Shown: positions 1 through 64,000 of the stretch, in pieces
Layout: each line of letters opens with the position of its first letter
Numbering within the stretch: the stretch's first letter is position 1
NCBI RefSeq assembly: GCF_004799345.1
Contig: NZ_SSMC01000001.1
Span: forward strand, 434,001 to 498,000
Reading direction: 5' to 3'
Source of the DNA: Robertkochia marina
Lineage (GTDB): Bacteria; Bacteroidota; Bacteroidia; Flavobacteriales; Flavobacteriaceae
Length of the DNA stretch: 64,000 bases
Translations under genes and position numbers: made by a program
The notes under the pieces: generated by a model
What the model was told of the DNA's origin: nothing
Seen by the model: the letters and a program-made list of their open reading frames with translations, nothing else
The model's database searches: none

Positions 1-258
1 GTGATCAGCGACCTGTCTGATCTGCGCAATGTTTATTATGATATTCTTGTATTTTTCAGTCCTTCAGGAATTGAATCACTATTGAAGAATTTCCCTGATT
101 TTGAACAAAATGACACCCGGATCGCTGTATTTGGAAACACCACTCAAAAGGCAGCTAACGAAGCCGGACTCCGTATTGATATAGAAGCTCCAACCCCTGA
201 GTCTCCTTCCATGACCATGGCTTTGGAAAAATATATCGAAAAGGCAAACAGAAAATAA
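1..258 (+). CDS. hemD: Uroporphyrinogen-III synthase, C-terminal part (cut by window edge)
   Basis: The reading frame is open from the first base, so this is the 3' end of a longer gene. The 85 visible residues match the C-terminal half of HemD, which closes and isomerises hydroxymethylbilane to uroporphyrinogen III in haem synthesis. Visible landmarks are FFSPSGIESL near residue 18, the IAVFGNTTQKAANEAG stretch near residue 41 (the usual 'is the cutoff time to call the next tag' position where HemD has a G-x-T-A/T motif), and a terminal PSMTMALEKYI helix. The GTG at base 1 is an in-frame internal codon rather than a credible start, because a full protein is about 220-250 residues. A strong terminator follows 26 bp after the stop. 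Confidence 0.75.
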   Translation: MISDLSDLRNVYYDILVFFSPSGIESLLKNFPDFEQNDTRIAVFGNTTQKAANEAGLRIDIEAPTPESPSMTMALEKYIEKANRK

Positions 259-283
259 GAGATCAGGATCTATAAAAACTAAA

Positions 284-316
284 AATCCTCCGGAGATGTT
301 CCGGAGGATTTTTTTT
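284..316 (+). terminator. Rho-independent terminator of the hemD transcript
   Basis: An 11-bp perfect stem (AATCCTCCGGA / TCCGGAGGATT) with a 5-nt loop is followed directly by a run of T. It lies just after the hemD stop and points the same way. Confidence 0.85.
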
Positions 317-328
317 ATGAACTTAATT

Positions 329-359
329 AAAAAGAAAAGGCGGGTATATTACCCGCCTT
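329..359 (-). terminator. Rho-independent terminator of pckA
   Basis: On the minus strand an 8-bp GC-rich stem (GGCGGGTA / TACCCGCC) is followed by TTTTCTTTTT. It lies 24 bp beyond the pckA stop, so it and the hemD terminator sit back to back between convergent genes. Confidence 0.8.
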
Positions 360-382
360 CATGTATTATCACAGTCCGACAC

Positions 383-1993
383 TTAAACCAAAGGTCCTCC
401 TGCTTTGATCTCATCGTTGGCAAATTCCTCAAACTTTTTAAAGTTTTCTTTAAAGGCATTGGCCAATTCATGGGCTTTTTTATAATAAGCTTCATCATTA
501 TTCCAGGTCTGCCTTGGACTCAGTACTTCTGTAGGAACACCGGGGCAGGTTCTTGGCTGAGCCACTCCGAACACAGAGTGAATATGATACTCTTCTTTGG
601 TAATCTCATTACCAAGAGCACCTTTCATAGCGGCTGTGATCATTGCACGTGTATACTTCAGCTTCATACGACTTCCAACACCATAAGGTCCGCCGGTCCA
701 TCCTGTATTGATCAACCAGACATTTACACCGGCCTCCCGCATTTTAGCGCTGAGCATTTCGGCATAACGGGTTGGGTGCAATGGCATGAACGGAGCACCG
801 AAACAAGCAGAGAATGATGGCAATGGCTCATCAACACCGGCTTCTGTTCCGGCTACCTTGGCTGTATAACCACTTATAAAATGATAGGCTGCCTGTCCGG
901 GAGTCAACTTGGAAATAGGAGGAAGTACACCAAAAGCATCAGCTGTCAAAAAGAAGATATTTTTAGGATTCTTCCCGATCGATGGCTGCTGAATGTTATC
1001 AATATGATAGATCGGATAACTCACCCTTGTATTCTGGGTAATACTGGTATCGGAAAAGTCTACATTCCCCGCCTCATCCATGATCACATTCTCGAGGATA
1101 GCCCCCTTCTTAATAGCTCCGAAGATCTCGGGCTCACTTTCTGCACTCAGATTAATTACCTTGGCATAACATCCGCCCTCAAAATTAAAGACCGTGTTCT
1201 CACTGGTCCACCCGTGCTCATCATCACCGATCAATTTTCTGTTCGGATCTGCTGATAAGGTGGTTTTCCCCGTACCGGATAGCCCGAAAAAGATAGAAGT
1301 ATCACCCTCTTCCCCTACATTGGCACTACAGTGCATTGGAAGCGCATCCTTAAACACCGGCAATTCAAAATTCAAAGCTGAAAAAATTCCTTTTTTAATC
1401 TCTCCGGTATATCCGGTACCACCCACCAAGGCAATCTTTTTCTTAAAGTTCAGGATGGCAAAATTGTGCTGTCGTGTCCCATCGATCTCAGGGTCGGCCA
1501 TAAAGCCCGGAGCGTTGATCACTGTCCAGTCGGGAGCAAAGTCTTTAAGCTCATCAGCTTCAGGTCGAATAAACATATTGTAAGCAAACAGGTTGCTCCA
1601 GGGGTATTCATTGATCACCCTGATCCCTGTCTTATAATTTTCATCTGCACAGGCAAAGCAGTCACGCACATAGATCTCCTTATCATCTAAATAAGAAATC
1701 ACCTTGTTATATAAGGCATCAAATTTATCAGCCTCAAAAGGGATATTAATATTACCCCACCATACGCGGTCTTTGGTGATCTCATCTTTTACAATAAAAC
1801 GGTCTTTTGGAGATCGTCCGGTAAACTCGCCGGTATTTATAGCCAGCGCCCCTGAAGAAGCCTCCTTCCCCATCCTCTTTTCCAGTGTGATCTCATGTAA
1901 TTTACCAGGATCCAACTGGTAATTCACTTTCGCATTATTAATTCCGTATTCCTTCAAGGAAATCGTCTTCGTAACCAAGGCCTTGTCAACCAT
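383..1993 (-). CDS. pckA: ATP-dependent phosphoenolpyruvate carboxykinase
   Basis: PckA converts oxaloacetate and ATP to phosphoenolpyruvate, CO2 and ADP, the first committed step of gluconeogenesis in the cytosol. The 536-residue product has the normal length of the ATP-type enzyme. It shows the substrate-binding TGRSPKDR (residues 58-65), the YTGEIKKGIF segment (195-204), the P-loop GLSGTGKTT (237-245) and the metal-binding GDDEHGW (256-262). All expected catalytic segments are present. The start is the first ATG of the frame and the N-terminus looks normal. It is a single-gene transcript ending at its own terminator, convergent with hemD. Confidence 0.97.
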   Translation of the reverse strand: MVDKALVTKTISLKEYGINNAKVNYQLDPGKLHEITLEKRMGKEASSGALAINTGEFTGRSPKDRFIVKDEITKDRVWWGNINIPFEADKFDALYNKVISYLDDKEIYVRDCFACADENYKTGIRVINEYPWSNLFAYNMFIRPEADELKDFAPDWTVINAPGFMADPEIDGTRQHNFAILNFKKKIALVGGTGYTGEIKKGIFSALNFELPVFKDALPMHCSANVGEEGDTSIFFGLSGTGKTTLSADPNRKLIGDDEHGWTSENTVFNFEGGCYAKVINLSAESEPEIFGAIKKGAILENVIMDEAGNVDFSDTSITQNTRVSYPIYHIDNIQQPSIGKNPKNIFFLTADAFGVLPPISKLTPGQAAYHFISGYTAKVAGTEAGVDEPLPSFSACFGAPFMPLHPTRYAEMLSAKMREAGVNVWLINTGWTGGPYGVGSRMKLKYTRAMITAAMKGALGNEITKEEYHIHSVFGVAQPRTCPGVPTEVLSPRQTWNNDEAYYKKAHELANAFKENFKKFEEFANDEIKAGGPLV

Positions 1994-2066
1994 AGTACTA
2001 TTAGTTTAATGGATTATTGATGGGTCAAAAATATGAAAATCTCCAGTACTACAACGTTTGAGGCTG

Positions 2067-2453
2067 TTATTTTTCCCAATTAAAAAGATAAAATACAAGT
2101 AAGCCCCAGGCAACGATCAAAAGGGTTCCTCCGAGAGGGGTCACAAAACCGATCTTTCGAAAATCAAAAGCCGTAAGACTATTGGATGCCAGCAGGTAAA
2201 TCGACCCTGAAAACAATATCACCCCAATAAGAACCAGATAGAAAATGGTTGTTTTTGCCGAAATTGACAATTGCGAAAGATTGGCCACCACCATTAAGAA
2301 TAGTGCGTGATAGATCTGATATTTAACCCCTGTTTCAAATGTTTTCAAGGCCTCTGCCTCCAACAGGTTTTTAAGCGCATGAGCCCCAAAGGCACCCAGA
2401 ATAACAGCCAGACCGCCAAATAAGGCTCCGGTTATTAACATTGTTTTGACCAT
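2067..2453 (-). CDS. DUF423 family small membrane protein
   Basis: The 128-residue protein matches DUF423 (YgdD-like) membrane proteins, whose biochemical role is unknown. The N-terminal signature GALFGGLAVILGAFGAHAL (residues 9-27) and the ETGVKYQIYHAL segment (residues 40-51) are characteristic. Four hydrophobic helices cover most of the chain. It is divergent from the saccharopine dehydrogenase-like gene, with 69 bp between the two starts. No function is assigned. Confidence 0.85.
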   Translation of the reverse strand: MVKTMLITGALFGGLAVILGAFGAHALKNLLEAEALKTFETGVKYQIYHALFLMVVANLSQLSISAKTTIFYLVLIGVILFSGSIYLLASNSLTAFDFRKIGFVTPLGGTLLIVAWGLLVFYLFNWEK

Positions 2454-2522
2454 ATTAAATAGTGTTTTGAATTGTTATAGAATTAACATTTTAATACATT
2501 CGTGTTAAATTAACCAAACACC

Positions 2523-3893
2523 ATGAGCAAAATCTTAATTGTTGGCGCCGGAAAGTCAACCTCCTATCTTATCCCTTACTTGCTTGAAAAGAGCAACGAT
2601 ATTGACCTGCACATTACTATTGCAGACATCAACCTCAACAATGCTCAGCAAGCCTGTTCAGGACACCACAAATGTACCGCAGTAAAATTAGATATTTTTA
2701 AGCAGGAAGAACGAACCGACATCATCAGCAAGCATGACCTGATCATTTCCATGCTTCCGGCCAGCATGCATATCAATATTGCCAGAGATTGCTTATCACT
2801 GGGTAAACATATGGTTACCGCCTCTTACGTAAGCAATGAAATGGAGGCCCTGGACCAGGAGGTCAAAGACAAAGGACTCTTGTTTATGAATGAAATTGGC
2901 GTAGACCCGGGCATTGACCATATGAGCGCCATGCAAGTGCTGGACGGCATTCGGGAGCAGGGTGGAAAAATACTCATGTTTGAATCATTTACAGGAGGTC
3001 TTGTAGCCCCGGAAAGCGACAACAACCTTTGGAATTACAAGTTTACCTGGAACCCCAGAAACGTAGTAGTAGCCGGGCAGGGGGGAGTTGCTAAATTCAT
3101 ACAGGAAGGCAAGTACAAGTACATACCCTACCACAAACTCTTCAGAAGAACCGAATTCATGGACATCGAGAACTACGGTAGGTTTGAAGGCTATGCCAAC
3201 CGGGATTCTCTTAAATACAGAAATGCTTACGGACTGAACGATGTACTCACCCTTTACCGTGGTACCATGCGTCGTGTAGGCTTTTCTCGTGCCTGGAATA
3301 TGTTCGTACAACTGGGAATGACAGACGACAGCTTTATACTTGAAGGATCTGAGAACATGACCTACAGGGAGTTCGTCAACGCCTTTCTACCCTACTCACC
3401 TACCGACAGCATAGAGCTCAAACTTCGTCATTACCTGAAGATCGACCAGGATGACATCATGTGGGAGAAAGTTGTAGACCTCGATCTGTTCAGCGCCACT
3501 AAAGTGATCGGAATACCCAATGCCACTCCGGCCCAGGCCTTACAAAAGATCCTGGAGGAGGCCTGGACCCTGAGCCCTGAAGATAAGGATATGATCGTCA
3601 TGTATCATAAATTCGGCTATGAACTCAACGGGGTAAAAAAGCAACTTGATGCCCATATGGTGGTTACAGGACAGGATCAACGATACACAGCCATGTCAAA
3701 AACCGTAGGACTTCCGGTGGGAATGGCAGCCTTAAACATATTGAAAGGCAACTTTAAACTTACCGGAGTCCGCATTCCGATCCATAAGGAGATCTATGAC
3801 CCCATTCTAAAAGAACTGGAATCATACGATATCTTATTTAATGAAATAGAAAAGCCCTATTTAGGTTACAATCCGGATGTTGTAGCCGGATAA
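2523..3893 (+). CDS. Saccharopine dehydrogenase family protein (Lys9-like)
   Basis: The 456-residue protein begins with a Rossmann motif (ILIVGAGKSTSYLIPYL) and an acidic residue after beta-2 (IADINL, near residue 38), as in NAD(P)-dependent saccharopine reductases. The central MNEIGVDPGIDHMSAM segment and the C-terminal GLPVGMAAL are typical of the family. Members interconvert saccharopine with glutamate plus aminoadipate semialdehyde or lysine, so a part in lysine metabolism is plausible but not shown. An Lrp/AsnC regulator follows after 72 bp on the same strand, which fits an amino-acid pathway. The ATG start gives a normal N-terminus right at the Rossmann strand. Confidence 0.88.
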   Translation: MSKILIVGAGKSTSYLIPYLLEKSNDIDLHITIADINLNNAQQACSGHHKCTAVKLDIFKQEERTDIISKHDLIISMLPASMHINIARDCLSLGKHMVTASYVSNEMEALDQEVKDKGLLFMNEIGVDPGIDHMSAMQVLDGIREQGGKILMFESFTGGLVAPESDNNLWNYKFTWNPRNVVVAGQGGVAKFIQEGKYKYIPYHKLFRRTEFMDIENYGRFEGYANRDSLKYRNAYGLNDVLTLYRGTMRRVGFSRAWNMFVQLGMTDDSFILEGSENMTYREFVNAFLPYSPTDSIELKLRHYLKIDQDDIMWEKVVDLDLFSATKVIGIPNATPAQALQKILEEAWTLSPEDKDMIVMYHKFGYELNGVKKQLDAHMVVTGQDQRYTAMSKTVGLPVGMAALNILKGNFKLTGVRIPIHKEIYDPILKELESYDILFNEIEKPYLGYNPDVVAG

Positions 3894-3965
3894 GGTTTTC
3901 ATTTTTTTATAAAAATCTCCTTTATACCCTATATTTACCAAAGAGAAACCATGTGAACAGCACTT

Positions 3966-4436
3966 ATGAAAATACATGAAGACAAGGTAGCTATAGATGG
4001 TATAGACAAGGAGATATTAAGGCATTTAATGGAGGACGCCCGGAAGCCCATCCTGGAGATCGGGAGAAAACTGGGCATTTCGGGAGCTGCCATCCATCAG
4101 CGACTACGTAAGTTGGAAGCCAGCGGACTTATCACAGGATCAAAATTTGTGATCAACCCGAGAATCCTGGGATACACCACCATGGCCTTTGTTGGCATTT
4201 ACCTTGACAAAGCCATGAGAAATCCTGATGCCGTCAATCAATTACGAAAGATACCCGAAGTTCTGGAGTGTCATTACACCACAGGAAACTGGTCGATACT
4301 CATCAAACTGCTTTGCCGGGACAACGAGCATTTAATGCAGTTACTGAATGCCGAAATCCAGGCCATTGAGGGTGTCAGCAGAACGGAAACCTTTATCTCG
4401 TTGAACCAACAGATCGATCGGCAGATTAGTTTATGA
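3966..4436 (+). CDS. Lrp/AsnC family transcriptional regulator
   Basis: The 156-residue protein has the standard Lrp layout: an N-terminal winged helix-turn-helix (IDKEILRHLMEDARKP then GISGAAIHQRLRKLEASGLI, residues about 13-58) and a C-terminal ligand-binding RAM domain (VGIYLDKA to the end). Such regulators bind amino acids and control amino-acid metabolism. A TATATTTA box at 3930-3937 could be its own promoter, so it may be only partly coupled to the saccharopine dehydrogenase-like gene before it. That neighbour is the most likely target, by position only. Confidence 0.9.
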   Translation: MKIHEDKVAIDGIDKEILRHLMEDARKPILEIGRKLGISGAAIHQRLRKLEASGLITGSKFVINPRILGYTTMAFVGIYLDKAMRNPDAVNQLRKIPEVLECHYTTGNWSILIKLLCRDNEHLMQLLNAEIQAIEGVSRTETFISLNQQIDRQISL

Positions 4437-4636
4437 GGGATGTAGGTCGGGAGTTTGAGGGACGAGTTTGAGGAACTAGTTTGAGGGGCGAGTTTGAGCG
4501 TCGAGCTTAACTCGCAGCAAACAACCCTGCCTTTCGATAGACAGGCTTGAGTTCGAATCGTCTTCGCGATGACCTGCTTTGCAGGTCAGTGGCGATCTCC
4601 TGTTCCGGCCGTTTCAAACTGTATAACCGTATAACG
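4437..4636. repeat. Intergenic repeat patch: four ~13-bp GAGTTTGAGG-type units plus a hairpin
   Basis: After the lrp stop, four degenerate units built on GAGTTTGAGG begin near 4451, 4464, 4478 and 4490. They are followed by a perfect hairpin at 4571-4587 (GACCTGC, loop TTT, GCAGGTC). No plausible coding frame is present. The same GAGTTTG double motif recurs at 48395-48414, so this looks like a dispersed repeat of the genome. The GTTCGAATC at 4551 resembles a tRNA T-loop but has no matching stems. Confidence 0.6.
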
Positions 4637-4665
4637 AAAAAAAGACAGCCTAAGCTGTCTTTTTT
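4637..4665. terminator. Bidirectional rho-independent terminator
   Basis: A 6-bp stem (GACAGC / GCTGTC, loop CTAA) is flanked by a run of A on the left and a run of T on the right, so it can end transcription from either side. It lies between lrp (plus) and the peptidase gene (minus). Confidence 0.8.
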
Positions 4666-4681
4666 ATTACACTGTGTTTCT

Positions 4682-5374
4682 TTAATCTCTTCCGCCAAAG
4701 ACCTGCAAGGCAAAATAAGCCAGGGTGGCTAACGACCCTACTGCAGCAACCACGTAGGTTCTCGCCGCCCACTTAAGAGAGTCTTCAGCTCCTTTCAATT
4801 CGGTTTGAGTTACCATGTTCCTGTTCTTAAGCCATGCCAAGGCTCTGTTACTGGCATCGTATTCCACCGGAAGGGTGATAAAACTAAACAGGGTACCCAT
4901 GGCAAACATTATAAGGCCAATAACGGCAATGGTATATCCTAAAGAAGTGGAGGCTGCCAAAACGAGCCCACCAAAGATCACCCAAACAGACATTCCGGAG
5001 GCTACACTAACCACAGGAACCAGTTTAGACCTCATCTGCAACCACTCATAGCCTTTTGCATGCTGAACCGCGTGACCGCATTCGTGAGCCGCTACAGCTG
5101 CAGCAGCAGCATTACGCTGACTATATACGCCTTCACTTAGATTAACTGTTTTCTTTGCAGGGTTATAATGGTCGGAAAGCATTCCCGGGGTAGACACCAC
5201 CTGAACATCATGAATACCATGATCGCTTAGCATTTTTCTGGCTATTTCAGCGCCACTCATTCCATTTTGAAGGTGAACTTTAGAGTAATGCTTAAACTTA
5301 TTCTTCAGGGTAGAGCTAACCAGCATACTAACCAGAGAGATCACTCCAATTAAGATCCAATAGGTCATAATCAA
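4682..5374 (-). CDS. Membrane-bound zinc metallopeptidase (YugP-like)
   Basis: The 230-residue protein has the zinc-peptidase motif HECGH at residues 97-101 and a downstream glutamate in VEYDAS (about residue 171) that can serve as third zinc ligand. A hydrophobic helix at residues 4-20, two more at about 120-170 and one near the C-terminus place it in the inner membrane. The sequence before the active site (GMLSDHYNPAKKTVNLSEGVY) is typical of the YugP/DUF-type neutral zinc metallopeptidases. Its substrate is unknown. It stands alone between a terminator and the ald gene. Confidence 0.88.
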   Translation of the reverse strand: MIMTYWILIGVISLVSMLVSSTLKNKFKHYSKVHLQNGMSGAEIARKMLSDHGIHDVQVVSTPGMLSDHYNPAKKTVNLSEGVYSQRNAAAAAVAAHECGHAVQHAKGYEWLQMRSKLVPVVSVASGMSVWVIFGGLVLAASTSLGYTIAVIGLIMFAMGTLFSFITLPVEYDASNRALAWLKNRNMVTQTELKGAEDSLKWAARTYVVAAVGSLATLAYFALQVFGGRD

Positions 5375-5463
5375 CTATTTTTAGACGTTAAAAGTAGTAA
5401 TACCTCAGCAAAAATCCAGCCAATATTTACTGACAGGTCGCTTTGACAGCTTCCTGATACCCG

Positions 5464-6564
5464 TTATACCATGGTTTCATTCCAACCAAAGGCCTCACTG
5501 ATACCCTGATAAGTAAGCTCTCCGTGCAATACATTAAGACCTTTTGCCAGGCCGGCATCTTCTGCACAGGCTTTTTCCCAACCTTGATCAGCCAGCTTGA
5601 GTACATAAGGCAGGGTCACATTGGTAAGCGCCACCGTTGATGTATAGGGCACAGCCCCCGGCATATTGGCTACACAGTAATGCACCACATCGTCTATAAT
5701 ATAGATCGGATCCTGATGGGTTGTCGGCCTGGAGGTTTCAACACATCCTCCCTGATCAACAGCCACGTCAACGATCACTGCTCCGGGATGCATATCTTTA
5801 AGCATATCACGAGTGATCAGGTTGGGTGCCTTACCGCCCCTAATGAGCACTCCGCCCACAATCAGATCATGGGTCTTTATATGTTTCCTGATATTGTATT
5901 CATTAGAATATTCTGTAACAACATGCGGAGGCATCACATCATTCACATAGCGTAATCGCTTCATATTAACATCGAGAATAGTAACATGTGCCCCTAAACC
6001 TGCTGCCATTTTTGCCGCCTGAACACCCACAACACCGGCACCAAGCACCAGGACCTTTCCGGGTGCCACCCCGGGAACACCCCCAAGCAACACACCCCGG
6101 CCCTTGATAGGTTTTTCCAGGTATTTGGCACCTTGCTGAATAGCCATCCTTCCGGCCACCTCAGACATAGGGGTCAGCAAAGGGAGGCTTCCGTCTTTAT
6201 CTTCAACCGTTTCATAGGCGATACAAACCGATCCGCTATCTAACATGGCACGTGTGAGAGCCTCACTGGAGGCAAAATGGAAATATGTAAATACTACCTG
6301 GTTGGGTTTTACGAGGGGGTACTCCTGCTCGATCGGTTCTTTAACCTTCACGATCATTTCAGCTTTCTGATACACCTCCTCCAGGGAGGCCGCAATTTCT
6401 GCTCCTACCATTTTATAGTCCTGATCAGAAAATCCGCTTCCGATCCCGGCAGTTGATTGCACAAAAACCCGGTGACCGTTCTTCACCAATTCGAAAACAC
6501 CGGCAGGGGTCATCCCCACCCGACTTTCATTGTTTTTAATTTCTTTGGGTACACCTATAACCAT
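5464..6564 (-). CDS. ald: Alanine dehydrogenase
   Basis: Ald reversibly deaminates L-alanine to pyruvate with NAD. The 366-residue length is normal. Known active-site residues fall at the family positions: Arg15 (ESRVG), Lys75 (KVKEP) and His96 (YFHFAS). The NAD-binding VLGAGVVG occupies 173-180, with the ribose-binding Asp198 in ILDVN. A transhydrogenase alpha subunit, the main alternative, lacks this lysine-histidine context and is longer. It is transcribed alone on the minus strand. Confidence 0.95.
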   Translation of the reverse strand: MVIGVPKEIKNNESRVGMTPAGVFELVKNGHRVFVQSTAGIGSGFSDQDYKMVGAEIAASLEEVYQKAEMIVKVKEPIEQEYPLVKPNQVVFTYFHFASSEALTRAMLDSGSVCIAYETVEDKDGSLPLLTPMSEVAGRMAIQQGAKYLEKPIKGRGVLLGGVPGVAPGKVLVLGAGVVGVQAAKMAAGLGAHVTILDVNMKRLRYVNDVMPPHVVTEYSNEYNIRKHIKTHDLIVGGVLIRGGKAPNLITRDMLKDMHPGAVIVDVAVDQGGCVETSRPTTHQDPIYIIDDVVHYCVANMPGAVPYTSTVALTNVTLPYVLKLADQGWEKACAEDAGLAKGLNVLHGELTYQGISEAFGWNETMV

Positions 6565-6660
6565 GATAGCAGTATTTAAAAGTTATAATTAAAAATCCTG
6601 CTTTCTGTTTGAATAAAAAAATAAAAGAGGGGTAAATCGAAAAAATTAGATGATTAAGCA

Positions 6661-6690
6661 ATAACACCCCTATTTTTTTAGGGGTGTTAT
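6661..6690 (-). terminator. Strong hairpin at the 3' end of leuS-SemiSWEET
   Basis: A perfect 12-bp stem (ATAACACCCCTA / TAGGGGTGTTAT) with a 6-nt loop lies directly after the SemiSWEET stop. On the minus strand no clear T tract follows, while a T-rich tract follows on the plus strand. It may stop transcription or protect the 3' end. Confidence 0.55.
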
Positions 6691-6693
6691 ATT

Positions 6694-6960
6694 TTATTTG
6701 TTGCTATATTTTACTTTTAACCCTAAAATAATAGCCACCAGAATTGCAGTAACACTATTTGCCAGGGTAACTGCCAGGCTCCCGATCATCAGACCATAGA
6801 CCAACCAAAGAATGACCCCGATAAAGAAGATCAGATACATGGTCAGGGAGATATCAGCAACCTTGCGGGTTTTAAAAATCTGCCAACATTGCGGCACAAA
6901 GGAAAGGGTTGTGAGGACAGCCGCTACTAAACCGATCACTTCTATCCCGTTAAACTCCAT
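6694..6960 (-). CDS. SemiSWEET family sugar transporter
   Basis: The 88-residue protein has three hydrophobic helices (about residues 7-24, 42-58 and 62-83) and the PQ-loop signature SFVPQCWQIFKTR at residues 21-33. This is the layout of bacterial SemiSWEETs, which work as dimers to move sugars across the inner membrane. Its ATG follows the leuS stop codon with no spacing, so it is translated from the leuS message. The co-transcription with a tRNA synthetase has no obvious logic and may reflect only shared expression. Confidence 0.85.
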   Translation of the reverse strand: MEFNGIEVIGLVAAVLTTLSFVPQCWQIFKTRKVADISLTMYLIFFIGVILWLVYGLMIGSLAVTLANSVTAILVAIILGLKVKYSNK

Positions 6961-9774
6961 CTATCCTACAATATTTACGATCTTCCCGGGCACAACAATA
7001 ACTTTTTTAGGCGTTCTTCCATCAAGCTGCTTAATAGTACGTTCATCTGAAAGTACGGCTTCTTCGATCTGATCTTTACTTAGGTCAAGCGAAAGTTCTT
7101 TTGTGAACCTCATCTTACCGTTAAAAGATACCGGGTACTCTTTAGTACTTTCTACCAGATGCTTCTCTTCAAAAACCGGGAAAGCAGCATAGGCTACCGA
7201 TTCCTGATGCCCTAATTGACTCCATAATTCTTCTGCGATATGAGGGGCATAAGGCGCTATCAAAACCACAAGCGGCTCTAAAATAGCACGACTGTGACAT
7301 TTCTGGGCACTCAATTCGTTTACACAGATCATAAAGGTAGACACACTGGTATTGAAAGAGAAATTCTCAATATCCTCCTCTACCTTTTTAATGGTCTTAT
7401 GTAGTGTTTTTAAATTGTCTGCTGTTGGCTCGTTATCGGTAACACATAGTGCTTCCTTATCAAAGTAGAGTTTCCAAAGTTTCTTCAGAAAATTATGAAC
7501 TCCGGTAATACCGGCCGTGTTCCATGGTTTTGCCTGCTCCAAAGGCCCCAGGAACATTTCGTACATCCTCAAAGTATCGGCACCATAATCACTGCAAATA
7601 TCATCAGGACTAACCACATTGTATTTTGACTTGGACATTTTTTCAACCTCTCGTCCAACGATGTATTTCCCTTCCTCCAATTCAAACTTGGCATCAGCAA
7701 ACTCAGGTCTCCAGGCTTTAAAGGCTTCCAGGTTCAATTCATCAGAGGCATTGACCATATTCACATCCACATGAATAGGCTGCACCTCCCGATCTCCTTT
7801 GAGGTTAGCAGAAACAAAAGTGTTTGAGTTTTCCAATCGGTAAACAAAAGCACTCGTACCCAGTATCATACCCTGATTGATCAGCTTTCGGGCGTACTCA
7901 TCAACGCTAATCAGTCCGAGATCATATAGGAATTTTTGCCAGAATCTGCTGTAAAGCAGGTGACCTGTGGCATGTTCACTTCCTCCAATATAGAGATCAA
8001 CATCCTGCCAGTAGTTAAGCGCCTCTTTAGAAGCGAACTCTTTTGTATTTCCGGCGTCCATATATCTGTTAAAATACCAGGAGCTTCCGGCCCAACCGGG
8101 CATGGTATTTAATTCGAGGGGAAATATCTTTTTATGGTCGATCTTATCATTTTCAACCACGGTATTCGTCTCAGTATCCCAGGCCCATTGGGAAGCATTT
8201 CCGAGAGGCGGCTCGCCTGTTTCTGTGGGCAGGTATTTCTCTACTTCCGGCAGCTCAATCGGCAGGTGTTCTGTCGCGATCATTTGCGGCATGCCGTCTA
8301 CATAGTACACCGGGAATGGTTCTCCCCAATATCGTTGACGGGAAAATACAGCATCACGTAGGCGGTAGTTGATCTTACCATACCCCTGACCGATCTTTTC
8401 CAGTTCTTCGATAACACATTGGGTAGCTTTTTTATACCCCATTCCGTTAATGAAATCTGAGTTGGCAATCACTGTATTTTCTTTATCAGCAAAGGCCTCT
8501 ACGCTCACGTCAACCCCTTCAAAAATGTTAGGGATCGGCAACCCAAAATGATTAGCAAAGTCGTGATCTCTTTGATCTCCGCAAGGCACTGCCATAACAG
8601 CCCCGGTACCATACCCCGCAAGCACATAATCTCCTATCCAGACAGGAACATCCTTTCCGGTAAACGGGTGCTCTGCATAGGCTCCGGTAAATACCCCGGA
8701 TATATTCTTTACATCGGCCATACGCTCCCTTTCACTTCTTCGGGATGTGGCTTCTACATAATCTTCTACAGCCTTTTTCTGTTCTTCAGTAGTGATTCTT
8801 GCCACCAGCTCATGCTCCGGAGCCAGGGTCATGAACGACACCCCAAAAATGGTATCAGGCCTGGTGGTAAACACATCGATCTGCGCATCGTGCCCCTTTA
8901 CTTTAAAGCTCACCTGTGCCCCGACAGATTTACCGATCCAGTTACGTTGTATATCTTTTAAAGCCTCCGGCCAATCTACCCTTTCAAGACCTTCAAGCAA
9001 GCGCTCGGCAAAGGCCGAGATGCGCATACTCCACTGGGTCATTTTTTTGCGAACCACCGGGTGACCACCACGCTCAGAAACACCATTTACGATCTCATCG
9101 TTGGCCAGTACCGTCCCCAAAGCCGGACACCAGTTTACCTCGGTATCAGCCAGGTAAGTAAGCCTGTACTTTAACAGTATCTTCTGTTGCTCCTTATTGC
9201 TGAATTTATTCCATTGGTCAGCACTGAATTCTTGAGTATCATCATCACATGCCGCATTGACATTTACATTACCTTCACTTTCGAAAATATTGATCAACTC
9301 CTGCACCGGTCTGCTCTTATCGGCATCGAGATCGTACCAGGCATTGAACAATTGAATGAATATCCATTGGGTCCATTTATAGAAGGAAGGATCTGAGGTT
9401 CTCACCTCACGGGTCCAGTCAAAAGAAAAACCGATCTTATCTAACTGCTCCCGGTATCTTGAAATATTGGCTTCGGTTGTAAGGGCAGGATGCTGCCCGG
9501 TTTGGATAGCATACTGTTCTGCAGGCAATCCAAAACTATCATACCCCATTGGGTGCAATACGTTAAACCCTTTATGACGCTTATAGCGGGCATAGATGTC
9601 AGAAGCGATATAACCCAGGGGGTGCCCCACATGCAATCCTGCTCCGGAGGGATAGGGGAACATGTCAAGCGCATAAAATTTGGGTTTATCAGAATGATTG
9701 GCCGCTTTAAAGGTACGGTTATCGGCCCAGTACTTTTGCCATTTGGCTTCGATCTCGTTAAAATTGTACTTCAT
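6961..9774 (-). CDS. leuS: Leucyl-tRNA synthetase
   Basis: LeuRS charges tRNA-Leu in the cytosol. The class I motifs are both visible: HVGH (residues 48-51) and KMSKS (about 712-716). The editing domain shows TTRPDTIFG and GTGAVMAVP followed by the conserved aspartate region. The frame extends 11 codons further upstream, but the start at 9774 is preferred because [16 protein letters not shown] is the normal LeuRS N-terminus. The 937-residue product is longer than the roughly 860 of E. coli. An acidic insert around residues 150-200 ([19 protein letters not shown]) before the zinc-like region accounts for part of this. Confidence 0.97.
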
Positions 9775-9977
9775 TACTTCTGTATACGTATTTCTAATGC
9801 AGGGCAAACCCTTGCTATCATTGCTTTTAATAATGGGGCAAAAATACGTTTATTGAGGGAAAGGTAAAAGTAAAAACCCGTGCAGTATTCGATGGAGCAC
9901 ATGTGGAATTGATGTTTTTTAATGCTAAATCGAGGAAGTGCGGAATTGTGAAATTGTCAGGTAGATCACATCGCATA

Positions 9978-10131
9978 GCCACCCCGGAAGTAAGGGCTCA
10001 GAATCCACCAGGGAGCTGAAACTCCGCGGCAGCTGATGCTGGATAATTCAACATAAAAAACCCCTTACGTTCCCGGGGCGGTCTGAGACAGAACTTCTAT
10101 CTGCGGGGCACACCCTGAAGAGCGTAAGAGG
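9978..10131. ncRNA. Candidate structured RNA or large imperfect inverted repeat
   Basis: The 383-bp gap upstream of leuS holds a GC-rich stretch unlike its AT-rich surroundings. Arms at 9980-9996 (CACCCCGGAAGTAAGGG) and 10061-10080 (CCCCTTACGTTCCCGGGGCG) pair imperfectly. Inside them, GAATCCA and TGGATAATTC can pair around an AGCTG/CAGCT stem. On the minus strand a second set of stems ends in a T run (see the terminator entry). I do not recognise a known family. It could be a regulatory 3' UTR, an independent RNA or a dispersed repeat. Confidence 0.35.
10055..10131 (-). terminator. Extended hairpin with T tract after the GMC oxidoreductase operon
   Basis: On the minus strand a 9-bp closing stem (CCTCTTACG / CGTAAGGGG) encloses a 5-bp stem (GGGTG / CGCCC) and an apical hairpin (AGATAG / CTGTCT). 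TTTTTT follows the closing stem at once. It begins 27 bp after the stop of the small-subunit gene, so it probably ends that operon. The enclosed structure is larger than a plain terminator needs. Confidence 0.5.
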
Positions 10132-10157
10132 TAATGGTGCAAAATTTATTAATAAAA

Positions 10158-10796
10158 CTATAGCGACCAGGCCTTACCGCCGGTGAGTTCTTCCAAAGAA
10201 CCGCACCCGGTATAGCCACCCGGAACAGGCAAGTAAGGTAACACCTGCTCACCTACCATTTCGCTATTTTTGTATGCAAAAACTGCCATTTCCCGGATCT
10301 TTGCCAGGGAAGAAAAACTAATGGCAGCAGGATCACCCACTACAGGCTCACCATTTTTAATAGCTTCCGAATAGGAGTTTATAGCTGCATTATGCGTTTC
10401 TTCATTTTTTGCCGCCTCCCGTAAATGTTTTGTAAGATAGGCTTCGTACTCTTCAGAACTTATCTTTTCTATGTTGCCGTATTCACTTTTCAGATTGCCC
10501 ACCAGGCCATCTAAGGAAAAAATAAACAACTTCTGTTCATCGATGGTCATAGCACTACCCACAAACTTATCAATGAACTCCGGCACATTCACCTCTGAGG
10601 CCGAAGGGGTATCCGATTTCGGAAGGATCACATCAACAACCCCTCTTAACACCGCTCCTTGTTCAGGGGTAAGTGTTTGAGGAACCCATGTATTCTGATC
10701 GGTGGTACAACTTTGCAGTATACTTAACAACCCCGGGGACGCCGCCATAAAACCGGCCGACAACCCAATATTTCTTAATGCTTTTCTTCTATCCAT
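10158..10796 (-). CDS. Gluconate 2-dehydrogenase subunit 3 family protein (small subunit of a GMC sugar dehydrogenase)
   Basis: The 212-residue protein begins with a twin-arginine-like signal (DRRKALRNIGLSAGFMAASP) and then SCTT, so it is exported, perhaps as a lipoprotein. The TLTPEQGAVLRGVVDVILP segment (about residues 41-59) is the hallmark of gluconate 2-dehydrogenase subunit 3. Such small subunits accompany a flavin GMC subunit and usually carry the export signal for both. The GMC gene lies 10 bp upstream in the same operon. The nearby DUF1080 genes point to glucoside 3-dehydrogenase rather than gluconate dehydrogenase. Confidence 0.88.
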   Translation of the reverse strand: MDRRKALRNIGLSAGFMAASPGLLSILQSCTTDQNTWVPQTLTPEQGAVLRGVVDVILPKSDTPSASEVNVPEFIDKFVGSAMTIDEQKLFIFSLDGLVGNLKSEYGNIEKISSEEYEAYLTKHLREAAKNEETHNAAINSYSEAIKNGEPVVGDPAAISFSSLAKIREMAVFAYKNSEMVGEQVLPYLPVPGGYTGCGSLEELTGGKAWSL

Positions 10797-10806
10797 GAGT
10801 ACATTT

Positions 10807-12525
10807 TTAGAGGTTCATCTTTTTCAATTCTTCCACGGCATGGTTGGCCGCTCTTGCGGTAAATGCCATATAGCTCAAGGAAGGATTCTGGCAGGCCGAC
10901 GAGGTCATAAACGACCCATCTGTCACATAAACATTAGGCACTGCGTGCAATTGATTGTGCTTATTCAAGACAGAGGTTTTCGGATCTCTACCCATTCTTG
11001 CCGTACCCATTTCATGGATACCAAGTCCCATACCTCCAATATCGTCGTAAGTATGAACATCCCGGAATCCGGCAGCCTCAAGCATTTCGGCAGCCTGGTT
11101 CTTCATATCCTCTCTCATTGCCAGTTCATTGGCCCCAAAATCGGCATCGAAGGTTACTGTTGGCAGTCCCCACGCATCCTTTTTCTCATAATCAAGATAC
11201 ATGCGATTATTGTGATCCGGAAGAGTTTCACCAAATCCTGTAAGCCCCATACTCCATGGACCGGGTTTTAGGATCTCATCTTTAAACTCTTTACCGAAGG
11301 CGAGTTCTTTTACATTTTCCGTCCAGTTTGATCCACGGCTTCCTCCACCCTGGTAACCATACCCTCTGATAAAGTCTTTACTATCGGTATCACCTCCCAT
11401 GTTTCTGAAACGAGGAATATAAATCCCGTTTGCTCTTCGGCCTCGGTAGTACATATCTTCGAATCCGTCATAGGTTCCGGAAGCTCCTACCCTGAAGTGG
11501 TGATCCATCAGGTTATGACCCAATTCTCCACTGTCGTTCCCCATACCATTTGGAAAGCGATCAGATTTTGATTGCATCAGGATCGAGGTAGAAGCAATAG
11601 CCGAAGCACATAGGAAGATCACTTTTGCTTTAAACTCAAAGGTCTCCTTGGTTTCCGCATCGATCACGCGAACCCCGGTAGCTCTTTTTGTTTCCTCGTC
11701 ATAAAGAACCTCATGCACAATAGAATTAGGACGCAAGGTCATATTACCCGTAGCTTCTGCAACCGGCAGGGTTGAAGAGTTACTGCTGAAATAAGCCCCA
11801 AAAGGACAACCTCTGGCGCAGCGGTTTCTGTACTGACAATTACTCCTTCCCGCTCCGGGTTTCGTTCCTTCAGTGATATGGGCCGTACGACCTATGGTTA
11901 ACACCCTGTCTTTAAATTTCTCTTCGAGCGTTGACTGCACATGCTTTTCCACACAGTTCAGCTCCATCGGAGGCAGAAAATTACCATCAGGCAACTGTGG
12001 CAATCCCAGGTTGGTGCCACTTACTCCTATAAAGTTTTCTACATAGTCATACCAGGGCTTTAACTCGGCGTAGCGCACCGGCCAGTCTACGGCGATACCG
12101 TCCTTGGCATTGGCTTCAAAATCAACATCTCCCATCCGATAACTTTGCCGACCCCACATCAGGGAACGCCCTCCAACATGATACCCCCTCATCCAGTCAA
12201 ATCGACGGTCTTCATTGTAAGGGTGTTTAATATCATCTACAAAGAAATGCTCGGTAGCCATATTGGTGGTATACCCGGTTCGCATTTGCTTGAATTTCCT
12301 TTCTCTCACTTCTTTCGTAGGTCGCCCTGCATTCGGCAGATCCCAGGGATCCAGGTTTGCCGTAGGGTAATCTTCGATATGTTTCACCATTCGGCCCCGT
12401 TCAAGCACCAGGGTCTTAAGTCCTTTCTCGCAGAGTTCTTTCGCAGCCCAACCTCCTGAAATTCCGGTTCCAACAACTATTGCATCGTAAGATTCCTGAG
12501 GTTTATTGTAATAAAATATGCTCAT
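10807..12525 (-). CDS. GMC-family FAD oxidoreductase, probable glucoside 3-dehydrogenase large subunit
   Basis: The 572-residue protein has an N-terminal FAD motif (IVVGTGISGGWAAKEL, residues 16-31), a Cys-rich NCQYRNRCARGCPFGAYF segment, and a C-terminal GMC active-site region (GIHEMGTARMG, later CQNPSLS). GMC enzymes oxidise alcohols or sugars with FAD. No signal peptide is present, so the partner with the Tat-like signal probably carries it out of the cytosol. Homologues paired with subunit 3 oxidise C3 of glucosides. The surrounding TIM-barrel, Gfo/Idh and DUF1080 genes support that role here, but the substrate is inferred. Confidence 0.88.
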   Translation of the reverse strand: MSIFYYNKPQESYDAIVVGTGISGGWAAKELCEKGLKTLVLERGRMVKHIEDYPTANLDPWDLPNAGRPTKEVRERKFKQMRTGYTTNMATEHFFVDDIKHPYNEDRRFDWMRGYHVGGRSLMWGRQSYRMGDVDFEANAKDGIAVDWPVRYAELKPWYDYVENFIGVSGTNLGLPQLPDGNFLPPMELNCVEKHVQSTLEEKFKDRVLTIGRTAHITEGTKPGAGRSNCQYRNRCARGCPFGAYFSSNSSTLPVAEATGNMTLRPNSIVHEVLYDEETKRATGVRVIDAETKETFEFKAKVIFLCASAIASTSILMQSKSDRFPNGMGNDSGELGHNLMDHHFRVGASGTYDGFEDMYYRGRRANGIYIPRFRNMGGDTDSKDFIRGYGYQGGGSRGSNWTENVKELAFGKEFKDEILKPGPWSMGLTGFGETLPDHNNRMYLDYEKKDAWGLPTVTFDADFGANELAMREDMKNQAAEMLEAAGFRDVHTYDDIGGMGLGIHEMGTARMGRDPKTSVLNKHNQLHAVPNVYVTDGSFMTSSACQNPSLSYMAFTARAANHAVEELKKMNL

Positions 12526-12665
12526 CTATATTTTCCCGTTTGAATCGTAATTCTTCAAATATAGAAATTAATTTTCTACATTAGGGGGTCATAAATACTG
12601 ACAATATTTCATTCAAACCATATTAAAATTATTAAATACACAAAAACACGCACACGACCCATCTC

Positions 12666-13667
12666 ATGAACAGAAGACATTTTGTAAAGAACAGCAGTAA
12701 GGCCAGCCTGGCACTTGCTTTATTAGGAATAGCCTCCTGTAAAGAAAATAATAAAGAAGCTAAATCAGCTGAGTCGAAAATAATGACTGACAATGCCACA
12801 CCCCTGTTCAAATACTCCCTGGCCCAGTGGTCTATACATAAAATGATCCAGAACGAACAGCTGGACCCGTTTGAATTTGCAGCCAAGGCTAAATCATGGG
12901 GATTCGAAGGCCTCGAATATGTTTCTCAACTCTATACAGACTACCTGTCAACCTATGACAGTGAACTTGCCGGCATCGAAGCTATGGTTAAACGTTCTAA
13001 TGAGGAAAGCCAAAAGCACGGCCTTGAAAACCTCATTCTTATGGTCGATATCGTTAATGGGCCGGCATCACTTTGCGATGCTGATCAAAAAGTAAGACAG
13101 TCGGCGGTAGAAAACCACCATAAATGGATCGATGCAGCAGCAGGAATGGGCTGTCATTCAACAAGGATCAACCTTTTTGGCTCCAGAGAGCGGGAGCCCT
13201 GGAAAGAATATGCCATTGAATCACTATCCTCTTTATGTGAATATGCAAAAACACAAGAGGTAAATGTTATTGTGGAAAACCACGGATGGCTTTCTTCAGA
13301 TGCTGCCTTGCTGGCCGAGGTAATGACCCAGGTTAATATGGATAATTGCGGTACCCTGCCTGATTTCGGAAATTTCTGTATAGAACGAGACGGCGAAGGC
13401 AACTGGGGCGGAGCTTGCACCAAAGAATACGACCGCTATCAGGGAATCAAAGAATTGATGCCCTTCGCTAAGGGCGTAAGTGCAAAAGCTTATGCTTTTA
13501 ATGAGCGTGGAGAAGAAACCACCATTGACTATGCAAAAATGTTACGAATCGTAAAAGAATCCGGATATACAGGCTTTATTGGTGTAGAATACGAAGGTGA
13601 TATTAGCGAAGAAGCCGGTATACTTGCCACCAAAAACCTGATCGAGAATACCGTTAAAACCCTGTGA
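12666..13667 (+). CDS. Exported TIM-barrel sugar isomerase/epimerase-like protein
   Basis: The 333-residue protein starts with a twin-arginine-like signal (NRRHFVKNSSKASLALALLG) ending in a lipobox (IASC), which suggests an envelope lipoprotein. The rest is an AP-endonuclease-2-type TIM barrel (sugar phosphate isomerase/epimerase family). Likely metal ligands sit in VENHGW, PDFGNF and IGVEYEGD. In related loci such proteins act on 3-keto-glycosides. It is divergent from the GMC operon, with 140 bp between starts, and leads a six-gene plus-strand operon. The exact reaction cannot be read from the sequence. Confidence 0.8.
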   Translation: MNRRHFVKNSSKASLALALLGIASCKENNKEAKSAESKIMTDNATPLFKYSLAQWSIHKMIQNEQLDPFEFAAKAKSWGFEGLEYVSQLYTDYLSTYDSELAGIEAMVKRSNEESQKHGLENLILMVDIVNGPASLCDADQKVRQSAVENHHKWIDAAAGMGCHSTRINLFGSREREPWKEYAIESLSSLCEYAKTQEVNVIVENHGWLSSDAALLAEVMTQVNMDNCGTLPDFGNFCIERDGEGNWGGACTKEYDRYQGIKELMPFAKGVSAKAYAFNERGEETTIDYAKMLRIVKESGYTGFIGVEYEGDISEEAGILATKNLIENTVKTL

Positions 13668-13702
13668 AATCCCTTACTCACCCATCTAACACTACTATTA
13701 TT

Positions 13703-14929
13703 ATGACTAAAAAGATACAATTTCAACTTTCCCTGATGATGTTTCTCGAATTCTTCATCTGGGGAGGATGGTTTGTCACCATGGGCATTTACCTGCCAAA
13801 CAGCTTAAGTACGACCGGAGCCGAAACTGCCCTGGCCTATTCTACCCAATCCTGGGGCGCTATCATTGCCCCTTTTATAATCGGGATGATCGCCGACCGC
13901 TATTTTAATGCTGAGCGAATTCTTGGATTTCTGCATCTGGTGGGCGCTGTTCTTATGTATCAAATGGCACAAAGCACCGATTTTTCCCAGTTCTACCCCT
14001 ATGTTCTGGGTTATATGATCTTATACATGCCTACCCTGGCTCTGGTGAACTCAGTTTCTTTTAATCAAATGACCGATCCGGCCAAACAATTCTCTTTTGT
14101 AAGGGTGTTCGGTACCATAGGATGGATCGTTGCAGGACTTCTGATCAGTTTTCTGCAATGGGATACTGAAGAAGGAATTGCTTCCGGTTTATTGCGAAAC
14201 ACCTTCCTGATGACCTCGGGAGCCTCTTTACTACTGGGACTCTTTAGTTTTACCCTGCCAAAAACTCCGCCTAAGGTTGATAAAAGTGAAAAGGTTCGCA
14301 TCTCAGATGTACTTGGACTGGAAGCTCTTAAATTATTGAAAGACAGAAACTTTTTCATCTTTTTTACAGCCTCCGTGCTTATTTGTATTCCCCTGGCATT
14401 TTACTACCAACATGCCGGCCAATTCCTCGGAGAGATAGGTATAGCGAATCCGGCTGCTAAAATGACCATAGGACAGGTTTCTGAAGTGTTATTTATGCTG
14501 CTCTTACCTGTTTTCTTTAAAAAATTCGGATTTAAAAGAACAATTCTGTTTGGCATGCTAGCCTGGACCGTTCGATACCTTCTTTTTGCCTACGGTAATG
14601 CCGGTGAACTTGCATTTATGCTCCTCATCGGAATAGCCCTTCATGGAATCTGTTATGACTTTTTCTTTGTATCAGGCCAGATCTATACAGATTCAAAAGC
14701 CGGGGCTAAATACAAAAGTGCTGCCCAGGGACTTATTACCCTGGCTACCTACGGTGTGGGAATGCTCATTGGGTTCTGGGTAGCAGGAATGATCACAGAT
14801 GAATTCGCAAGACCTGACAACACCCACGTTTGGGAGACCATCTGGATATATCCGGCAGGATTTGCCTTTTTAGTCCTGTTATTATTTGCTATTTTATTCA
14901 AGAACGAAGAGGTAGAATATAAAGAATAA
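13703..14929 (+). CDS. MFS permease of the nucleoside:H+ symporter type
   Basis: This is a 408-residue, twelve-helix transporter. The FLEFFIWGGWFVTMGIYL start and the VSFNQMTDPAKQFSFVRVFG segment are typical of the Nuc_H_symport group. The frame opens at a GTG at 13664, overlapping the previous gene. The ATG at 13703 is preferred because it gives the usual MTKKIQFQLSLMMFLEFF beginning. In this operon the cargo is more likely a sugar or keto-sugar than a nucleoside, which is inference from neighbours. The gap to the next gene is 3 bp. Confidence 0.85.
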   Translation: MTKKIQFQLSLMMFLEFFIWGGWFVTMGIYLPNSLSTTGAETALAYSTQSWGAIIAPFIIGMIADRYFNAERILGFLHLVGAVLMYQMAQSTDFSQFYPYVLGYMILYMPTLALVNSVSFNQMTDPAKQFSFVRVFGTIGWIVAGLLISFLQWDTEEGIASGLLRNTFLMTSGASLLLGLFSFTLPKTPPKVDKSEKVRISDVLGLEALKLLKDRNFFIFFTASVLICIPLAFYYQHAGQFLGEIGIANPAAKMTIGQVSEVLFMLLLPVFFKKFGFKRTILFGMLAWTVRYLLFAYGNAGELAFMLLIGIALHGICYDFFFVSGQIYTDSKAGAKYKSAAQGLITLATYGVGMLIGFWVAGMITDEFARPDNTHVWETIWIYPAGFAFLVLLLFAILFKNEEVEYKE

Positions 14930-14932
14930 GCT

Positions 14933-16075
14933 ATGAGAAAATTAAGAATGGGAATGATCGGCGGGGGCATCGGCTCCTTTATAGGTGATGTTCACCGAAA
15001 AGCATCTTCTATTGACGGGATGATCGACCTGGTTTGCGGCGCTTTCAGCAGCAATGACGAACGTTCGAAAAAATCAGGAAAAGCCTTGTTTTTACCGGAA
15101 GAACGTTGTTACGGAAGTTTCCAGGAGATGATAGAAAAAGAAAAACAACTTCCCGAGGGAGAACGGATGGACTTTGTGGCCATCGTAACCCCCAACCACA
15201 TGCATTTTGAACCTGCTAAAATGGCCCTCGAAAATGGATTTCATGTGGTATGCGACAAACCTATGACCCTTACTGTAGAAGAGTCTGAAACCCTTGTTAA
15301 CCTTGTTAAAAAAACCGGACTTCTCTTTGCCCTGACGCATAATTACACAGGCTACCCCATGGTAAAACAGGCCCGAGACATGATCGCTAACGGAGATCTG
15401 GGAACCATCAGAAAGGTACAGGTACAATACTTACAGGGCTGGTTGGCTACAGAGGTAGAAAAAACAGACAACAAACAGGCCGCCTGGCGAACCGACCCCA
15501 GTAAATCGGGGGTTGGCGGAGCCCTTGGCGACATTGGCACTCATGCCGAAAACCTTCTTGAATTCATTACCGGGTTATCGATCAGCGAAATGGCTGCAGA
15601 CCTGGGAAGATTCGGTCAGGGAAGAACTCTTGATGACGATGGTAATATGTTAGTACGTCTTAGCAACGGCGCCAAAGGCACTATCTCTTTTTCACAGATC
15701 GCCACCGGAGAAGAAAACAACCTCGCGATCAGGATCTATGGAGAAAAAGGCAGCCTGGAATGGCATCAGGAAGAACCCAACAAACTGTATACCCGTTGGC
15801 TGGATGAACCATTTAAGGTATTCACCCCCGGGGGCAACAGCCTTTACGAAGCAGCCGCCTCCAGCTCTCGTATACCTTCAGGGCACCCGGAGGGATACCT
15901 GGAAGCCTTTGCAACGGTTTACCGCAACTTCGGTAAGGAACTCATGGCACGACTTGAAGGCAATACCGTGCCCGCACAGGACTATCCAAGAGTGGAAGAC
16001 GGCCTAAGGGGTGTAAAATTTATTCACGCGGCTGTTGAGAGTGATAAAAACAATGCAGCCTGGACCAAACTTTAA
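14933..16075 (+). CDS. Gfo/Idh/MocA family oxidoreductase (cytosolic)
   Basis: The 380-residue protein has the N-terminal Rossmann motif MGMIGGGIGSFIGDVH and the family motif CDKPMTLT (about residue 105), where the lysine is catalytic. The C-terminal domain contains GALGDIGTHAENLLEF, whose aspartate and histidine line the active site. These enzymes oxidise or reduce sugars and cyclitols with NAD(P). No signal peptide is present, so it acts in the cytosol after uptake. A likely job is reducing a 3-keto sugar back to the parent hexose, inferred from the operon. Confidence 0.9.
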   Translation: MRKLRMGMIGGGIGSFIGDVHRKASSIDGMIDLVCGAFSSNDERSKKSGKALFLPEERCYGSFQEMIEKEKQLPEGERMDFVAIVTPNHMHFEPAKMALENGFHVVCDKPMTLTVEESETLVNLVKKTGLLFALTHNYTGYPMVKQARDMIANGDLGTIRKVQVQYLQGWLATEVEKTDNKQAAWRTDPSKSGVGGALGDIGTHAENLLEFITGLSISEMAADLGRFGQGRTLDDDGNMLVRLSNGAKGTISFSQIATGEENNLAIRIYGEKGSLEWHQEEPNKLYTRWLDEPFKVFTPGGNSLYEAAASSSRIPSGHPEGYLEAFATVYRNFGKELMARLEGNTVPAQDYPRVEDGLRGVKFIHAAVESDKNNAAWTKL

Positions 16076-16086
16076 GAAAAGATCAT

Positions 16087-17142
16087 ATGAAAACGATTAA
16101 AGGACCGGCCATATTCCTGGCGCAATTTGTAGACAGCAAAGCCCCGTTCAACTCCCTGGATGGGATGTGTAAATGGGCTGCTGACCTCGGTTATAAGGGG
16201 ATACAAATACCCACCTGGGAAAAGTTTCTTATTGACCTGGATAAGGCCGCAGAAAGCAAAACCTATTGCGACGAACTCAAAGGAAAGATCAACAGCTACG
16301 GACTTGAGATCACAGAACTCTCTACCCATTTACAGGGACAGCTTGTGGCAGTGCATCCGGCCTATGATATTATGTTCGACAATTTCGCACCCGATCATTT
16401 AAAGAATAATCCCAAAGCCAGAACTGAATGGGCTGTTGAAACGGTTAAAAAAGCAGCCAGGGCCTCGAGAAACCTGGGCCTTGATGTTCATGCTACTTTT
16501 TCAGGAGCATTATTATGGCACACCTGGCACCCATGGCCGCAGCGACCACCCGGTTTGGTGGAGATGGGGTTTGAAGAACTTGCCAAGCGCTGGATGCCCA
16601 TCTTAAACACCTTTGATGAACAAGGTGTTGATGTGTGTTACGAGGTGCATCCGGGAGAGGATATTCATGACGGAGATACCTTTGAGCGGTTTCTGGAAGC
16701 TACCGGAAACCATAAAAGGGTTAATATCCTTTACGATCCATCTCATTTTGTACTTCAGCAACTAGATTATATAGAATACATTGATCACTACCACGAGTTC
16801 ATCAAATCATTCCATGTAAAAGATTCTGAATTCAACCCTACCGGTAAGAAAGGTGCCTTTGGCGGCTATAACAACTGGGGCGACAGAGCCGGAAGATATC
16901 GTTCTCCGGGAGATGGTCAAATTGATTTCAAGACTATATTTTCTAAACTCACCCAGTACGGATGTGATGTCTGGGCGGTTATGGAATGGGAGTGTTGCAT
17001 AAAGAGTCCGGAGCAAGGCGCCCGGGAAGGCGCCCCCTTTATTCAAAGCCATATTATAGAAGCTACCCAAAAGGCCTTCGACGATTTTGCCGGGGCCGAC
17101 ATCGACAAGGAACACCTCAAAAAAATTCTGAACTTAAAATGA
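16087..17142 (+). CDS. Cytosolic TIM-barrel sugar isomerase/epimerase family protein
   Basis: The 351-residue protein is a second AP-endonuclease-2-type barrel of the operon, but without signal peptide. Putative metal ligands are the glutamate in CYEVHPGE, aspartate and histidine in YDPSHFV, histidine in FHVKD and glutamate in VMEWEC, the usual Glu-Asp-His-Glu set. Such proteins isomerise, epimerise or cleave keto-sugars. Its 3' end overlaps the first DUF1080 gene by an ATGA, so the two are translationally coupled. Confidence 0.85.
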   Translation: MKTIKGPAIFLAQFVDSKAPFNSLDGMCKWAADLGYKGIQIPTWEKFLIDLDKAAESKTYCDELKGKINSYGLEITELSTHLQGQLVAVHPAYDIMFDNFAPDHLKNNPKARTEWAVETVKKAARASRNLGLDVHATFSGALLWHTWHPWPQRPPGLVEMGFEELAKRWMPILNTFDEQGVDVCYEVHPGEDIHDGDTFERFLEATGNHKRVNILYDPSHFVLQQLDYIEYIDHYHEFIKSFHVKDSEFNPTGKKGAFGGYNNWGDRAGRYRSPGDGQIDFKTIFSKLTQYGCDVWAVMEWECCIKSPEQGAREGAPFIQSHIIEATQKAFDDFAGADIDKEHLKKILNLK

Positions 17143-17894
17143 GAAAATTAGCCCTGACCTTCATGGCCTTAACCCTGCTTAATGCCTGCAAGGAAGAAAA
17201 AAAAGACACCAATCCTGAACTAACTGCCGCAGAGGAAGTCAACCCTCATAAGGAAAGTCAAATGAAGGAGGACTGGATCGTTCTCTTTGACGGAACATCT
17301 ACAGATGCCTGGCACGAATACGGAAAAGACAAGGACAGTTTTCCGGAAAGCTGGAAGATCGAAGACAACGCATTGACCTTTTACCCTGCAGAAGGGGAAA
17401 AGCATAATATAGTTACTGACCAGGAATTTGAATCTTTTGAACTCCATATTGAATGGAAGATCTCTGAAGGTGGCAACAGTGGCATCATGTGGGGGGTACA
17501 GGAAATGGAGCAGTACAACGAACCCTATTTTACGGGTCCTGAAATACAGGTACTTGACAACCTCAGGCATCCTGACGCCAAGATCAAAGGTAAAACCCAT
17601 CAGGCAGGAGCACTGTACGATATGGTAGAGCCCTCAGAAGATGTAACCTCCCCGGTTGGAGAATGGAATACTTTTGTGATCAGAATAGACCATAAGGCTA
17701 ACCAGGGTAGCGTAATACACAATGGGGTGCTCATAACAGAATTTCCCGTTCATGGGGAAGCCTGGAACACCATGGTGAAAGACTCTAAATTTGCAAACTG
17801 GAAAGACTTCGGCCAATTTCCAAAAGGAAAGATCGCCCTCCAGGATCACTCTGATAAGGTATCGTACCGAAATATTAAAATTAAAAAACTATAA
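17139..17894 (+). CDS. DUF1080 (3-keto-disaccharide hydrolase type) lipoprotein, copy 1
   Basis: The 251-residue protein has a lipoprotein signal (KLALTFMALTLLNAC) and one DUF1080 domain: LFDGTSTDAW, HIEWKISEGGNSGIMWG, a VIHNGVL strand and the closing ALQDHSDKVSYRNI. This is a concanavalin-like fold used by 3-keto-glycoside hydrolases. The frame is open further upstream inside the previous gene. The ATG at 17139 is chosen because it overlaps the preceding stop as ATGA and starts a proper signal peptide. It probably faces the periplasm or cell surface, with a close paralogue next door. Confidence 0.88.
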   Translation: MRKLALTFMALTLLNACKEEKKDTNPELTAAEEVNPHKESQMKEDWIVLFDGTSTDAWHEYGKDKDSFPESWKIEDNALTFYPAEGEKHNIVTDQEFESFELHIEWKISEGGNSGIMWGVQEMEQYNEPYFTGPEIQVLDNLRHPDAKIKGKTHQAGALYDMVEPSEDVTSPVGEWNTFVIRIDHKANQGSVIHNGVLITEFPVHGEAWNTMVKDSKFANWKDFGQFPKGKIALQDHSDKVSYRNIKIKKL

Positions 17895-17898
17895 CTTT

Positions 17899-18702
17899 TT
17901 GAAAGCACCAACAATCATAGCCTGTGCCCTTTTGCTGTTTTCGTGCAAACAGGAACAGGCGGCTTCGGAAACAGCAACCACCCCCGAAACGCAACAGACC
18001 ACAACAACTGAACAAGAACCTACAGAACCGGAAGCTACCGAAATTTGGGAGCCTGTTCCGGAAAAGGTAAGCCCAGGAAGTTATCCGGAACCCCCGGCTG
18101 ATGCCATTATTCTTTTTAACGGTGAGGATGTGGATGCCTGGGAAAGCGCTGACGACCCGGACACTCCTGTAGCATGGACCCTGAATCCCGACGGCAGCAT
18201 GACCGTTGCTGATGGATCAGGAAATATAAGAACCAAACAGGAATTTGGTGATATTCAATTGCACATTGAATGGAAAAATCCGGAAAGCCCAAGAGCGGAC
18301 GGACAAAACCGCGGGAACAGCGGGATCTTTTTACAGAGCTTATACGAGGTTCAGGTTTTAGACAGTTATGACAACCCCACCTATGTGAACGGGCAAGCCG
18401 GTGCTGTTTACAAACAACATCCTCCCCTTGTAAATGCCAGCAAACCATCGGGGCAATGGCAGGTATATGACATTATTTATCATGCGCCGGAGTGGGACGG
18501 AGAGGGCAACAAGGTGAGTTCTGCAACTGTAACCGTACTTCACAACGGAGTCTTGATACAAGACCATGTTACCATAGAAGGCACTACGGAGTATATAGGC
18601 TGGCCGAAAAACAACCCACACGGCAAAGCACCTCTTATGCTGCAGGATCACAATGACAACAGCGGGGTGAGTTACCGAAACATCTGGGTAAGGGAATTGT
18701 AA
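17899..18702 (+). CDS. DUF1080 (3-keto-disaccharide hydrolase type) lipoprotein, copy 2, TTG start
   Basis: The only sensible start is TTG at 17899, four bases after the previous stop. It gives a clean lipoprotein signal (KAPTIIACALLLFSC) and a 267-residue product. The next ATG upstream lies deep inside copy 1. After a Thr/Glu/Pro-rich linker (about residues 20-60) comes a DUF1080 domain with ILFNGEDVDAW, HIEWKNPE, GNSGIFLQSLYEVQVLD and LQDHNDNSGVSYRNI. It differs enough from copy 1 to suggest a different glycoside substrate. A bidirectional terminator follows. Confidence 0.85.
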   Translation: MKAPTIIACALLLFSCKQEQAASETATTPETQQTTTTEQEPTEPEATEIWEPVPEKVSPGSYPEPPADAIILFNGEDVDAWESADDPDTPVAWTLNPDGSMTVADGSGNIRTKQEFGDIQLHIEWKNPESPRADGQNRGNSGIFLQSLYEVQVLDSYDNPTYVNGQAGAVYKQHPPLVNASKPSGQWQVYDIIYHAPEWDGEGNKVSSATVTVLHNGVLIQDHVTIEGTTEYIGWPKNNPHGKAPLMLQDHNDNSGVSYRNIWVREL

Positions 18703-18716
18703 CATCCCCTTTTAAA

Positions 18717-18754
18717 ATAAAAAGATCGGCACCTTTCGGTGCCGATCTTTTTTT
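18717..18754. terminator. Bidirectional terminator between the keto-glycoside operon and pyk
   Basis: A 13-bp perfect stem (AAAGATCGGCACC / GGTGCCGATCTTT, loop TTTC) with A run before and T run after serves both converging genes. Confidence 0.85.
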
Positions 18755-18772
18755 ATCCTTTATAAGAATTAT

Positions 18773-20200
18773 TTAAATCTCAGTAACTCTCAGGGTATTT
18801 ACCATCCCCTTCGCTTTGATCGGCATGGCTGCGAGACTAACGATCATATCGCCCTTCTCAAGAAATCCGCGATCTTTAGCCATAATGTTCACATCTTCAA
18901 TGGTCTGATCGGTACTTACGAATTTATCGTAATAAAAGGCATTCACCCCCCAAAGTAAACTGAGTTGGGTTAAGATCCGTTTATTAGAGGTAAACACCAA
19001 AATATGCGATTTTGGTCTCCAGGCCGAGATCTGAAAGGCTGTGTACCCACTATTGGTCAGGGTAGAAATCACTTTAGCATTGATCTCATTAGCCATGGTT
19101 GCAGCATGGTAACATATGGCTTTTGTAATATATCTTTTGGTCTTAATATGCGGCGGTTCCTGAGGCACTTTGATCAGGGGAGAATGCTCTACGCTGGATA
19201 TGATACTTGACATTTTCTCGATCACCTGTACCGGATACGACCCCACAGAAGTCTCTCCTGAAAGCATCACCGCATCGGCTCCATCCATTACTGAATTAGC
19301 CACATCATTCACCTCGGCCCTGGTAGGTGTCAGGCTGGAGATCATGGTCTCCATCATCTGTGTGGCAATGATCACAGGAATCCTGGCCTTTTTGGCACGC
19401 AGTACTAATTGCTTTTGTACCAAAGGAACTTCGTGTGCCGGGATCTCTACCCCCAGATCACCCCGAGCCACCATAAGACCATCGCAATAAGCAACGATCT
19501 TATCTATATTCTCAACGGCTTCGGGCTTTTCTATTTTTGCAACAATAGGGATCTTGTATTTGGAGTGCTCCTCTATGAGCTTCTGCAGGTCCATCAGATC
19601 TGCAGAATGCCTTACAAAAGAAAGGGCGATCCAATCGACCTCCTGAGCGCAGGCAAATTTAGCGTCCTTAATATCCTTTTTTGTAAGCGCAGGGAGAGAA
19701 ATATTCGTATTTGGCAGGTTGACCCCTTTTTTGGATCTGAGCGGGCCACCCTGAATTACTTTGGCCTTAACTTGTTTCACCTTATCGGTACCGGTAACCT
19801 CAAAGATGAGCTTCCCGTCATCAAGGAGAATACGCTCACCGGGGTTCACATCTCTCGGAAACTCCTTGTAGTTCATATACACCCTTTCGGCTGTACCTTC
19901 AAAGGGCTCTCCTGTTTCAAAAATGATCTCATCTCCGGGATTCACGATCACATCTTCCTTCATCACCCCTACACGGAGTTTCGGCCCCTGCAGGTCGGCA
20001 AGAATCGCCGTATTAAAATTGAATTCCTCATTTAATTCGCGAATAAGACGTATTCTTTCTTCCACATCGCTGTAATCGGCGTGAGAAAAGTTAATCCTAA
20101 ACACATTTACACCGGCCTCCATCATTTCTTTCAGGGTTTCCCTGGTACTGGTTGACGGCCCTAATGTTGCTACTATTTTCGTTTTCTTCCTTTTAGGCAT
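18773..20200 (-). CDS. pyk: Pyruvate kinase
   Basis: Pyk turns phosphoenolpyruvate and ADP into pyruvate and ATP, the last step of glycolysis. The 475-residue protein shows TKIVATLGPS (residues 6-15), FRINFSHA (33-40), the active-site VAKIEKPEAV (about 220-229), MVARGDLGVE (about 243-252) and TRAEVNDVANSVMDGADAVMLSGETS. All catalytic segments are present. Its start overlaps the end of the IPExxxVDY gene by 8 bp, so the two form one minus-strand operon. That pairing is common in the phylum. Confidence 0.97.
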   Translation of the reverse strand: MPKRKKTKIVATLGPSTSTRETLKEMMEAGVNVFRINFSHADYSDVEERIRLIRELNEEFNFNTAILADLQGPKLRVGVMKEDVIVNPGDEIIFETGEPFEGTAERVYMNYKEFPRDVNPGERILLDDGKLIFEVTGTDKVKQVKAKVIQGGPLRSKKGVNLPNTNISLPALTKKDIKDAKFACAQEVDWIALSFVRHSADLMDLQKLIEEHSKYKIPIVAKIEKPEAVENIDKIVAYCDGLMVARGDLGVEIPAHEVPLVQKQLVLRAKKARIPVIIATQMMETMISSLTPTRAEVNDVANSVMDGADAVMLSGETSVGSYPVQVIEKMSSIISSVEHSPLIKVPQEPPHIKTKRYITKAICYHAATMANEINAKVISTLTNSGYTAFQISAWRPKSHILVFTSNKRILTQLSLLWGVNAFYYDKFVSTDQTIEDVNIMAKDRGFLEKGDMIVSLAAMPIKAKGMVNTLRVTEI

Positions 20201-20678
20201 TCGCTAAAAAAATTAAATTATCCTTAGATTTCAATCGGTCAGTATCGACCTCATACGCCGTGATCAGTCCCGGCAAATGCTTTATCTTTTTTAAAATATC
20301 AAGAACCGGCGGCATACCTCCTTCGCCATCATCAATTTTTAGAAGATGATCTACTTTGGGATATTCCGGCAGCACGTAATAGGTTCTCTCAGCCACAGGG
20401 CCTCCGAACATATCCGGAACCACCTCCCGGCTTTTTTGCACCACACTGGCCTTATTGGCCACCAGGTGCCATTGCAGATCGGACCTTTTTTCATAGGCTT
20501 GATACGTCTCAAAAGTCACCCGATCATACAACACCAGGTCTTTTCTCGGCCTGTGAAGCTGAAGACCCAACAACCCATTTAAAAAATAGGCTAATCGATA
20601 AGAATCGAGGGAACTGTGGATGGCGATCAAGGCATAGCTGTCGTCAAAAAAATCATCCGTTAACTTGTAGACGGTCAT
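20193..20678 (-). CDS. IPExxxVDY family protein
   Basis: The 161-residue protein carries LPEYPKVDHLLKI (residues 102-114), the variant of the short IPExxxVDY motif that names this Bacteroidota family. It has no signal peptide or membrane helix, and no biochemical function is known. It overlaps pyk and shares its promoter, which hints at a link to central metabolism without proving one. Confidence 0.85.
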   Translation of the reverse strand: MTVYKLTDDFFDDSYALIAIHSSLDSYRLAYFLNGLLGLQLHRPRKDLVLYDRVTFETYQAYEKRSDLQWHLVANKASVVQKSREVVPDMFGGPVAERTYYVLPEYPKVDHLLKIDDGEGGMPPVLDILKKIKHLPGLITAYEVDTDRLKSKDNLIFLANA

Positions 20679-20699
20679 AAATGATCATACAATCTCGTA

Positions 20700-20730
20700 T
20701 AAAGATACTGCTACTTCAACTACTTAGCAA
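20700..20730 (-). promoter_or_regulatory. Promoter of the IPExxxVDY-pyk operon
   Basis: On the minus strand a TTG (20728-20730) lies 20 nt before TATCTTTA (20700-20707), about 22 bp ahead of the first ATG. This fits the Bacteroidota pattern TTG-N19-TAnnTTTG with A in the last position, the same variant seen before the small-RNA array units. Confidence 0.5.
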
Positions 20731-20776
20731 CTTTTAATATTGTAAGGGAGGTGAAAAATCTACGAAATCGTTGGAG

Positions 20777-21517
20777 TTACAGCACTCGATCGATCTTAGA
20801 TTGCAAGGCGTAGTAAGCTCTTCTTGCCGCACTTTCCTCGGCTTTCTTTTTAGAAGTTGCCCGGCCTTTGGCTACCAATTTCTTATCAATAAAGAGCTTT
20901 ACCCCGAAATGCTTCTGATCGTCATTCCCATCATCTTCAAAGACGTCAAAGAGGAATGACTTCTTTTCCTTCTGGCAATACTCAATGATCAGACTTTTAT
21001 AACTTATGATCTTACCTTCCAGTTGCTCGATATCCACATAGGGCTCTATCACCCGACTTTCAATAAAACGCTGGCAAAATTCATACCCTCTGTCCAGGTA
21101 GATCGCCCCGACCAGGGCTTCGAAAACATTGCCATGAATATTATCGCCGAAGTTATCTTTATTGATCTTGCTCTCTACAAAATCCAATAGCCTGAGGTCC
21201 TTTCCAAGTTCGTTCAGATGCTCACGACTAACCACCTTGGAACGCATTTTGGTTAGATACCCTTCATCTCCTGAAGGCACTTCATTAAATAGAAAATGTG
21301 AAATGATAGAACTCAACATGGCGTCGCCCAGAAACTCCAAGCGTTCATAATTCACTGAATTACCTTTAGCATCCTTACGATTCATGGATCGATGGGTGAA
21401 TGCTTTTTTGTAATAACGAATCTCCCTGGGCTTAAATCCCAGGATATTTGTGAGTTCCAAAAAAAAATCCCCGCCTTGAGTAGACCGGGAATTTAATATT
21501 TTACGAATGAATTTCAT
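20777..21517 (-). CDS. rnc: Ribonuclease III
   Basis: RNase III cleaves double-stranded RNA in rRNA and mRNA processing. The 246-residue protein has the catalytic signature ERLEFLGDA (residues 58-66), the second acidic cluster in FEALVGAIYLDRGY, and a C-terminal dsRNA-binding domain ending in ATSKKKAEESAARRAY. It follows fabF by 16 bp in the usual acpP-fabF-rnc order. Confidence 0.96.
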   Translation of the reverse strand: MKFIRKILNSRSTQGGDFFLELTNILGFKPREIRYYKKAFTHRSMNRKDAKGNSVNYERLEFLGDAMLSSIISHFLFNEVPSGDEGYLTKMRSKVVSREHLNELGKDLRLLDFVESKINKDNFGDNIHGNVFEALVGAIYLDRGYEFCQRFIESRVIEPYVDIEQLEGKIISYKSLIIEYCQKEKKSFLFDVFEDDGNDDQKHFGVKLFIDKKLVAKGRATSKKKAEESAARRAYYALQSKIDRVL

Positions 21518-21533
21518 TCAGTTGGATTGACGA

Positions 21534-22784
21534 CTAGTCCAATTTCTTAAACAGGACACAAGCATTATGCCCTCCAAACCCGAACGTATTACTCATAGCA
21601 ACCTTCATATCGCGTTTTTGAGCCTTATTCAGGGTTAAATTGAGTTCCGGATCGATGTTCTCATCTACGGTCTCATGATTGATCGTAGGAGGCACAACAC
21701 CGTGCTCTAAAGAAAGAATGGAAGCAATAGCCTCAACTGCACCAGCCGCACCCAGCAGGTGTCCGGTCATTGACTTGGTAGAGTTGATATTCAGGTTTTT
21801 GGCATGATCACCAAACACCTTTCCGATCGCTTTCAATTCAGCTACATCTCCCAGAGGGGTCGATGTACCGTGGGTATTAATAGCATCCACGTCTTCCGGC
21901 TTCATTCCGGCATTTCTCAAACAGTTCTGCATTACAGCAACCACTCCGATCCCTTCAGGATGCGGTGCGGTCATATGGTAGGCATCAGAAGACAGCCCAC
22001 CGCCTACAACTTCTGCGTAGATCTTGGCGCCCCTGGCCTTTGCGTGCTCGTATTCTTCAAGCACCAGCGCTCCAGACCCTTCACCAAGTACAAATCCGTC
22101 ACGGTTGGCGTCAAAAGGTCTTGAGGCGGTTTGAGGGTCATCATTACGGGTACTCATGGCATGCATGGCGTTAAAACCTCCCATTCCCGCAGCCGTAACT
22201 GCAGCTTCAGAACCTCCGGTGATCACCACATCGGTATGCCCTAAGCGAATAGAATTAAGGGCATCGATAATGGCATTTGCCGAAGATGCACATGCCGATA
22301 CAGTCGTATAGTTTGGCCCCATGAAACCGTACTTTATGGAGATCAGACCCGGCGCTATATCAGCGATCATTTTTGGGATAAAGAAAGGATTAAACCGAGG
22401 AGTTCCATCGCCTTTGGCGTAGTTCATCACCTCTTCCTGGAAGGTCTCCAGACCTCCGATCCCTGCTCCCCAGATCACTCCTACACGATATTTATCGATC
22501 TTTTCAAGATCCAGCTGAGAATCATCCATAGCCTCTTTGGCCGTAACCATGGCATACTGGGCGAAACGATCCATTCTGCGAACCTCTTTACGATCTATAA
22601 AATCGGTCGGGTCAAAGTTCTTGATCTCACATGCGAATTGGGTTTTAAAATTCGAAGCATCAAAGTGGGTAACAGGGGCAGCCCCGCTTTTACCGCTTTT
22701 TAATCCCTCCCAATATTCTTCAATATTATTACCGATGGGGGTTAATGCTCCTAATCCGGTTACAACAACTCGCTTAAGTTCCAT
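21534..22784 (-). CDS. fabF: 3-oxoacyl-[acyl-carrier-protein] synthase II
   Basis: FabF condenses malonyl-ACP with acyl-ACP in fatty-acid elongation. The 416-residue protein has the full Cys-His-His triad: Cys165 (VSACASS), His305 (NTHGTSTP) and His342 (TGHLLGAAG). The length and all motifs are normal. It lies 103 bp downstream of acpP with a large hairpin in between. Confidence 0.97.
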   Translation of the reverse strand: MELKRVVVTGLGALTPIGNNIEEYWEGLKSGKSGAAPVTHFDASNFKTQFACEIKNFDPTDFIDRKEVRRMDRFAQYAMVTAKEAMDDSQLDLEKIDKYRVGVIWGAGIGGLETFQEEVMNYAKGDGTPRFNPFFIPKMIADIAPGLISIKYGFMGPNYTTVSACASSANAIIDALNSIRLGHTDVVITGGSEAAVTAAGMGGFNAMHAMSTRNDDPQTASRPFDANRDGFVLGEGSGALVLEEYEHAKARGAKIYAEVVGGGLSSDAYHMTAPHPEGIGVVAVMQNCLRNAGMKPEDVDAINTHGTSTPLGDVAELKAIGKVFGDHAKNLNINSTKSMTGHLLGAAGAVEAIASILSLEHGVVPPTINHETVDENIDPELNLTLNKAQKRDMKVAMSNTFGFGGHNACVLFKKLD

Positions 22785-22819
22785 AGAAAAGAATTTATTG
22801 TTCTAAAACAATTGAAAAA

Positions 22820-22868
22820 CTACCAAAAAAATTTATTCATGCAAAAAGCATGAATAAATTTTTGGTAG
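22820..22868 (-). terminator. Terminator-like hairpin between acpP and fabF
   Basis: A long inverted repeat reads CTACC, an A-rich stretch and TTTATTCATGC on one arm, with the complement on the other. Its 11-bp core stem (TTTATTCATGC / GCATGAATAAA, loop TTTTT on the minus strand) is followed by seven T. Placed after acpP and before fabF, it probably ends or stabilises most acpP transcripts and lets some read into fabF-rnc. Confidence 0.7.
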
Positions 22869-22887
22869 TAAGCCTTATAGGTAGTTC

Positions 22888-23121
22888 TTATTTTGCTTCT
22901 TCGATATATTTGATCGCTTGACCAACAGTGGCAATGTTTTCCGCCTGATCATCCGGAATCTGGATATCAAATTCCTTTTCAAATTCCATAATAAGCTCAA
23001 CAGTATCCAGAGAATCTGCTCCGAGATCGTTGGTGAAGCTTGCTTCTGCAACTACTTCATTCTCATCAACACCTAATTTGTCTACGATGATCGCTTTTAC
23101 TCTTGATGCAATGTCTGACAT
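22888..23121 (-). CDS. acpP: Acyl carrier protein
   Basis: The 77-residue acidic protein carries the phosphopantetheine site [17 protein letters not shown], with the modified serine at residue 37. It holds growing acyl chains in fatty-acid synthesis. It is first in the acpP-fabF-rnc operon and has a consensus promoter 30 bp upstream. Confidence 0.98.
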
Positions 23122-23151
23122 AATTTGTTTGTTTTAAAATTTAATTGTTGG

Positions 23152-23159
23152 CAAAAATA
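23152..23159 (-). promoter_or_regulatory. -7 element of the acpP promoter
   Basis: TATTTTTG on the minus strand is a perfect TAnnTTTG Bacteroidota -7 box, ending 31 bp before the acpP ATG. The -33 region is T-rich without a clear TTG. Confidence 0.6.
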
Positions 23160-23303
23160 AAAAACTTTGGTTATAAAAAAGGTTTTATCAATAAAAGTTA
23201 CCTTTAAAGATAATAATTTTTACACCAATGATTTAGGACCCTGAGCTTCTCTTTATGGAATATTATTCTTTTTTTTGCCTTAGCATATATCCACCGAATT
23301 CTC

Positions 23304-23870
23304 ATGAAAAGTATCGTCATCTTCGCCTCCGGTTCAGGCACCAATGCAGAAAACATTATTCGTTATTTCCAGGATTCTGAAAAAGCACGGGTTAGCCTGG
23401 TGTTATCTAATAAAAAGGAGGCAAAAGTACTTGACCGCGCCAGAGAACTTCATGTTAGTGCCATGAGCTTTAACCGCGAGGCCATGAGCAACGGTGTGGT
23501 TACGGCTTTACTAAGCGCCCTGCAGCCTGACCTGATCGTTCTTGCCGGTTACCTCTGGAAGATCCCTGAAAGCCTGATCCATGAATTTGAGGGTCGGATA
23601 ATAAATATCCACCCCGCCCTTTTACCTGCTTACGGAGGAAAGGGCATGTATGGCATGAACGTTCACAAGGCCGTGATCGAGGATCGACAGAAGGAGAGTG
23701 GTATCACCATACATTACGTCAATGAGCATTACGATGAAGGCGGCATTATTTTCCAGGCCAGAACTGCCATAGAAACAAAGGATGATGCAGAGTGCCTGGC
23801 CGGGAAGATACATCAGCTCGAATACACCCATTACCCCAGGATCATCGAAAACCTATTGGATGAAAAATAA
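23304..23870 (+). CDS. purN: Phosphoribosylglycinamide formyltransferase
   Basis: PurN transfers formyl from 10-formyltetrahydrofolate to GAR in purine synthesis. The 188-residue protein has the phosphate-binding FASGSGTNAENI (residues 7-18) and the catalytic trio Asn101, His103 (NIHPALLPAYGG) and Asp144 (HYDEGG). It is divergent from acpP and its last codons overlap rnhA by 11 bp. Confidence 0.96.
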   Translation: MKSIVIFASGSGTNAENIIRYFQDSEKARVSLVLSNKKEAKVLDRARELHVSAMSFNREAMSNGVVTALLSALQPDLIVLAGYLWKIPESLIHEFEGRIINIHPALLPAYGGKGMYGMNVHKAVIEDRQKESGITIHYVNEHYDEGGIIFQARTAIETKDDAECLAGKIHQLEYTHYPRIIENLLDEK

Positions 23871-24333
23871 CAGTCAGGTACATATATATACAGACGGAGC
23901 TTCAAGAGGTAATCCCGGACCAGGAGGTTATGGCATTGTGATGGAATGGGTTGGAAAGCCTTACAAAAAGGAATTTTCGGAAGGGTTCAAAAAGACCACT
24001 AACAACCGTATGGAGCTTTTAGCGGTTATCGAAGCCTTAAAAAAATTGAAATACCCCAATACCCGGGTTACCGTTTTCAGCGACTCGAAATATGTGGTCG
24101 ATGCTGTAAACAAAGGATGGGTATTTAACTGGGAACGTAAAGGGTTTAAAGACAAAAAAAACCCTGATCTGTGGATAAAATTTTTAAAAGAGTACCGCAA
24201 ACATAAGGTTGCCATGCAGTGGGTAAAAGGCCACAATGACCACCCCCAGAATGAGCGCTGTGATGCCCTCGCCGTAAAAGCTTCCCAGGGCGATAACCTC
24301 CCTCCCGACTCCGGGTTCGACTCCCAGGACTAA
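23860..24333 (+). CDS. rnhA: Ribonuclease HI
   Basis: RNase HI cuts RNA in RNA-DNA hybrids. The 157-residue protein has the full DEDD set: Asp12 (YTDGASRGNPGPGG), Glu52 (NNRMELLA), Asp75 (FSDSKYVV) and Asp135 (NERCDALA). The frame opens 26 codons earlier inside purN. The ATG at 23860 is chosen because the catalytic strand should begin within about ten residues. Confidence 0.96.
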   Translation: MKNNSQVHIYTDGASRGNPGPGGYGIVMEWVGKPYKKEFSEGFKKTTNNRMELLAVIEALKKLKYPNTRVTVFSDSKYVVDAVNKGWVFNWERKGFKDKKNPDLWIKFLKEYRKHKVAMQWVKGHNDHPQNERCDALAVKASQGDNLPPDSGFDSQD

Positions 24334-24363
24334 AGCAAGACCCTGGATTTCAGATCAATATTG

Positions 24364-24371
24364 TATTTTTG
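24364..24371 (+). promoter_or_regulatory. -7 element before the START-domain gene
   Basis: TATTTTTG, a perfect TAnnTTTG box, ends 17 bp before the ATG at 24389. No clear TTG is seen at the expected upstream spacing. Confidence 0.5.
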
Positions 24372-24388
24372 GCAAAAATTGCCCTTAT

Positions 24389-24988
24389 ATGATACAGCGT
24401 CGGATTTTATGCATATGCCTTTTATCCTTCGGCCTGCTCCAGGCTCAGGAATGGCAGCTTCAAAAAAAATCAGACCATATTAAGGTCTACACCCGCCAAC
24501 TCGACTCGACACAATTTAATGAATACAAGGCTGTACTGACCGCAAAAACCACCCCGGAAAAAGCCTTGAAAGTGATCTGTGATGGCGACCGTTTATGGGA
24601 GTGGAATCACAAAACCGCTAAGAGCGAAGAGGTGTTGTCGTACAATGACAGCACTTTTGTGATCTGGATGTTAAACGATCTTCCCTGGCCACTCAGGGAC
24701 CGTGAAAATCTCTCCCTCATCAAAGTCAGCGAACCCCGCCCCGGGAACTACTATGTTGACATCAGCCCGGCAGATAACAGCCTAAGAAAAACCCCGGAAG
24801 ATGTTATTCGAACCACAAGGTTTAAAGGACATTGGAAAATACGTGCACTGCGCAACGGAATGGTAGAGGTTACCCAGCAACTTTACGGCGATCCGAACGG
24901 GATAATTCCCGCATGGTTACTGAACTCCATCATCACCAATGTGCCCTTTCATTCTTTTGAAAATCTGAAAGTAATACTGGAAAACTAG
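24389..24988 (+). CDS. Exported START-domain (lipid-transfer-like) protein
   Basis: The 199-residue protein has a signal peptide (RRILCICLLSFGLLQAQ) and then a START-like domain: WQLQKKSDHIKVYTRQ, NDLPWPLRDREN (about residues 92-103) and GHWKIRALRNGMVEVTQQLYGDPNG. START proteins bind hydrophobic ligands such as lipids. The ligand here is unknown and the protein probably acts in the periplasm. It appears to be transcribed alone. Confidence 0.8.
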   Translation: MIQRRILCICLLSFGLLQAQEWQLQKKSDHIKVYTRQLDSTQFNEYKAVLTAKTTPEKALKVICDGDRLWEWNHKTAKSEEVLSYNDSTFVIWMLNDLPWPLRDRENLSLIKVSEPRPGNYYVDISPADNSLRKTPEDVIRTTRFKGHWKIRALRNGMVEVTQQLYGDPNGIIPAWLLNSIITNVPFHSFENLKVILEN

Positions 24989-24991
24989 CCT

Positions 24992-24999
24992 TATATTTG
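24992..24999 (+). promoter_or_regulatory. -7 element of the pfkB-purF-like operon
   Basis: TATATTTG, a perfect TAnnTTTG box, starts three bases after the START gene stop and ends 15 bp before the next ATG. Confidence 0.6.
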
Positions 25000-25014
25000 C
25001 AAAAAATTTAATGC

Positions 25015-25941
25015 ATGGGAAAATTACTTATTGTTGGTACCGTTGCCTTTGACGCTATTGAAACACCATTTGGAAAAACCGATAAAATACTGGGAGGTGC
25101 AGCCACTTTTATAGGGCTCGCCGCCTCAAATTTTGAAATTGATTCGGCCATAGTGTCTGTAGTGGGCGATGATTTTCCCGACAAACACCTCAAACTGTTA
25201 ACAGACCGCAAGATAGATATCTCTGCAGTGGAAATTGTTGAAGGAGGGAAGACCTTTTTCTGGAAAGGGAAGTACATGAACGACCTTAATGTAAGAGAGA
25301 CCCTGGACACACAACTCAATGTACTGGCAGATTTCAAACCTGTGGTTCCTGCCCAATACACCGAATCGGAGATCCTTATGTTAGGAAACCTGCATCCCAA
25401 CGTCCAACTAGGCGTGATTGATCAAATGGAAACCAAACCTGCTCTTACCATACTTGACACTATGAACTTCTGGATGGATAATACCCCGGAGGAGTTGAAG
25501 GAGGTAATCAGAAAGGTTGACGTGATCACCATTAATGATGAAGAAGCCAGACAGCTTTCCGGAGAGTACTCTCTGGTAAATGCCGCGGCAAAAATTCATG
25601 AAATGGGACCTAAATATGTGGTGATCAAAAAAGGAGAACACGGGGCATTATTATTCCACAATGAAAACATATTTTTTGCTCCGGCTCTGCCGTTAAAAGA
25701 GATCTTTGACCCTACCGGAGCAGGAGACACCTTTGCCGGTGGTTTTGCAGGCTATCTTGCTGCATCAAAAGATTATTCTTTCGAGAACATGAAAAATGCA
25801 GTTATTCACGGTTCTAACCTGGCCTCTTTTTCGGTAGAAAAATTTGGAACTGAACGTATGGAGACCCTTAAAAAAACCGAGATCAACCGCAGATTGCAGC
25901 AATTTAAAGACCTTACACAATTCGATATAAAGCTAGCCTGA
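25015..25941 (+). CDS. PfkB-family carbohydrate/nucleoside kinase
   Basis: The 308-residue protein shows the PfkB pattern: an N-terminal VGTVAFDAIETPFG, GGAATFIGLAAS (about residues 28-39) and the C-terminal anion hole DPTGAGDTFAGGFAGY (about 235-250) with the catalytic aspartate. Family members phosphorylate ribose, adenosine, fructose and similar. The PurF-like gene 37 bp downstream suggests a substrate in ribose or purine salvage, for example adenosine. That is inference. Confidence 0.88.
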   Translation: MGKLLIVGTVAFDAIETPFGKTDKILGGAATFIGLAASNFEIDSAIVSVVGDDFPDKHLKLLTDRKIDISAVEIVEGGKTFFWKGKYMNDLNVRETLDTQLNVLADFKPVVPAQYTESEILMLGNLHPNVQLGVIDQMETKPALTILDTMNFWMDNTPEELKEVIRKVDVITINDEEARQLSGEYSLVNAAAKIHEMGPKYVVIKKGEHGALLFHNENIFFAPALPLKEIFDPTGAGDTFAGGFAGYLAASKDYSFENMKNAVIHGSNLASFSVEKFGTERMETLKKTEINRRLQQFKDLTQFDIKLA

Positions 25942-25978
25942 TCGGCATACGCCAAAGGCTTCAATTAACAAGAAACCC

Positions 25979-27877
25979 ATGAGTGACGCTATTAAACATG
26001 AATGCGGGATCGCACTAGTAAGATTACGTAAACCTTTAGAGTATTACCAGGAAAAGTACGGAACCGCATTTTACGGCATCAATAAGATGTACCTGATGAT
26101 GGAGAAACAGCACAATCGTGGTCAGGACGGTGCCGGTTTTGCCAGCATCAAAATGAATATGCTTCCCGGTGAGCGCTATATGAGCCGTGTACGCTCTAAT
26201 CAAGCCCAACCCATCCAGGACATTTTCCAGCAGATCAACTCCAGAATCAATGAGGTTTTACTGGAGCATCCCGAATACAAAGACGATGTGGAGGTTTTAA
26301 AGAAAAACATGCCTTACCTGGGCGAATTGATGCTTGGACACGTGAGGTACGGTACTTTTGGAAAAAACAGCATTGAAAGCGTTCACCCATTCCTTAGACA
26401 GAACAATTGGATGCACCGTAATCTTATCGTTGCCGGAAACTTTAACATGACCAATGTTAATGAGCTTTTCGACAACCTGATCAGACTTGGGCAGCATCCA
26501 AAAGAAAAGGCTGACACCATCACGGTAATGGAGAAGATCGGTCATTTTTTAGACGATGCCGTTGCCAAGCTTTACAAGGAAGTTAAAAAAGAAGGGTATT
26601 CTAAAATGGAAGCCTCCCCTATCATTGCCGACCGCCTGAACGTTGCGAAAATTTTAAGGAGAGCAGCGAAAAACTGGGATGGCGGCTATGCCATGGCCGG
26701 ACTAATTGGTCATGGAGATGCCTTTGTTTTAAGAGACCCAGCCGGTATTCGTCCGGCGTATTACTACCAGGATGAAGAAGTAGTGGTGGTTGCATCAGAA
26801 CGACCCGTAATTCAAACGGTATTTGATGTAGAATTTGACACCGTTAAAGAATTGGACCCCGGAAAGGCCATTATCATTAAAAAAGACGGCAGTGTAAAAA
26901 CCAAGAGAATCCTTGAACCTCTTGAGCGCAAGGCCTGTTCTTTTGAAAGAATATATTTTTCAAGAGGGTCAGATGCTGAGATCTACCAGGAACGTAAAGA
27001 CCTGGGGAAATTACTTTTCCCGAAGATCCTGGAAAGCGTAGATCAGAACCTTGAGAATACGGTATTCTCTTATATTCCAAATACAGCAGAAACGTCTTTC
27101 TACGGGATGGTACAGGAGGCTCAAACCTACCTCAATAAGAGAAAGGAAGAAAAAATTCTGGCCGGAAAAGAAACGCTCACACCTGAAGAACTGAATAAAA
27201 TTCTCAATATGCGACCCCGAATTGAAAAGGTCGCCATTAAAGATGCTAAACTGAGAACCTTTATTACAGAAGACAGCAGCAGAGACGACCTGGTTGCCCA
27301 CGTATATGACATTACTTACGGTTCAGTAAAACCCTCAGACAACCTGGTTATCATAGACGACAGTATAGTCAGGGGTACGACTCTAAAGAAGAGTATCCTA
27401 AGAATATTAGACAGACTGCACCCAAAACAGATCGTGGTAGTTTCTTCTGCACCACAGATCCGATACCCGGATTGCTACGGTATTGACATGGCCCGCCTGG
27501 AAGACCTTGTTGCCTTTCGTGCAGCCCTGGAACTTCACAAGGACAGAGGCACCTATTATAAGGTTGATGAAGTTTACGAGAAGTGCCTGGCCCAGGTAGA
27601 CTTTGAAGACAAAGAAGTAGTTAATGCCGTTAAAGAAATTTACGAACCTTTTACTGACGACGAGATCTCAGAAAAAATTTCGGAGATCCTGGCTCCTGAA
27701 GGTATTAATGCCGAGGTCAAAATTCTTTATCAAACGGTTGACAACCTGCACAAAGCGTGTCCGCACAATCTTGGAGACTGGTATTTTACAGGAGATTACC
27801 CGACTCCAGGAGGAAACCGCGTAGTTAACAGGGCTTTTATCAACTTTTATGAAGGAATAAAAGAACGGGCTTATTAA
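25979..27877 (+). CDS. Long amidophosphoribosyltransferase (PurF-like) with N-terminal glutaminase
   Basis: The 632-residue protein is a class II glutamine amidotransferase joined to a phosphoribosyltransferase. Glutaminase motifs are Cys9 (HECGIALV), NRGQDGAG (46-53), HVRYGT (121-126) and LRDPAGIRP (251-259). The PRPP motif VIIDDSIVRGTT is at 457-468. Canonical PurF makes phosphoribosylamine for purine synthesis and is about 470-510 residues. This one is over 100 longer, with extra sequence around residues 165-215 and 380-430 and at the C-terminus. Cys9 must be exposed by removal of eight residues. It may be a second, specialised PurF, since many Bacteroidota carry two. Confidence 0.85.
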   Translation: MSDAIKHECGIALVRLRKPLEYYQEKYGTAFYGINKMYLMMEKQHNRGQDGAGFASIKMNMLPGERYMSRVRSNQAQPIQDIFQQINSRINEVLLEHPEYKDDVEVLKKNMPYLGELMLGHVRYGTFGKNSIESVHPFLRQNNWMHRNLIVAGNFNMTNVNELFDNLIRLGQHPKEKADTITVMEKIGHFLDDAVAKLYKEVKKEGYSKMEASPIIADRLNVAKILRRAAKNWDGGYAMAGLIGHGDAFVLRDPAGIRPAYYYQDEEVVVVASERPVIQTVFDVEFDTVKELDPGKAIIIKKDGSVKTKRILEPLERKACSFERIYFSRGSDAEIYQERKDLGKLLFPKILESVDQNLENTVFSYIPNTAETSFYGMVQEAQTYLNKRKEEKILAGKETLTPEELNKILNMRPRIEKVAIKDAKLRTFITEDSSRDDLVAHVYDITYGSVKPSDNLVIIDDSIVRGTTLKKSILRILDRLHPKQIVVVSSAPQIRYPDCYGIDMARLEDLVAFRAALELHKDRGTYYKVDEVYEKCLAQVDFEDKEVVNAVKEIYEPFTDDEISEKISEILAPEGINAEVKILYQTVDNLHKACPHNLGDWYFTGDYPTPGGNRVVNRAFINFYEGIKERAY

Positions 27878-27978
27878 TGGTTTTGTCATAAGCAAACGTC
27901 GACATGCATTTTATCGGATTATTTTGCGCTTTATCCGATTATTAATATTTATCCCACCCCATGACATTATCTTTATGT

Positions 27979-28052
27979 CACCATAGCATAAGTAGGTTAA
28001 GTTCATGGTAAGATTTGGGGCAAAAAAGGTAGATCATTGATCTGCCTTTTTT
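27979..28052 (+). ncRNA. Small-RNA-like unit 1 (diverged terminator)
   Basis: It has the invariant 43-nt head, six A, then a hairpin GGTAGATC / GATCTGCC where the other units have GGCGGATC / GATCCGCC. One pair is A-U instead of G-C and one is U-G instead of C-G, so pairing is kept. TATCTTTA ends four bases before the head. The upstream -33 region does not match the other units, and the spacer after it is unrelated to the rest. Confidence 0.75.
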
Positions 28053-28444
28053 ATTTTATACCTATTCCAAAAACAAGGATCATTCGAGCCTCTCTCAATC
28101 AATTTCCCTTTCTAAGCTATTATCCCTGACCGGCTAAAAACCTATTACCTGAAAAGCGAACCTTGTACAGGATTGAAAAGGATCAAGGCAAACCACAAAA
28201 AAGAATTGATACATAAATAAAATTCGGACCAATAAGCCAGGATCATTAAGGGTTAATACTCCACATTACTACATCAACCAATCTCTTTTAATGCACTTAT
28301 AAAAACAAGCAGAAATGAATCATGTATGCACTTCAAACCTTACAACATATTGGCCACTCCGAACCATATAAAACAACTCACCTAATTAAAGTGCTTTTCA
28401 CCCCATTACTTTTAACAGTGCTATCCTTACATATACATTTATAC

Positions 28445-28516
28445 CACCATAGCATAAGTAGGTTAAGTTCATGGTAAGATTTGGGGCAAAAAGGCGGATC
28501 AATGATCCGCCTTTTT
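28445..28516 (+). ncRNA. Small-RNA-like unit 2 (five-A type)
   Basis: Invariant head, five A, hairpin with loop AAT, then T5. The -7 box is TACATTTA and CTTTTAACAG lies 19 nt further up. Its upstream DNA is more diverged than that of units 3-8 but the promoter-like blocks are kept. Confidence 0.8.
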
Positions 28517-28627
28517 ATTTACGACACTTCTACAACACTCCCTTTAAGTCCCTGATTTACAATTCTTTAGAAAATAACCGAAAAACACTACACGACTGTA
28601 TTTCAACTAATTAACACGCCTTTTACC

Positions 28628-28669
28628 CCTTTACTTTTAACAGCAAATTCCTACCGCATACTTTTATAT
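28628..28669 (+). promoter_or_regulatory. Representative promoter of the small-RNA units (unit 3)
   Basis: CTTTTAACAG (28634-28643) is followed after about 19 nt by TACTTTTA (28659-28666), and the conserved RNA head starts at 28670. This matches the Bacteroidota promoter layout with A for the last G of TAnnTTTG. The same two blocks at the same spacing precede units 2 to 8; unit 1 keeps only the -7 block. The predicted start of transcription coincides with the start of perfect conservation. Confidence 0.6.
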
Positions 28670-28742
28670 CACCATAGCATAAGTAGGTTAAGTTCATGGT
28701 AAGATTTGGGGCAAAAAAGGCGGATCATTGATCCGCCTTTTT
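28670..28742 (+). ncRNA. Small-RNA-like unit 3 (six-A type)
   Basis: Invariant head, six A, hairpin GGCGGATC / GATCCGCC with loop ATT, then T5. TACTTTTA sits four bases upstream. Confidence 0.8.
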
Positions 28743-28895
28743 ATTTACGACAGTTCTACAACCCTCCCCTTAAATCACTGATTTATAATTCTTTGATATT
28801 TACCAGGAAAGGTCTACATAACTGAATTTCAACTAATTAAAGCGCTCTTTAACCCTTTACTTTTAACAGCAAATTCCTACCATATACTTTTATAT

Positions 28896-28968
28896 CACCA
28901 TAGCATAAGTAGGTTAAGTTCATGGTAAGATTTGGGGCAAAAAAGGCGGATCATTGATCCGCCTTTTT
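28896..28968 (+). ncRNA. Small-RNA-like unit 4 (six-A type)
   Basis: Invariant head, six A, loop ATT, T5. The 153-bp spacer after it is identical to the spacer after unit 5, a sign of recent duplication. Confidence 0.8.
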
Positions 28969-29121
28969 ATTTACGACAGGACTACAATATAAATCTTAAA
29001 TGACTGATTTACTATTCTTTAGCATTTAACAGAAAAGCACTACACGACTGTATTTCAACTAATTAAAGCGCTCTTTAACCCTTTACTTTTAACAGCAAAT
29101 TCCTACCATATACTTTTATAT

Positions 29122-29193
29122 CACCATAGCATAAGTAGGTTAAGTTCATGGTAAGATTTGGGGCAAAAAGGCGGATCAATGATCCGCCTTTTT
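29122..29193 (+). ncRNA. Small-RNA-like unit 5 (five-A type)
   Basis: Invariant head, five A, loop AAT, T5, with the same promoter-like blocks upstream as unit 6. Confidence 0.8.
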
Positions 29194-29346
29194 ATTTACG
29201 ACAGGACTACAATATAAATCTTAAATGACTGATTTACTATTCTTTAGCATTTAACAGAAAAGCACTACACGACTGTATTTCAACTAATTAAAGCGCTCTT
29301 TAACCCTTTACTTTTAACAGCAAATTCCTACCATATACTTTTATAT

Positions 29347-29418
29347 CACCATAGCATAAGTAGGTTAAGTTCATGGTAAGATTTGGGGCAAAAAGGCGGA
29401 TCAATGATCCGCCTTTTT
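29347..29418 (+). ncRNA. Small-RNA-like unit 6 (five-A type)
   Basis: Invariant head, five A, loop AAT, T5. It is identical to unit 5 over the unit and over the DNA upstream. Confidence 0.8.
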
Positions 29419-29571
29419 ATTTACGACACTTTTACAACCTCTCCCTTAAATCACTGATTTACAATTCTTTAGATGATAACAGAAAAACACTACACGACTG
29501 TATTTCAACTAATTAAACCGCTTTTCAACCCTTTACTTTTAACAGCAAATTCCTACCGCATACTTTTATAT

Positions 29572-29644
29572 CACCATAGCATAAGTAGGTTAAGTTCATG
29601 GTAAGATTTGGGGCAAAAAAGGCGGATCACTGATCCGCCTTTTT
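29572..29644 (+). ncRNA. Small-RNA-like unit 7 (six-A type, ACT loop)
   Basis: Invariant head, six A, hairpin with the unique loop ACT, T5. Only the loop differs from units 3, 4 and 8. Confidence 0.8.
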
Positions 29645-29797
29645 ATTTACGACAAGACTACACTTATGGCTTCAATTAACTGCTTTACAAATCTTCAGCG
29701 AATAGCAGAAATTAATTACACCGCTGTATTTCAACTAATTAAAGTGTTTTTCAACCCTATACTTTCAACAGCAAATTCCTACCACATACTTTTATAT

Positions 29798-29871
29798 CAC
29801 CATAGCATAAGTAGGTTAAGTTCATGGTAAGATTTGGGGCAAAAAAGGCGGATCATTGATCCGCCTTTTTT
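29798..29871 (+). ncRNA. Small-RNA-like unit 8 (six-A type)
   Basis: Invariant head, six A, loop ATT, T6. It ends 22 bp from the stop of the minus-strand Gfo/Idh gene. Because the A run reads as T on the other strand, its hairpin can also end that gene's transcript. Confidence 0.8.
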
Positions 29872-29893
29872 ATTTTTCTATATCTTAACTTCA

Positions 29894-31312
29894 TTACGTA
29901 AGTGATGTACCCAACTTCCATCCATCCCGATAAGAACCATGAACCCACTCATTGGCCTTTTCGAAATTTACAACCCGCATAGCTTCTCCATCCCATATCA
30001 ACTTTTTACGACCGGGATAGGTATAGTAGTCTCTATTTTTCCCTTCTTCCAAAACCTTATACTGAAATGATCTTATTGCCAGGTTCCCCATAAGAACAGC
30101 CTCAGTAAGCTTACCTCCATAAGAGAAAGGAGATGAGGTATCTCCTCCTTTCAGGATCCCATTAATCCAATTTCGTGCATGATCTTCTTTTTGTCTTTTT
30201 ATATAGCGTTTAGGGAAATCACCCACGCTGTTTTGATAGGCCTTCAGTATCCGCGGATTTCGAGAATAGGTATCACTCACGGCCACCCCCTTCTCACCGT
30301 AAAAGATGCTTCCCCCTGCAGGGTCACCAATGGTTTCTTCAGGAGATAATAATTCGGGTATCTCAGGCAAAATACCCCCATCGTACCAATTAACTTCCAC
30401 CTCACCATGCATCTCTGATCTGAATTTCAACCGGACCACGGAAGATGGAGGACAACCATCTGTACGAGGCGATTCTACGAAATCGCCTGACCAAACTGTT
30501 GTACAGCTGGCTTCTGCTTCTAACGGATATCCTAACCCGAGTGACTTAAAGGGGGATTCCAGAATATGGCATCCCATATCACCGAGAGCCCCGGTACCAA
30601 AATCCCACCAGCCTCTCCATCTAAAAGGAAGATAAGCCCTGTTATAGGGTCTCATAGCTGCAGGACCAAGCCATTGGTCCCAGTTAAGAGATTCCGGAAT
30701 TTCCTGCTTTTCAACATCCAAACCAAGGCCTTGGGGCCATACCGGACGATTTGTCCAGCAATCTACCCGGTTCACCTTACCCAGAACCCCGCTTTCCATC
30801 CATTCTGTAAGGGTACGTATCCCATCTCCGGAACTTCCCTGGTTCCCCATCTGAGTTACAAGATTCTTTTCGGCTGCAATTTCCTGCATAAGCCTGGCTT
30901 CCCTGATATTGTGGGTCAAAGGCTTTTCTACATAGGCATGTTTACCCTCCATCATAAAAGGAATTGCTATAGAAGCATGGGTATGATCTGGGGTAGCCAC
31001 CATGATCCCATCGATCTCATTAAGGTGATTATCATAGACCGCTCTAAAATTGCTGTACCGTTTTGATTCCGGAAAATTTGCATAGGTATCAGCTGCCCTG
31101 ACATCATCCACATCACAAAGTGCTACAAACTTCACTCTTTTGGTATCATCAAGAGCACTGATAACATTCGAACCACGACCACCAACACCGAAAGCAGCCA
31201 GATAAACCGTATCACTGGGGGGAACATGCTTACCACCCAACACATGGGCAGGAACAATATATAAACCGGCCGCACCGGTACTAACATTCTTTACAAAGGA
31301 TCTTCTATTCAT
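29894..31312 (-). CDS. Tat-exported Gfo/Idh/MocA family oxidoreductase
   Basis: The 472-residue protein starts with a twin-arginine signal (NRRSFVKNVSTGAAGLYIVP). It continues with a Rossmann segment (AAFGVGGRGSNVISAL, about residues 34-49), CDVDD, ATPDHTHASIA and the catalytic EKPLTHN. The C-terminal half has WRGWWDFGTGALGDMGCHILE. This is the large, exported Gfo/Idh type common in Bacteroidota and Planctomycetota, which bind their cofactor before export and act on sugars in the periplasm. It stands alone, divergent from the radical SAM gene. A link to the keto-glycoside operon at 10-18 kb is possible but unproven. Confidence 0.9.
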   Translation of the reverse strand: MNRRSFVKNVSTGAAGLYIVPAHVLGGKHVPPSDTVYLAAFGVGGRGSNVISALDDTKRVKFVALCDVDDVRAADTYANFPESKRYSNFRAVYDNHLNEIDGIMVATPDHTHASIAIPFMMEGKHAYVEKPLTHNIREARLMQEIAAEKNLVTQMGNQGSSGDGIRTLTEWMESGVLGKVNRVDCWTNRPVWPQGLGLDVEKQEIPESLNWDQWLGPAAMRPYNRAYLPFRWRGWWDFGTGALGDMGCHILESPFKSLGLGYPLEAEASCTTVWSGDFVESPRTDGCPPSSVVRLKFRSEMHGEVEVNWYDGGILPEIPELLSPEETIGDPAGGSIFYGEKGVAVSDTYSRNPRILKAYQNSVGDFPKRYIKRQKEDHARNWINGILKGGDTSSPFSYGGKLTEAVLMGNLAIRSFQYKVLEEGKNRDYYTYPGRKKLIWDGEAMRVVNFEKANEWVHGSYRDGWKLGTSLT

Positions 31313-31400
31313 ATTTGAAACTGAGAAAATTAAATACAGAAAAAAGGTACAAGAAAATTTACAGCTTCACAATAAATCTTAATATTTAGGAATTTTTCCT

Positions 31401-31408
31401 TATTTTTG
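31401..31408 (+). promoter_or_regulatory. -7 element very close to the radical SAM start codon
   Basis: TATTTTTG, a perfect TAnnTTTG box, ends four bases before the ATG at 31413. If used, the mRNA would begin at or next to the start codon, with essentially no leader. Confidence 0.5.
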
Positions 31409-31412
31409 GATT

Positions 31413-32510
31413 ATGTCCAAGAGCGTTATAAATACACATGGTCGGGGAGCCCGGATCAACCACCCCAACAAATTCGAGAAACACCACCAGGAGTGGGATG
31501 AGAACTACCTTGAATATTGCAGAAAGGAAGGGGAGAGTGCCGAAGAAAACAAAACCAGGTATTTATTTACCGACCCAAAATCTATTGTTAACAAGGTAAC
31601 CAGCCCTGATGTAGGCATGTCCTGGTCAATGAACCCCTATCAGGGCTGTGAGCACGGATGCATTTACTGCTATGCCCGTAACACACATGAATATTGGGGA
31701 CTTAATGCAGGATTGGATTTTGAGCGAACCGTTTTAGTAAAACGCAGTGCACCCGATCTGCTTGAAAAAAAATTACGCTCCCGGAATTGGGAGGCTGAGA
31801 CGATAGTTCTTTCCGGAAATACCGATTGTTATCAACCTGCTGAAAAGAAATTTCAGATCACCAAAAAGTGCCTGGAGGTATTTTTAAAATACCAGCATCC
31901 GGTGAGCATCATTACCAAGAACGGGCTGATACTCCGGGACTTGAAAATACTTGCCGCCCTACATGAATATCGACTGACAGGGGTGCACATATCAATTACC
32001 ACTCTTGAAGAGAAAACCCGAAGACTTTTAGAACCCAGAACGGCTTCCATAAAAAAACGCCTTCAAACCGTTACGGCCCTCCGCAAAGAGGGTATTCCGG
32101 TAAATGTCATGGTAGCTCCGATTATCCCCGGCCTCAACAGTCATGAGATCCTGCCCATTGCCGAAGCAGCCAGAGATGCCGGCGCCAACAGTATTGGCTA
32201 CACCGTTGTTCGTTTAAACGGGGCAGTAGGACCCATCTTTACAGATTGGGTTCAAAAAACACTTCCTGACCGCGCACAAAAGATCATCTCTCAGATCAAA
32301 GAATGCCATGGAGGACAACTTAACGATTCAAGATATGGCGTTAGAAACAAAGGGGAGGGTGTTATCGCGTCACAGATTCAGCATTTAATACGGGTAGCAA
32401 AGAATAAATATTTTAATGATGCCCAATCTTTCCAATTAAATACCGCCCTTTACGAAGGGAGAAAAAAACATCTGCTGCGCAACGAAGGAGATCAACTCAC
32501 CCTGTTTTAA
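31413..32510 (+). CDS. PA0069-type radical SAM protein
   Basis: The 365-residue protein has the radical SAM cluster motif CEHGCIYCYAR (about residues 79-89; Cys-x3-Cys-x2-Cys), preceded by SWSMNPYQG. It also has NTDCYQPAEK and ITKNGLILRDL, typical of the SplB-like PA0069 group. These enzymes make a 5'-deoxyadenosyl radical; the substrate of this group is unknown. The N-terminal GRGARINHPNKFE matches the family start, so the ATG at 31413 is likely right despite the missing leader. Confidence 0.88.
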   Translation: MSKSVINTHGRGARINHPNKFEKHHQEWDENYLEYCRKEGESAEENKTRYLFTDPKSIVNKVTSPDVGMSWSMNPYQGCEHGCIYCYARNTHEYWGLNAGLDFERTVLVKRSAPDLLEKKLRSRNWEAETIVLSGNTDCYQPAEKKFQITKKCLEVFLKYQHPVSIITKNGLILRDLKILAALHEYRLTGVHISITTLEEKTRRLLEPRTASIKKRLQTVTALRKEGIPVNVMVAPIIPGLNSHEILPIAEAARDAGANSIGYTVVRLNGAVGPIFTDWVQKTLPDRAQKIISQIKECHGGQLNDSRYGVRNKGEGVIASQIQHLIRVAKNKYFNDAQSFQLNTALYEGRKKHLLRNEGDQLTLF

Positions 32511-32543
32511 AAAAAAGAGCCTACAGAAAACCTGCAGACTCTT
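32511..32543. terminator. Weak hairpin between convergent radical SAM and RND genes
   Basis: AAGAG / CTCTT plus a mismatched CTACAG / CTGCAG stem around an AAAAC loop follows the stop. There is no long T run, so termination is only suggested. Confidence 0.35.
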
Positions 32544-32566
32544 CAACATTAAATTAAAAACAAACC

Positions 32567-35500
32567 TTAAGCCAGTATAATTTCTTCTTCCTCTTTTTTC
32601 TCTTCTTCTACAACCGAATTATTCCTTTTCCGGAACAACCAAATTTTTAATCTGTAGGAGAGATAAAATAGTGCCGGAACAATTATCAATGTTAAAAACG
32701 TGGCTATGATCAGACCAAAGATCACTGTCCAGGCAAGTGGCCCCCAGAAGACCACATTATCTCCCCCGACATAAATTTTTGGATCGAACTCCGAAAACAG
32801 GCTAAAGAAATCAATATTTAATCCTATTGCCAACGGGATCAGCCCGAGAATGGTAGTAATCGCTGTGAGGATAACCGGTCGTAATCTTGCACGCCCACCT
32901 TCCATAATGGCATCTTTCAGATCGTTTACGGGGAGGTAAGCCCCTTCATCAAGGCCTAATTTCAACTTCCTTCTATCGATCAGTATCTGGGTATAATCAA
33001 GTAATACCACCCCATTATTCACCACGATCCCGGCAAGGGAAATAATACCCATCATGGTCATCATGATAACGAAGGGCCAACCGGTGATCATTAATCCACC
33101 GAACACCCCAACGAAGCTCAGGAAGATAGCCAGCATAATGATGGTAGGTTTTGAGATGGAACTGAATTGGAAGACCAGCAGAAACATAATAAGACCGAGA
33201 CCTGCAAAGAAAGCTCCCATAAGGAACTGCATCTGCTTATTCTGTTCTTCAAGCTGTCCGGTATAATCGATCTCCACACCTTGCGGCACCTGGTAATTTT
33301 TCATCTCCTTACGGATCTTGCTCACTACTGCCTGTGCATCGGTGTATCCCGGGGCCAGACCTGAGTATACGGTTACCACCCGTTTTTGATCTTTGTGCTT
33401 GATAGCGCTGAAAGAAGAGGTGTTTTTCTGCCTGGCAACAGCCGACACAGGGATCTCCTTGATCTGTCCGTTCGAAGGATCTCTGAAAATAATGTTCTGA
33501 TTAAAAAGTGCACTTTGGTCATACCTCAGATCCTCATTAAATCGCACATAAATATCATAATCTTCCCCTTCTTCTTTGTAAATACCTGCTTTCTCACCAA
33601 ACAGGGAACGACGCAACTGATTACCAACCTGCCCGACAGAGACTCCAAGCTCTCCCGCTTTTTTGCGGTCTACCTCTACCTGCATTGATGGTTTCCCTTT
33701 ATTTACATCGATCTTAAGCTCTTCGATTCCGGCAATATTTCGGGTATTAAGGTATCTCAACATTCCTTCAGCTGTCTGAATGAGTTCATCATAATCTTCT
33801 CCGGACAACTCCAGGTTGATCGGATATCCTGCCGGTGGACCTACAGCATCTTTCTCAACAGAGATGGCTACACCCGGGTAGATCCCTTTCAGGGCTTCCT
33901 GAACACGGGCACGAAGTTTTTCACTATCCCTGCCCTGGCGATACTTATATTCTCTCATGGTAGCGGTGATCTTGGCCTTGTGAGGCATTTCTGCAGCAGA
34001 ACCTCCATCGGTCATAGGATTCCCTGCCCCTTCACCCACCTGGGAAATAGCACTCTCGGTAAGAAAATTATAATCGCCCTCAGTATAGTCCTCATCATTT
34101 ATGATCGCGTATACCCTTTCCTCTATTTCTTTGGTGATCTTATTCGTTTTTTCAATATCGGTACCCTGAGGATACTCAATGTATACGATGATCTGATTAG
34201 GAGTATTATCAGGAAAGAACTCCACCTTGGTTCTGCCGCTTTGAAGGGAAGCACCGAACATCATAAACACCAGGATAAGCATCCCAAAAATACCCGCCAC
34301 AAACATCACGGGCTTCCAACCGCTGAGAGCAAACCTAAGGGTTCGCTGGTACATGGATTCCATAGCAGTAAGCACCCTGCGCTGAAACCAATTCGCCCAG
34401 CCTTTGAGAGCATATCGATAAATCCAGAACATGATGGCTGTAAAGATCATAAGACTTCCCAGGCCTCTTACCGGGCCGCCCACCAACATGATCAATATAC
34501 CGGGCACTCCCAATAATAAGCTTAACCTGATAAGTTGTTTTCTGGTCAATACCTTTTCCCCGGTCTCCATGAACTGAGACACCAGCATGGAATTCATAAA
34601 GATGGCCACGAAAAGAGAGGAACCGAGAACTACAGATAGAGTAATGGGGAAGAATTTCATAAACTCTCCCATTACCCCGGGCCACATTCCCAGAGGCACA
34701 AAGGCCGCTACGGTGGTCGCTGTTGAAATGATGATCGGGAAGGCGATCTCTCCGATCCCTTTCTTGGCAGCCTCCAGCCTGGACAAGCCTTCTTCATCCA
34801 TCAATCGATATACATTTTCTACAACCACAATACCGTTATCAACCAGCATTCCCAGTCCCATGATCAGTCCGAACAGGATCATGGTATTCAGGGTATACCC
34901 TAATCCCTGAAGGATCATAAAGCTCATGAACATCGACATTGGAATGGCAAATCCTACGAAGAGTGCATTTCGAAAACCAAGGAAGAACATGAGCACCCCA
35001 ACCACAAGAATCACCCCGAAAATGATATTATTTACCAGGTCGTCTACCTGGTTCAAGGTTTTCTGAGACTGATCATTTGCCAGAGACACTTCCAGGTCTC
35101 TGGGGTAGTAATCTGCAACGGCCTTTTCAATGATCACATTGATCTTATCGGCCGCTTCGATCATATTTTTTCCCGCCCGCTTTTTAACATCGAGCATCAC
35201 CACGTTTTTACCCATTTCACGGGCGTAGGTGGTTTTATCTTCTTCCTTAAAGGTAACCCGGGCAATATCTCTGAGGTAAACAGCCCCATTTTCAGATTTG
35301 ACCACAAAGTTTTGCAGCTCTGATGGGCGCTCGATCTCTCCTAATATCCTGATGGTTCTTCGCTGATCACTTTTAACCAGGTTCCCTGCAGACATGGTAA
35401 CGTTCCCGTTTCTGATGGCATTAAGCACATCATCAAAGCTCACCTTGGCAGCCATCATTTTATAGATATCTACGGCTACCTCAACCTCCTTCTCCTGGGC

Positions 35501-36079
35501 ACCCCGAATATCGGCCTGCTTAATTTCAGGAAGATCTTCTACCTTGTCCTGAAGGTATTCTGCAAATTCCTTCAGCTTATCAACAGGATAATTCCCCTTG
35601 AGGTTAATGTTCAGAATTGGTATCTCCTCAGAAAGATTCAGATCAAAGACATTCGGTTCTACCTTGGCTCCATTAAACACGGGCCAGTCTTCACCGGCAG
35701 TTTTAGAGTCGACCTTATCTTTTACCTTTTGCTTGGCATTCTCTACCGTAATATTCTCATCAAACTCTACCGTTATGATCGCGTAGTCTTCCTGAGAAGT
35801 GGAGAGGATCTCCACTACATTGCTCACATTTTTCAGCTCGTCTTCCAGCGGATCGGTAATAAGTCGCTCAATATCTTCGGAGGTATTTCCGGGATACATG
35901 GTACTTATATAGATCTTGGTTTCTTTTACCTCCGGGAAGTTCTCCCGTGGCATGCCAAAGTAGGCCGACAAGCCCAGTACAAAAAAGAGGCCGATCAGAA
36001 CATAGATAGTAGTCTTGTTTTCAATGGCCCATGTGGAGAGTACAAACTCCTTATCGGCATTCTTCTTGATCTTGCTCAT
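32567..36079 (-). CDS. RND efflux transporter, inner-membrane permease
   Basis: The 1170-residue protein has the RND layout: an N-terminal membrane helix, a large periplasmic loop, a helix bundle, a second loop and a second bundle. The helix-4 segment LIMGLGMLVDNGIVVVENVYRL carries the proton-relay aspartate. The second half repeats it as LAGIVVNNGVVLLDY. Such pumps use the proton gradient to expel drugs, lipids or metals. The charged C-terminal tail (EEEKKEEEE) is unremarkable. It is last in the tetR-tolC-adaptor-pump operon. The substrate cannot be read from the sequence. Confidence 0.93.
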   Translation of the reverse strand: MSKIKKNADKEFVLSTWAIENKTTIYVLIGLFFVLGLSAYFGMPRENFPEVKETKIYISTMYPGNTSEDIERLITDPLEDELKNVSNVVEILSTSQEDYAIITVEFDENITVENAKQKVKDKVDSKTAGEDWPVFNGAKVEPNVFDLNLSEEIPILNINLKGNYPVDKLKEFAEYLQDKVEDLPEIKQADIRGAQEKEVEVAVDIYKMMAAKVSFDDVLNAIRNGNVTMSAGNLVKSDQRRTIRILGEIERPSELQNFVVKSENGAVYLRDIARVTFKEEDKTTYAREMGKNVVMLDVKKRAGKNMIEAADKINVIIEKAVADYYPRDLEVSLANDQSQKTLNQVDDLVNNIIFGVILVVGVLMFFLGFRNALFVGFAIPMSMFMSFMILQGLGYTLNTMILFGLIMGLGMLVDNGIVVVENVYRLMDEEGLSRLEAAKKGIGEIAFPIIISTATTVAAFVPLGMWPGVMGEFMKFFPITLSVVLGSSLFVAIFMNSMLVSQFMETGEKVLTRKQLIRLSLLLGVPGILIMLVGGPVRGLGSLMIFTAIMFWIYRYALKGWANWFQRRVLTAMESMYQRTLRFALSGWKPVMFVAGIFGMLILVFMMFGASLQSGRTKVEFFPDNTPNQIIVYIEYPQGTDIEKTNKITKEIEERVYAIINDEDYTEGDYNFLTESAISQVGEGAGNPMTDGGSAAEMPHKAKITATMREYKYRQGRDSEKLRARVQEALKGIYPGVAISVEKDAVGPPAGYPINLELSGEDYDELIQTAEGMLRYLNTRNIAGIEELKIDVNKGKPSMQVEVDRKKAGELGVSVGQVGNQLRRSLFGEKAGIYKEEGEDYDIYVRFNEDLRYDQSALFNQNIIFRDPSNGQIKEIPVSAVARQKNTSSFSAIKHKDQKRVVTVYSGLAPGYTDAQAVVSKIRKEMKNYQVPQGVEIDYTGQLEEQNKQMQFLMGAFFAGLGLIMFLLVFQFSSISKPTIIMLAIFLSFVGVFGGLMITGWPFVIMMTMMGIISLAGIVVNNGVVLLDYTQILIDRRKLKLGLDEGAYLPVNDLKDAIMEGGRARLRPVILTAITTILGLIPLAIGLNIDFFSLFSEFDPKIYVGGDNVVFWGPLAWTVIFGLIIATFLTLIIVPALFYLSYRLKIWLFRKRNNSVVEEEKKEEEEIILA

Positions 36080-36086
36080 TTTTCCT

Positions 36087-37247
36087 TTACTTTAATATCT
36101 TCACTCTTTGCCCGGGCAATAAGCTCCTGGCACCTTCTTCTATCACCGCATCACCTGCTTTAACCCCTTCAAGGATCTCTACCAGATCTCCCTGTGATTT
36201 ACCAACCCTTACAACGGTTTGCTCTACAACCGCCCTGTTTTGCTGATCGATCTCTTTGGCAACATATACATATTGCTCACCGGCAGCATTTTCAGTAATA
36301 ATGCTTTGGGGTATCAAAATGGCATCTTCACTGCTGTAATCATTTATAAATACCCTGGCGTTCAAATTCGGCTTTACCATACCATTCAGGCTGGGTACCC
36401 CAACTTCTACATTGAAGGTTCTGTTAGAAGGCCTGATAAAATCACTCACTTGTCTGACCTTGGTTTCTACTTCTTCTCCGAGAACCGGGAAATACACTCT
36501 TACAGAAGTTCCTTTTTTAATATTAGGCAGGTAAATCTCAGGCACCTCTACCTCTACATACATATTTTCAAGACTCACGATCCTGATAACCGGCATACCG
36601 GGAGAAAGGTTCGCTCCGGGATCGGCGATCACCTGATCTATCGTCCCACTGAAAGGAGCAGTTATACGCGTCTTTGCCAACTGATTTTTAAGCTGTGTAA
36701 CCGCATTACTGGCACTCTCAAACTGAGTTTTAGCGGTGAGGTACTGAATCTCTGAACCTATGTTCTGATCCCAGAGCCTTTTTTGTCGCTCAAAGGTGGT
36801 TTTTGCCAACTCTGCCTGCGATTGCAACTGTGCAAGCTGAGCCCCCAGTCCGCCATCATCGAGAACGGCCAACACTTGCCCCCGCTGTACCTTCTGACCT
36901 TCTTCTACTTTAAGCTCCTGAAGAATGCCCGCATACTCTGCATTCAAAATCAGATTTTTCCTGGTAGACACATTACCCTGTAATTCTACAAAATGGTTAA
37001 AGATCGTGTCCTTTACCTGGAAGGTAGACACTAAAGACAATTTCTGCACGGTATCTACCGCTGCAATTGCCCTGTCCAGACGTCCGATCCTGTTATTTAA
37101 AGAATCCCGTTGTATGGTAAGAGCTTCTTTCTTTTCACGCAATTGGGCAAGGTCTTCTGTGGCTATTACATCATCAACAGAAGTTTCTCCTCCTCCACAG
37201 GAAGAAACTAAAACAGCGATGAGACTTGATATGATAAATTTTTTCAT
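36087..37247 (-). CDS. RND efflux periplasmic adaptor subunit
   Basis: The 386-residue lipoprotein (KKFIISSLIAVLVSSC) has a coiled coil starting near residue 31 (LAQLREKKEALTIQRDSLNN). A lipoyl/biotinyl-like half follows (LKVEEGQKVQRGQVLAVLDDG), then a second hairpin, the matching TRITAPFSGTIDQV-type half motif and a beta-barrel domain. It bridges the pump and the outer-membrane channel. It sits 7 bp upstream of the pump and 20 bp downstream of the TolC-like gene. Confidence 0.93.
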   Translation of the reverse strand: MKKFIISSLIAVLVSSCGGGETSVDDVIATEDLAQLREKKEALTIQRDSLNNRIGRLDRAIAAVDTVQKLSLVSTFQVKDTIFNHFVELQGNVSTRKNLILNAEYAGILQELKVEEGQKVQRGQVLAVLDDGGLGAQLAQLQSQAELAKTTFERQKRLWDQNIGSEIQYLTAKTQFESASNAVTQLKNQLAKTRITAPFSGTIDQVIADPGANLSPGMPVIRIVSLENMYVEVEVPEIYLPNIKKGTSVRVYFPVLGEEVETKVRQVSDFIRPSNRTFNVEVGVPSLNGMVKPNLNARVFINDYSSEDAILIPQSIITENAAGEQYVYVAKEIDQQNRAVVEQTVVRVGKSQGDLVEILEGVKAGDAVIEEGARSLLPGQRVKILK

Positions 37248-37267
37248 GGTGATGCTAACTATAAAAC

Positions 37268-38620
37268 TTAATTATCGATTCTTAATTGAGGGGTGTTTAA
37301 TACGGTTTCCAACGCAGCCTTGGCATTAATTACATCAAGCATAGAAACAATGTACTCTTCCTGGGCTCTGTAAAGCTGCGTCTGGGCTTGTCTCAATTCA
37401 AAACTACTCCCTATTCCTTCTCTGAACTTTACCTGGTTTTTAGCCTCAATGCGTTCGGCCAGATCCAGGTTCTTCACTGAGGTCAGGTATTTTTCTACTG
37501 CATACCGAAAATTACTTTTAGCCTGGTTGTACTCTAATTCGATCTGCTGGGTGATCTCCCTGAAGCTGGTCTGCGATTGATCGAGAGCAATTTTTGCCTG
37601 CTGGGTTCTTGCACTTCTCAACAGAGAACTGAAAATCGGGATATTAAGGCTTACCCCAAGAATTGAACTTTGAAACCAGGGGGTTTGCCCATCTAGAAAA
37701 ACAAAGTCCTGATCGAAGGCGGTTGTCCCGTAATTCACAAAGGCGTTCAGGGTTGGTAAGGCACGGCTTTTTTCCAGCTTTAATTCTAATTCCCGCTGCT
37801 CGGTAAGGTTTCTTGCGATCTTAAAATCAATATTTTCTTCCAGGCTTAGCTCCTGATCCAGAATGTCATTCCCCATATTTTTAACTGCCAGGGCACTCAG
37901 GTCATCTTTAAGCTCTACACGAGCATCAACCGGAATACCCAGGGTAATATTCAGCATTTGCTCTGCAATCTCCTGAAGACGCTGAGAATTGCTTAACTCT
38001 GTATCGATCTGAGAAAGGGTGATCTGTAATTGCTCTACAGACTCTTCTTCTGCCAGTCCGTTCTCAAAAGTTGCGGTAGTTTCCCTTAGATTTTCTTCAA
38101 GGTTCGCCTTATCTTTTTGCAGAATGGCGGCACGTTCACGCGTTACCAATACTCCACCATAGGCGTTAATAACGGCCTTGCGAACTTCAAGACGTGTTTT
38201 TTCATCGGCATTTTCATTATAATCAAGGAAGGTTGAAGCTGCTTCAAGCCCCACCAGATATGACCCGTCAAAGATCAATTGACGCAGGGTGGCCGTCGCA
38301 TTCATTTGTTGCTGCACTCCAAAGACTACAGGTACAAATTCACCGGGCTCTCCTCCAAAGAATTCTGCCGGGATAGGAGAAACAGGCTGCTTTAATTGAT
38401 TTTGGTAATCAACGTTAGCATCGATCTGGGGTAGACCGGAAGCCGTGGTTTCCCATTTTCGCTTTAAGGCCTTTGCAACTTCCCTTCGGGAATTCATAGC
38501 CGTGTAACTACTGTCCAAAGCAAAATCAATGGCTTCATCCAGTGAAAAGCTGTATTGCTTTTCCTGGGCGGTGACCGTAAAAATTGAAAACAATAAACCT
38601 AAAACCAGGTATTTATTCAT
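37268..38620 (-). CDS. TolC-family outer-membrane efflux channel
   Basis: The 450-residue protein has a signal peptide (NKYLVLGLLFSIFTVTAQ) and two OEP repeats rich in long helices (for example TRLEVRKAVINAYGGVLVTRERA and QQIELEYNQAKSNFRYAVEKY). This is the trimeric exit duct of the RND pump. Its first base is the last base of the tetR stop codon region, so the two genes are translationally coupled. Confidence 0.92.
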   Translation of the reverse strand: MNKYLVLGLLFSIFTVTAQEKQYSFSLDEAIDFALDSSYTAMNSRREVAKALKRKWETTASGLPQIDANVDYQNQLKQPVSPIPAEFFGGEPGEFVPVVFGVQQQMNATATLRQLIFDGSYLVGLEAASTFLDYNENADEKTRLEVRKAVINAYGGVLVTRERAAILQKDKANLEENLRETTATFENGLAEEESVEQLQITLSQIDTELSNSQRLQEIAEQMLNITLGIPVDARVELKDDLSALAVKNMGNDILDQELSLEENIDFKIARNLTEQRELELKLEKSRALPTLNAFVNYGTTAFDQDFVFLDGQTPWFQSSILGVSLNIPIFSSLLRSARTQQAKIALDQSQTSFREITQQIELEYNQAKSNFRYAVEKYLTSVKNLDLAERIEAKNQVKFREGIGSSFELRQAQTQLYRAQEEYIVSMLDVINAKAALETVLNTPQLRIDN

Positions 38621-39231
38621 TACTGAACAATTTTTTCTTCGTTTATAAATTCGTTGAGCATTTCAAGACCTTTCGGGGTCACAATGGCACGGAGGTGATA
38701 CTCCAGGAACAAAGAGGTTAAATATTGAATGGAGTGGGTTTCGTGCGGAAACAGATCTTCATCTTTAATACTGTTCATCCCTGAAAAATAGATCCGTGAT
38801 ATAAAAAAGATATCCACATCGTCTCTGAACAACCCCAGGGCAATACCCCGCCTGATGTTTTCAGTAACACTCTCTATCATTACCTCATATTGCTTTTTTA
38901 TGAGTTGATCAAATAACTGCGGATAGTACTTTTTCAGCTGGTTGTAAGGCGACGAACTTTCGTGTTTCAATTGCTCTCGTACCACCTTTTTGATCTGGTA
39001 TAATTCCTGTATGGGGTTCAACCCGGCTTCACACACCCGGTTGATACTGGCGCAAACTGTTTCAAAAACATAAAAAACGGAGGCTTGCACCAACTCGGTC
39101 TTATTGCTGTAATGCTGATAGATGGTCTTCTTTGAGATTCCCAGGGCTGCAGCAATATCATCCATTGTAACGCTCTTGAAGCCGAGGCTCAGGAACATCT
39201 CTGCACTTTTGTTTAAAATTAGTTCTCTCAT
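38620..39231 (-). CDS. TetR/AcrR family repressor of the efflux operon
   Basis: The 203-residue protein has the N-terminal TetR helix-turn-helix: ILNKSAEMFLSLGFKSVTMDDIAAALGISKKTIYQHYSNK (about residues 5-44, broken here only by continuity). The C-terminal half is the variable ligand domain. It is first in the operon, overlaps tolC by one base, and a palindrome sits just upstream, so autoregulation with release by a pump substrate is likely. Confidence 0.92.
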   Translation of the reverse strand: MRELILNKSAEMFLSLGFKSVTMDDIAAALGISKKTIYQHYSNKTELVQASVFYVFETVCASINRVCEAGLNPIQELYQIKKVVREQLKHESSSPYNQLKKYYPQLFDQLIKKQYEVMIESVTENIRRGIALGLFRDDVDIFFISRIYFSGMNSIKDEDLFPHETHSIQYLTSLFLEYHLRAIVTPKGLEMLNEFINEEKIVQ

Positions 39232-39249
39232 GACGCGACAAAATTAAGC

Positions 39250-39281
39250 TTGGAAACTTTAAAAACTATTATAGTTTCCAA
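39250..39281. promoter_or_regulatory. Palindromic operator upstream of tetR
   Basis: TTGGAAACT (39250-39258) and AGTTTCCAA (39273-39281) form a perfect 9-bp inverted repeat with 14 nt between. A second palindrome, AAACTA-TTA-TAGTTT, lies inside at 39263-39277. It starts 18 bp before the tetR ATG, in the gap shared with the divergent crtE-like gene, and is the likely TetR binding site. Confidence 0.7.
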
Positions 39282-39359
39282 AGTTTTACAATTATTTAAC
39301 ACGTCATTTTTAAAGGTCAAAAAACTGAATTGTGGTATTTTTACTGAAAAATTGTACGC

Positions 39360-40334
39360 ATGAAGAGCATTGAGGCCTACCGGGAGGTTTTTAGCGAATA
39401 CCTGAACTCTAAAATAAGTCGTAAAGAACCCATCAATCTTTACGACCCTATGAATTATATCATGAATCTCGGGGGCAAGCGGCTTCGCCCGACCTTAACC
39501 CTGGTCACAGCAGATCTTTTCGGAGGTAACCACCGCCATGCTCTTGATGCCGCCCTGGCCGTAGAGATCTTCCATAATTTCTCTCTTGTGCACGATGACA
39601 TCATGGATGATGCCCCATTGCGAAGAGGCCATGCTACGGTTCATGAGAAATGGGATGTAAATACTGCTATCCTCTCCGGCGATGCCATGCTTATATTAGC
39701 CTATCAATTGTTTGAAAGCTACGAACCTGAAACTTTTCAAAAACTGGCAAAGCTATTTAGTAAAACAGCTATAGAAGTATGTGAGGGACAGCAATACGAT
39801 GTTGATTTTGAAAATCGCGATGACGTAACGATTGATGAATACCTGAAAATGATCACCTATAAAACGGCCGTATTATTAGGCGCCAGTCTTAAAATGGGTG
39901 CCATCATTGCAGGGGCATCAGACCGGGAAGCCCAGGCCATCTACGATTTCGGGATCAATCTCGGTATCGCATTTCAAATCATGGATGATTACCTTGACGC
40001 ATTTGGCGATCAGGCATCTTTCGGCAAGCAGGTAGGAGGCGACATTATTGAGAACAAAAAGACTTTTCTGTATTTAAAAACCCTGGAACACCTGAGCCCG
40101 GCAGATGCCAAGCAGCTCACAGACCTGTATTCCATCACACCTGAAGACCCTGAAGATAAGGTGCGATCTGTCAAGGAGCTTGTGGTCTCCAGCGGCGCAG
40201 CCGATCTAACCCAACAGGCCATAGAAAAGTACACGAATAAGGCATTAGACATCCTGAATAGTCTGGAGAGAAGTGAAGCCGAAAAGACCATTTTAAAAGG
40301 ATTTGCCCATCAGCTCATGCGAAGAACAACCTAA
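39360..40334 (+). CDS. Polyprenyl synthetase (geranylgeranyl/farnesyl diphosphate synthase type)
   Basis: The 324-residue protein has GGKRLRPTLTLV, the first Asp-rich motif DDIMDDAPLRRG (about residues 80-91) and the second, MDDYLDAFGD. It extends isoprenoid diphosphates from IPP. The neighbouring lycopene cyclase suggests it feeds carotenoid synthesis (crtE role), but quinone side-chain synthesis is an alternative. A TATTTTTA box at 39336-39343 is a possible promoter. Its stop codon overlaps the stop of the convergent crtY. Confidence 0.9.
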   Translation: MKSIEAYREVFSEYLNSKISRKEPINLYDPMNYIMNLGGKRLRPTLTLVTADLFGGNHRHALDAALAVEIFHNFSLVHDDIMDDAPLRRGHATVHEKWDVNTAILSGDAMLILAYQLFESYEPETFQKLAKLFSKTAIEVCEGQQYDVDFENRDDVTIDEYLKMITYKTAVLLGASLKMGAIIAGASDREAQAIYDFGINLGIAFQIMDDYLDAFGDQASFGKQVGGDIIENKKTFLYLKTLEHLSPADAKQLTDLYSITPEDPEDKVRSVKELVVSSGAADLTQQAIEKYTNKALDILNSLERSEAEKTILKGFAHQLMRRTT

Positions 40335-41488
40335 GAGGTTGGTTTGATTATATTCTTTAAGAACAACCACGTTGGCATAGCAGCCATAATATCAAACTCC
40401 TCTGCAATGGCCGTGTTGTTGTTGAGGAATTTCAGCATGGTGATCGGGTTCCCTTCTATAAACATCCTGCTAAAGAGATGCTGCCCGAGGCCGTTTCTTG
40501 CAAACAATACATTCAGAAAGATACGATCATAGAGATCAAAACGGGTTCTGTTGGTGAATTTGCGCATATCTGAAGAACTCTTTAAGAACTCCTTCAGGGC
40601 TTTTGCTTTGCGCATGGCGTTGTAAAAGGTATATCCTGTACTGGCCTTGGTCCAACCTCCTGCAGTACCAATATACATCAGGTTCTTCGAGTTTTTATGA
40701 TGAAAAGGATAGGCCGTCATTGGAATATTACCTTTCTCTTTTTCTACGATCCGGTACTCGGTGATTCCTGCTTTATCCAGGTACTTCATGATCTCAGCTT
40801 CGTATTCGCTTTCTTCCAGGAGATCTGCAGAAAAAAGTGTGTACTCTACCAGGGCTTCTGTTTTACTTACGGGCAGCACATACATAAACCTGGTGTTCCC
40901 TTTTTGGTCTACGGAGAAATCCATCAGGGTAACACATTTTTCATCAAATACAGGTGACCTTACCTCAATGAACCAACCCACAAAATGCTGCTGGAGCAGG
41001 GGATATTTCTTGATATTTTTTAAAAACCTGAGATCGCGCACACTGCTCAGACATTTTTTAGCAGCAATAACCCGATCGCTTAATTGAACCTCAACGCCAC
41101 CGGAGGTATCCATGACAGACATTACTTCTGAGTACAAAACCTGAACACCGGAACTTTCTCTTATACGGCCGTAAACCCTTTTGTAAAAAGCAGAACTCCT
41201 CAGCATTTTATAGGTATAAGGACTGAGGTCAAAATATTTATCTTCTACTTCATTTTTAAATAGCGCCTTCTTCCATTCGCAGGTAAGTAATTGATCAAAT
41301 CGCCCTTCTCCGGCTTCCCAATAGCACCAGGTTCGATCATCAGTCACCTTTTCTTCCTTTTCTATAAGAAGTATATTCCAGGTACTGAAAAAGGGATCAT
41401 CAAGTAACTGATCGATTACCAACAGGCCGGAGGCTCCTCCACCGAGGATCACCAGGTCAAATTCGAAGTTTTCTGATCGGGCATTCAC
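40331..41488 (-). CDS. crtY: Lycopene beta-cyclase, CrtY type
   Basis: The 385-residue protein begins with a dinucleotide-binding motif (FDLVILGGGASGLLVIDQLL region) and an acidic EKEEKVTDDRTWCYWE segment typical of CrtY. Near the C-terminus, IPMTAYPFHH and MYIGTAGGWTKASTGYTF are family hallmarks. It cyclises lycopene ends to beta-carotene, the route to zeaxanthin-type yellow pigments of flavobacteria. It is convergent with the prenyl synthase, with the stop codons sharing the bases CTAA. Confidence 0.9.
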   Translation of the reverse strand: MNARSENFEFDLVILGGGASGLLVIDQLLDDPFFSTWNILLIEKEEKVTDDRTWCYWEAGEGRFDQLLTCEWKKALFKNEVEDKYFDLSPYTYKMLRSSAFYKRVYGRIRESSGVQVLYSEVMSVMDTSGGVEVQLSDRVIAAKKCLSSVRDLRFLKNIKKYPLLQQHFVGWFIEVRSPVFDEKCVTLMDFSVDQKGNTRFMYVLPVSKTEALVEYTLFSADLLEESEYEAEIMKYLDKAGITEYRIVEKEKGNIPMTAYPFHHKNSKNLMYIGTAGGWTKASTGYTFYNAMRKAKALKEFLKSSSDMRKFTNRTRFDLYDRIFLNVLFARNGLGQHLFSRMFIEGNPITMLKFLNNNTAIAEEFDIMAAMPTWLFLKNIIKPTS

Positions 41489-41541
41489 AAGGGAAAGATA
41501 AACAATTCAGCGCTTTTCGGGCAACTTCTTCATTTATACCC

Positions 41542-43806
41542 TTAATCTAAACGATATCTCAATCCGAAAAAGGCCCTGATGCCCTGGTTGGGAGCAAAAA
41601 CATAGGACGGGTCAAACGTAAGGGCATATGGGTTATTGGGGGTTGCCACTGCATTGCCCTGGTTATCAAAGGTTACCTCCCTGTCAAACGGATCATTCGC
41701 CCTGGCGATCAAAAAAGGATTGCCCCGGTCGGGGGTCCAGTTCAGGAGATTCTTCACCCCCCCATAGAGTTCAAAATCTTTAAATCCTTTATAGGTGAAC
41801 TGAATATTCTGCAAACTGTACAGGGGCGATTCGGGAGATCTTGGATCGAGATCACCTAACAAAGGCAACCGCATTGGGCCGTATACATTACCCGTATAAT
41901 CAATGGTCATTTGCCAAGGCCTTATCTCGTAGGTTACCCCCCAGGTGCCCGAATATCTTTCAGTAAGTACAGGACGGACGGTCTCTCCATTTTCAGTCTG
42001 GGAAACATCCATCACACTGGCGCCGGCTATTACCTTAAGACCGTTCCTTAAGGCTACCTCTGCATTCAGGCTTACACCTGTTGTTACTGCACGACCGTCT
42101 AAATTATCGTAAATGATCTGATTTGGATCGGTGTCATAGTCCGGAAGGATCAGGTTACTAAACCTGGTATACCACGCAGACATATCCAAGCCAATAAAGT
42201 GCCCTCCCGAAGTATAGATCTTCTTCAGGTAATTTAAATTTACATTCCATGACTGTTCCGGCTTTAACGACTCGGTGATAACCACCTCCCGGGCACCGGT
42301 AAGCGAAGCGTGTTCTTCAGTAAATATATTTACAACCCTGAAGCCTGTTCCTGCATTTAGCCGAAGAATATCAAAATCAGAAATAGCCCATTTTAAAGCC
42401 GTTCGGGGCGTATAAATAGCACCATGGCGTTTGTCATAATCAAAACGTCCACCAAGAAGCCAGGTCCAGTCGTCGCTTAAAGAAATCTCATCCTGTATAA
42501 AGATTCCGGGAATTATCACTTCATCCGGTTCATCCAGCACTCCATTCCCGGTTGCGGTGGTATTATCGTTATAAAAATTATACCTCAGTGCTGCACCCAA
42601 CAGCAGGTCGTGGGCTCCGATATTGCGATCCCAGGTAAGCTGAGAAAAGCCAATGCGCTGATTGGCAATGTAAGGCGTATCACCATATACCGAATTCTGG
42701 TCGTGATCGGTATATGAAAAACTTAATACCATATGCTCCTGAAGCGGAAGCTCATACCTGCCGATCAACTCAAATCGACGGGTGTAAATACTTTCACCAT
42801 AGATCTCATCTCCTCCTCTGAACTCAGGTGTCCACTGCATTTCACCACCCCATCGATCTTCATAAAAAAACCGACCTGCCATTGAGAAGGCCTTCCCGGA
42901 AGGCCTTTTAAAATTCCATTTCTGAAAAACAGAAACCCGGTGTTGCAGGGTTAGGTCGGTAAAATTGTCACCGTTGTTATCAATGGGCTGATCATAGTTA
43001 AAATAATTCACTCCGGTAAGTACGTCGGCAGTTTTACCCAGAGACGCCTTATAACCCAGGTCGAGATTCAACTCTCCCCAATCGGTATAAAAACTGTCAA
43101 AAGAAAAGGTATTTGCAAATTCTGCATCTTTCGTGATCACATTAATCAGACCGCCAACAGCCTCACTCCCGTATATGGAAGAGGCCGGCCCCTTTACAAC
43201 CTCCACCCTTTCTATTAATGAATTAGGGATGCCTGACAAGCCATAGACCGTAGAAAGACCGCTTACCAGGGGCATCCCATCAATGAGTACCATGGTGTAT
43301 GGACCTTCCAGACCATTAATGTGAACGTCACCGGTATTACAAACATTACAATTAATTTGGGGCCTTACCCCATTCACGATCTGAAGGGCCTCAAAAATAT
43401 TGGCAGTTGGGTTCTTTTTAAAATAGGTCGGATTGTAAACCTCCACAGGCACGGGAGTCTCCATCCTGTTCACGGGTTTCAAGGTTCCGGAAACCACCAC
43501 CTCATCGAGGTTGGCTGCCGGTTTTAATTCAATTTCGTAACTATTATTGGAAGCACCCACTGTGATCACTTCCCTGAAGGGAAAGTATCCTGTAAAAGAC
43601 ACCTGAAGTTCGTGCTCTCCTGAAGGAATATTAGTAAGTACCGCCCATCCATTCTCATCGGTCGCAGCCCCTTTTCTCAGATCTTTAATATACACATTGG
43701 CATAAGGCAAGGGTCCGGCACCATCTTTCACCTGCACTTTTATCTCCTGACACCATACAGCTAACAAGGGTAAAAGTGTAAAAAACAACCCAAAGGCTCT
43801 CTTCAT
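41542..43806 (-). CDS. TonB-dependent receptor with carboxypeptidase-like N-terminal domain
   Basis: The 754-residue protein has a signal peptide, a CarboxypepD_reg-like domain (about residues 22-110) and a plug domain (VLIDGMPLVSGLSTVYG, VEVVKGPASSIYGSEAVGGLINVIT). A 22-stranded barrel ends in an aromatic-type terminus (FFGLRYRLD). Two Cys in CNVCNTGDVHING near residue 153 are notable. It imports a large ligand through the outer membrane. The divergent DtxR-type regulator and ZIP transporter suggest a metal chelate or metal ion. A candidate operator covers its -7 box. Confidence 0.92.
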   Translation of the reverse strand: MKRAFGLFFTLLPLLAVWCQEIKVQVKDGAGPLPYANVYIKDLRKGAATDENGWAVLTNIPSGEHELQVSFTGYFPFREVITVGASNNSYEIELKPAANLDEVVVSGTLKPVNRMETPVPVEVYNPTYFKKNPTANIFEALQIVNGVRPQINCNVCNTGDVHINGLEGPYTMVLIDGMPLVSGLSTVYGLSGIPNSLIERVEVVKGPASSIYGSEAVGGLINVITKDAEFANTFSFDSFYTDWGELNLDLGYKASLGKTADVLTGVNYFNYDQPIDNNGDNFTDLTLQHRVSVFQKWNFKRPSGKAFSMAGRFFYEDRWGGEMQWTPEFRGGDEIYGESIYTRRFELIGRYELPLQEHMVLSFSYTDHDQNSVYGDTPYIANQRIGFSQLTWDRNIGAHDLLLGAALRYNFYNDNTTATGNGVLDEPDEVIIPGIFIQDEISLSDDWTWLLGGRFDYDKRHGAIYTPRTALKWAISDFDILRLNAGTGFRVVNIFTEEHASLTGAREVVITESLKPEQSWNVNLNYLKKIYTSGGHFIGLDMSAWYTRFSNLILPDYDTDPNQIIYDNLDGRAVTTGVSLNAEVALRNGLKVIAGASVMDVSQTENGETVRPVLTERYSGTWGVTYEIRPWQMTIDYTGNVYGPMRLPLLGDLDPRSPESPLYSLQNIQFTYKGFKDFELYGGVKNLLNWTPDRGNPFLIARANDPFDREVTFDNQGNAVATPNNPYALTFDPSYVFAPNQGIRAFFGLRYRLD

Positions 43807-43826
43807 TACTCTAGCTTAAATTTATT

Positions 43827-43851
43827 TTTAGACAAAACTAAACATTTGTTT
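43827..43851. promoter_or_regulatory. Candidate DtxR-family operator between the TonB receptor and dtxR-like gene
   Basis: TTTAGACAAAACTAAA (43827-43842) is a gapped inverted repeat, and the adjoining AAACATTTGTTT (43840-43851) is a second palindrome. On the minus strand the first contains TAGTTTTG (43833-43840), a perfect -7 box for the receptor. The second overlaps the TTTG -33 box of the regulator. A bound repressor could thus close both promoters. Confidence 0.5.
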
Positions 43852-43874
43852 TTACCCATAAAAATGTATTTTTG
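43845..43874 (+). promoter_or_regulatory. Consensus promoter of the dtxR-like gene
   Basis: TTTG (43845-43848), an 18-nt spacer and TATTTTTG (43867-43874) give a complete Bacteroidota promoter, 16 bp before the ATG at 43891. This placement also rules out the earlier in-frame ATG at 43846. Confidence 0.75.
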
Positions 43875-43890
43875 CTTCAAAGTAAATTAC

Positions 43891-44544
43891 ATGACACTTT
43901 CTGAAGAAGATTACCTGAAGACCATCTATCATTTAAGCCGCAATAACCAGGAGTTGATTGCCACCAATGCCATTGCCGGTCGTATGGACACTAAGGCTTC
44001 TTCAGTGACCGACATGTTAAAAAAACTGGCCGAGAAAGGATTGATCACTTACAAGAAATACCAGGGGGCCGGATTAACTGAAAAGGGGCAGGTGATGGCA
44101 GCTAAAATTGTCAGAAGACACAGACTTTGGGAGGTTTTTCTGGTTGAAAAGCTTCAATTCTCCTGGGATGAGGTACATGACATTGCCGAAGAACTGGAAC
44201 ATATAAAGAGTGAAAAACTTATTGAAAAGCTGGATGATTTTCTGAATCATCCTCGTTTTGACCCTCATGGAGATCCGATCCCTGACAAAAACGGAGTTAT
44301 TAAAAGCATGGTCAAGGTACCCATTGCCTCTGCTTCAGAAGGGGAGCGAGGCCTGGTAGTTGGGGTTAAGAATTCTTCTTCCGAGTTTCTTCAATACCTG
44401 GATAAGATGCAAATTGCTCTGGGTATGGAAATAAGCATAATCCGCAGGGAACCTTTTGACAATTCTGTCGAGATCAGCTGCCAGGACAGAACGTTCACCA
44501 TTTCGGCCTTAACCGCCAACAACATTTATCTCAAAATCATTTAA
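43891..44544 (+). CDS. DtxR/MntR-family metal-dependent transcriptional regulator
   Basis: The 217-residue protein has the family's N-terminal winged helix (MTLSEEDYLKTIYHL then DTKASSVTDMLKKLAEKGLI) and a metal-binding/dimer domain (RRHRLWEVFLVEKLQFSWDEVHDIAEELEH, followed by LDDFLNHPRFDPHGDPIP). A C-terminal FeoA/SH3-like domain follows. Such regulators sense Fe(II) or Mn(II). The frame opens 15 codons earlier but the promoter lies within that stretch. The ZIP gene follows after 5 bp. Confidence 0.93.
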   Translation: MTLSEEDYLKTIYHLSRNNQELIATNAIAGRMDTKASSVTDMLKKLAEKGLITYKKYQGAGLTEKGQVMAAKIVRRHRLWEVFLVEKLQFSWDEVHDIAEELEHIKSEKLIEKLDDFLNHPRFDPHGDPIPDKNGVIKSMVKVPIASASEGERGLVVGVKNSSSEFLQYLDKMQIALGMEISIIRREPFDNSVEISCQDRTFTISALTANNIYLKII

Positions 44545-44549
44545 GAACT

Positions 44550-45374
44550 ATGTTCAAAGCAATAATAGCGTTTTTTGAAAATCTGGATCCGGTCATAGGA
44601 GCCTTAATAGCCACTTCTTTCACCTGGATCGTCACTGCCCTGGGGGCCTCCTTAGTATTTTTCTTTAAGACCATGAAGCGAAGTGTTCTTGATGGGATGC
44701 TGGGTTTTACGGGAGGAGTTATGGTAGCAGCAAGTTTCTGGAGTCTTTTAGCTCCGGCTATTGAAATGAGCGAAGGAGAAGGCTTTACCAAGACCATACC
44801 GGCTGTAGTAGGTTTTGGCCTGGGGGCTTTATTCCTGTTTGTTCTGGACAAATACCTGCCTCACCTGCATATTAATTTTAAGGAAAGTGAAAGCGAAGGG
44901 GTTGACACCAACTTTCACAAAACCACCTTATTAGTCCTTGCCATCACCCTGCACAACATTCCTGAGGGACTTGCTGTGGGCGTTCTGTTTGGCGGGGTGG
45001 CTGCGGGTATGCCTGAAGCCTCTATTGCAGGTGCCGTGATCCTGGCTATCGGAATAGGAATACAGAACTTTCCCGAAGGAATAGCCGTTTCCATGCCTTT
45101 GAGGCGCCAGGGAGTAAGTCGCAGAAAGAGTTTTTGGTACGGGCAGCTTTCGGCCATCGTAGAACCGGTTGCCGGAGTGGTGGGCGCCCTGGCGGTGAGC
45201 TTTTTTACCCCCATCCTGCCCTATGCACTCGCTTTTGCAGCAGGCGCTATGATATTTGTAGTGGTAGAAGAAGTAATTCCGGAAACCCAAAGAGACAAGT
45301 ACACTGATATAGCCACCTTAGGTTTTATGGGTGGATTTATGGTCATGATGACCCTTGATGTTGCTTTGGGGTAA
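44550..45374 (+). CDS. ZIP-family metal transporter
   Basis: The 274-residue protein has eight predicted helices and the two metal-site helices LHNIPEGLAVGVLFGG and IQNFPEGIAVSMPLRR typical of ZIP proteins (GufA/ZupT type). It imports Zn, Fe or Mn into the cytosol. Being in one operon with a DtxR-type regulator favours Fe or Mn. The loop between helices 3 and 4 is short, as in bacterial GufA-type members. Confidence 0.92.
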   Translation: MFKAIIAFFENLDPVIGALIATSFTWIVTALGASLVFFFKTMKRSVLDGMLGFTGGVMVAASFWSLLAPAIEMSEGEGFTKTIPAVVGFGLGALFLFVLDKYLPHLHINFKESESEGVDTNFHKTTLLVLAITLHNIPEGLAVGVLFGGVAAGMPEASIAGAVILAIGIGIQNFPEGIAVSMPLRRQGVSRRKSFWYGQLSAIVEPVAGVVGALAVSFFTPILPYALAFAAGAMIFVVVEEVIPETQRDKYTDIATLGFMGGFMVMMTLDVALG

Positions 45375-45378
45375 AAAG

Positions 45379-45526
45379 AGAAATTGTTACCATTTAGGGG
45401 GAGTTGATTGTTTTTAGATGATCGCTAAATCAAATTAATTCTAAATATGAGAACTCTTAAAGCTAACCTTGAATACCATGCTAAAGAGATTCTTCATCAA
45501 CTTACCTTACTTTGGTAACAATTTCT
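45379..45526. repeat. 148-bp element bounded by 14-bp perfect inverted repeats
   Basis: AGAAATTGTTACCA (45379-45392) and its exact complement (45513-45526) bracket an AT-rich stretch after the ZIP gene. The interior has one 23-codon frame starting with ATG near 45447 and no recognisable product. No direct target duplication is evident. It may be a small non-autonomous mobile element or a long-range hairpin at the transcript end. Confidence 0.4.
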
Positions 45527-45548
45527 GATCAATGAATGGAAGAAGACC

Positions 45549-45962
45549 TCAGCCCCCCTCTTTTATATATCCCCAGCCTTGCTGCTGTTTCATAACTAAT
45601 TCCATAATGCCGTCAGGTACCGTACCTATCCCGGGAATGAGATCTGATTTCTTGATCTCCTTTCTTTTAAGGGTACCTTCACACATTAAGAAGCTCACAT
45701 TTTCGCGGGCTACCAATTCTTTCAATTGTTCTTCTACGGTAGATTTTCCCTGAATAGCCATTTGAGAGGCGCCCCCATACATGACTACTTCAAATTTTGA
45801 ATTGGGGTAAGACGCTGACATCGCATTGACATGTCTTACTGTTGCTTCCTGTACTTTGACATCACTGCTGGTAACATCAAACAGAATATTCACAGACTCA
45901 TCCTGGGCAGTGGTTATTCCAACTGAAACCACCATTAGGATAAGGGATAGCCAAATTTTCAT
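45549..45962 (-). CDS. Exported DsrE-family protein
   Basis: The 137-residue protein has a signal peptide (KIWLSLILMVVSVGITTAQ) and a DsrE/DsrF fold: NILFDVTSSD, VVMYGGASQMA and a cysteine in VSFLMCEGTLKRK (near residue 95), where DsrE proteins carry their sulfur-relay Cys. The end LIPGIGTVPDGIMELVMKQQ is like the ends of the two genes upstream. It is the last of three minus-strand genes of this type. The role is unknown, possibly sulfur or redox chemistry in the periplasm. Confidence 0.8.
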   Translation of the reverse strand: MKIWLSLILMVVSVGITTAQDESVNILFDVTSSDVKVQEATVRHVNAMSASYPNSKFEVVMYGGASQMAIQGKSTVEEQLKELVARENVSFLMCEGTLKRKEIKKSDLIPGIGTVPDGIMELVMKQQQGWGYIKEGG

Positions 45963-45980
45963 AATTCTTCGTTTTATGGA

Positions 45981-46670
45981 TTAATTTCCGGCAAAGATGT
46001 ATGCACATCCGTGGTCATTCTGAGCTCTTTCCAGGGCCCATACTCCTGAAGGTACAATTTGGATTCCGGGAAGCACCCCTAACTTCATTTCCTGATACAC
46101 CCGATCCTTATCCTGAATTTGATTCTTATCGGCAATAAATCCGCTATACACCTGAAGAGCAAGATCGCACACACAGAACATGACACCACGTTCCTGCATT
46201 CCCTTGAGTCCCGGAACACCCGGAATCGGAAAATCTCCGTTCACCGGTTCATACACCGTGTTTCGCATGGAAGGCTTTCCGGTTTGATTGTCCTGAATAC
46301 CGAAAAATTCTCCCAATTTATACTGATACCAAAGTGAATCCTGTAATGCAAAGGGTATGGCATTATGACGCAATACGGTCATGGCCGTCATATCATCATC
46401 AGGAGTTCCGGTAGCGTTATTAGTCTGATAAAAAGCATAGGTCCATAATACAGGTAACCCATCATGCGGAGTGGTTCCATCATAGACTACCCTGCGACTC
46501 CCCTTGATCTTTTTCAGCCATTCATCGGCATCCTGATAGGCTTTTACGTCAATATTTAAAGCTTCAGCTGCCATGAGAGGGGCTGCAAACATGGAAAGTG
46601 TTGAGGCGGTAGCTCCCAGAGCCATGGAGTTTAAAAACTTTCGTCTGGAATTGGTTGAATCGGCGTTCAT
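45981..46670 (-). CDS. Tat-exported DsrE-like protein, paralogue A
   Basis: The 229-residue protein has a twin-arginine signal (NSRRKFLNSMALGATASTLS), then a domain resembling that of its neighbours: DEWLKKIKGSRRVVYDG, MTVLRHNAIPFAL, a cysteine pair in MFCVCDLALQ, and PGIQIVPSGVWALERAQ near the end. It lies 18 bp from the small DsrE gene and is clearly related to the 46919-47593 gene. It has no established function. Tat export suggests folding or cofactor binding in the cytosol first. Confidence 0.75.
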   Translation of the reverse strand: MNADSTNSRRKFLNSMALGATASTLSMFAAPLMAAEALNIDVKAYQDADEWLKKIKGSRRVVYDGTTPHDGLPVLWTYAFYQTNNATGTPDDDMTAMTVLRHNAIPFALQDSLWYQYKLGEFFGIQDNQTGKPSMRNTVYEPVNGDFPIPGVPGLKGMQERGVMFCVCDLALQVYSGFIADKNQIQDKDRVYQEMKLGVLPGIQIVPSGVWALERAQNDHGCAYIFAGN

Positions 46671-46918
46671 AATTATTGGTTTTAGTTGATACTATTACAT
46701 GCTGATAACGCAGGCGGGGAGGAAAAAATGGGGGAAGGTTGAAACTTATTTAACTTTGAAATTAAGAAATATCTTAATACACTCCAATTTAATTTTTTGT
46801 GTATCAATCAATTACACCAGCCTCCGGTGTTTTCAACCATGGGAAATACAAAAAACAAAAACATATGTTCAGCAATCTGAAAAGAAAAATTTGCTGTTGA
46901 CTAACGGAGAGTGCAACT

Positions 46919-47593
46919 TTATTTACTCGCGTATATAAAACTACACCCTTGCTCCTGTGCCCTGGCTACTGCCCAAACTCCCGAAGAAACGACCTCTATA
47001 CCGGGAAACACACTATCCATAAAGTCTTTTTTGGCTTCTTCTTTATCCATACCATTTTGTTCCGCTATAAACCCAGCGCCTTTTTCAAGCGCCAAACCGC
47101 ATATCACAAATACCGCTCCTTGCTCTATAAGGCCCTTGATACCCCTCATTTCATATCCGAATAGCTCTGAATTGCCCTCATACATGGGGTTTTCCTTAAG
47201 TGTTTCGCCATAGGGCGTGATCAATTGGGCCATCTCCGCCAAATTGTACTTGGCCCACACTGCAGTGTTCATCCCTAAAAAGATTCCGAAATGGCGTAAA
47301 ACGCAGACCACAGTTACCTCAGAAGCCGGTACGTTTTCCTGTTCGAAGGAATTGTATAAGTTTTCTGTCCAGTGAATGGCATTTCCTGCATTCACTTCCG
47401 GAGAATCAATAACCACCTTATGTGGTCCCTTTATTTTTTCCAGCCAGCTACCGGGTGTATATAAAGTTTGTTTGGGTACAGCAGCTTTGACTGACGACCA
47501 AGGGGATGGTATAACAGAGAGTCCTGCAGCAAGTGCTCCCAGGGAAAAAGAACTCATAAACGCTCTCCTCCCGGAAAATGAATTTCTGTGCAT
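46919..47593 (-). CDS. Tat-exported DsrE-like protein, paralogue B
   Basis: The 224-residue protein has a twin-arginine-type signal (SGRRAFMSSFSLGALAAGLS) and the same domain as paralogue A: SWLEKIKGPHKVVIDS, VCVLRHFGIFLG, a cysteine in VFVICGLALEKG, and PGIEVVSSGVWAVARAQ. Only one Cys of the pair in A is kept. A 248-bp gap separates it from A, so the two may be transcribed separately. The function is unknown. Confidence 0.75.
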   Translation of the reverse strand: MHRNSFSGRRAFMSSFSLGALAAGLSVIPSPWSSVKAAVPKQTLYTPGSWLEKIKGPHKVVIDSPEVNAGNAIHWTENLYNSFEQENVPASEVTVVCVLRHFGIFLGMNTAVWAKYNLAEMAQLITPYGETLKENPMYEGNSELFGYEMRGIKGLIEQGAVFVICGLALEKGAGFIAEQNGMDKEEAKKDFMDSVFPGIEVVSSGVWAVARAQEQGCSFIYASK

Positions 47594-47778
47594 AGTAATA
47601 CGTATTAATGAAGGTTAAACAAAAAGCTTCAACCCGAGATCACGGGATGGCAGGAAAGAGGGAAGTATTTCTTTCAATATACGAAAAACACCAGTTTACA
47701 TAGCCACCGAGAAGAACTTAAAAATCTTATAAAAAGCCGCTTTCGGCCATTGACACCACTAGTTATTGAAAAATAAAC

Positions 47779-48294
47779 TTAATCTGACAACAACTCCATA
47801 CTTCGTTCGATCTGATCCAGCGATGACCAGTTCTGAGTTACGACCTCTTCATAAACTTTCCGGATCCTGGGTAAGAATTCATCGGTTAAACCATTCACAG
47901 AACAATAACGTATCCCTTCATCGAAAGACTTGGCCATAGATTTGTAAAAGGCTTCCTGTTTAAATTTTCGCTCTTTATTGAAAGTAACAGCGATCTCCAG
48001 GTTAAACCACATAATATCGGCTATGTGCAGCGGATTAACTCCGAGGGTCATAAAATGTTTGATATAGTTCTGGGCTACTGAACGCCTTGCCCTCGGCCGC
48101 TTTCTTCTTACCGGAAAATACTCATTGGCGATCTTCTCTTTACTTTCGTTCACCAATTTCTCTTCACGCGGATTGAATACAAAATCATAATACACCTTTA
48201 CATCTTTAAAGGTAGTGTAAAGGTGCATTAACTGCTCTCTGAGCTGATCTTCTGTGAGTTCAGACAAATATTTCTGAAGGGATCTTTTTGACAT
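47779..48294 (-). CDS. DUF6155 family protein
   Basis: The 171-residue, helix-rich, basic protein (for example YFPVRRKRPRARRSVAQNYIKHF) matches DUF6155, a family of unknown function common in Bacteroidota. The frame opens 8 codons upstream, but MSKRSLQKYLSELTEDQL is the typical start, so 48294 is used. It has no signal peptide or membrane segment. Confidence 0.75.
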   Translation of the reverse strand: MSKRSLQKYLSELTEDQLREQLMHLYTTFKDVKVYYDFVFNPREEKLVNESKEKIANEYFPVRRKRPRARRSVAQNYIKHFMTLGVNPLHIADIMWFNLEIAVTFNKERKFKQEAFYKSMAKSFDEGIRYCSVNGLTDEFLPRIRKVYEEVVTQNWSSLDQIERSMELLSD

Positions 48295-48318
48295 CCTGAT
48301 TTCTATTTCAAACGGCAA

Positions 48319-48884
48319 TTATTGCAACTTAATGGGCTCCTATCAGAGCGTGATAAGAAAAGTACGAAAATGACTGCAGGGGAGCAAAGGTTTTGAGTTT
48401 GAGGATCGAGTTTGCCAACCTTCGCTAAAGCTACGGTCGGTAAAAAGGGACGAGCCTGCCTGACGGATTTTATTTTTGACCTCTCATGAATGATTAGCCC
48501 TTACTTTTTTGCATTGCCCAACCCAGTAGGGCTCACGAACACCTCTAAAACAATATAAAAGCTGTGAGTAAAAAAGTAACAAAAAAGTCTAGTCCTGGTT
48601 CTTCGGCCATCCGCTAATGATTCGTAGCCTAAGCCAGCTGAACCTGCCTACCGCAGGCAGGCTCACCACGCCTCCAGCGTGGCTTAAACAGCACCTGGCT
48701 TTTCACGGCAACTTCATCAAGCGGATCCGGGCCTGCCAGAACCTGAGGACAGCTTTCTATTCTTTGCTTCTTCGCTCCTTTACTTCTTAGCAAAAACGTC
48801 ATTTTCCTCCACAAGTAATCCGGATTTCAAAAACTTCGCGAAGACAAGATTTCCGCAACCTCTAAACCGTAAACTGCTCTCTGC
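48319..48884. repeat. Gene-free stretch with dispersed-repeat debris and GC-rich hairpins
   Basis: This 590-bp gap has no plausible gene. It holds a GAGTTTGAGG double motif (48395-48414, 18 of 20 bases shared with 4451-4470), a TTACTTTTTTGC / AAAAAAGTAACAAAAAAG pair, and two adjacent hairpins: CCTGCCT-ACCGC-AGGCAGG (48643-48661) and CCACGC-CTCCA-GCGTGG (48666-48682). It looks like accumulated repeat elements rather than regulation of feo. Confidence 0.6.
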
Positions 48885-49040
48885 CTAATGACAGCCACAA
48901 TCATTTTTTCCGCAGGCGGCATTGGGTTTACGAGGGGTGAAAAGCTTGAAACGAGAAGGCAATAAAAACTTGTTCACCAGGTAGGCCACGGCGATAAAAG
49001 TGATCAGGTAAACCAGGATGTCTTGTACAAGGCTATTCAT
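48885..49040 (-). CDS. FeoB-associated Cys-rich membrane protein (51 residues)
   Basis: A short frame reads MNSLVQDILVYLITFIAVAY, one further membrane stretch and a basic linker, and ends in a Cys/His tail (CGKNDCGCH). This is the size and layout of the small FeoB-associated Cys-rich proteins found after feoB in Bacteroidota. It starts 59 bp after the feoB stop on the same strand. Likely roles are metal hand-over or structural help to FeoB. Confidence 0.8.
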   Translation of the reverse strand: MNSLVQDILVYLITFIAVAYLVNKFLLPSRFKLFTPRKPNAACGKNDCGCH

Positions 49041-49099
49041 AGTGCAAAGATACGGAAAAGAGAGGAGTTCTCGGGTCAGGATGCTTCCTCCTGCGTTTC

Positions 49100-51199
49100 C
49101 TATTTAAGTAATTGATAGGCCACCAAGGCCACCAAATAGGCGAACCCCGACATGAACACCAATTGAATGGCCGGCCATTTCCAGGAGTTCGTTTCTTTTT
49201 TGACCACAGCCAGGGTACTCATACATTGCATGGCAAAGGCATAAAACAACAGCAGGGAAACCCCGGAGGCAAGATTAAACAACGCCTCACCCGTTTGGGG
49301 GTTCACCTCAGCGCGCATACGGTTCTTGATGGTTTCTTCCTCATCACTACCAACACTGTAAATGGTAGCCAAAGTACCTACAAAAACCTCTCTTGCTGCA
49401 AAAGAGCTGATCACTGCGATCCCGATCTTCCAATCGTATCCGAGAGGTTGTATTACAGGCTCTATGGCCTTACCCATAATACCGATATAAGATTCACGTA
49501 ACTTATAAGAGGAGACCATTTCTGAAAGTTCTTCCCGGGGGATATTTTGCGCTCCAACAGTTTCTGCAACCCGCTGCTCCGCCTTGTCAAAAGTTTCCGA
49601 AGGGCCGTTTGAGGCGAGGAACCACAGGATGATGGAAATGGCCAGAATGATCTTACCGGCTCCGAACACAAAACTTTTTGTCTTTTCAACTACGGTAATG
49701 GCCACATTTTTAAACAATGGTAATTTATAGGCCGGCATTTCCACCACAAAGAATGAACGACTCTTTATGTTCAGGATCTTATTAAGTACCCAGGCTGAAA
49801 AAACAGCCATCCCAAAGCCCAGCAAATACAGCAGCATCAGGGTAAGCCCTTGCAGGTTCATTCCCAAAACCCTGGTATTTGGTATCACCAACGCAATAAT
49901 GATCAGGTATACAGGCAATCGGGCAGAACAAGTAGTAAAAGGCGTCACTAAAATAGTGATCAGACGTTCTTTCCAGTTCTCAATATTTCGGGTTGCCATC
50001 ACCGCCGGAATGGCACATGCCGTACCGGAGATCAGTGGTACCACACTTTTTCCGCTGAGTCCGAAACGCCTCATGATCCTATCCATCAAAAACACTACCC
50101 GACTCATATATCCGGTTTCTTCGAGTATAGCAATGAACAAGAACAAGAAGGCGATCTGAGGAATAAAGATCACGATACCCCCCAGTCCGGGAATAATTCC
50201 TTCCGCCAACAGATTGGTAAAAGATCCTGCGGGCAATGTTGTTTTAGTCCACTCACTCAGGGAGGCAAAGGTTTCATCGATCAGGTCCATAGGATAACCA
50301 CTCCAGTCATAGATGGCCTGAAAAATAACAAGCAGAATGAGGAAGAAGATAGCATACCCCCAGAACTTATGCGTTAAGATCCGATCAAGCCTTGCCCTGA
50401 ACCCTGTTGCCGTAGAGCTGTCTACTTTATAACCTTCCTTGAGCACCCCGTTAATGAACTGGTAGCGCATGATGGTTTCCTTTTGCTGCAATCTTTTCAA
50501 GGCTGATTTAGAATGGGTAGCAAAAGAAGAGGTGTCGGCAACAAGCTGACGGTCGAGATTTACAAAATTTACATCCTGGGTGATTACCAGCCAAAGCTTA
50601 TAAAGATCGTGGTTCGGGAAAGCCTTTCGCAATCCGTCAAAATACTCCGGATCTATGAGAGAAGCATTCAGACAGGGCTCTACAGAAAGATAACGATAAT
50701 CACAAATGAGTTCTTTTATTTTATCTATTCCCGCTCCTTTACGGGTACTTACAACTGCAATTTTTGTTTTGAGGTGTTTCTCAAGAATGGGGATATCAAG
50801 ACTGATACCACGGCGATCCATTCGGTCGGCCATATTAATAACCAGGATGGTTGGAATACCCAGGTCTTTGATCTGGGTGAACAACAAAAGATTTCGCTTG
50901 AGATTCTCTACATCGGCAACGACAATGGCTACATCAGGAAAATCCTTATCATTTTTATTCAGCAAAAGCTCAATAACAACATTCTCATCAAGAGAAGAGG
51001 CGTTCAAACTATAGGTTCCCGGAAGATCAAGAATATGAGCCTTTACCCCCCTGGGCAATTTACAAACACCTTCTTTTTTCTCTACAGTGATCCCGGGATA
51101 GTTTCCAACCTTTTGGTTGAGTCCGGTAAGGGCATTAAAAACAGAAGTTTTTCCGGTATTGGGATTTCCAATGAGGGCTACATTGATCTGTTTACTCAT
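49100..51199 (-). CDS. feoB: Ferrous iron transporter FeoB
   Basis: The 699-residue protein has the N-terminal G domain: G1 GNPNTGKT (11-18), switch I GNYPGITVE (32-40), G3 DLPG (58-61) and G4 NMAD (122-125). Two Gate regions follow with the conserved Cys segments SGTACAIPAVMATR and FTTCSARLPVY. It imports Fe(II) across the inner membrane. It overlaps feoA by 4 bp. Everything expected is present. Confidence 0.97.
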   Translation of the reverse strand: MSKQINVALIGNPNTGKTSVFNALTGLNQKVGNYPGITVEKKEGVCKLPRGVKAHILDLPGTYSLNASSLDENVVIELLLNKNDKDFPDVAIVVADVENLKRNLLLFTQIKDLGIPTILVINMADRMDRRGISLDIPILEKHLKTKIAVVSTRKGAGIDKIKELICDYRYLSVEPCLNASLIDPEYFDGLRKAFPNHDLYKLWLVITQDVNFVNLDRQLVADTSSFATHSKSALKRLQQKETIMRYQFINGVLKEGYKVDSSTATGFRARLDRILTHKFWGYAIFFLILLVIFQAIYDWSGYPMDLIDETFASLSEWTKTTLPAGSFTNLLAEGIIPGLGGIVIFIPQIAFLFLFIAILEETGYMSRVVFLMDRIMRRFGLSGKSVVPLISGTACAIPAVMATRNIENWKERLITILVTPFTTCSARLPVYLIIIALVIPNTRVLGMNLQGLTLMLLYLLGFGMAVFSAWVLNKILNIKSRSFFVVEMPAYKLPLFKNVAITVVEKTKSFVFGAGKIILAISIILWFLASNGPSETFDKAEQRVAETVGAQNIPREELSEMVSSYKLRESYIGIMGKAIEPVIQPLGYDWKIGIAVISSFAAREVFVGTLATIYSVGSDEEETIKNRMRAEVNPQTGEALFNLASGVSLLLFYAFAMQCMSTLAVVKKETNSWKWPAIQLVFMSGFAYLVALVAYQLLK

Positions 51200-51441
51200 A
51201 GGCCGGTCTTTTGTTCTATGGGGTGAATTTCGATCTGAAAGGCTGTTTCGCGACGGATGGCAAGGTAAGACCCGTTAATGTTGAGATACATAGGATCCTG
51301 GAACGGGGCAAACTGAATCAATTCTACTTCGTTCCCCGGCAAGCAACCCATTTCAAGCAACTTAATAGGCAACGTATCTGCATTAACCGACTTGATGATA
51401 GCCCGTTGCCCTCTCCTTAGATCTGCGATCGTATATTTCAA
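51196..51441 (-). CDS. feoA: FeoA domain protein
   Basis: The 81-residue SH3-like protein (LRRGQRAIIKSVNADTLPIKLLEMGCLPGNEVEL) is the small cytosolic partner of FeoB. It leads the feoA-feoB operon and overlaps feoB by ATGA. Confidence 0.95.
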   Translation of the reverse strand: MKYTIADLRRGQRAIIKSVNADTLPIKLLEMGCLPGNEVELIQFAPFQDPMYLNINGSYLAIRRETAFQIEIHPIEQKTGL

Positions 51442-51447
51442 ATCTTA

Positions 51448-51476
51448 TTTAGATTGATTTTAAAGAAGCAAAAGTA
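51448..51476 (-). promoter_or_regulatory. Promoter and candidate metal-regulator site of feoAB
   Basis: On the minus strand TACTTTTG (51469-51476) is a perfect -7 box. Just downstream, over the expected start of transcription, lies TTTAGATTGATTTTAAA (51448-51464), which shares TTTAGA and the closing TAAA with the candidate DtxR-type site at 43827. Binding is inferred, not shown. Confidence 0.4.
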
Positions 51477-51619
51477 AGGAAAAGATATGGAGTTTCAATG
51501 ACGAATTATGGATGATGGGTTATGGATAATGAATGATTAATTGTGGATTGTGAATTCTGAAATTTAAGGAATTGTCTATACTCCTATCTTAACTATAAAG
51601 CCTTCCCGCCATCTGGCTC

Positions 51620-52405
51620 CTATCTAACTTCAAAAGAAAGGGTGGTCCAGTTAGATTCATAATCAACCTCATCATCCTGTACGGCTTCCATATGAATACT
51701 GGCAAGATACCAAACCCCCGGTTGATCTACAACAATTGCAACCTCTCCATTCTTATCGGTAGTATGGTGTTGCTCGGGCGCCAGAATGCCTTCATTGAGA
51801 TAACTGTAGTGCACCGTCTGCCCGGCAAGGGGTTTCCCTTTTCTGAGTAAACGAAATCTCAGTACTCCTGATTCCGGAATGTCATAAGGATTATCAATGG
51901 GAAGGAACTCTATTGGATATCCCAAAGGATCGCTGACACCTGACCTTTCAACACCTACCTGGTAAAGAGCTTTCACATGTTTCGAATAACGTTCTTTTGC
52001 AGAGCGGTCTGAAATACCCTGTTGCTCTCTTGAAGCGATCACCTGATTCAATCCTTCGTGTTCAAGGTAATCCTTAAAGTCTTCCGCACTAAGTTCTATA
52101 GTGCGAGGCAAGGTAGAAACCCCAACCGTATACGTGCCAGTCTCGGCACTGGTAAATGGAAAACGGGTAACGTTATCGTCGATACTGAAAGAATTAATTT
52201 GCGGCTGATATCGGAGATTTGGCCCAAGTACGAGAGGATTAATAATTCTGTCTGAAGTGATTCCGTTCTCACTTTCAGTAAAGGTTCCATTGAAGAGGTA
52301 CAATTCTGTGGTAGTATCAGGATCCAGGAAATAGGTGTCCGCTTTCAGGAATAACTCATGACTACTAAGCAGAAAAAGAAAACAAACCCATATAAATTGA
52401 CGCAT
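51620..52405 (-). CDS. DUF4198 domain protein, exported
   Basis: The 261-residue protein has a hydrophobic start (RQFIWVCFLFLLSSHELFLKAD) containing SSHELFLK, the usual beginning of DUF4198 proteins (periplasmic, NikM-like). It ends in a beta-sandwich (QTVHYSYLN, TDKNGEVAIVVDQPGVWYL). Such proteins are often linked to metal uptake or TonB systems. It lies between feo and sco genes but with gaps of 178 and 69 bp, so operon membership is uncertain. Confidence 0.8.
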   Translation of the reverse strand: MRQFIWVCFLFLLSSHELFLKADTYFLDPDTTTELYLFNGTFTESENGITSDRIINPLVLGPNLRYQPQINSFSIDDNVTRFPFTSAETGTYTVGVSTLPRTIELSAEDFKDYLEHEGLNQVIASREQQGISDRSAKERYSKHVKALYQVGVERSGVSDPLGYPIEFLPIDNPYDIPESGVLRFRLLRKGKPLAGQTVHYSYLNEGILAPEQHHTTDKNGEVAIVVDQPGVWYLASIHMEAVQDDEVDYESNWTTLSFEVR

Positions 52406-52474
52406 CGGAGAATAGTTTTACCTAAAAGTAAACGATACACCTAATTAAATTGTAAATACCAGATTTTCAGAGGT

Positions 52475-53149
52475 TTAATTCCGATATTCTGCTTTCAAGG
52501 TTTTCAAGTCGTTTAAAAGTTTACTGATCTCCTCTTCATTGGTACCATCATAAAATCCGCGGATGCGCTTTTCCTTATCCACGAGCACGAAATTCTCGGT
52601 ATGGATCATATCGAAGGGGCCGCCATCACCCGCAGATTTTGCAGCAAGGTAACTTTTTCGCGCCAGGCTGTAGATCTGTTTTTTATCGCCGGTAACCAGG
52701 TTCCATTTCTTATCAACTACCCCTTTCTTTTGGGCATACGCCTTTAATTGAGGTACGGAATCGATCTCCGGGGTCACCGTATGCGAGAGCAGCATGACCT
52801 CCTCATCATCGAGTATTTCTTTTTGAATGGCTGCCATATTCCCGGTCATCACCGGACAAATAGTGGGGCAGGTTGTAAAAAAGAAATCGGCTATATAGAT
52901 CTTATTTTCATAGTCCTTTTGGGTAATGGTATCTCCATTCTGATTCACCAGGCTAAAAGGGGCAATGGTATGGTATTTCCTTTTGTATTGCAGATCAACA
53001 TCAACAAGCTCTGCATTGACCATAGAAGGCTGATACACCGGCAATACCTCCTTCGGCTTTAAGGCGTTATAAAACAGGTAAACGATCACGGCACTCAGTA
53101 CCAACATGACTGCGAAAAAGAAGCGATATTTCCGGAAGAATTTCAGCAT
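52475..53149 (-). CDS. SCO1/SenC family protein
   Basis: The 224-residue protein has one N-terminal membrane anchor (residues about 11-28) and a thioredoxin-like domain with the copper site Cys94-x3-Cys98 (TTCPTICPVMTGNM) and His183 (MIHTENFVLVD). SCO proteins deliver copper to the CuA centre of cytochrome oxidase or to related sites such as nitrous oxide reductase. All three ligands are present. Nos genes lie 9 kb away in the same window. Confidence 0.92.
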   Translation of the reverse strand: MLKFFRKYRFFFAVMLVLSAVIVYLFYNALKPKEVLPVYQPSMVNAELVDVDLQYKRKYHTIAPFSLVNQNGDTITQKDYENKIYIADFFFTTCPTICPVMTGNMAAIQKEILDDEEVMLLSHTVTPEIDSVPQLKAYAQKKGVVDKKWNLVTGDKKQIYSLARKSYLAAKSAGDGGPFDMIHTENFVLVDKEKRIRGFYDGTNEEEISKLLNDLKTLKAEYRN

Positions 53150-53248
53150 TACTCGTACGGCTTAGCGAGTGCAAATTTAAGTGATACTTTGTGAATCAAG
53201 GATATAATCTTAAAACCATGCTAAAAAATAACAGGCAACAGAATAAGA

Positions 53249-53280
53249 TTGTGCATAAAAGGCCGAAAAGCTTACTTTTG
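53249..53280 (+). promoter_or_regulatory. Promoter of rseP
   Basis: TTG (53249-53251), 21 nt, then TACTTTTG (53273-53280) gives a good Bacteroidota promoter 25 bp before the ATG at 53306. It supports that start over the upstream in-frame GTG-like start at 53249. Confidence 0.6.
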
Positions 53281-53305
53281 TGGCCTAAGAATCCTAAGAA
53301 AGCCT

Positions 53306-54628
53306 ATGAGCCCTGTTATAGTAAAGACCATTCAGCTATTTTTAAGCTTATCCATACTCATTGTACTACACGAATTAGGACACTTTATCCCTGCTAAACT
53401 TTTTAAGACCAGGGTAGAGAAGTTCTTCCTGTTCTTTGATGTGAAATACGCCATCTTTAAGAAAAAGATCGGAGAAACCGTATACGGTATCGGCTGGCTG
53501 CCCTTGGGAGGCTACGTAAAGATATCAGGGATGATCGATGAGAGCATGGACAAGGAGCAAATGGCTCAACCCGCTCAGCCCTGGGAGTTTCGCTCCAAGC
53601 CGGCATGGCAACGGTTGATCATTATGATAGGCGGGGTAACCGTAAACTTGTTACTCGGGTTTCTTATCTATATCATGATCATTTTTAACTGGGGCAAACA
53701 GGAGATCCTTCCCGAGGCGCTACCTGATGGGTTTGCTGTGGCTGAAGAGCTAAAACCCTATGGATTTCAGGACGGAGACATGATCCTTAAAATGGATGGA
53801 AAAACTCCTGATAATGTAATGAACCTAAACCGCATGTTCGTTATACGTGGTATCGAGGAAGTAGAAGTAAAACACAAGGACGGAACCACTGAGGTTTTAG
53901 CCTTACCGGACAGCCTGGGAACATATCTCTATAAGTCGGGAGCCACCAATCCGCTAACCCCTTTAACGCCTTCTGTTATCGAGGAAGTAGAAGAAGGTCT
54001 CCCTGCTTACGAAGCCGGTATTCGAGCTGGCGACAAGATCGTTAGCATCAACGGAAATAACACCTCTCTTTGGCATGATTTTTCACGTGAGGTAAGAACC
54101 AATGAAGGCCCTATGGAGTTGGTATACGAACGAAACGGCATTACCGACACCGTACAGGTTAATGCCACCGAAGATAAGGTTATCGGTGTTGCCGTGGCTA
54201 ACAACTACAATACTGATTTCATGCAACAACGGAAATTCAGCATGGGTGAAGCCATTCCGGCGGGAATCGATTACGGATATTGGACGCTGCATGACTATGT
54301 GGCTTCCCTTAAGTTTCTTTTCACCAAGAAAGGGGCCACAGAGATCGGTGGATTCGGAACTATTGCACAGTTATTCCCTGACACCTGGGATTGGCTGGGC
54401 TTCTGGAACAGTACGGCACTTATCTCTATCATTCTGGCCTTTATGAACATTCTTCCTATTCCTGCATTAGACGGCGGGCACGTAATGTTCTTATTGTATG
54501 AAATGATCAGTGGTAGAAAGCCCAGTGATAAATTCATGGAATATGCTCAAATGGTTGGGTTCTTTCTATTAATTGGCTTACTTTTGTACGCCAACGGGAA
54601 CGACATTTACCGCGCCATATTTGAATAG
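53306..54628 (+). CDS. rseP: Site-2 intramembrane metalloprotease RseP
   Basis: The 440-residue membrane protease has the zinc motif HELGH (residues 22-26) in the first helix, the LPLGGYVKISGM loop, and tandem PDZ-like regions (about residues 130-290). The third zinc ligand is in PALDGGHVMFLL near the C-terminus. It cleaves membrane-bound anti-sigma factors in envelope stress signalling. The start at 53306 gives the usual short N-terminus before HELGH. Confidence 0.95.
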   Translation: MSPVIVKTIQLFLSLSILIVLHELGHFIPAKLFKTRVEKFFLFFDVKYAIFKKKIGETVYGIGWLPLGGYVKISGMIDESMDKEQMAQPAQPWEFRSKPAWQRLIIMIGGVTVNLLLGFLIYIMIIFNWGKQEILPEALPDGFAVAEELKPYGFQDGDMILKMDGKTPDNVMNLNRMFVIRGIEEVEVKHKDGTTEVLALPDSLGTYLYKSGATNPLTPLTPSVIEEVEEGLPAYEAGIRAGDKIVSINGNNTSLWHDFSREVRTNEGPMELVYERNGITDTVQVNATEDKVIGVAVANNYNTDFMQQRKFSMGEAIPAGIDYGYWTLHDYVASLKFLFTKKGATEIGGFGTIAQLFPDTWDWLGFWNSTALISIILAFMNILPIPALDGGHVMFLLYEMISGRKPSDKFMEYAQMVGFFLLIGLLLYANGNDIYRAIFE

Positions 54629-54648
54629 TGCAAAAAATTAAATTTTTG

Positions 54649-54678
54649 TTTGGCGTAAATAAAAAAACATATATATTT
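54649..54678 (+). promoter_or_regulatory. Consensus promoter of tRNA-Asn
   Basis: TTTG (54649-54652), 18 nt, then TATATTTG (54671-54678) is a perfect Bacteroidota promoter. It implies a transcribed leader of about 75 nt before the tRNA. Confidence 0.8.
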
Positions 54679-54759
54679 GCAACCGCAAAAAAGGGATAAC
54701 CCCAGTTACAGCGGGCCTCACAAGAGGAAAAAATGTAACAAAAGTTAAGAAAATAACAC

Positions 54760-54833
54760 TCCTCCTTAGCTCAGTTGGTTAGAGCATCTGACTGTTAATC
54801 AGAGGGTCCTTGGTTCGAGCCCAAGAGGGGGAG
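54760..54833 (+). tRNA. tRNA-Asn (anticodon GTT)
   Basis: The 74-nt sequence folds as a full cloverleaf: acceptor TCCTCCT / AGGGGGA, D-arm with TAGCTCAGTTGGTTAGAGC, anticodon loop CTGTTAA and T-arm CTTGG-TTCGAGC-CCAAG, discriminator G. The 3' CCA is not encoded. A promoter lies upstream and a terminator directly downstream. Confidence 0.97.
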
Positions 54834-54843
54834 CAAAAAAAAA

Positions 54844-54868
54844 GCCACACGATTGTGTGGCTTTTTTT
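54844..54868 (+). terminator. Terminator of tRNA-Asn
   Basis: A 7-bp stem (GCCACAC / GTGTGGC, loop GATT) preceded by nine A and followed by seven T. Its right half is the first 14 bases of the 156-bp repeat unit. Confidence 0.85.
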
Positions 54869-55322
54869 ATTTGCGACACCTCGCAGGGCGAGAAGAGCCC
54901 AAGAGGGACGGCCGAACGGTCATCAAAGCTCCGGTGGAGCTTTGATAGTGAGGAGCGAGCCGGAGCGCTGGCATTTCTTCCAATTATTCCCCTCCGTTTA
55001 TACAATTACAGTGTGGCTTTTTTTATTTGCGACACCTCGCAGGGCGAGAAGAGCCCAAGAGGGACGGCCGAACGGTCATCAAAGCTCCGGTGGAGCTTTG
55101 ATAGTGAGGAGCGAGCCGGAGCGCTGGCATTTCTTCCAATTATTCCCCTCCGTTTATACAATTACAGTGTGGCTTTTTTTATTTGCGACACCTCGCAGGG
55201 CGAGAAGAGCCCAAGAGGGACGGCCGAACAGTCATCAAAGCTCCGGTGGAGCTTTGATAGTGAGGAGCGAGCCGGAGCGCTGGCATTTCTTCCAATTATT
55301 CCCCTCCGTTTATACAATTACA
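54855..55322. repeat. Three 156-bp tandem repeats downstream of tRNA-Asn
   Basis: Units begin at 54855, 55011 and 55167, each 156 bp and identical apart from one base noted in unit 3 (CGAACGG to CGAACAG). Each starts with the terminator half GTGTGGCTTTTTTT and contains GAGCCCAAGAGGG, a 13-base copy of the tRNA T-arm/acceptor (54817-54829). It also has a hairpin AAAGCTCC-GGT-GGAGCTTT and ends in a TTCTTCCAATTATTCC stretch. Because 156 is a multiple of three, open frames run through by chance and are not genes. Confidence 0.9.
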
Positions 55323-55590
55323 GTGTGGCTTTTTTATTTGCGACACCTCGCAGGGCGAGAAGCCTGTCCCGAGAAGCGAAGCGACGAGGACGACCGAGCG
55401 TTAAAAGGGCCGAACGGCAGCGAAAGGTTCCGTGAACCTTTCGTAGTGAGGAGCCAGGTGGTGCGCTGGCATGTGGATGTTTTTAGCGACAGGGCGAGCC
55501 GGCGGGAGGGCCTTTAGCCTATCAACCTTCCACCGCAGCTTTGATAGTGAGGGGCGATCCCGACACTTCTGGAGGAGCGCCCGAATTACA
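55323..55590. repeat. Diverged fourth repeat unit and fragments
   Basis: The unit starts like the other three up to CGCAGGGCGAGAAG and then diverges. The hairpin position is kept with a different sequence (AAAGGTTC-CGT-GAACCTTT), followed by TAGTGAGGAGCC and GCGCTGGCAT as in units 1-3. A further fragment (GCAGCTTTGATAGTGAGG) follows near 55536. Confidence 0.7.
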
Positions 55591-55622
55591 GCTAATTCTT
55601 TCAGGCAATATTGTAATCAATT

Positions 55623-56795
55623 TCATAGCAAAACAGGATGTCTTTCAAACTTTTTATTTCTATCGAACAAATACCGGTAGGTCACTAATGTTCGATTATG
55701 CTTTCCTCCTAAATTTTTTGAAATACTCAGAATTTTAGGATTAAAGTCACCTTGCCAATAAAGTTCTAGTTTTTTGTAAGAAGTGGTAGATTTAATAACC
55801 TGTTCTGCTTCAACGATCAAGTAATAATCAAGACCTTTTCCTTGAAACTCGGGAACAACACCAAAGGCCAGACCTATAAAATTCTCATTTTTAACCAGCT
55901 TTTTAATTAGAAAAAATTTCAGCTTTGAAAACCACCCAAACTTTCCATGAAGGTGTTTGATCACCTGGTTGATATCCGGTAAATTAACCCACATAGCTAC
56001 AGGTTCATCTTTGTAGTATGCAAACCAAATAAGTTTCTCATCCAAAACGGGCTTTATGGTATTAAAAAGTTTTAACACCTGTTCGGGCGAAATATCCTTG
56101 TTTCCTTCATGTTGTGCCCAGGCTTTATTGTAAACAATACTTAAATCTCTGGCATATTTTTCCAAATTCTTTTTATTGATAAATTCGGCTTTAAAGTCAG
56201 GAGCTCCTGAATATTTTTTATGAGCTTCATAAAATTTGGGAGCTAATTGATGCGTTTCACCGGATACAGTAAGGCTCCAACATAATTGATTGTAAAAATT
56301 TTGAAACCCGTATGCCTCAAATAATTTTTCATAATAAGGCGGATTGTAATTCATGTTGTAAATCGGAGGATGAAATCCCTCTACCAACAAACCCCACCAT
56401 TTATCTCTGTCACCAAGATTAATAGGGCCATCCATGGCTTCCATCCCCCTATCCATCAACCATTTTTTTGCAGTATCAAACAACAATTCTGCAGCCTTAT
56501 GATCATCTATACAATCAAAAAATCCGACACCCCCAACCTCAACATCATCACCTTTATTGGAATATTTTTTATTCACAAAAGCAGCAATTCTTCCTATCAA
56601 CTTTCCTTGATCATTTTTCAATATCCATCGTATGGCCTCAGCTTTTTGTAAGATCTTGTTTTTTGATTTGTCGAATACTGAAAGAACATCGCTATCCAAT
56701 GGCTGGATCCAATTTGGATACGCTTTGTTAATTAGGACATGAACCTCCAAAAAATCTTTCTCTAATTCTCTGGTGTTGACTTCAAAAATCTTCAT
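55623..56795 (-). CDS. GNAT-like acetyltransferase family protein of unknown role
   Basis: The 390-residue protein resembles large GNAT-related proteins of Bacteroidota: IRWILKNDQGKLIGRIAAFVNKKYS in the N-terminal half, GPINLGDRDKWWGLLVEGF in the middle, and GLAFGVVPEFQGKGLDYYLIVEAEQ, an acetyl-CoA-binding-like segment, near residue 310. The substrate is unknown. It is clearly more AT-rich than its neighbours and sits between the tRNA-linked repeats and a 329-bp gap, which could mean horizontal gain. Confidence 0.7.
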   Translation of the reverse strand: MKIFEVNTRELEKDFLEVHVLINKAYPNWIQPLDSDVLSVFDKSKNKILQKAEAIRWILKNDQGKLIGRIAAFVNKKYSNKGDDVEVGGVGFFDCIDDHKAAELLFDTAKKWLMDRGMEAMDGPINLGDRDKWWGLLVEGFHPPIYNMNYNPPYYEKLFEAYGFQNFYNQLCWSLTVSGETHQLAPKFYEAHKKYSGAPDFKAEFINKKNLEKYARDLSIVYNKAWAQHEGNKDISPEQVLKLFNTIKPVLDEKLIWFAYYKDEPVAMWVNLPDINQVIKHLHGKFGWFSKLKFFLIKKLVKNENFIGLAFGVVPEFQGKGLDYYLIVEAEQVIKSTTSYKKLELYWQGDFNPKILSISKNLGGKHNRTLVTYRYLFDRNKKFERHPVLL

Positions 56796-57124
56796 AAAAT
56801 CATTATCGAATTAATTAGTGCTATTGTGAATATCTAAAACAAATATTTAAATACCATTTCTTAAAAAGAAACTTATTTGAAGAAAACGTAATATCAGTAG
56901 ATTTTTCCATTTCTTTCTCAATTAATCTTACAAGAGAAGATTTATAAATGACGAAGATTTGGAATTTTACAAACAAAACAGGAGTCATTCATTTCGATGA
57001 ATTAACAGATCACAGGAATAGAATTCGTTGATGACTCAACTCCAATTTCTTATTTCCTAAAAACAAAAAAGACCTATATTTAAATCACAAGAGTTCCATT
57101 CTCCTAAACTGACCAACACTTACC
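56796..57124. other. AT-rich gap before the glucan operon
   Basis: No convincing gene or RNA is visible. A 27-codon frame at 56948-57031 is too short and has no supporting promoter. The last 60 bp probably hold the promoter of the MFS gene, but no clear consensus is seen. Confidence 0.5.
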
Positions 57125-58381
57125 ATGAAAAGAAACTACGGCATCATCTTTCTCATCCTATTGATATTTTTTGTCATATCATTCCTCACAAACATCATTG
57201 GCCCCCTGGTTCCCGACATCATCAGAAGTTTTGATCTGAGTCGTTCCATGGCCGGATTTCTCCCCTTTGCTTTTTTTATTGCCTACGGGGTATCTTCCAT
57301 TCCTGCGGGAATGGCTATCGAAAAATACCGGGAAAAAAAGGTGATGCTCTTTGCCTTTGCCATGGCCATGTCCGGCTCATTACTGTTTTCAGTTTTCCCG
57401 AGCTATACCATCGTACTCTTTTCACTTTTCATGATCGGCATGGGCATGGCTGTACTGCAGGTTGCTATTAACCCCCTGTTGAGAGTTGCGGGAGGGGAAG
57501 AACATTTTGCCTTTAATTCTGTATTGGCACAATTAGCCTTTGGAGGGGCCTCATTTCTAAGTCCGCAGGTGTTTTCGTACCTGGTTTCCGGCATTGAAAG
57601 CGGACAAAGTGATAGCCTTATTATTTCTACTCTAAGAGATTTGGTTCCGGCCGGTCTTTCCTGGGTGAGCCTGTACTGGATATTCACCGTGGTATCGGTG
57701 ATCATGCTTCTTATTATCGCGTTAGTGCGGTTTCCGAAGGTGGAATTAAAGGAAGATGAGAAAGCAGGAGGCTGGGACACCTACAAAGAGCTGTTTGCCA
57801 GTAAAACGGTTTGGTTATTCTTCCTGGCCATCTTCTGCTATGTAGGCGTAGAGCAGGGAATTGCCAACTGGATCTCTGAATACCTGTATTCATATCATGA
57901 GGTCGACCCAAGGTTGGGGGGTGCAGATACGGTTTCTTCCTTTTGGGGCCTGCTCACCCTCGGCTGTCTGTTAGGGCTGGTATTATTAAAATTTCTGGAT
58001 AGTCGTACCGTATTGAAACTATTCTCACTATTAGCTCTGGTGAGTCTGTTACTGGCCCTGTTCGGATCGAGATCGATGGCCCTGGTTGCCTTTCCGGCAT
58101 GCGGATTTTTTGCCTCCGTGATGTGGTCTGTGATCTTTTCTCTGGCCCTGAATTCTGTTAAAAAACATCACGGTTCATTTTCAGGGATCTTATGTACAGG
58201 AATTGTTGGCGGCGCAGTAATGCCCCTCATCGTTGGTGCCCTGGCAGACATCATTGGGTTAAGAGGCGGCATGTTCTTTCTGATCCTGCCTTTGGCATAT
58301 ATATTTAGTGTAGGGTTTTGGGCCAGGCCCCTGGTGAGTAATGCCACCATAAGCTTAAAAACCCGTAAGGAGATCGTCTGA
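57125..58381 (+). CDS. Sugar MFS transporter
   Basis: The 418-residue protein has twelve hydrophobic helices and MFS features (ISFLTNIIGPLVPDIIRSF, IPAGMAIEKYREKKVM between helices 2 and 3). It resembles FucP-type and related sugar:H+ permeases. Its stop shares a base with the ROK kinase start, and a GH9 glucanase follows. Import of glucose or cello-oligosaccharides is therefore the likely job, inferred from context. Confidence 0.85.
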   Translation: MKRNYGIIFLILLIFFVISFLTNIIGPLVPDIIRSFDLSRSMAGFLPFAFFIAYGVSSIPAGMAIEKYREKKVMLFAFAMAMSGSLLFSVFPSYTIVLFSLFMIGMGMAVLQVAINPLLRVAGGEEHFAFNSVLAQLAFGGASFLSPQVFSYLVSGIESGQSDSLIISTLRDLVPAGLSWVSLYWIFTVVSVIMLLIIALVRFPKVELKEDEKAGGWDTYKELFASKTVWLFFLAIFCYVGVEQGIANWISEYLYSYHEVDPRLGGADTVSSFWGLLTLGCLLGLVLLKFLDSRTVLKLFSLLALVSLLLALFGSRSMALVAFPACGFFASVMWSVIFSLALNSVKKHHGSFSGILCTGIVGGAVMPLIVGALADIIGLRGGMFFLILPLAYIFSVGFWARPLVSNATISLKTRKEIV

Positions 58382-59235
58382 TGGAATTAGAAAATTCAAA
58401 ACCTATTCTGGGAGTCGACCTGGGTGGTACAAACATCAGGTCAGGAAGAGTGGTAGATGGAAGAATAGAGCAAATAAGGCTGAGCAAAGTTCCAAAAACC
58501 TCAAGGGAACAAGATGTTATAGACAAACTAATAAAAACCATTGAAGACACCTTTGACCAACACATTCGTGGCATTGGAGTGGGGGTGCCAAGTTTACTTA
58601 ACAAGAAAGAAGGGATCGTTTATGATGTTCAGAACATCCCCTCCTGGAAAGAAGTCCATCTTAAGCAAATCCTGGAGGCACACTTCAGGGTTCCCGTCTG
58701 GATAGACAATGATGCCAATTGTTTCGCCCTGGGAGAAAGAAAATTCGGAGCAGGCCGGGATTTTGATGATTTTGTAGGCTTAAGCATTGGAACAGGCCTG
58801 GGTTGTGGTATTATAAAAAACGGAAAGCTATTACCCGATGCCAATGGCTGCTCCGGGGAGTTTGGAAGTCTCTTTTATCTTGACAGTATCGTTGAAGATT
58901 ACTGCGGCAGCAGATTTTTTATTAACCACTACCAAGCTACAGGAGCCAACCTGTTTTTAAGGGCCCAACAGGGCGACCAACAGGCCCTGGAGGCCTTCAG
59001 AGCCTATGGACATCACCTGGGCAAAGCCATACAAATGATCTTGTTTTCAGTTGATCCGGAAGCCATAATTTTAGGAGGCTCTATCGCCGGGTCATGGGAG
59101 TTTTTTTCTGATGCCCTGTATCAAACGCTTCGAGAATTTCCATATAAAAACATGATCGATACCCTTAAGATCATAAAAGCCACAAACACGGATGCAGGCA
59201 TATTAGGGGCTGCAGCCCTGTGTTTTGATCCATGA
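58381..59235 (+). CDS. ROK-family sugar kinase, probable glucokinase
   Basis: The 284-residue protein has the ATP/phosphate motif ILGVDLGGTNIRSG (residues about 9-22) and the catalytic aspartate in VWIDNDANCFALGE (about 107). It lacks the usual ROK zinc motif: GEIGH is GEFGS and CxCGxxGC is not present (only EDYCGS). Zinc-free ROK kinases are known. Phosphorylating glucose released by the GH9 enzyme fits the operon. Confidence 0.85.
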   Translation: MELENSKPILGVDLGGTNIRSGRVVDGRIEQIRLSKVPKTSREQDVIDKLIKTIEDTFDQHIRGIGVGVPSLLNKKEGIVYDVQNIPSWKEVHLKQILEAHFRVPVWIDNDANCFALGERKFGAGRDFDDFVGLSIGTGLGCGIIKNGKLLPDANGCSGEFGSLFYLDSIVEDYCGSRFFINHYQATGANLFLRAQQGDQQALEAFRAYGHHLGKAIQMILFSVDPEAIILGGSIAGSWEFFSDALYQTLREFPYKNMIDTLKIIKATNTDAGILGAAALCFDP

Positions 59236-59292
59236 ACAAAGCCGTAAAACCATACCCATATTTAATAAGCACCCATTAAAAACAGAAGCATC

Positions 59293-61041
59293 ATGAAAAG
59301 CATATATACTTACCTCATCCTGCTAAGCCTATTCTTTGTTGCCTGCACCTCTAACCCGGAGGGAGAACTTCTGACCAACCATCTGGGTTATGATGCCAAT
59401 GCCATTAAAAAAGTCATTTTTCAGACCACTACTTCATCTAAACCCCAGGGTTTTGAGGTAATGAATGAGGCCGGAGAAGTAGTCTATAAAGGCACCTTTC
59501 AGGAAGGGGGGCGTACCGATCAGTGGCATACCGGAGCAGCGTTTGCGGGTTACTTTACGGAGGTAACCGCCCCTGGGAAATATACCATTCAGGTAAAAGG
59601 TACCGAAACCCAAACACCACCTTTCGAGATAAAAGAACATCTGCTGGCGTCATCTACGCTGCCCCTCATCCTAAAGGGATTCCAATCGATACACCCTGCT
59701 GAGGAGTATGAAGAATGGGACAAGGCTATATCCTTTTTCGGGGATCGGACGGATACGGTAGACGTACATGGCGGTTGGTATGATGCTTCGGGCGATTACA
59801 GTAAATACCTTAGCCATTTGTGTTATACCAATTTTATGGCCCCACAACAAACTCCCTTAGTAGTGTACAACCTGTATGATGCTGCCCTGCGTATGGAGCA
59901 ACGCTACCCGGAACTCGCAGCGCAATATGTTCAGGAGGCCGCTTATGGGGCTGATTTCCTGGTCAGAATGCAGGATCCCGAAGGATACTTTTACACCACG
60001 ATCTTTGATACCTGGAGTAAAGACCCAAGCAAGCGGGAAGTTTGTGCTTATGAAACCCAGAACGGTACCCGAACCGATGAATATCAGGCTGCCTTCAGAG
60101 AAGGAGCGGGAATCTCAATTGCCGCCCTGGCCCGGTTAAGTGCAGCGGGGATTTCGGGTGAATACGACAGTACTGTTTACTTAGAAACAGCCGAAAAGGG
60201 ATTTGCCCATCTGTTGGAAAACAATCCAAGCTATTGTGATGACGGCCGGGAAAACATCATCGATGATTATTGCGCCCTTATGGCTGCGACCGAGCTCTTC
60301 AACGCTACCAAAAAACCGGCATATTTAGATCATGCACGTATGCGGGCAGAGAATCTCAACAAAAGAATCTCTAAAAATGACAACTACAGCGGTTGGTTTA
60401 CAGCCGATCAAGGCACCCGCCCCTACTTTCACGCTGCAGAAGCAGGCTACCCGCTGATAGCCTTAAACCGGTACCTGGATCTTGAAGAAGATCAGCCGTT
60501 AAGAGAAAAGGCCATTGCCACCATTCAGCAACATCTTGATTTTACCTTATCCATTACCAATGAGGTTGTCAATCCATTCGGTTACCCCAGGCAATATGTA
60601 AAAGCCATTGATGAGGCCCCAAGGGCTTCTTTCTTTATTCCTCATAAAAACGAATCCGGATATTGGTACCAGGGAGAAAACGCCAGGCTGGCATCGTTGG
60701 CTGCCGCCTTTAAGCTTTGCAACAAGTACCTTCGTGCTGAGCAGAATGAATCCGCGAGAGAATTTTACCAGGACCAGGTGAATTGGATCCTCGGGTTGAA
60801 CCCTTTTAATATATCCATGCTTGACGGGATAGGCTATAACAACCCGGAATACCTGGATCCGCACGACTGGAATTATGAAGGAGGCATTGCCAACGGTATA
60901 ACTGCAGGTGTTGACAACGAAGCAGACATTGCCTTTCTGCCTTCGCCTCAAAACGAAGATCCTGCCCAGCTATGGAGGTGGCCTGAGCAATGGATCCCTC
61001 ATGCCGGGTGGTTCATATTAGCTGTTACCGGTGGATTGTAA
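59293..61041 (+). CDS. Glycoside hydrolase family 9 lipoprotein
   Basis: The 582-residue protein has a lipoprotein signal (LILLSLFFVAC), an N-terminal Ig-like domain of the CelD type (about residues 24-115) and a GH9 (alpha/alpha)6 catalytic domain. Marks are VHGGWYDASGDYSKY (near residue 160) with the catalytic aspartates, LGLNPFNISMLDG, and DNEADIAF with the likely catalytic glutamate. GH9 enzymes cut beta-1,4-glucans, and some trim cello-oligosaccharides or glucosamine chains from the end. With the ROK kinase and the permease it forms a small beta-glucan pathway. Confidence 0.9.
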   Translation: MKSIYTYLILLSLFFVACTSNPEGELLTNHLGYDANAIKKVIFQTTTSSKPQGFEVMNEAGEVVYKGTFQEGGRTDQWHTGAAFAGYFTEVTAPGKYTIQVKGTETQTPPFEIKEHLLASSTLPLILKGFQSIHPAEEYEEWDKAISFFGDRTDTVDVHGGWYDASGDYSKYLSHLCYTNFMAPQQTPLVVYNLYDAALRMEQRYPELAAQYVQEAAYGADFLVRMQDPEGYFYTTIFDTWSKDPSKREVCAYETQNGTRTDEYQAAFREGAGISIAALARLSAAGISGEYDSTVYLETAEKGFAHLLENNPSYCDDGRENIIDDYCALMAATELFNATKKPAYLDHARMRAENLNKRISKNDNYSGWFTADQGTRPYFHAAEAGYPLIALNRYLDLEEDQPLREKAIATIQQHLDFTLSITNEVVNPFGYPRQYVKAIDEAPRASFFIPHKNESGYWYQGENARLASLAAAFKLCNKYLRAEQNESAREFYQDQVNWILGLNPFNISMLDGIGYNNPEYLDPHDWNYEGGIANGITAGVDNEADIAFLPSPQNEDPAQLWRWPEQWIPHAGWFILAVTGGL

Positions 61042-61222
61042 TGAAGCGTAGTTCTACCAGATAAGTAAAACGGCAGATCCAAGAAGATCACCTCCTAGCA
61101 GGCCGACCTTTCCAGCCATAATTAAAGAGGAGCGAGAATTCGTGTGGAAATCACTTCAACCTTTTCAATTTGAATGGCTATGAGGAAGGAATGATTCGTT
61201 TCGCCTTGAATTGGGTGTTTCT

Positions 61223-62005
61223 CTAAAAGTCTTTGACCCGTGCCTTCCGGTACATATTCATGCAGGGCAGAATTACCCAGAGTGCAAGACAGGATAAGGA
61301 AACAACCATTCCGGCACCGGTGCCAAAAAAGCCTTGAAAGATCGCACCGGTGTATCCGAGCAATGCAGAAATATCAAGTTTAAGCAGGATCAGTATCCTG
61401 GACAGATCTATAGGGTTTAATAGGGTTGCCAAAATAGAAAAGTTATCCAGGGGATACTCTTCAAACACCACCAGGGTCATCAGAAATACACCGTCATAAA
61501 TAACTGCCATGATCAACCACAATAAAATTGCGTAACTAAACCCTTTGATCTTATTATCATTGTACAGGGCAATGCTGAAGGATATAGCCGTAAAAATAAG
61601 TGTTAAAAACACCCCGGTGATCAGCAACAAACTAAATTGCCCAACAGCATCTGATTGAAAAAGACCGTAACTGGCAAAGGGAATTCCCAAACCTATTAAC
61701 AGACTAAAAGAAAGAGACAATCCAACCCCTAGGTATTGCCCAATAAATATGGTAAATCTTTTTAAGGGCAGCGCCAGCAACAGCGTGGTAAATTCTCTGG
61801 AATTGTAATAATACATCACCCCAAAGATCGTCCCGATCAGAGGTACCAGGATCACGATCACGTTCATCAGAGTAATCACCCCTTTAGAAAGGTCATTGTT
61901 GAGGAATAGCAAAACAAAGCCCAGGGCCAGGTAAAACAGTAAATAGACATAGCTCCACCGGCTTCTCATCAGATCGTAAAAACTGTATTTTAATATCTTA
62001 AACAT
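61223..62005 (-). CDS. nosY: ABC transporter permease NosY
   Basis: The protein of about 260 residues has six hydrophobic helices and the ABC-2 layout (FKILKYSFYDLMRSRWSYVY start, YYNSREFTTLLLALPLKR between helices 2 and 3). It follows nosF and nosD, so it is NosY, the membrane part of the NosDFY exporter needed to build the CuZ site of nitrous oxide reductase. Two starts are possible, 62014 and 62005. The second gives the usual MFKILKY beginning and a shorter overlap with nosF. Confidence 0.88.
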   Translation of the reverse strand: MFKILKYSFYDLMRSRWSYVYLLFYLALGFVLLFLNNDLSKGVITLMNVIVILVPLIGTIFGVMYYYNSREFTTLLLALPLKRFTIFIGQYLGVGLSLSFSLLIGLGIPFASYGLFQSDAVGQFSLLLITGVFLTLIFTAISFSIALYNDNKIKGFSYAILLWLIMAVIYDGVFLMTLVVFEEYPLDNFSILATLLNPIDLSRILILLKLDISALLGYTGAIFQGFFGTGAGMVVSLSCLALWVILPCMNMYRKARVKDF

Positions 62006-62711
62006 AGGAATCATTTAAGGTTAAGGTTTTGGCAATAGCCTTTTCAAAATCGTGAGTATGTGTCTTTTCTTTCAGGGCATGTACACTGCCCCTGAAGTGA
62101 ATACGGCCTTCCAGCAGGAAAATGATCTCATCTGCCATTTCCTCAACAAAACTCATGATATGAGAGGTGATCAGGATGGTCTTCCCGGCTTCCCGCTCAT
62201 GACGTATCAATCTTTTCAACTTCAACAGCGCCACCGGATCAAGTCCGGAAGTCGGTTCATCCAAAATAATCAGCGGACTGTCAAACATCAGGGTAAGCAC
62301 GAGGTTCACTTTTTGGCGGGTACCTCCGGAGAGCGTATTAAGCTTTTTATCGAGGAAGGGCTGAAGCCCGAACCATTCGATCAATTGCCCGGTGTCGGGA
62401 GTGCTGTTTCGAAGATCCTGAATCATTCTGATGATTTCCTTTACCGTAAGGTTGGCGGGAAAGTTTGCGATCTGCGGAAGGTACCCGATGTCTTGCCTGT
62501 ATACAGGACTTTTCGAAACATTATTACCGTTCACGGTAATCTCTCCCTTATTGGGGATCACCATACCCAAAATAGCTTTTATCAGGGTAGTTTTACCACT
62601 CCCGTTAGGCCCTAAAATGGCATAGACACCGGGTTGATCAACTTTCAAATCAATCCCTTTTAGTACCTCGTTCTTTCCAAAACGCTTATATAACTGCTCT
62701 ACTGCTATCAT
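61998..62711 (-). CDS. nosF: ABC transporter ATP-binding protein NosF
   Basis: The 237-residue protein has Walker A GPNGSGKTT (34-42), the signature LSGGTRQK, Walker B LIILDEPTSGLD and the switch histidine in ITSHIMSF. It powers the NosDFY complex in copper-site assembly. It overlaps nosD by ATGA and nosY by several bases. Confidence 0.92.
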   Translation of the reverse strand: MIAVEQLYKRFGKNEVLKGIDLKVDQPGVYAILGPNGSGKTTLIKAILGMVIPNKGEITVNGNNVSKSPVYRQDIGYLPQIANFPANLTVKEIIRMIQDLRNSTPDTGQLIEWFGLQPFLDKKLNTLSGGTRQKVNLVLTLMFDSPLIILDEPTSGLDPVALLKLKRLIRHEREAGKTILITSHIMSFVEEMADEIIFLLEGRIHFRGSVHALKEKTHTHDFEKAIAKTLTLNDSYV

Positions 62712-63946
62712 TTTCTTCTTTTAATTAAGGGGGTGGCATCCACCAAGGCATCAGGGGTAAAAACAGGGGATACCTTTTCGGAAAAATCGATCATATCAAC
62801 GAAGAGGCTTCTCAGCAGCACCAGGGTCTCCGGGGTACGGTTAACCACATAGGAAAACAATTTGACCGGACGGTAAGGCACATCGCCCACACCATCTTTA
62901 TTCAAGTCATACCCGGTATATTCACTCCAGTAATTGCCGTGAAAAGTATTGTCGTTCATGCTGTTATTGTAGGATACATCAAAGGAGTTGCTCAGAAAGT
63001 TATTCCGGGTGAAGATATTGGTATAACATGCCCCCAGCACTTTTACTGCCCACCCGTTACTTATAAAGTCATTGCTATCGTAATGAACCCGGTTTGAACC
63101 CTCTATATTGATGCCTACCGTATTTTGTTCAAAAACATTCCCCTTTATTTCAGAATCGTTGATCTCCTTGAGCAACAATCCAAAAGAAGCGGTACCCCAG
63201 TTCTTCAGGAAATGGTTATCAAACATTTTGATATGTTTGGAGAACATCACGGCTACACCTGCCCCATTGTCCTTGAAAACATTGTTGATATAGGTATCGT
63301 TATTGGAGAACATAAAATGCAGGCCATACCGGAGGTTCCCCTTACTGGTGTTATCCTTGATCAGGATATGATCAGAGAACTCGAGGTAGATGCCATCTCT
63401 TACCCCCTCTACGGAATTATCCAGAACTTTTACCTCATGGGAATACCAGAGATGGATACCATTGCCGGAACTGTATTCATCGGTGGCATCACCGGTAATC
63501 TTGTTTCCGGAAATAATGCCTTTATTACTTTTCTCTAAAAAAATACCGAAGAATAGCTTTTCGAAGACCATATTCTTTATCAGAAAGTTCTCACAACGAA
63601 CCATTCGAATGGCAGCATGATCGCTGGTATAGCTGGTACCTACATTTCTTATGAGCAACCCTTCAATATGCACATTATCGGCGACCACTCTGATGATTTC
63701 TCCCTGATCTTCCCCATCGATCACCGGAAGGCCTTCGCCCATCAGGGTCACCGGTTTATCGATCAGCAGGTTATACTCCTTATACACCCCCGCTCTCACA
63801 AGAATGGTATCTCCTGCTGCGGCCTGCTCCAGGGCTGCTTTCACGGAATATACCGGGCCATCGGGGCTCACGATAAGGGTGCCTGCCGTTACCGGAATAC
63901 CCAGCAGCAAGAAAATGAAGGCAATATATCTCTGGAGTAAGATCAT
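62708..63946 (-). CDS. nosD: Nitrous oxide reductase family maturation protein NosD
   Basis: The 412-residue protein has a signal peptide (ILLQRYIAFIFLLLGIPVTAG) and a right-handed beta-helix built of short Asn/Asp/Gly-rich repeats (IEGLLIRNVG, GNGIHLWYSHEVKVLDN, GLHFMFSNNDTYINN). NosD works in the periplasm in CuZ assembly of N2O reductase. The frame opens 9 codons earlier, but the start at 63946 directly follows the stop of the preceding gene and gives a proper signal peptide. Confidence 0.93.
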   Translation of the reverse strand: MILLQRYIAFIFLLLGIPVTAGTLIVSPDGPVYSVKAALEQAAAGDTILVRAGVYKEYNLLIDKPVTLMGEGLPVIDGEDQGEIIRVVADNVHIEGLLIRNVGTSYTSDHAAIRMVRCENFLIKNMVFEKLFFGIFLEKSNKGIISGNKITGDATDEYSSGNGIHLWYSHEVKVLDNSVEGVRDGIYLEFSDHILIKDNTSKGNLRYGLHFMFSNNDTYINNVFKDNGAGVAVMFSKHIKMFDNHFLKNWGTASFGLLLKEINDSEIKGNVFEQNTVGINIEGSNRVHYDSNDFISNGWAVKVLGACYTNIFTRNNFLSNSFDVSYNNSMNDNTFHGNYWSEYTGYDLNKDGVGDVPYRPVKLFSYVVNRTPETLVLLRSLFVDMIDFSEKVSPVFTPDALVDATPLIKRRK

Positions 63947-63947
63947 T

Positions 63948-64000
63948 TTAATATGATTTAGGTTCAGGACCAACAGGGTGGAGTTGCTTTTCTAACAATT
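63948..64000 (-). CDS. C-terminal end of the gene preceding nosD (cut by window edge)
   Basis: On the minus strand a frame runs from the window edge to a TAA at 63948-63950, ending LLEKQLHPVGPEPKSY. The stop is one base before the nosD ATG, as expected for an operon neighbour. In related clusters this position is held by nosL or another nos gene, but 16 residues are too few to decide. Confidence 0.45.
   Translation of the reverse strand, partial: LLEKQLHPVGPEPKSY

Follow-up and report, generated by a model that had tools for sequence, protein, structure and literature searches.

The question raised by this locus is whether a set of short, nearly identical direct repeats on the chromosome of Robertkochia marina represents a family of small RNA (sRNA) genes and, if so, how widely the family occurs, how its copies might be switched on and what they might do. 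The repeats lie in a stretch of 64,000 nucleotides (hereafter the window; positions 434,001 to 498,000 of contig NZ_SSMC01000001.1), and an original prediction made from the letters of this stretch had read them as a multicopy sRNA locus, each unit with its own promoter and terminator. The Flavobacteriaceae, to which R. marina belongs, are major marine, soil and fish-associated bacteria, and we know of few characterised small RNAs in this family.

The eight-unit array

Eight direct repeats occupy positions 27980-29871 on the forward strand of the window. The predicted RNAs, measured from the A of ACCATAG to the end of the T tract, are 71-73 nt long: unit 1 at 27980-28052 (covariance match 27980-28051), and units 2 to 8, each located by both repeat search and covariance match, at 28446-28516, 28671-28742, 28897-28968, 29123-29193, 29348-29418, 29573-29644 and 29799-29871. 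Their start-to-start distances are 466, 225, 226, 226, 225, 225 and 226 nt. The first 47 letters from the start A, together with the preceding C, are identical in all eight units, so that the 43-nt common head reported earlier is fully upheld; each unit then reads, from its start, ACCATAGC, ATAAGTAGGTTAA, GTTC, ATGGT and AAGATTTGGGGC, followed by an A tract, a GC hairpin and a T tract. When the whole 3.58-Mb genome was searched with the first 26 head letters (up to three mismatches), eight forward matches, all of them in the array, no reverse match and no match of the control were obtained. RNA folding gave z values of -3.3 to -5.1 for five of the eight units, and between 27878 and 29893 there is no listed frame of 60 codons or more save those overlapping the edges of this interval.

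The 100 nt upstream of the units are far less uniform than the head. Unit 1 is 31-37% identical to the others over this distance, unit 2 is 58-61% identical to units 3-8, and units 3-8 agree at 78-100%, with units 5 and 6 identical, a sign of recent tandem duplication. The divergence of the flanks of units 1 and 2 is thus confirmed, and an invariant head within divergent flanks is the opposite of the pattern, flanks kept around a changing head, that had been named as evidence against sRNA genes. Pattern searches in four congeners gave 5-7 copies each.

A TAnnTTTA box stands at a fixed place before all eight units, and its position is conserved over 281 units of relatives. It reads TATCTTTA in unit 1 (27968-27975, forward strand) and starts at 28434, 28659, 28885, 29111, 29336, 29561 and 29787 in units 2-8 on the same strand. 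In Flavobacterium psychrophilum, TAnnTTTG is located at -12 to -5 (PMC9723704), which would place the transcript start on the purine of RCCATAGC. The predicted promoter box of Bacteroidota type is therefore found in every unit, with some corrections of detail: it lies four bases before the likely start A (27980 in unit 1), as had been said of the head, and only three before the head as it was then drawn; the upstream element CTTTTAACAG, attributed to units 2-8, is exact in units 2-7 and replaced by CTTTCAACAG in unit 8; and the distance between this element and TAnnTTTA is 15 nt, not 19 nt. A sigma-70 scan returned four promoters in the array against 8.1 in shuffled sequences, a comparison that does not test Bacteroidota promoters.

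Conservation, fold and unit types

From the named loci (at least 120), 292 units were found, of which 283 were non-redundant and 281 were kept after two with more than six mismatches had been dropped. Most core columns in this set carry 1.9-2.0 bits, although the units were gathered by an exact 24-mer, which inflates conservation inside it for at least one copy per locus; the other copies at the same loci were collected with up to eight mismatches. Weaker are the C/T column ahead of ATGG, the final G and three columns close to the 5' end, namely the start purine and, within CCATAGC, the T and the G. Ahead of the core, the information content is 0.03-0.26 bits in columns 20-39 and 0.24-0.65 bits in columns 40-45, the -7 box lying between.

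When 150 matches (117 of them distinct) were aligned with structure taken into account, 98.9% of cells over both helices were paired, a figure favoured by the fitting of these matches to the structure of the model. In the terminator, 12 of the 13 pairs showed double-sided changes; shuffling gave a mean of 7.8 over the entire structure. The 5' helix was 100% paired, with four of its eight pairs varying on one side only, four never varying and none changing on both sides, as the 5' hairpin hardly varies. Support for the 5' helix is thus consistency and not covariation, and a hairpin so nearly invariant may also reflect constraint at the protein or DNA level. The prediction that each unit has its own terminator was borne out by a hairpin in every unit and by the double-sided changes in relatives, while a strict terminator scan of the array found two sites, against a mean of 1.0 in shuffles; we think that the scan missed the other units because their T and A tracts pair with each other.

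The units fall into four types: A (GGGGC), B (GGGGA or similar), C (GTTTATGG..GGGA) and F, in which one A after ATGGTA has been lost (65 of 495 distinct units). All eight units of the window are of type A. Type F bears on the idea that each unit encodes a leader or micro-peptide from the ATG of the core (MVRFG...). The string ATG GTA AGA TTT GGG is retained in most copies, as such a peptide would require, but the loss in type F alters the frame opened by this ATG while the rest of the core is kept. As this single-nucleotide loss shifts the one frame that opens with an ATG, it argues against a peptide; moreover, the frame runs on into the variable terminator. We give this reading almost no credence.

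Distribution across the Flavobacteriaceae

Among 397 genomes of the same GTDB family, 137 contained the 35-nt core with up to three mismatches and none contained the reversed control pattern, which excludes chance. The genera represented among the named loci (at least 120) include Maribacter, Zobellia, Muricauda/Allomuricauda, Flagellimonas, Robiginitalea, Eudoraea, Arenibacter, Cellulophaga, Kordia and Galbibacter, with others.

As a MAFFT alignment of 59 units misaligned the terminators, the first covariance model was seeded from six units of equal length. It recovered diverged forms, such as ACCATAACATTAGTAGGTTAAGTTTATGGTAGATTTGGGGC, which occurs in species of g128, the genus with the most samples and perhaps Flavobacterium. 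Some of its matches (E 3e-5 to 1e-3) were symmetrical terminators on the opposite strand. A second model (R2), built from 116 matches and applied at E <= 1e-4, matched 195 of 239 sampled family genomes and 193 of 235 genera, with one to eight copies each, the remaining 44 genomes being unmatched at this cut-off and under strict filters, which does not prove absence. Among the good-quality family genomes, 171 of 200 were matched, and the highest copy number, eight, was that of the genome from which the window comes. The covariance search of flavobacterial genomes proposed with the original prediction therefore places the RNA in most of the genomes sampled.

The distribution appears to end at the border of the family. 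In a phylum-wide sample of 247 Bacteroidota genomes, R2 gave 23 matches, all inside the Flavobacteriaceae; with four unmatched family genomes, 27 were taken as family and about 220 as outside it, and in none of the latter was the RNA found with R2. In an order-wide sample, the first model at E <= 0.01 matched 53 of 246 genomes, 33 within the family and 20 outside it. Every match below 1e-5 was a family genome, and the 20 others, all with E values of 1.6e-4 to 0.009, were taken as chance.

Neighbouring genes and chromosomal address

The array had been described as having no protein gene nearby, but it is closely framed by two. On the left, a gene on the forward strand (25979-27877) has its stop 103 nt before the first predicted sRNA start; its best match is NCBIfam purF at 128 bits, below the 350-bit cut-off of that family, and so it is named purF-like only. 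This gene is the conserved left flank in relatives. On the right, a GFO/IDH/MocA oxidoreductase gene on the reverse strand (29894-31312) ends 23 nt past the last terminator, at the position held by superoxide dismutase (SOD) in most relatives read.

The scan of named genomes yielded at least 120 loci, in which SOD was assigned by Pfam. Among the 120 listed, the purF-like gene stands on the left in 100, SOD on the right in 92 and both in 77, with 10 left and 12 right sides cut by an edge. All copies are on the same strand in each of these 120 loci. The 77 loci with both flanks contain one (22 loci), two (4), three (27), four (16), five (6) or six (2) copies. The order-wide search, with 30 loci including that of the window, gave the purF-like gene in 30 and SOD in 26. 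The array is thus a positional orthologue across relatives, with the purF-like gene on the left and SOD on the right in most loci read.

There are departures from this arrangement. In rearranged Arenibacter genomes, the purF-like gene with types A-B is found in three records and types B-C with sod in two others; an oxidoreductase gene takes the place of sod in Galbibacter as in the window; and one genome (G212) carries two sRNA pairs on different contigs. Ectopic single copies were observed at two loci (L114 and L118).

Such constancy of neighbours would suit a cis element of the purF-like gene or of sod, that is, a product of 3' UTR processing or a shared terminator, and the symmetrical terminator, which matches weakly on the opposite strand, could stop a convergent sod transcript. 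However, the copies have promoter boxes of their own, and arrays survive both the replacement of one neighbour (the window and Galbibacter) and their splitting between the two neighbours (Arenibacter), which makes this explanation improbable. Still less probable is that the units are a non-transcribed DNA repeat, serving as binding or recombination sites, or a mobile repeat. The tandem arrangement of nearly identical units and the ectopic copies at L114 and L118 are what such a repeat might produce, but it would not account for the fixed position of a promoter box, terminator-stem pairs that change on both sides, a constant chromosomal place across genera or the restriction of the units to one strand in all 120 named loci listed (of at least 120), and no match was found in collections of phages, plasmids or viral contigs. 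With a promoter box and a terminator in each unit, a head that is kept and flanks that have diverged, the predicted reading of a multicopy small-RNA locus stands, and the evidence that the letters provide for an RNA gene family is very strong.

Promoter subtypes and a two-box element

In relatives the copies are not all equivalent, as their predicted promoters fall into subtypes. Type strings were read at 115 of the 120 named loci listed (of at least 120), some of them cut by an edge: A (31), ABC (31), ABBC (18), BC (10) and ABBBC (5), with eight rarer strings besides. Where A, B and C occur together among the named loci listed, A comes first and C last.

Expectation-maximisation was applied separately to the non-redundant upstream regions of types A (60 of 115), B (60 of 93) and F (42 of 42). 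Each set returned a TTTCATC-like box at about -53 and again at about -74, with log-likelihoods of 390-530 against 58-70 in shuffled sequences. We then counted pairs with at most one mismatch per box, a gap of 19-21 and the left box at -76 to -66. The pair precedes 62 of 125 A, 79 of 116 B and 20 of 47 F units, against 6 of 75 C units and 25 of 1547 ordinary gene upstreams; since the boxes had been defined on these same upstream regions, the fair comparisons are those with type C and with wrong gaps. At gaps of 23-25 the counts fell to 5 (A), 2 (B), 3 (F) and 5 (C), with 22 in ordinary upstreams, and at gaps of 15-17 to 1 (A), 0 (B), 3 (F) and 1 (C). The pair was missing in about half of the type A and F upstreams. 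Type C promoters, adjacent to sod, are without the pair and conserve CTTTGTTATTTC-CACAATACCAGTAATTTAGT instead; there is no type C copy in the window.

Seven of the eight window units carry the pair with at most one mismatch per box. Before unit 1 it spans 27909-27938 (TTTTATCGG and TTTATCCGA, 21 bp apart) and before unit 4 28827-28856 (TTTCAACTA and TTTAACCCT, 21 bp apart), both on the forward strand; the two-box search placed the left boxes of units 3, 5, 6, 7 and 8 at 28601, 29053, 29278, 29503 and 29729, also forward, and a weaker forward pair, with two mismatches in a box, starts at 28376 before unit 2. Beyond the arrays of five congeners, the search for two-box sites gave 41 hits, against 64 for the reversed control.

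The new element on many A, B and F copies is therefore a pair of direct-repeat boxes, set at a distance of 19-21 bp and lying ahead of the -33 region, and from this layout an activator probably fires the copies jointly. By eye, the letters of the half-sites fit the LytTR consensus in part. The spacing invites the same comparison: operons controlled by LytTR regulators are described as having paired 9-bp direct repeats with spacers of 11-13 bp, close upstream of the -35 element (PMC6193735), and in both cases two boxes lie about two helical turns apart near -35. The spacing expected in a LytTR regulon, a pair of direct repeats at 20-22 bp immediately ahead of the -35 region, is matched by many A, B and F upstreams (gap 19-21) but is not a feature of type C (6 of 75). 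Of 60 family genomes, 55 encode LytTR domains; the remaining five all belong to the 15 of these 60 in which no sRNA was found (Fisher p = 5.5e-4; p = 0.019 within genomes of up to 2.8 Mb), a co-occurrence confounded by genome reduction and kinship. The link to LytTR is one of box geometry, and we regard a LytTR-type site as a good lead to how the copies are activated.

Relation to known small RNAs

Against Rfam 15, the window gave one tRNA elsewhere and no unit at the gathering threshold; likewise, no unit in the array or in the loci of relatives was above threshold, the best score in the array (E = 0.019) being on the opposite strand. The failure to recognise the family in the original prediction was thus matched by Rfam. 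The core string was absent from the literature searched, which left out most subscription journals, and titles and abstract beginnings of the literature on flavobacterial and multicopy sRNAs do not describe this RNA. The Flavo-1 RNA (RF01705) is a motif described as widespread in the Flavobacteriaceae, and one copy lies just upstream of sod at one locus (L200), but the sRNA units themselves do not match RF01705.

As far as the published passages tell, the nearest described sRNAs are Rfp18 and FopS, and both are different, judged by their descriptions. Rfp18 of F. psychrophilum is conserved in its genus and its pairing region is a third stem-loop (PMC9723704). It resembles the array sRNA in being conserved among flavobacteria and in the base-pairing proposed for it; by description it is set apart by that third stem-loop and its genus-wide range, where the array sRNA has two stem-loops and is family-wide. 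The array sRNA may nonetheless be one of the 85 Rfp RNAs listed for F. psychrophilum in the same report (PMC9723704). The FopS family comprises 14 Bacteroides RNAs, described as intergenic, antisense or 3' UTR-derived, that bind RbpB, an RRM protein, and repress SusC mRNAs (PMC11697453). Like the array sRNA, FopS is a multicopy Bacteroidota sRNA with canonical promoters and no sORF, and its copies are thought to matter for dose; unlike it, FopS RNAs are of intergenic, antisense or 3' UTR origin (PMC11697453), where the array sRNA is tandem between the purF-like gene and sod, and they have a partner of RRM type, whereas we found RRM_1 proteins in 0 of 60 Flavobacteriaceae genomes. The host groups differ too, R2 having matched none of the approximately 220 Bacteroidota genomes outside the family; FopS itself was compared by description.

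Outside the phylum, LhrC, Qrr and the Cia-dependent sRNAs also consist of copies of similar sequence, some of them under a shared response regulator, as would be the case for the array sRNA. They belong to other phyla and, to our knowledge, are unrelated to it in sequence, and in contrast to their regulators the activator proposed here is read from DNA geometry alone. Heme induction through LisR is described for lhrC1-5. LhrC of Listeria, Qrr of Vibrio and the Cia-dependent sRNAs of Streptococcus are named as multicopy sRNAs in passages of the FopS report (PMC11697453). Multicopy sRNAs are thus known as a kind; the array RNA appears to be a new and unusually conserved one, and is distinguished from Rfp18 and FopS by description.

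Partner proteins and candidate targets

None of 60 family genomes yielded Hfq, against 5 of 14 control genomes, and none of 60 yielded an RRM_1 protein at E values of up to 1e-5, a Bacteroides control being positive; thus neither the usual matchmaker nor a partner of FopS type was seen.

The loop and the G-rich tail had been put forward as the part that pairs with targets, a proposal to which the searches gave no clear support. Exact complements of 12 loop letters matched the own genome eight times, each time in the array itself, and the same search of 60 relatives gave no target. Heptamers complementary to loop or tail showed no clear enrichment near start codons in samples of the own genome (650 start regions) and of four others against dinucleotide shuffles. 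Observed over expected numbers for the loop were 62/54.8 (own), 33/22.9 (G032), 38/32.4 (G157), 25/23.6 (G143) and 24/20.9 (G025), and for the linker 50/52.4, 26/22.5, 21/14.3, 17/18.2 and 26/21.0 in the same order, G025 being a genome in which no sRNA was found; we regard the mild excesses seen in G032 and G157 as unproven. Heptamers of the stem letters showed a larger excess in the own genome, also present in G025, which we think reflects the loss of ATG context on shuffling.

Duplex energies were computed for 650 start regions from a sample of the own genome covering 864 kb of its 3.58 Mb. For linker and core, 10 sites of equal strength arose in none of 30 mononucleotide shuffles, and for the loop in three of 30, with shuffles that ignore stacking and the fixed ATG context; the resulting target set was set aside, as the best-scoring genes were functionally mixed and the shuffles too simple. 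An extended antisense-like site at 636892 of contig C1, the sole such site in the own genome outside the array, was rejected in view of three control hits, and in congeners no extended-complement site outside the arrays had fewer than two mismatches. Among start regions of array neighbours, the numbers of 40 dinucleotide shuffles that were as low in energy were 0 for the purF-like gene, 1 for pfkB-like, 2 each for UvrD, Kbl and OmpA, 8 for SOD and 31 for FabF. The purF-like gene was nevertheless rejected as a target: as far as we can see, its low energy comes from a GCCCC...GGGGC terminator-like hairpin, which 11 of the 14 start regions inspected contain and three lack. Base-pairing may operate through few or imperfect sites.

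The lack of complementary targets in these searches is also what would be expected if the RNA mainly bound or titrated a protein, as a CsrB- or 6S-like decoy whose dose is given by copy number and tandem layout, with no pairing to mRNA. In addition, almost the whole core, including both strands of the stem, is kept, which goes beyond the needs of a seed. A decoy of this kind is, however, at odds with the absence of a repeated motif inside one unit, of a candidate partner (Hfq and RRM_1 in 0 of 60 genomes) and of a match to a known RNA family at threshold. We regard it as a serious possibility, if not a likely one. Action in trans is likely, and we favour pairing with mRNAs over protein titration.

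A working model

Taken together, our analyses make it probable that the array represents a multicopy family of trans-acting sRNAs, confined to the Flavobacteriaceae, independent of Hfq and under the control of an activator. The array would be a tandem series of genes, all encoding one non-coding RNA of about 71-73 nt, present in most sampled genera of the family, each gene with its own promoter of TAnnTTTG type, a start at the purine of RCCATAGC and a stop at its own hairpin; that the RNA is expressed we infer from these signals. Its 5' hairpin would display the near-invariant 13-nt loop AUAAGUAGGUUAA, followed by the near-invariant unpaired linker AAGAUUUGGGG and then the terminator. The RNA may act in trans, by short pairing of its loop, its linker or both with mRNAs or by binding a protein, in a manner independent of Hfq and of RRM (RbpB-like) proteins. 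An activator, most likely of LytTR type, probably switches the copies with two boxes on together, while the different conserved promoter of the type C copy next to sod may answer to a different input. Tandem duplication would set the dose, and a dose set by copy number, from one to eight copies, is plausible.

The RNA looks like an undescribed and important regulatory RNA, and its retention, with hardly a letter changed and usually at the same chromosomal address, in roughly four fifths of the genera sampled probably indicates a general role. We advance only tentatively the wider picture of a family-wide RNA regulator of the Flavobacteriaceae that works without Hfq or RRM proteins, with LytTR-type firing of many copies and a second signal acting on the sod-proximal copy in many genera. 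If it is true, two inputs feed one nearly invariant RNA, and the targets of that RNA would form a core regulon maintained since the Flavobacteriaceae arose. The two-box element offers a concrete lead to the upstream switch of the sRNA, and the array, which is mostly a single deletable locus, offers a means of probing post-transcriptional control in the Flavobacteriaceae.

Split arrays and atypical unit copies

In two lineages of the Flavobacteriaceae, the sRNA array was found in two parts: in Arenibacter, loci L082 and L054 versus loci L143, L150 and L158, and likewise in Allomuricauda zhangzhouensis, loci L050 and L140. In these split arrays, A or A/B copies remain beside the purF-like gene, and the B/C copies are located beside sod. 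Single ectopic B-like copies were also observed at L114 (5175-5244, minus strand) and L118 (4296-4363, plus strand), both distant from the purF-like gene and sod and each carrying its own predicted promoter box and terminator. In addition, three shortened unit relatives (58 nt, 44-45 bits) occur within an array at locus L031 (787-1146, minus strand) with a spacing of approximately 150 bp, and are perhaps decaying or specialised copies.

Elements flanking the arrays and RNA-associated families

A GCCCC...GGGGC-like hairpin followed by a T tract lies directly 5' of the purF-like start in 11 of the 14 start regions inspected, approximately 20-40 nt upstream (e.g., at loci L039, L045 and L052). 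As this position leaves scant space for a separate promoter, the sequence suggests that the hairpin is either a pfkB terminator or an attenuator. On the other flank, a Flavo-1 RNA (RF01705; L200:2520-2606, minus strand) adjoins the array in one genome of g128, the most sampled genus, on the same strand as sod and approximately 200 nt upstream of it. Within the 64-kb window, the sole Rfam match at gathering score was a tRNA gene (54760-54833, plus strand). Neither Hfq (PF17209) nor RRM_1 proteins (PF00076) were detected in any of the 60 Flavobacteriaceae genomes; the Bacteroides control was positive for RRM_1.

The promoter region of type C units

Upstream of type C units lies a 30-nt promoter region (TTTGTTATTTC-CACAATACCAGTAATTTAGT; e.g., loci L055, L131 and L257), the conservation of which is far above that of types A and B. 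This stronger conservation suggests a second regulator for the type C copies.
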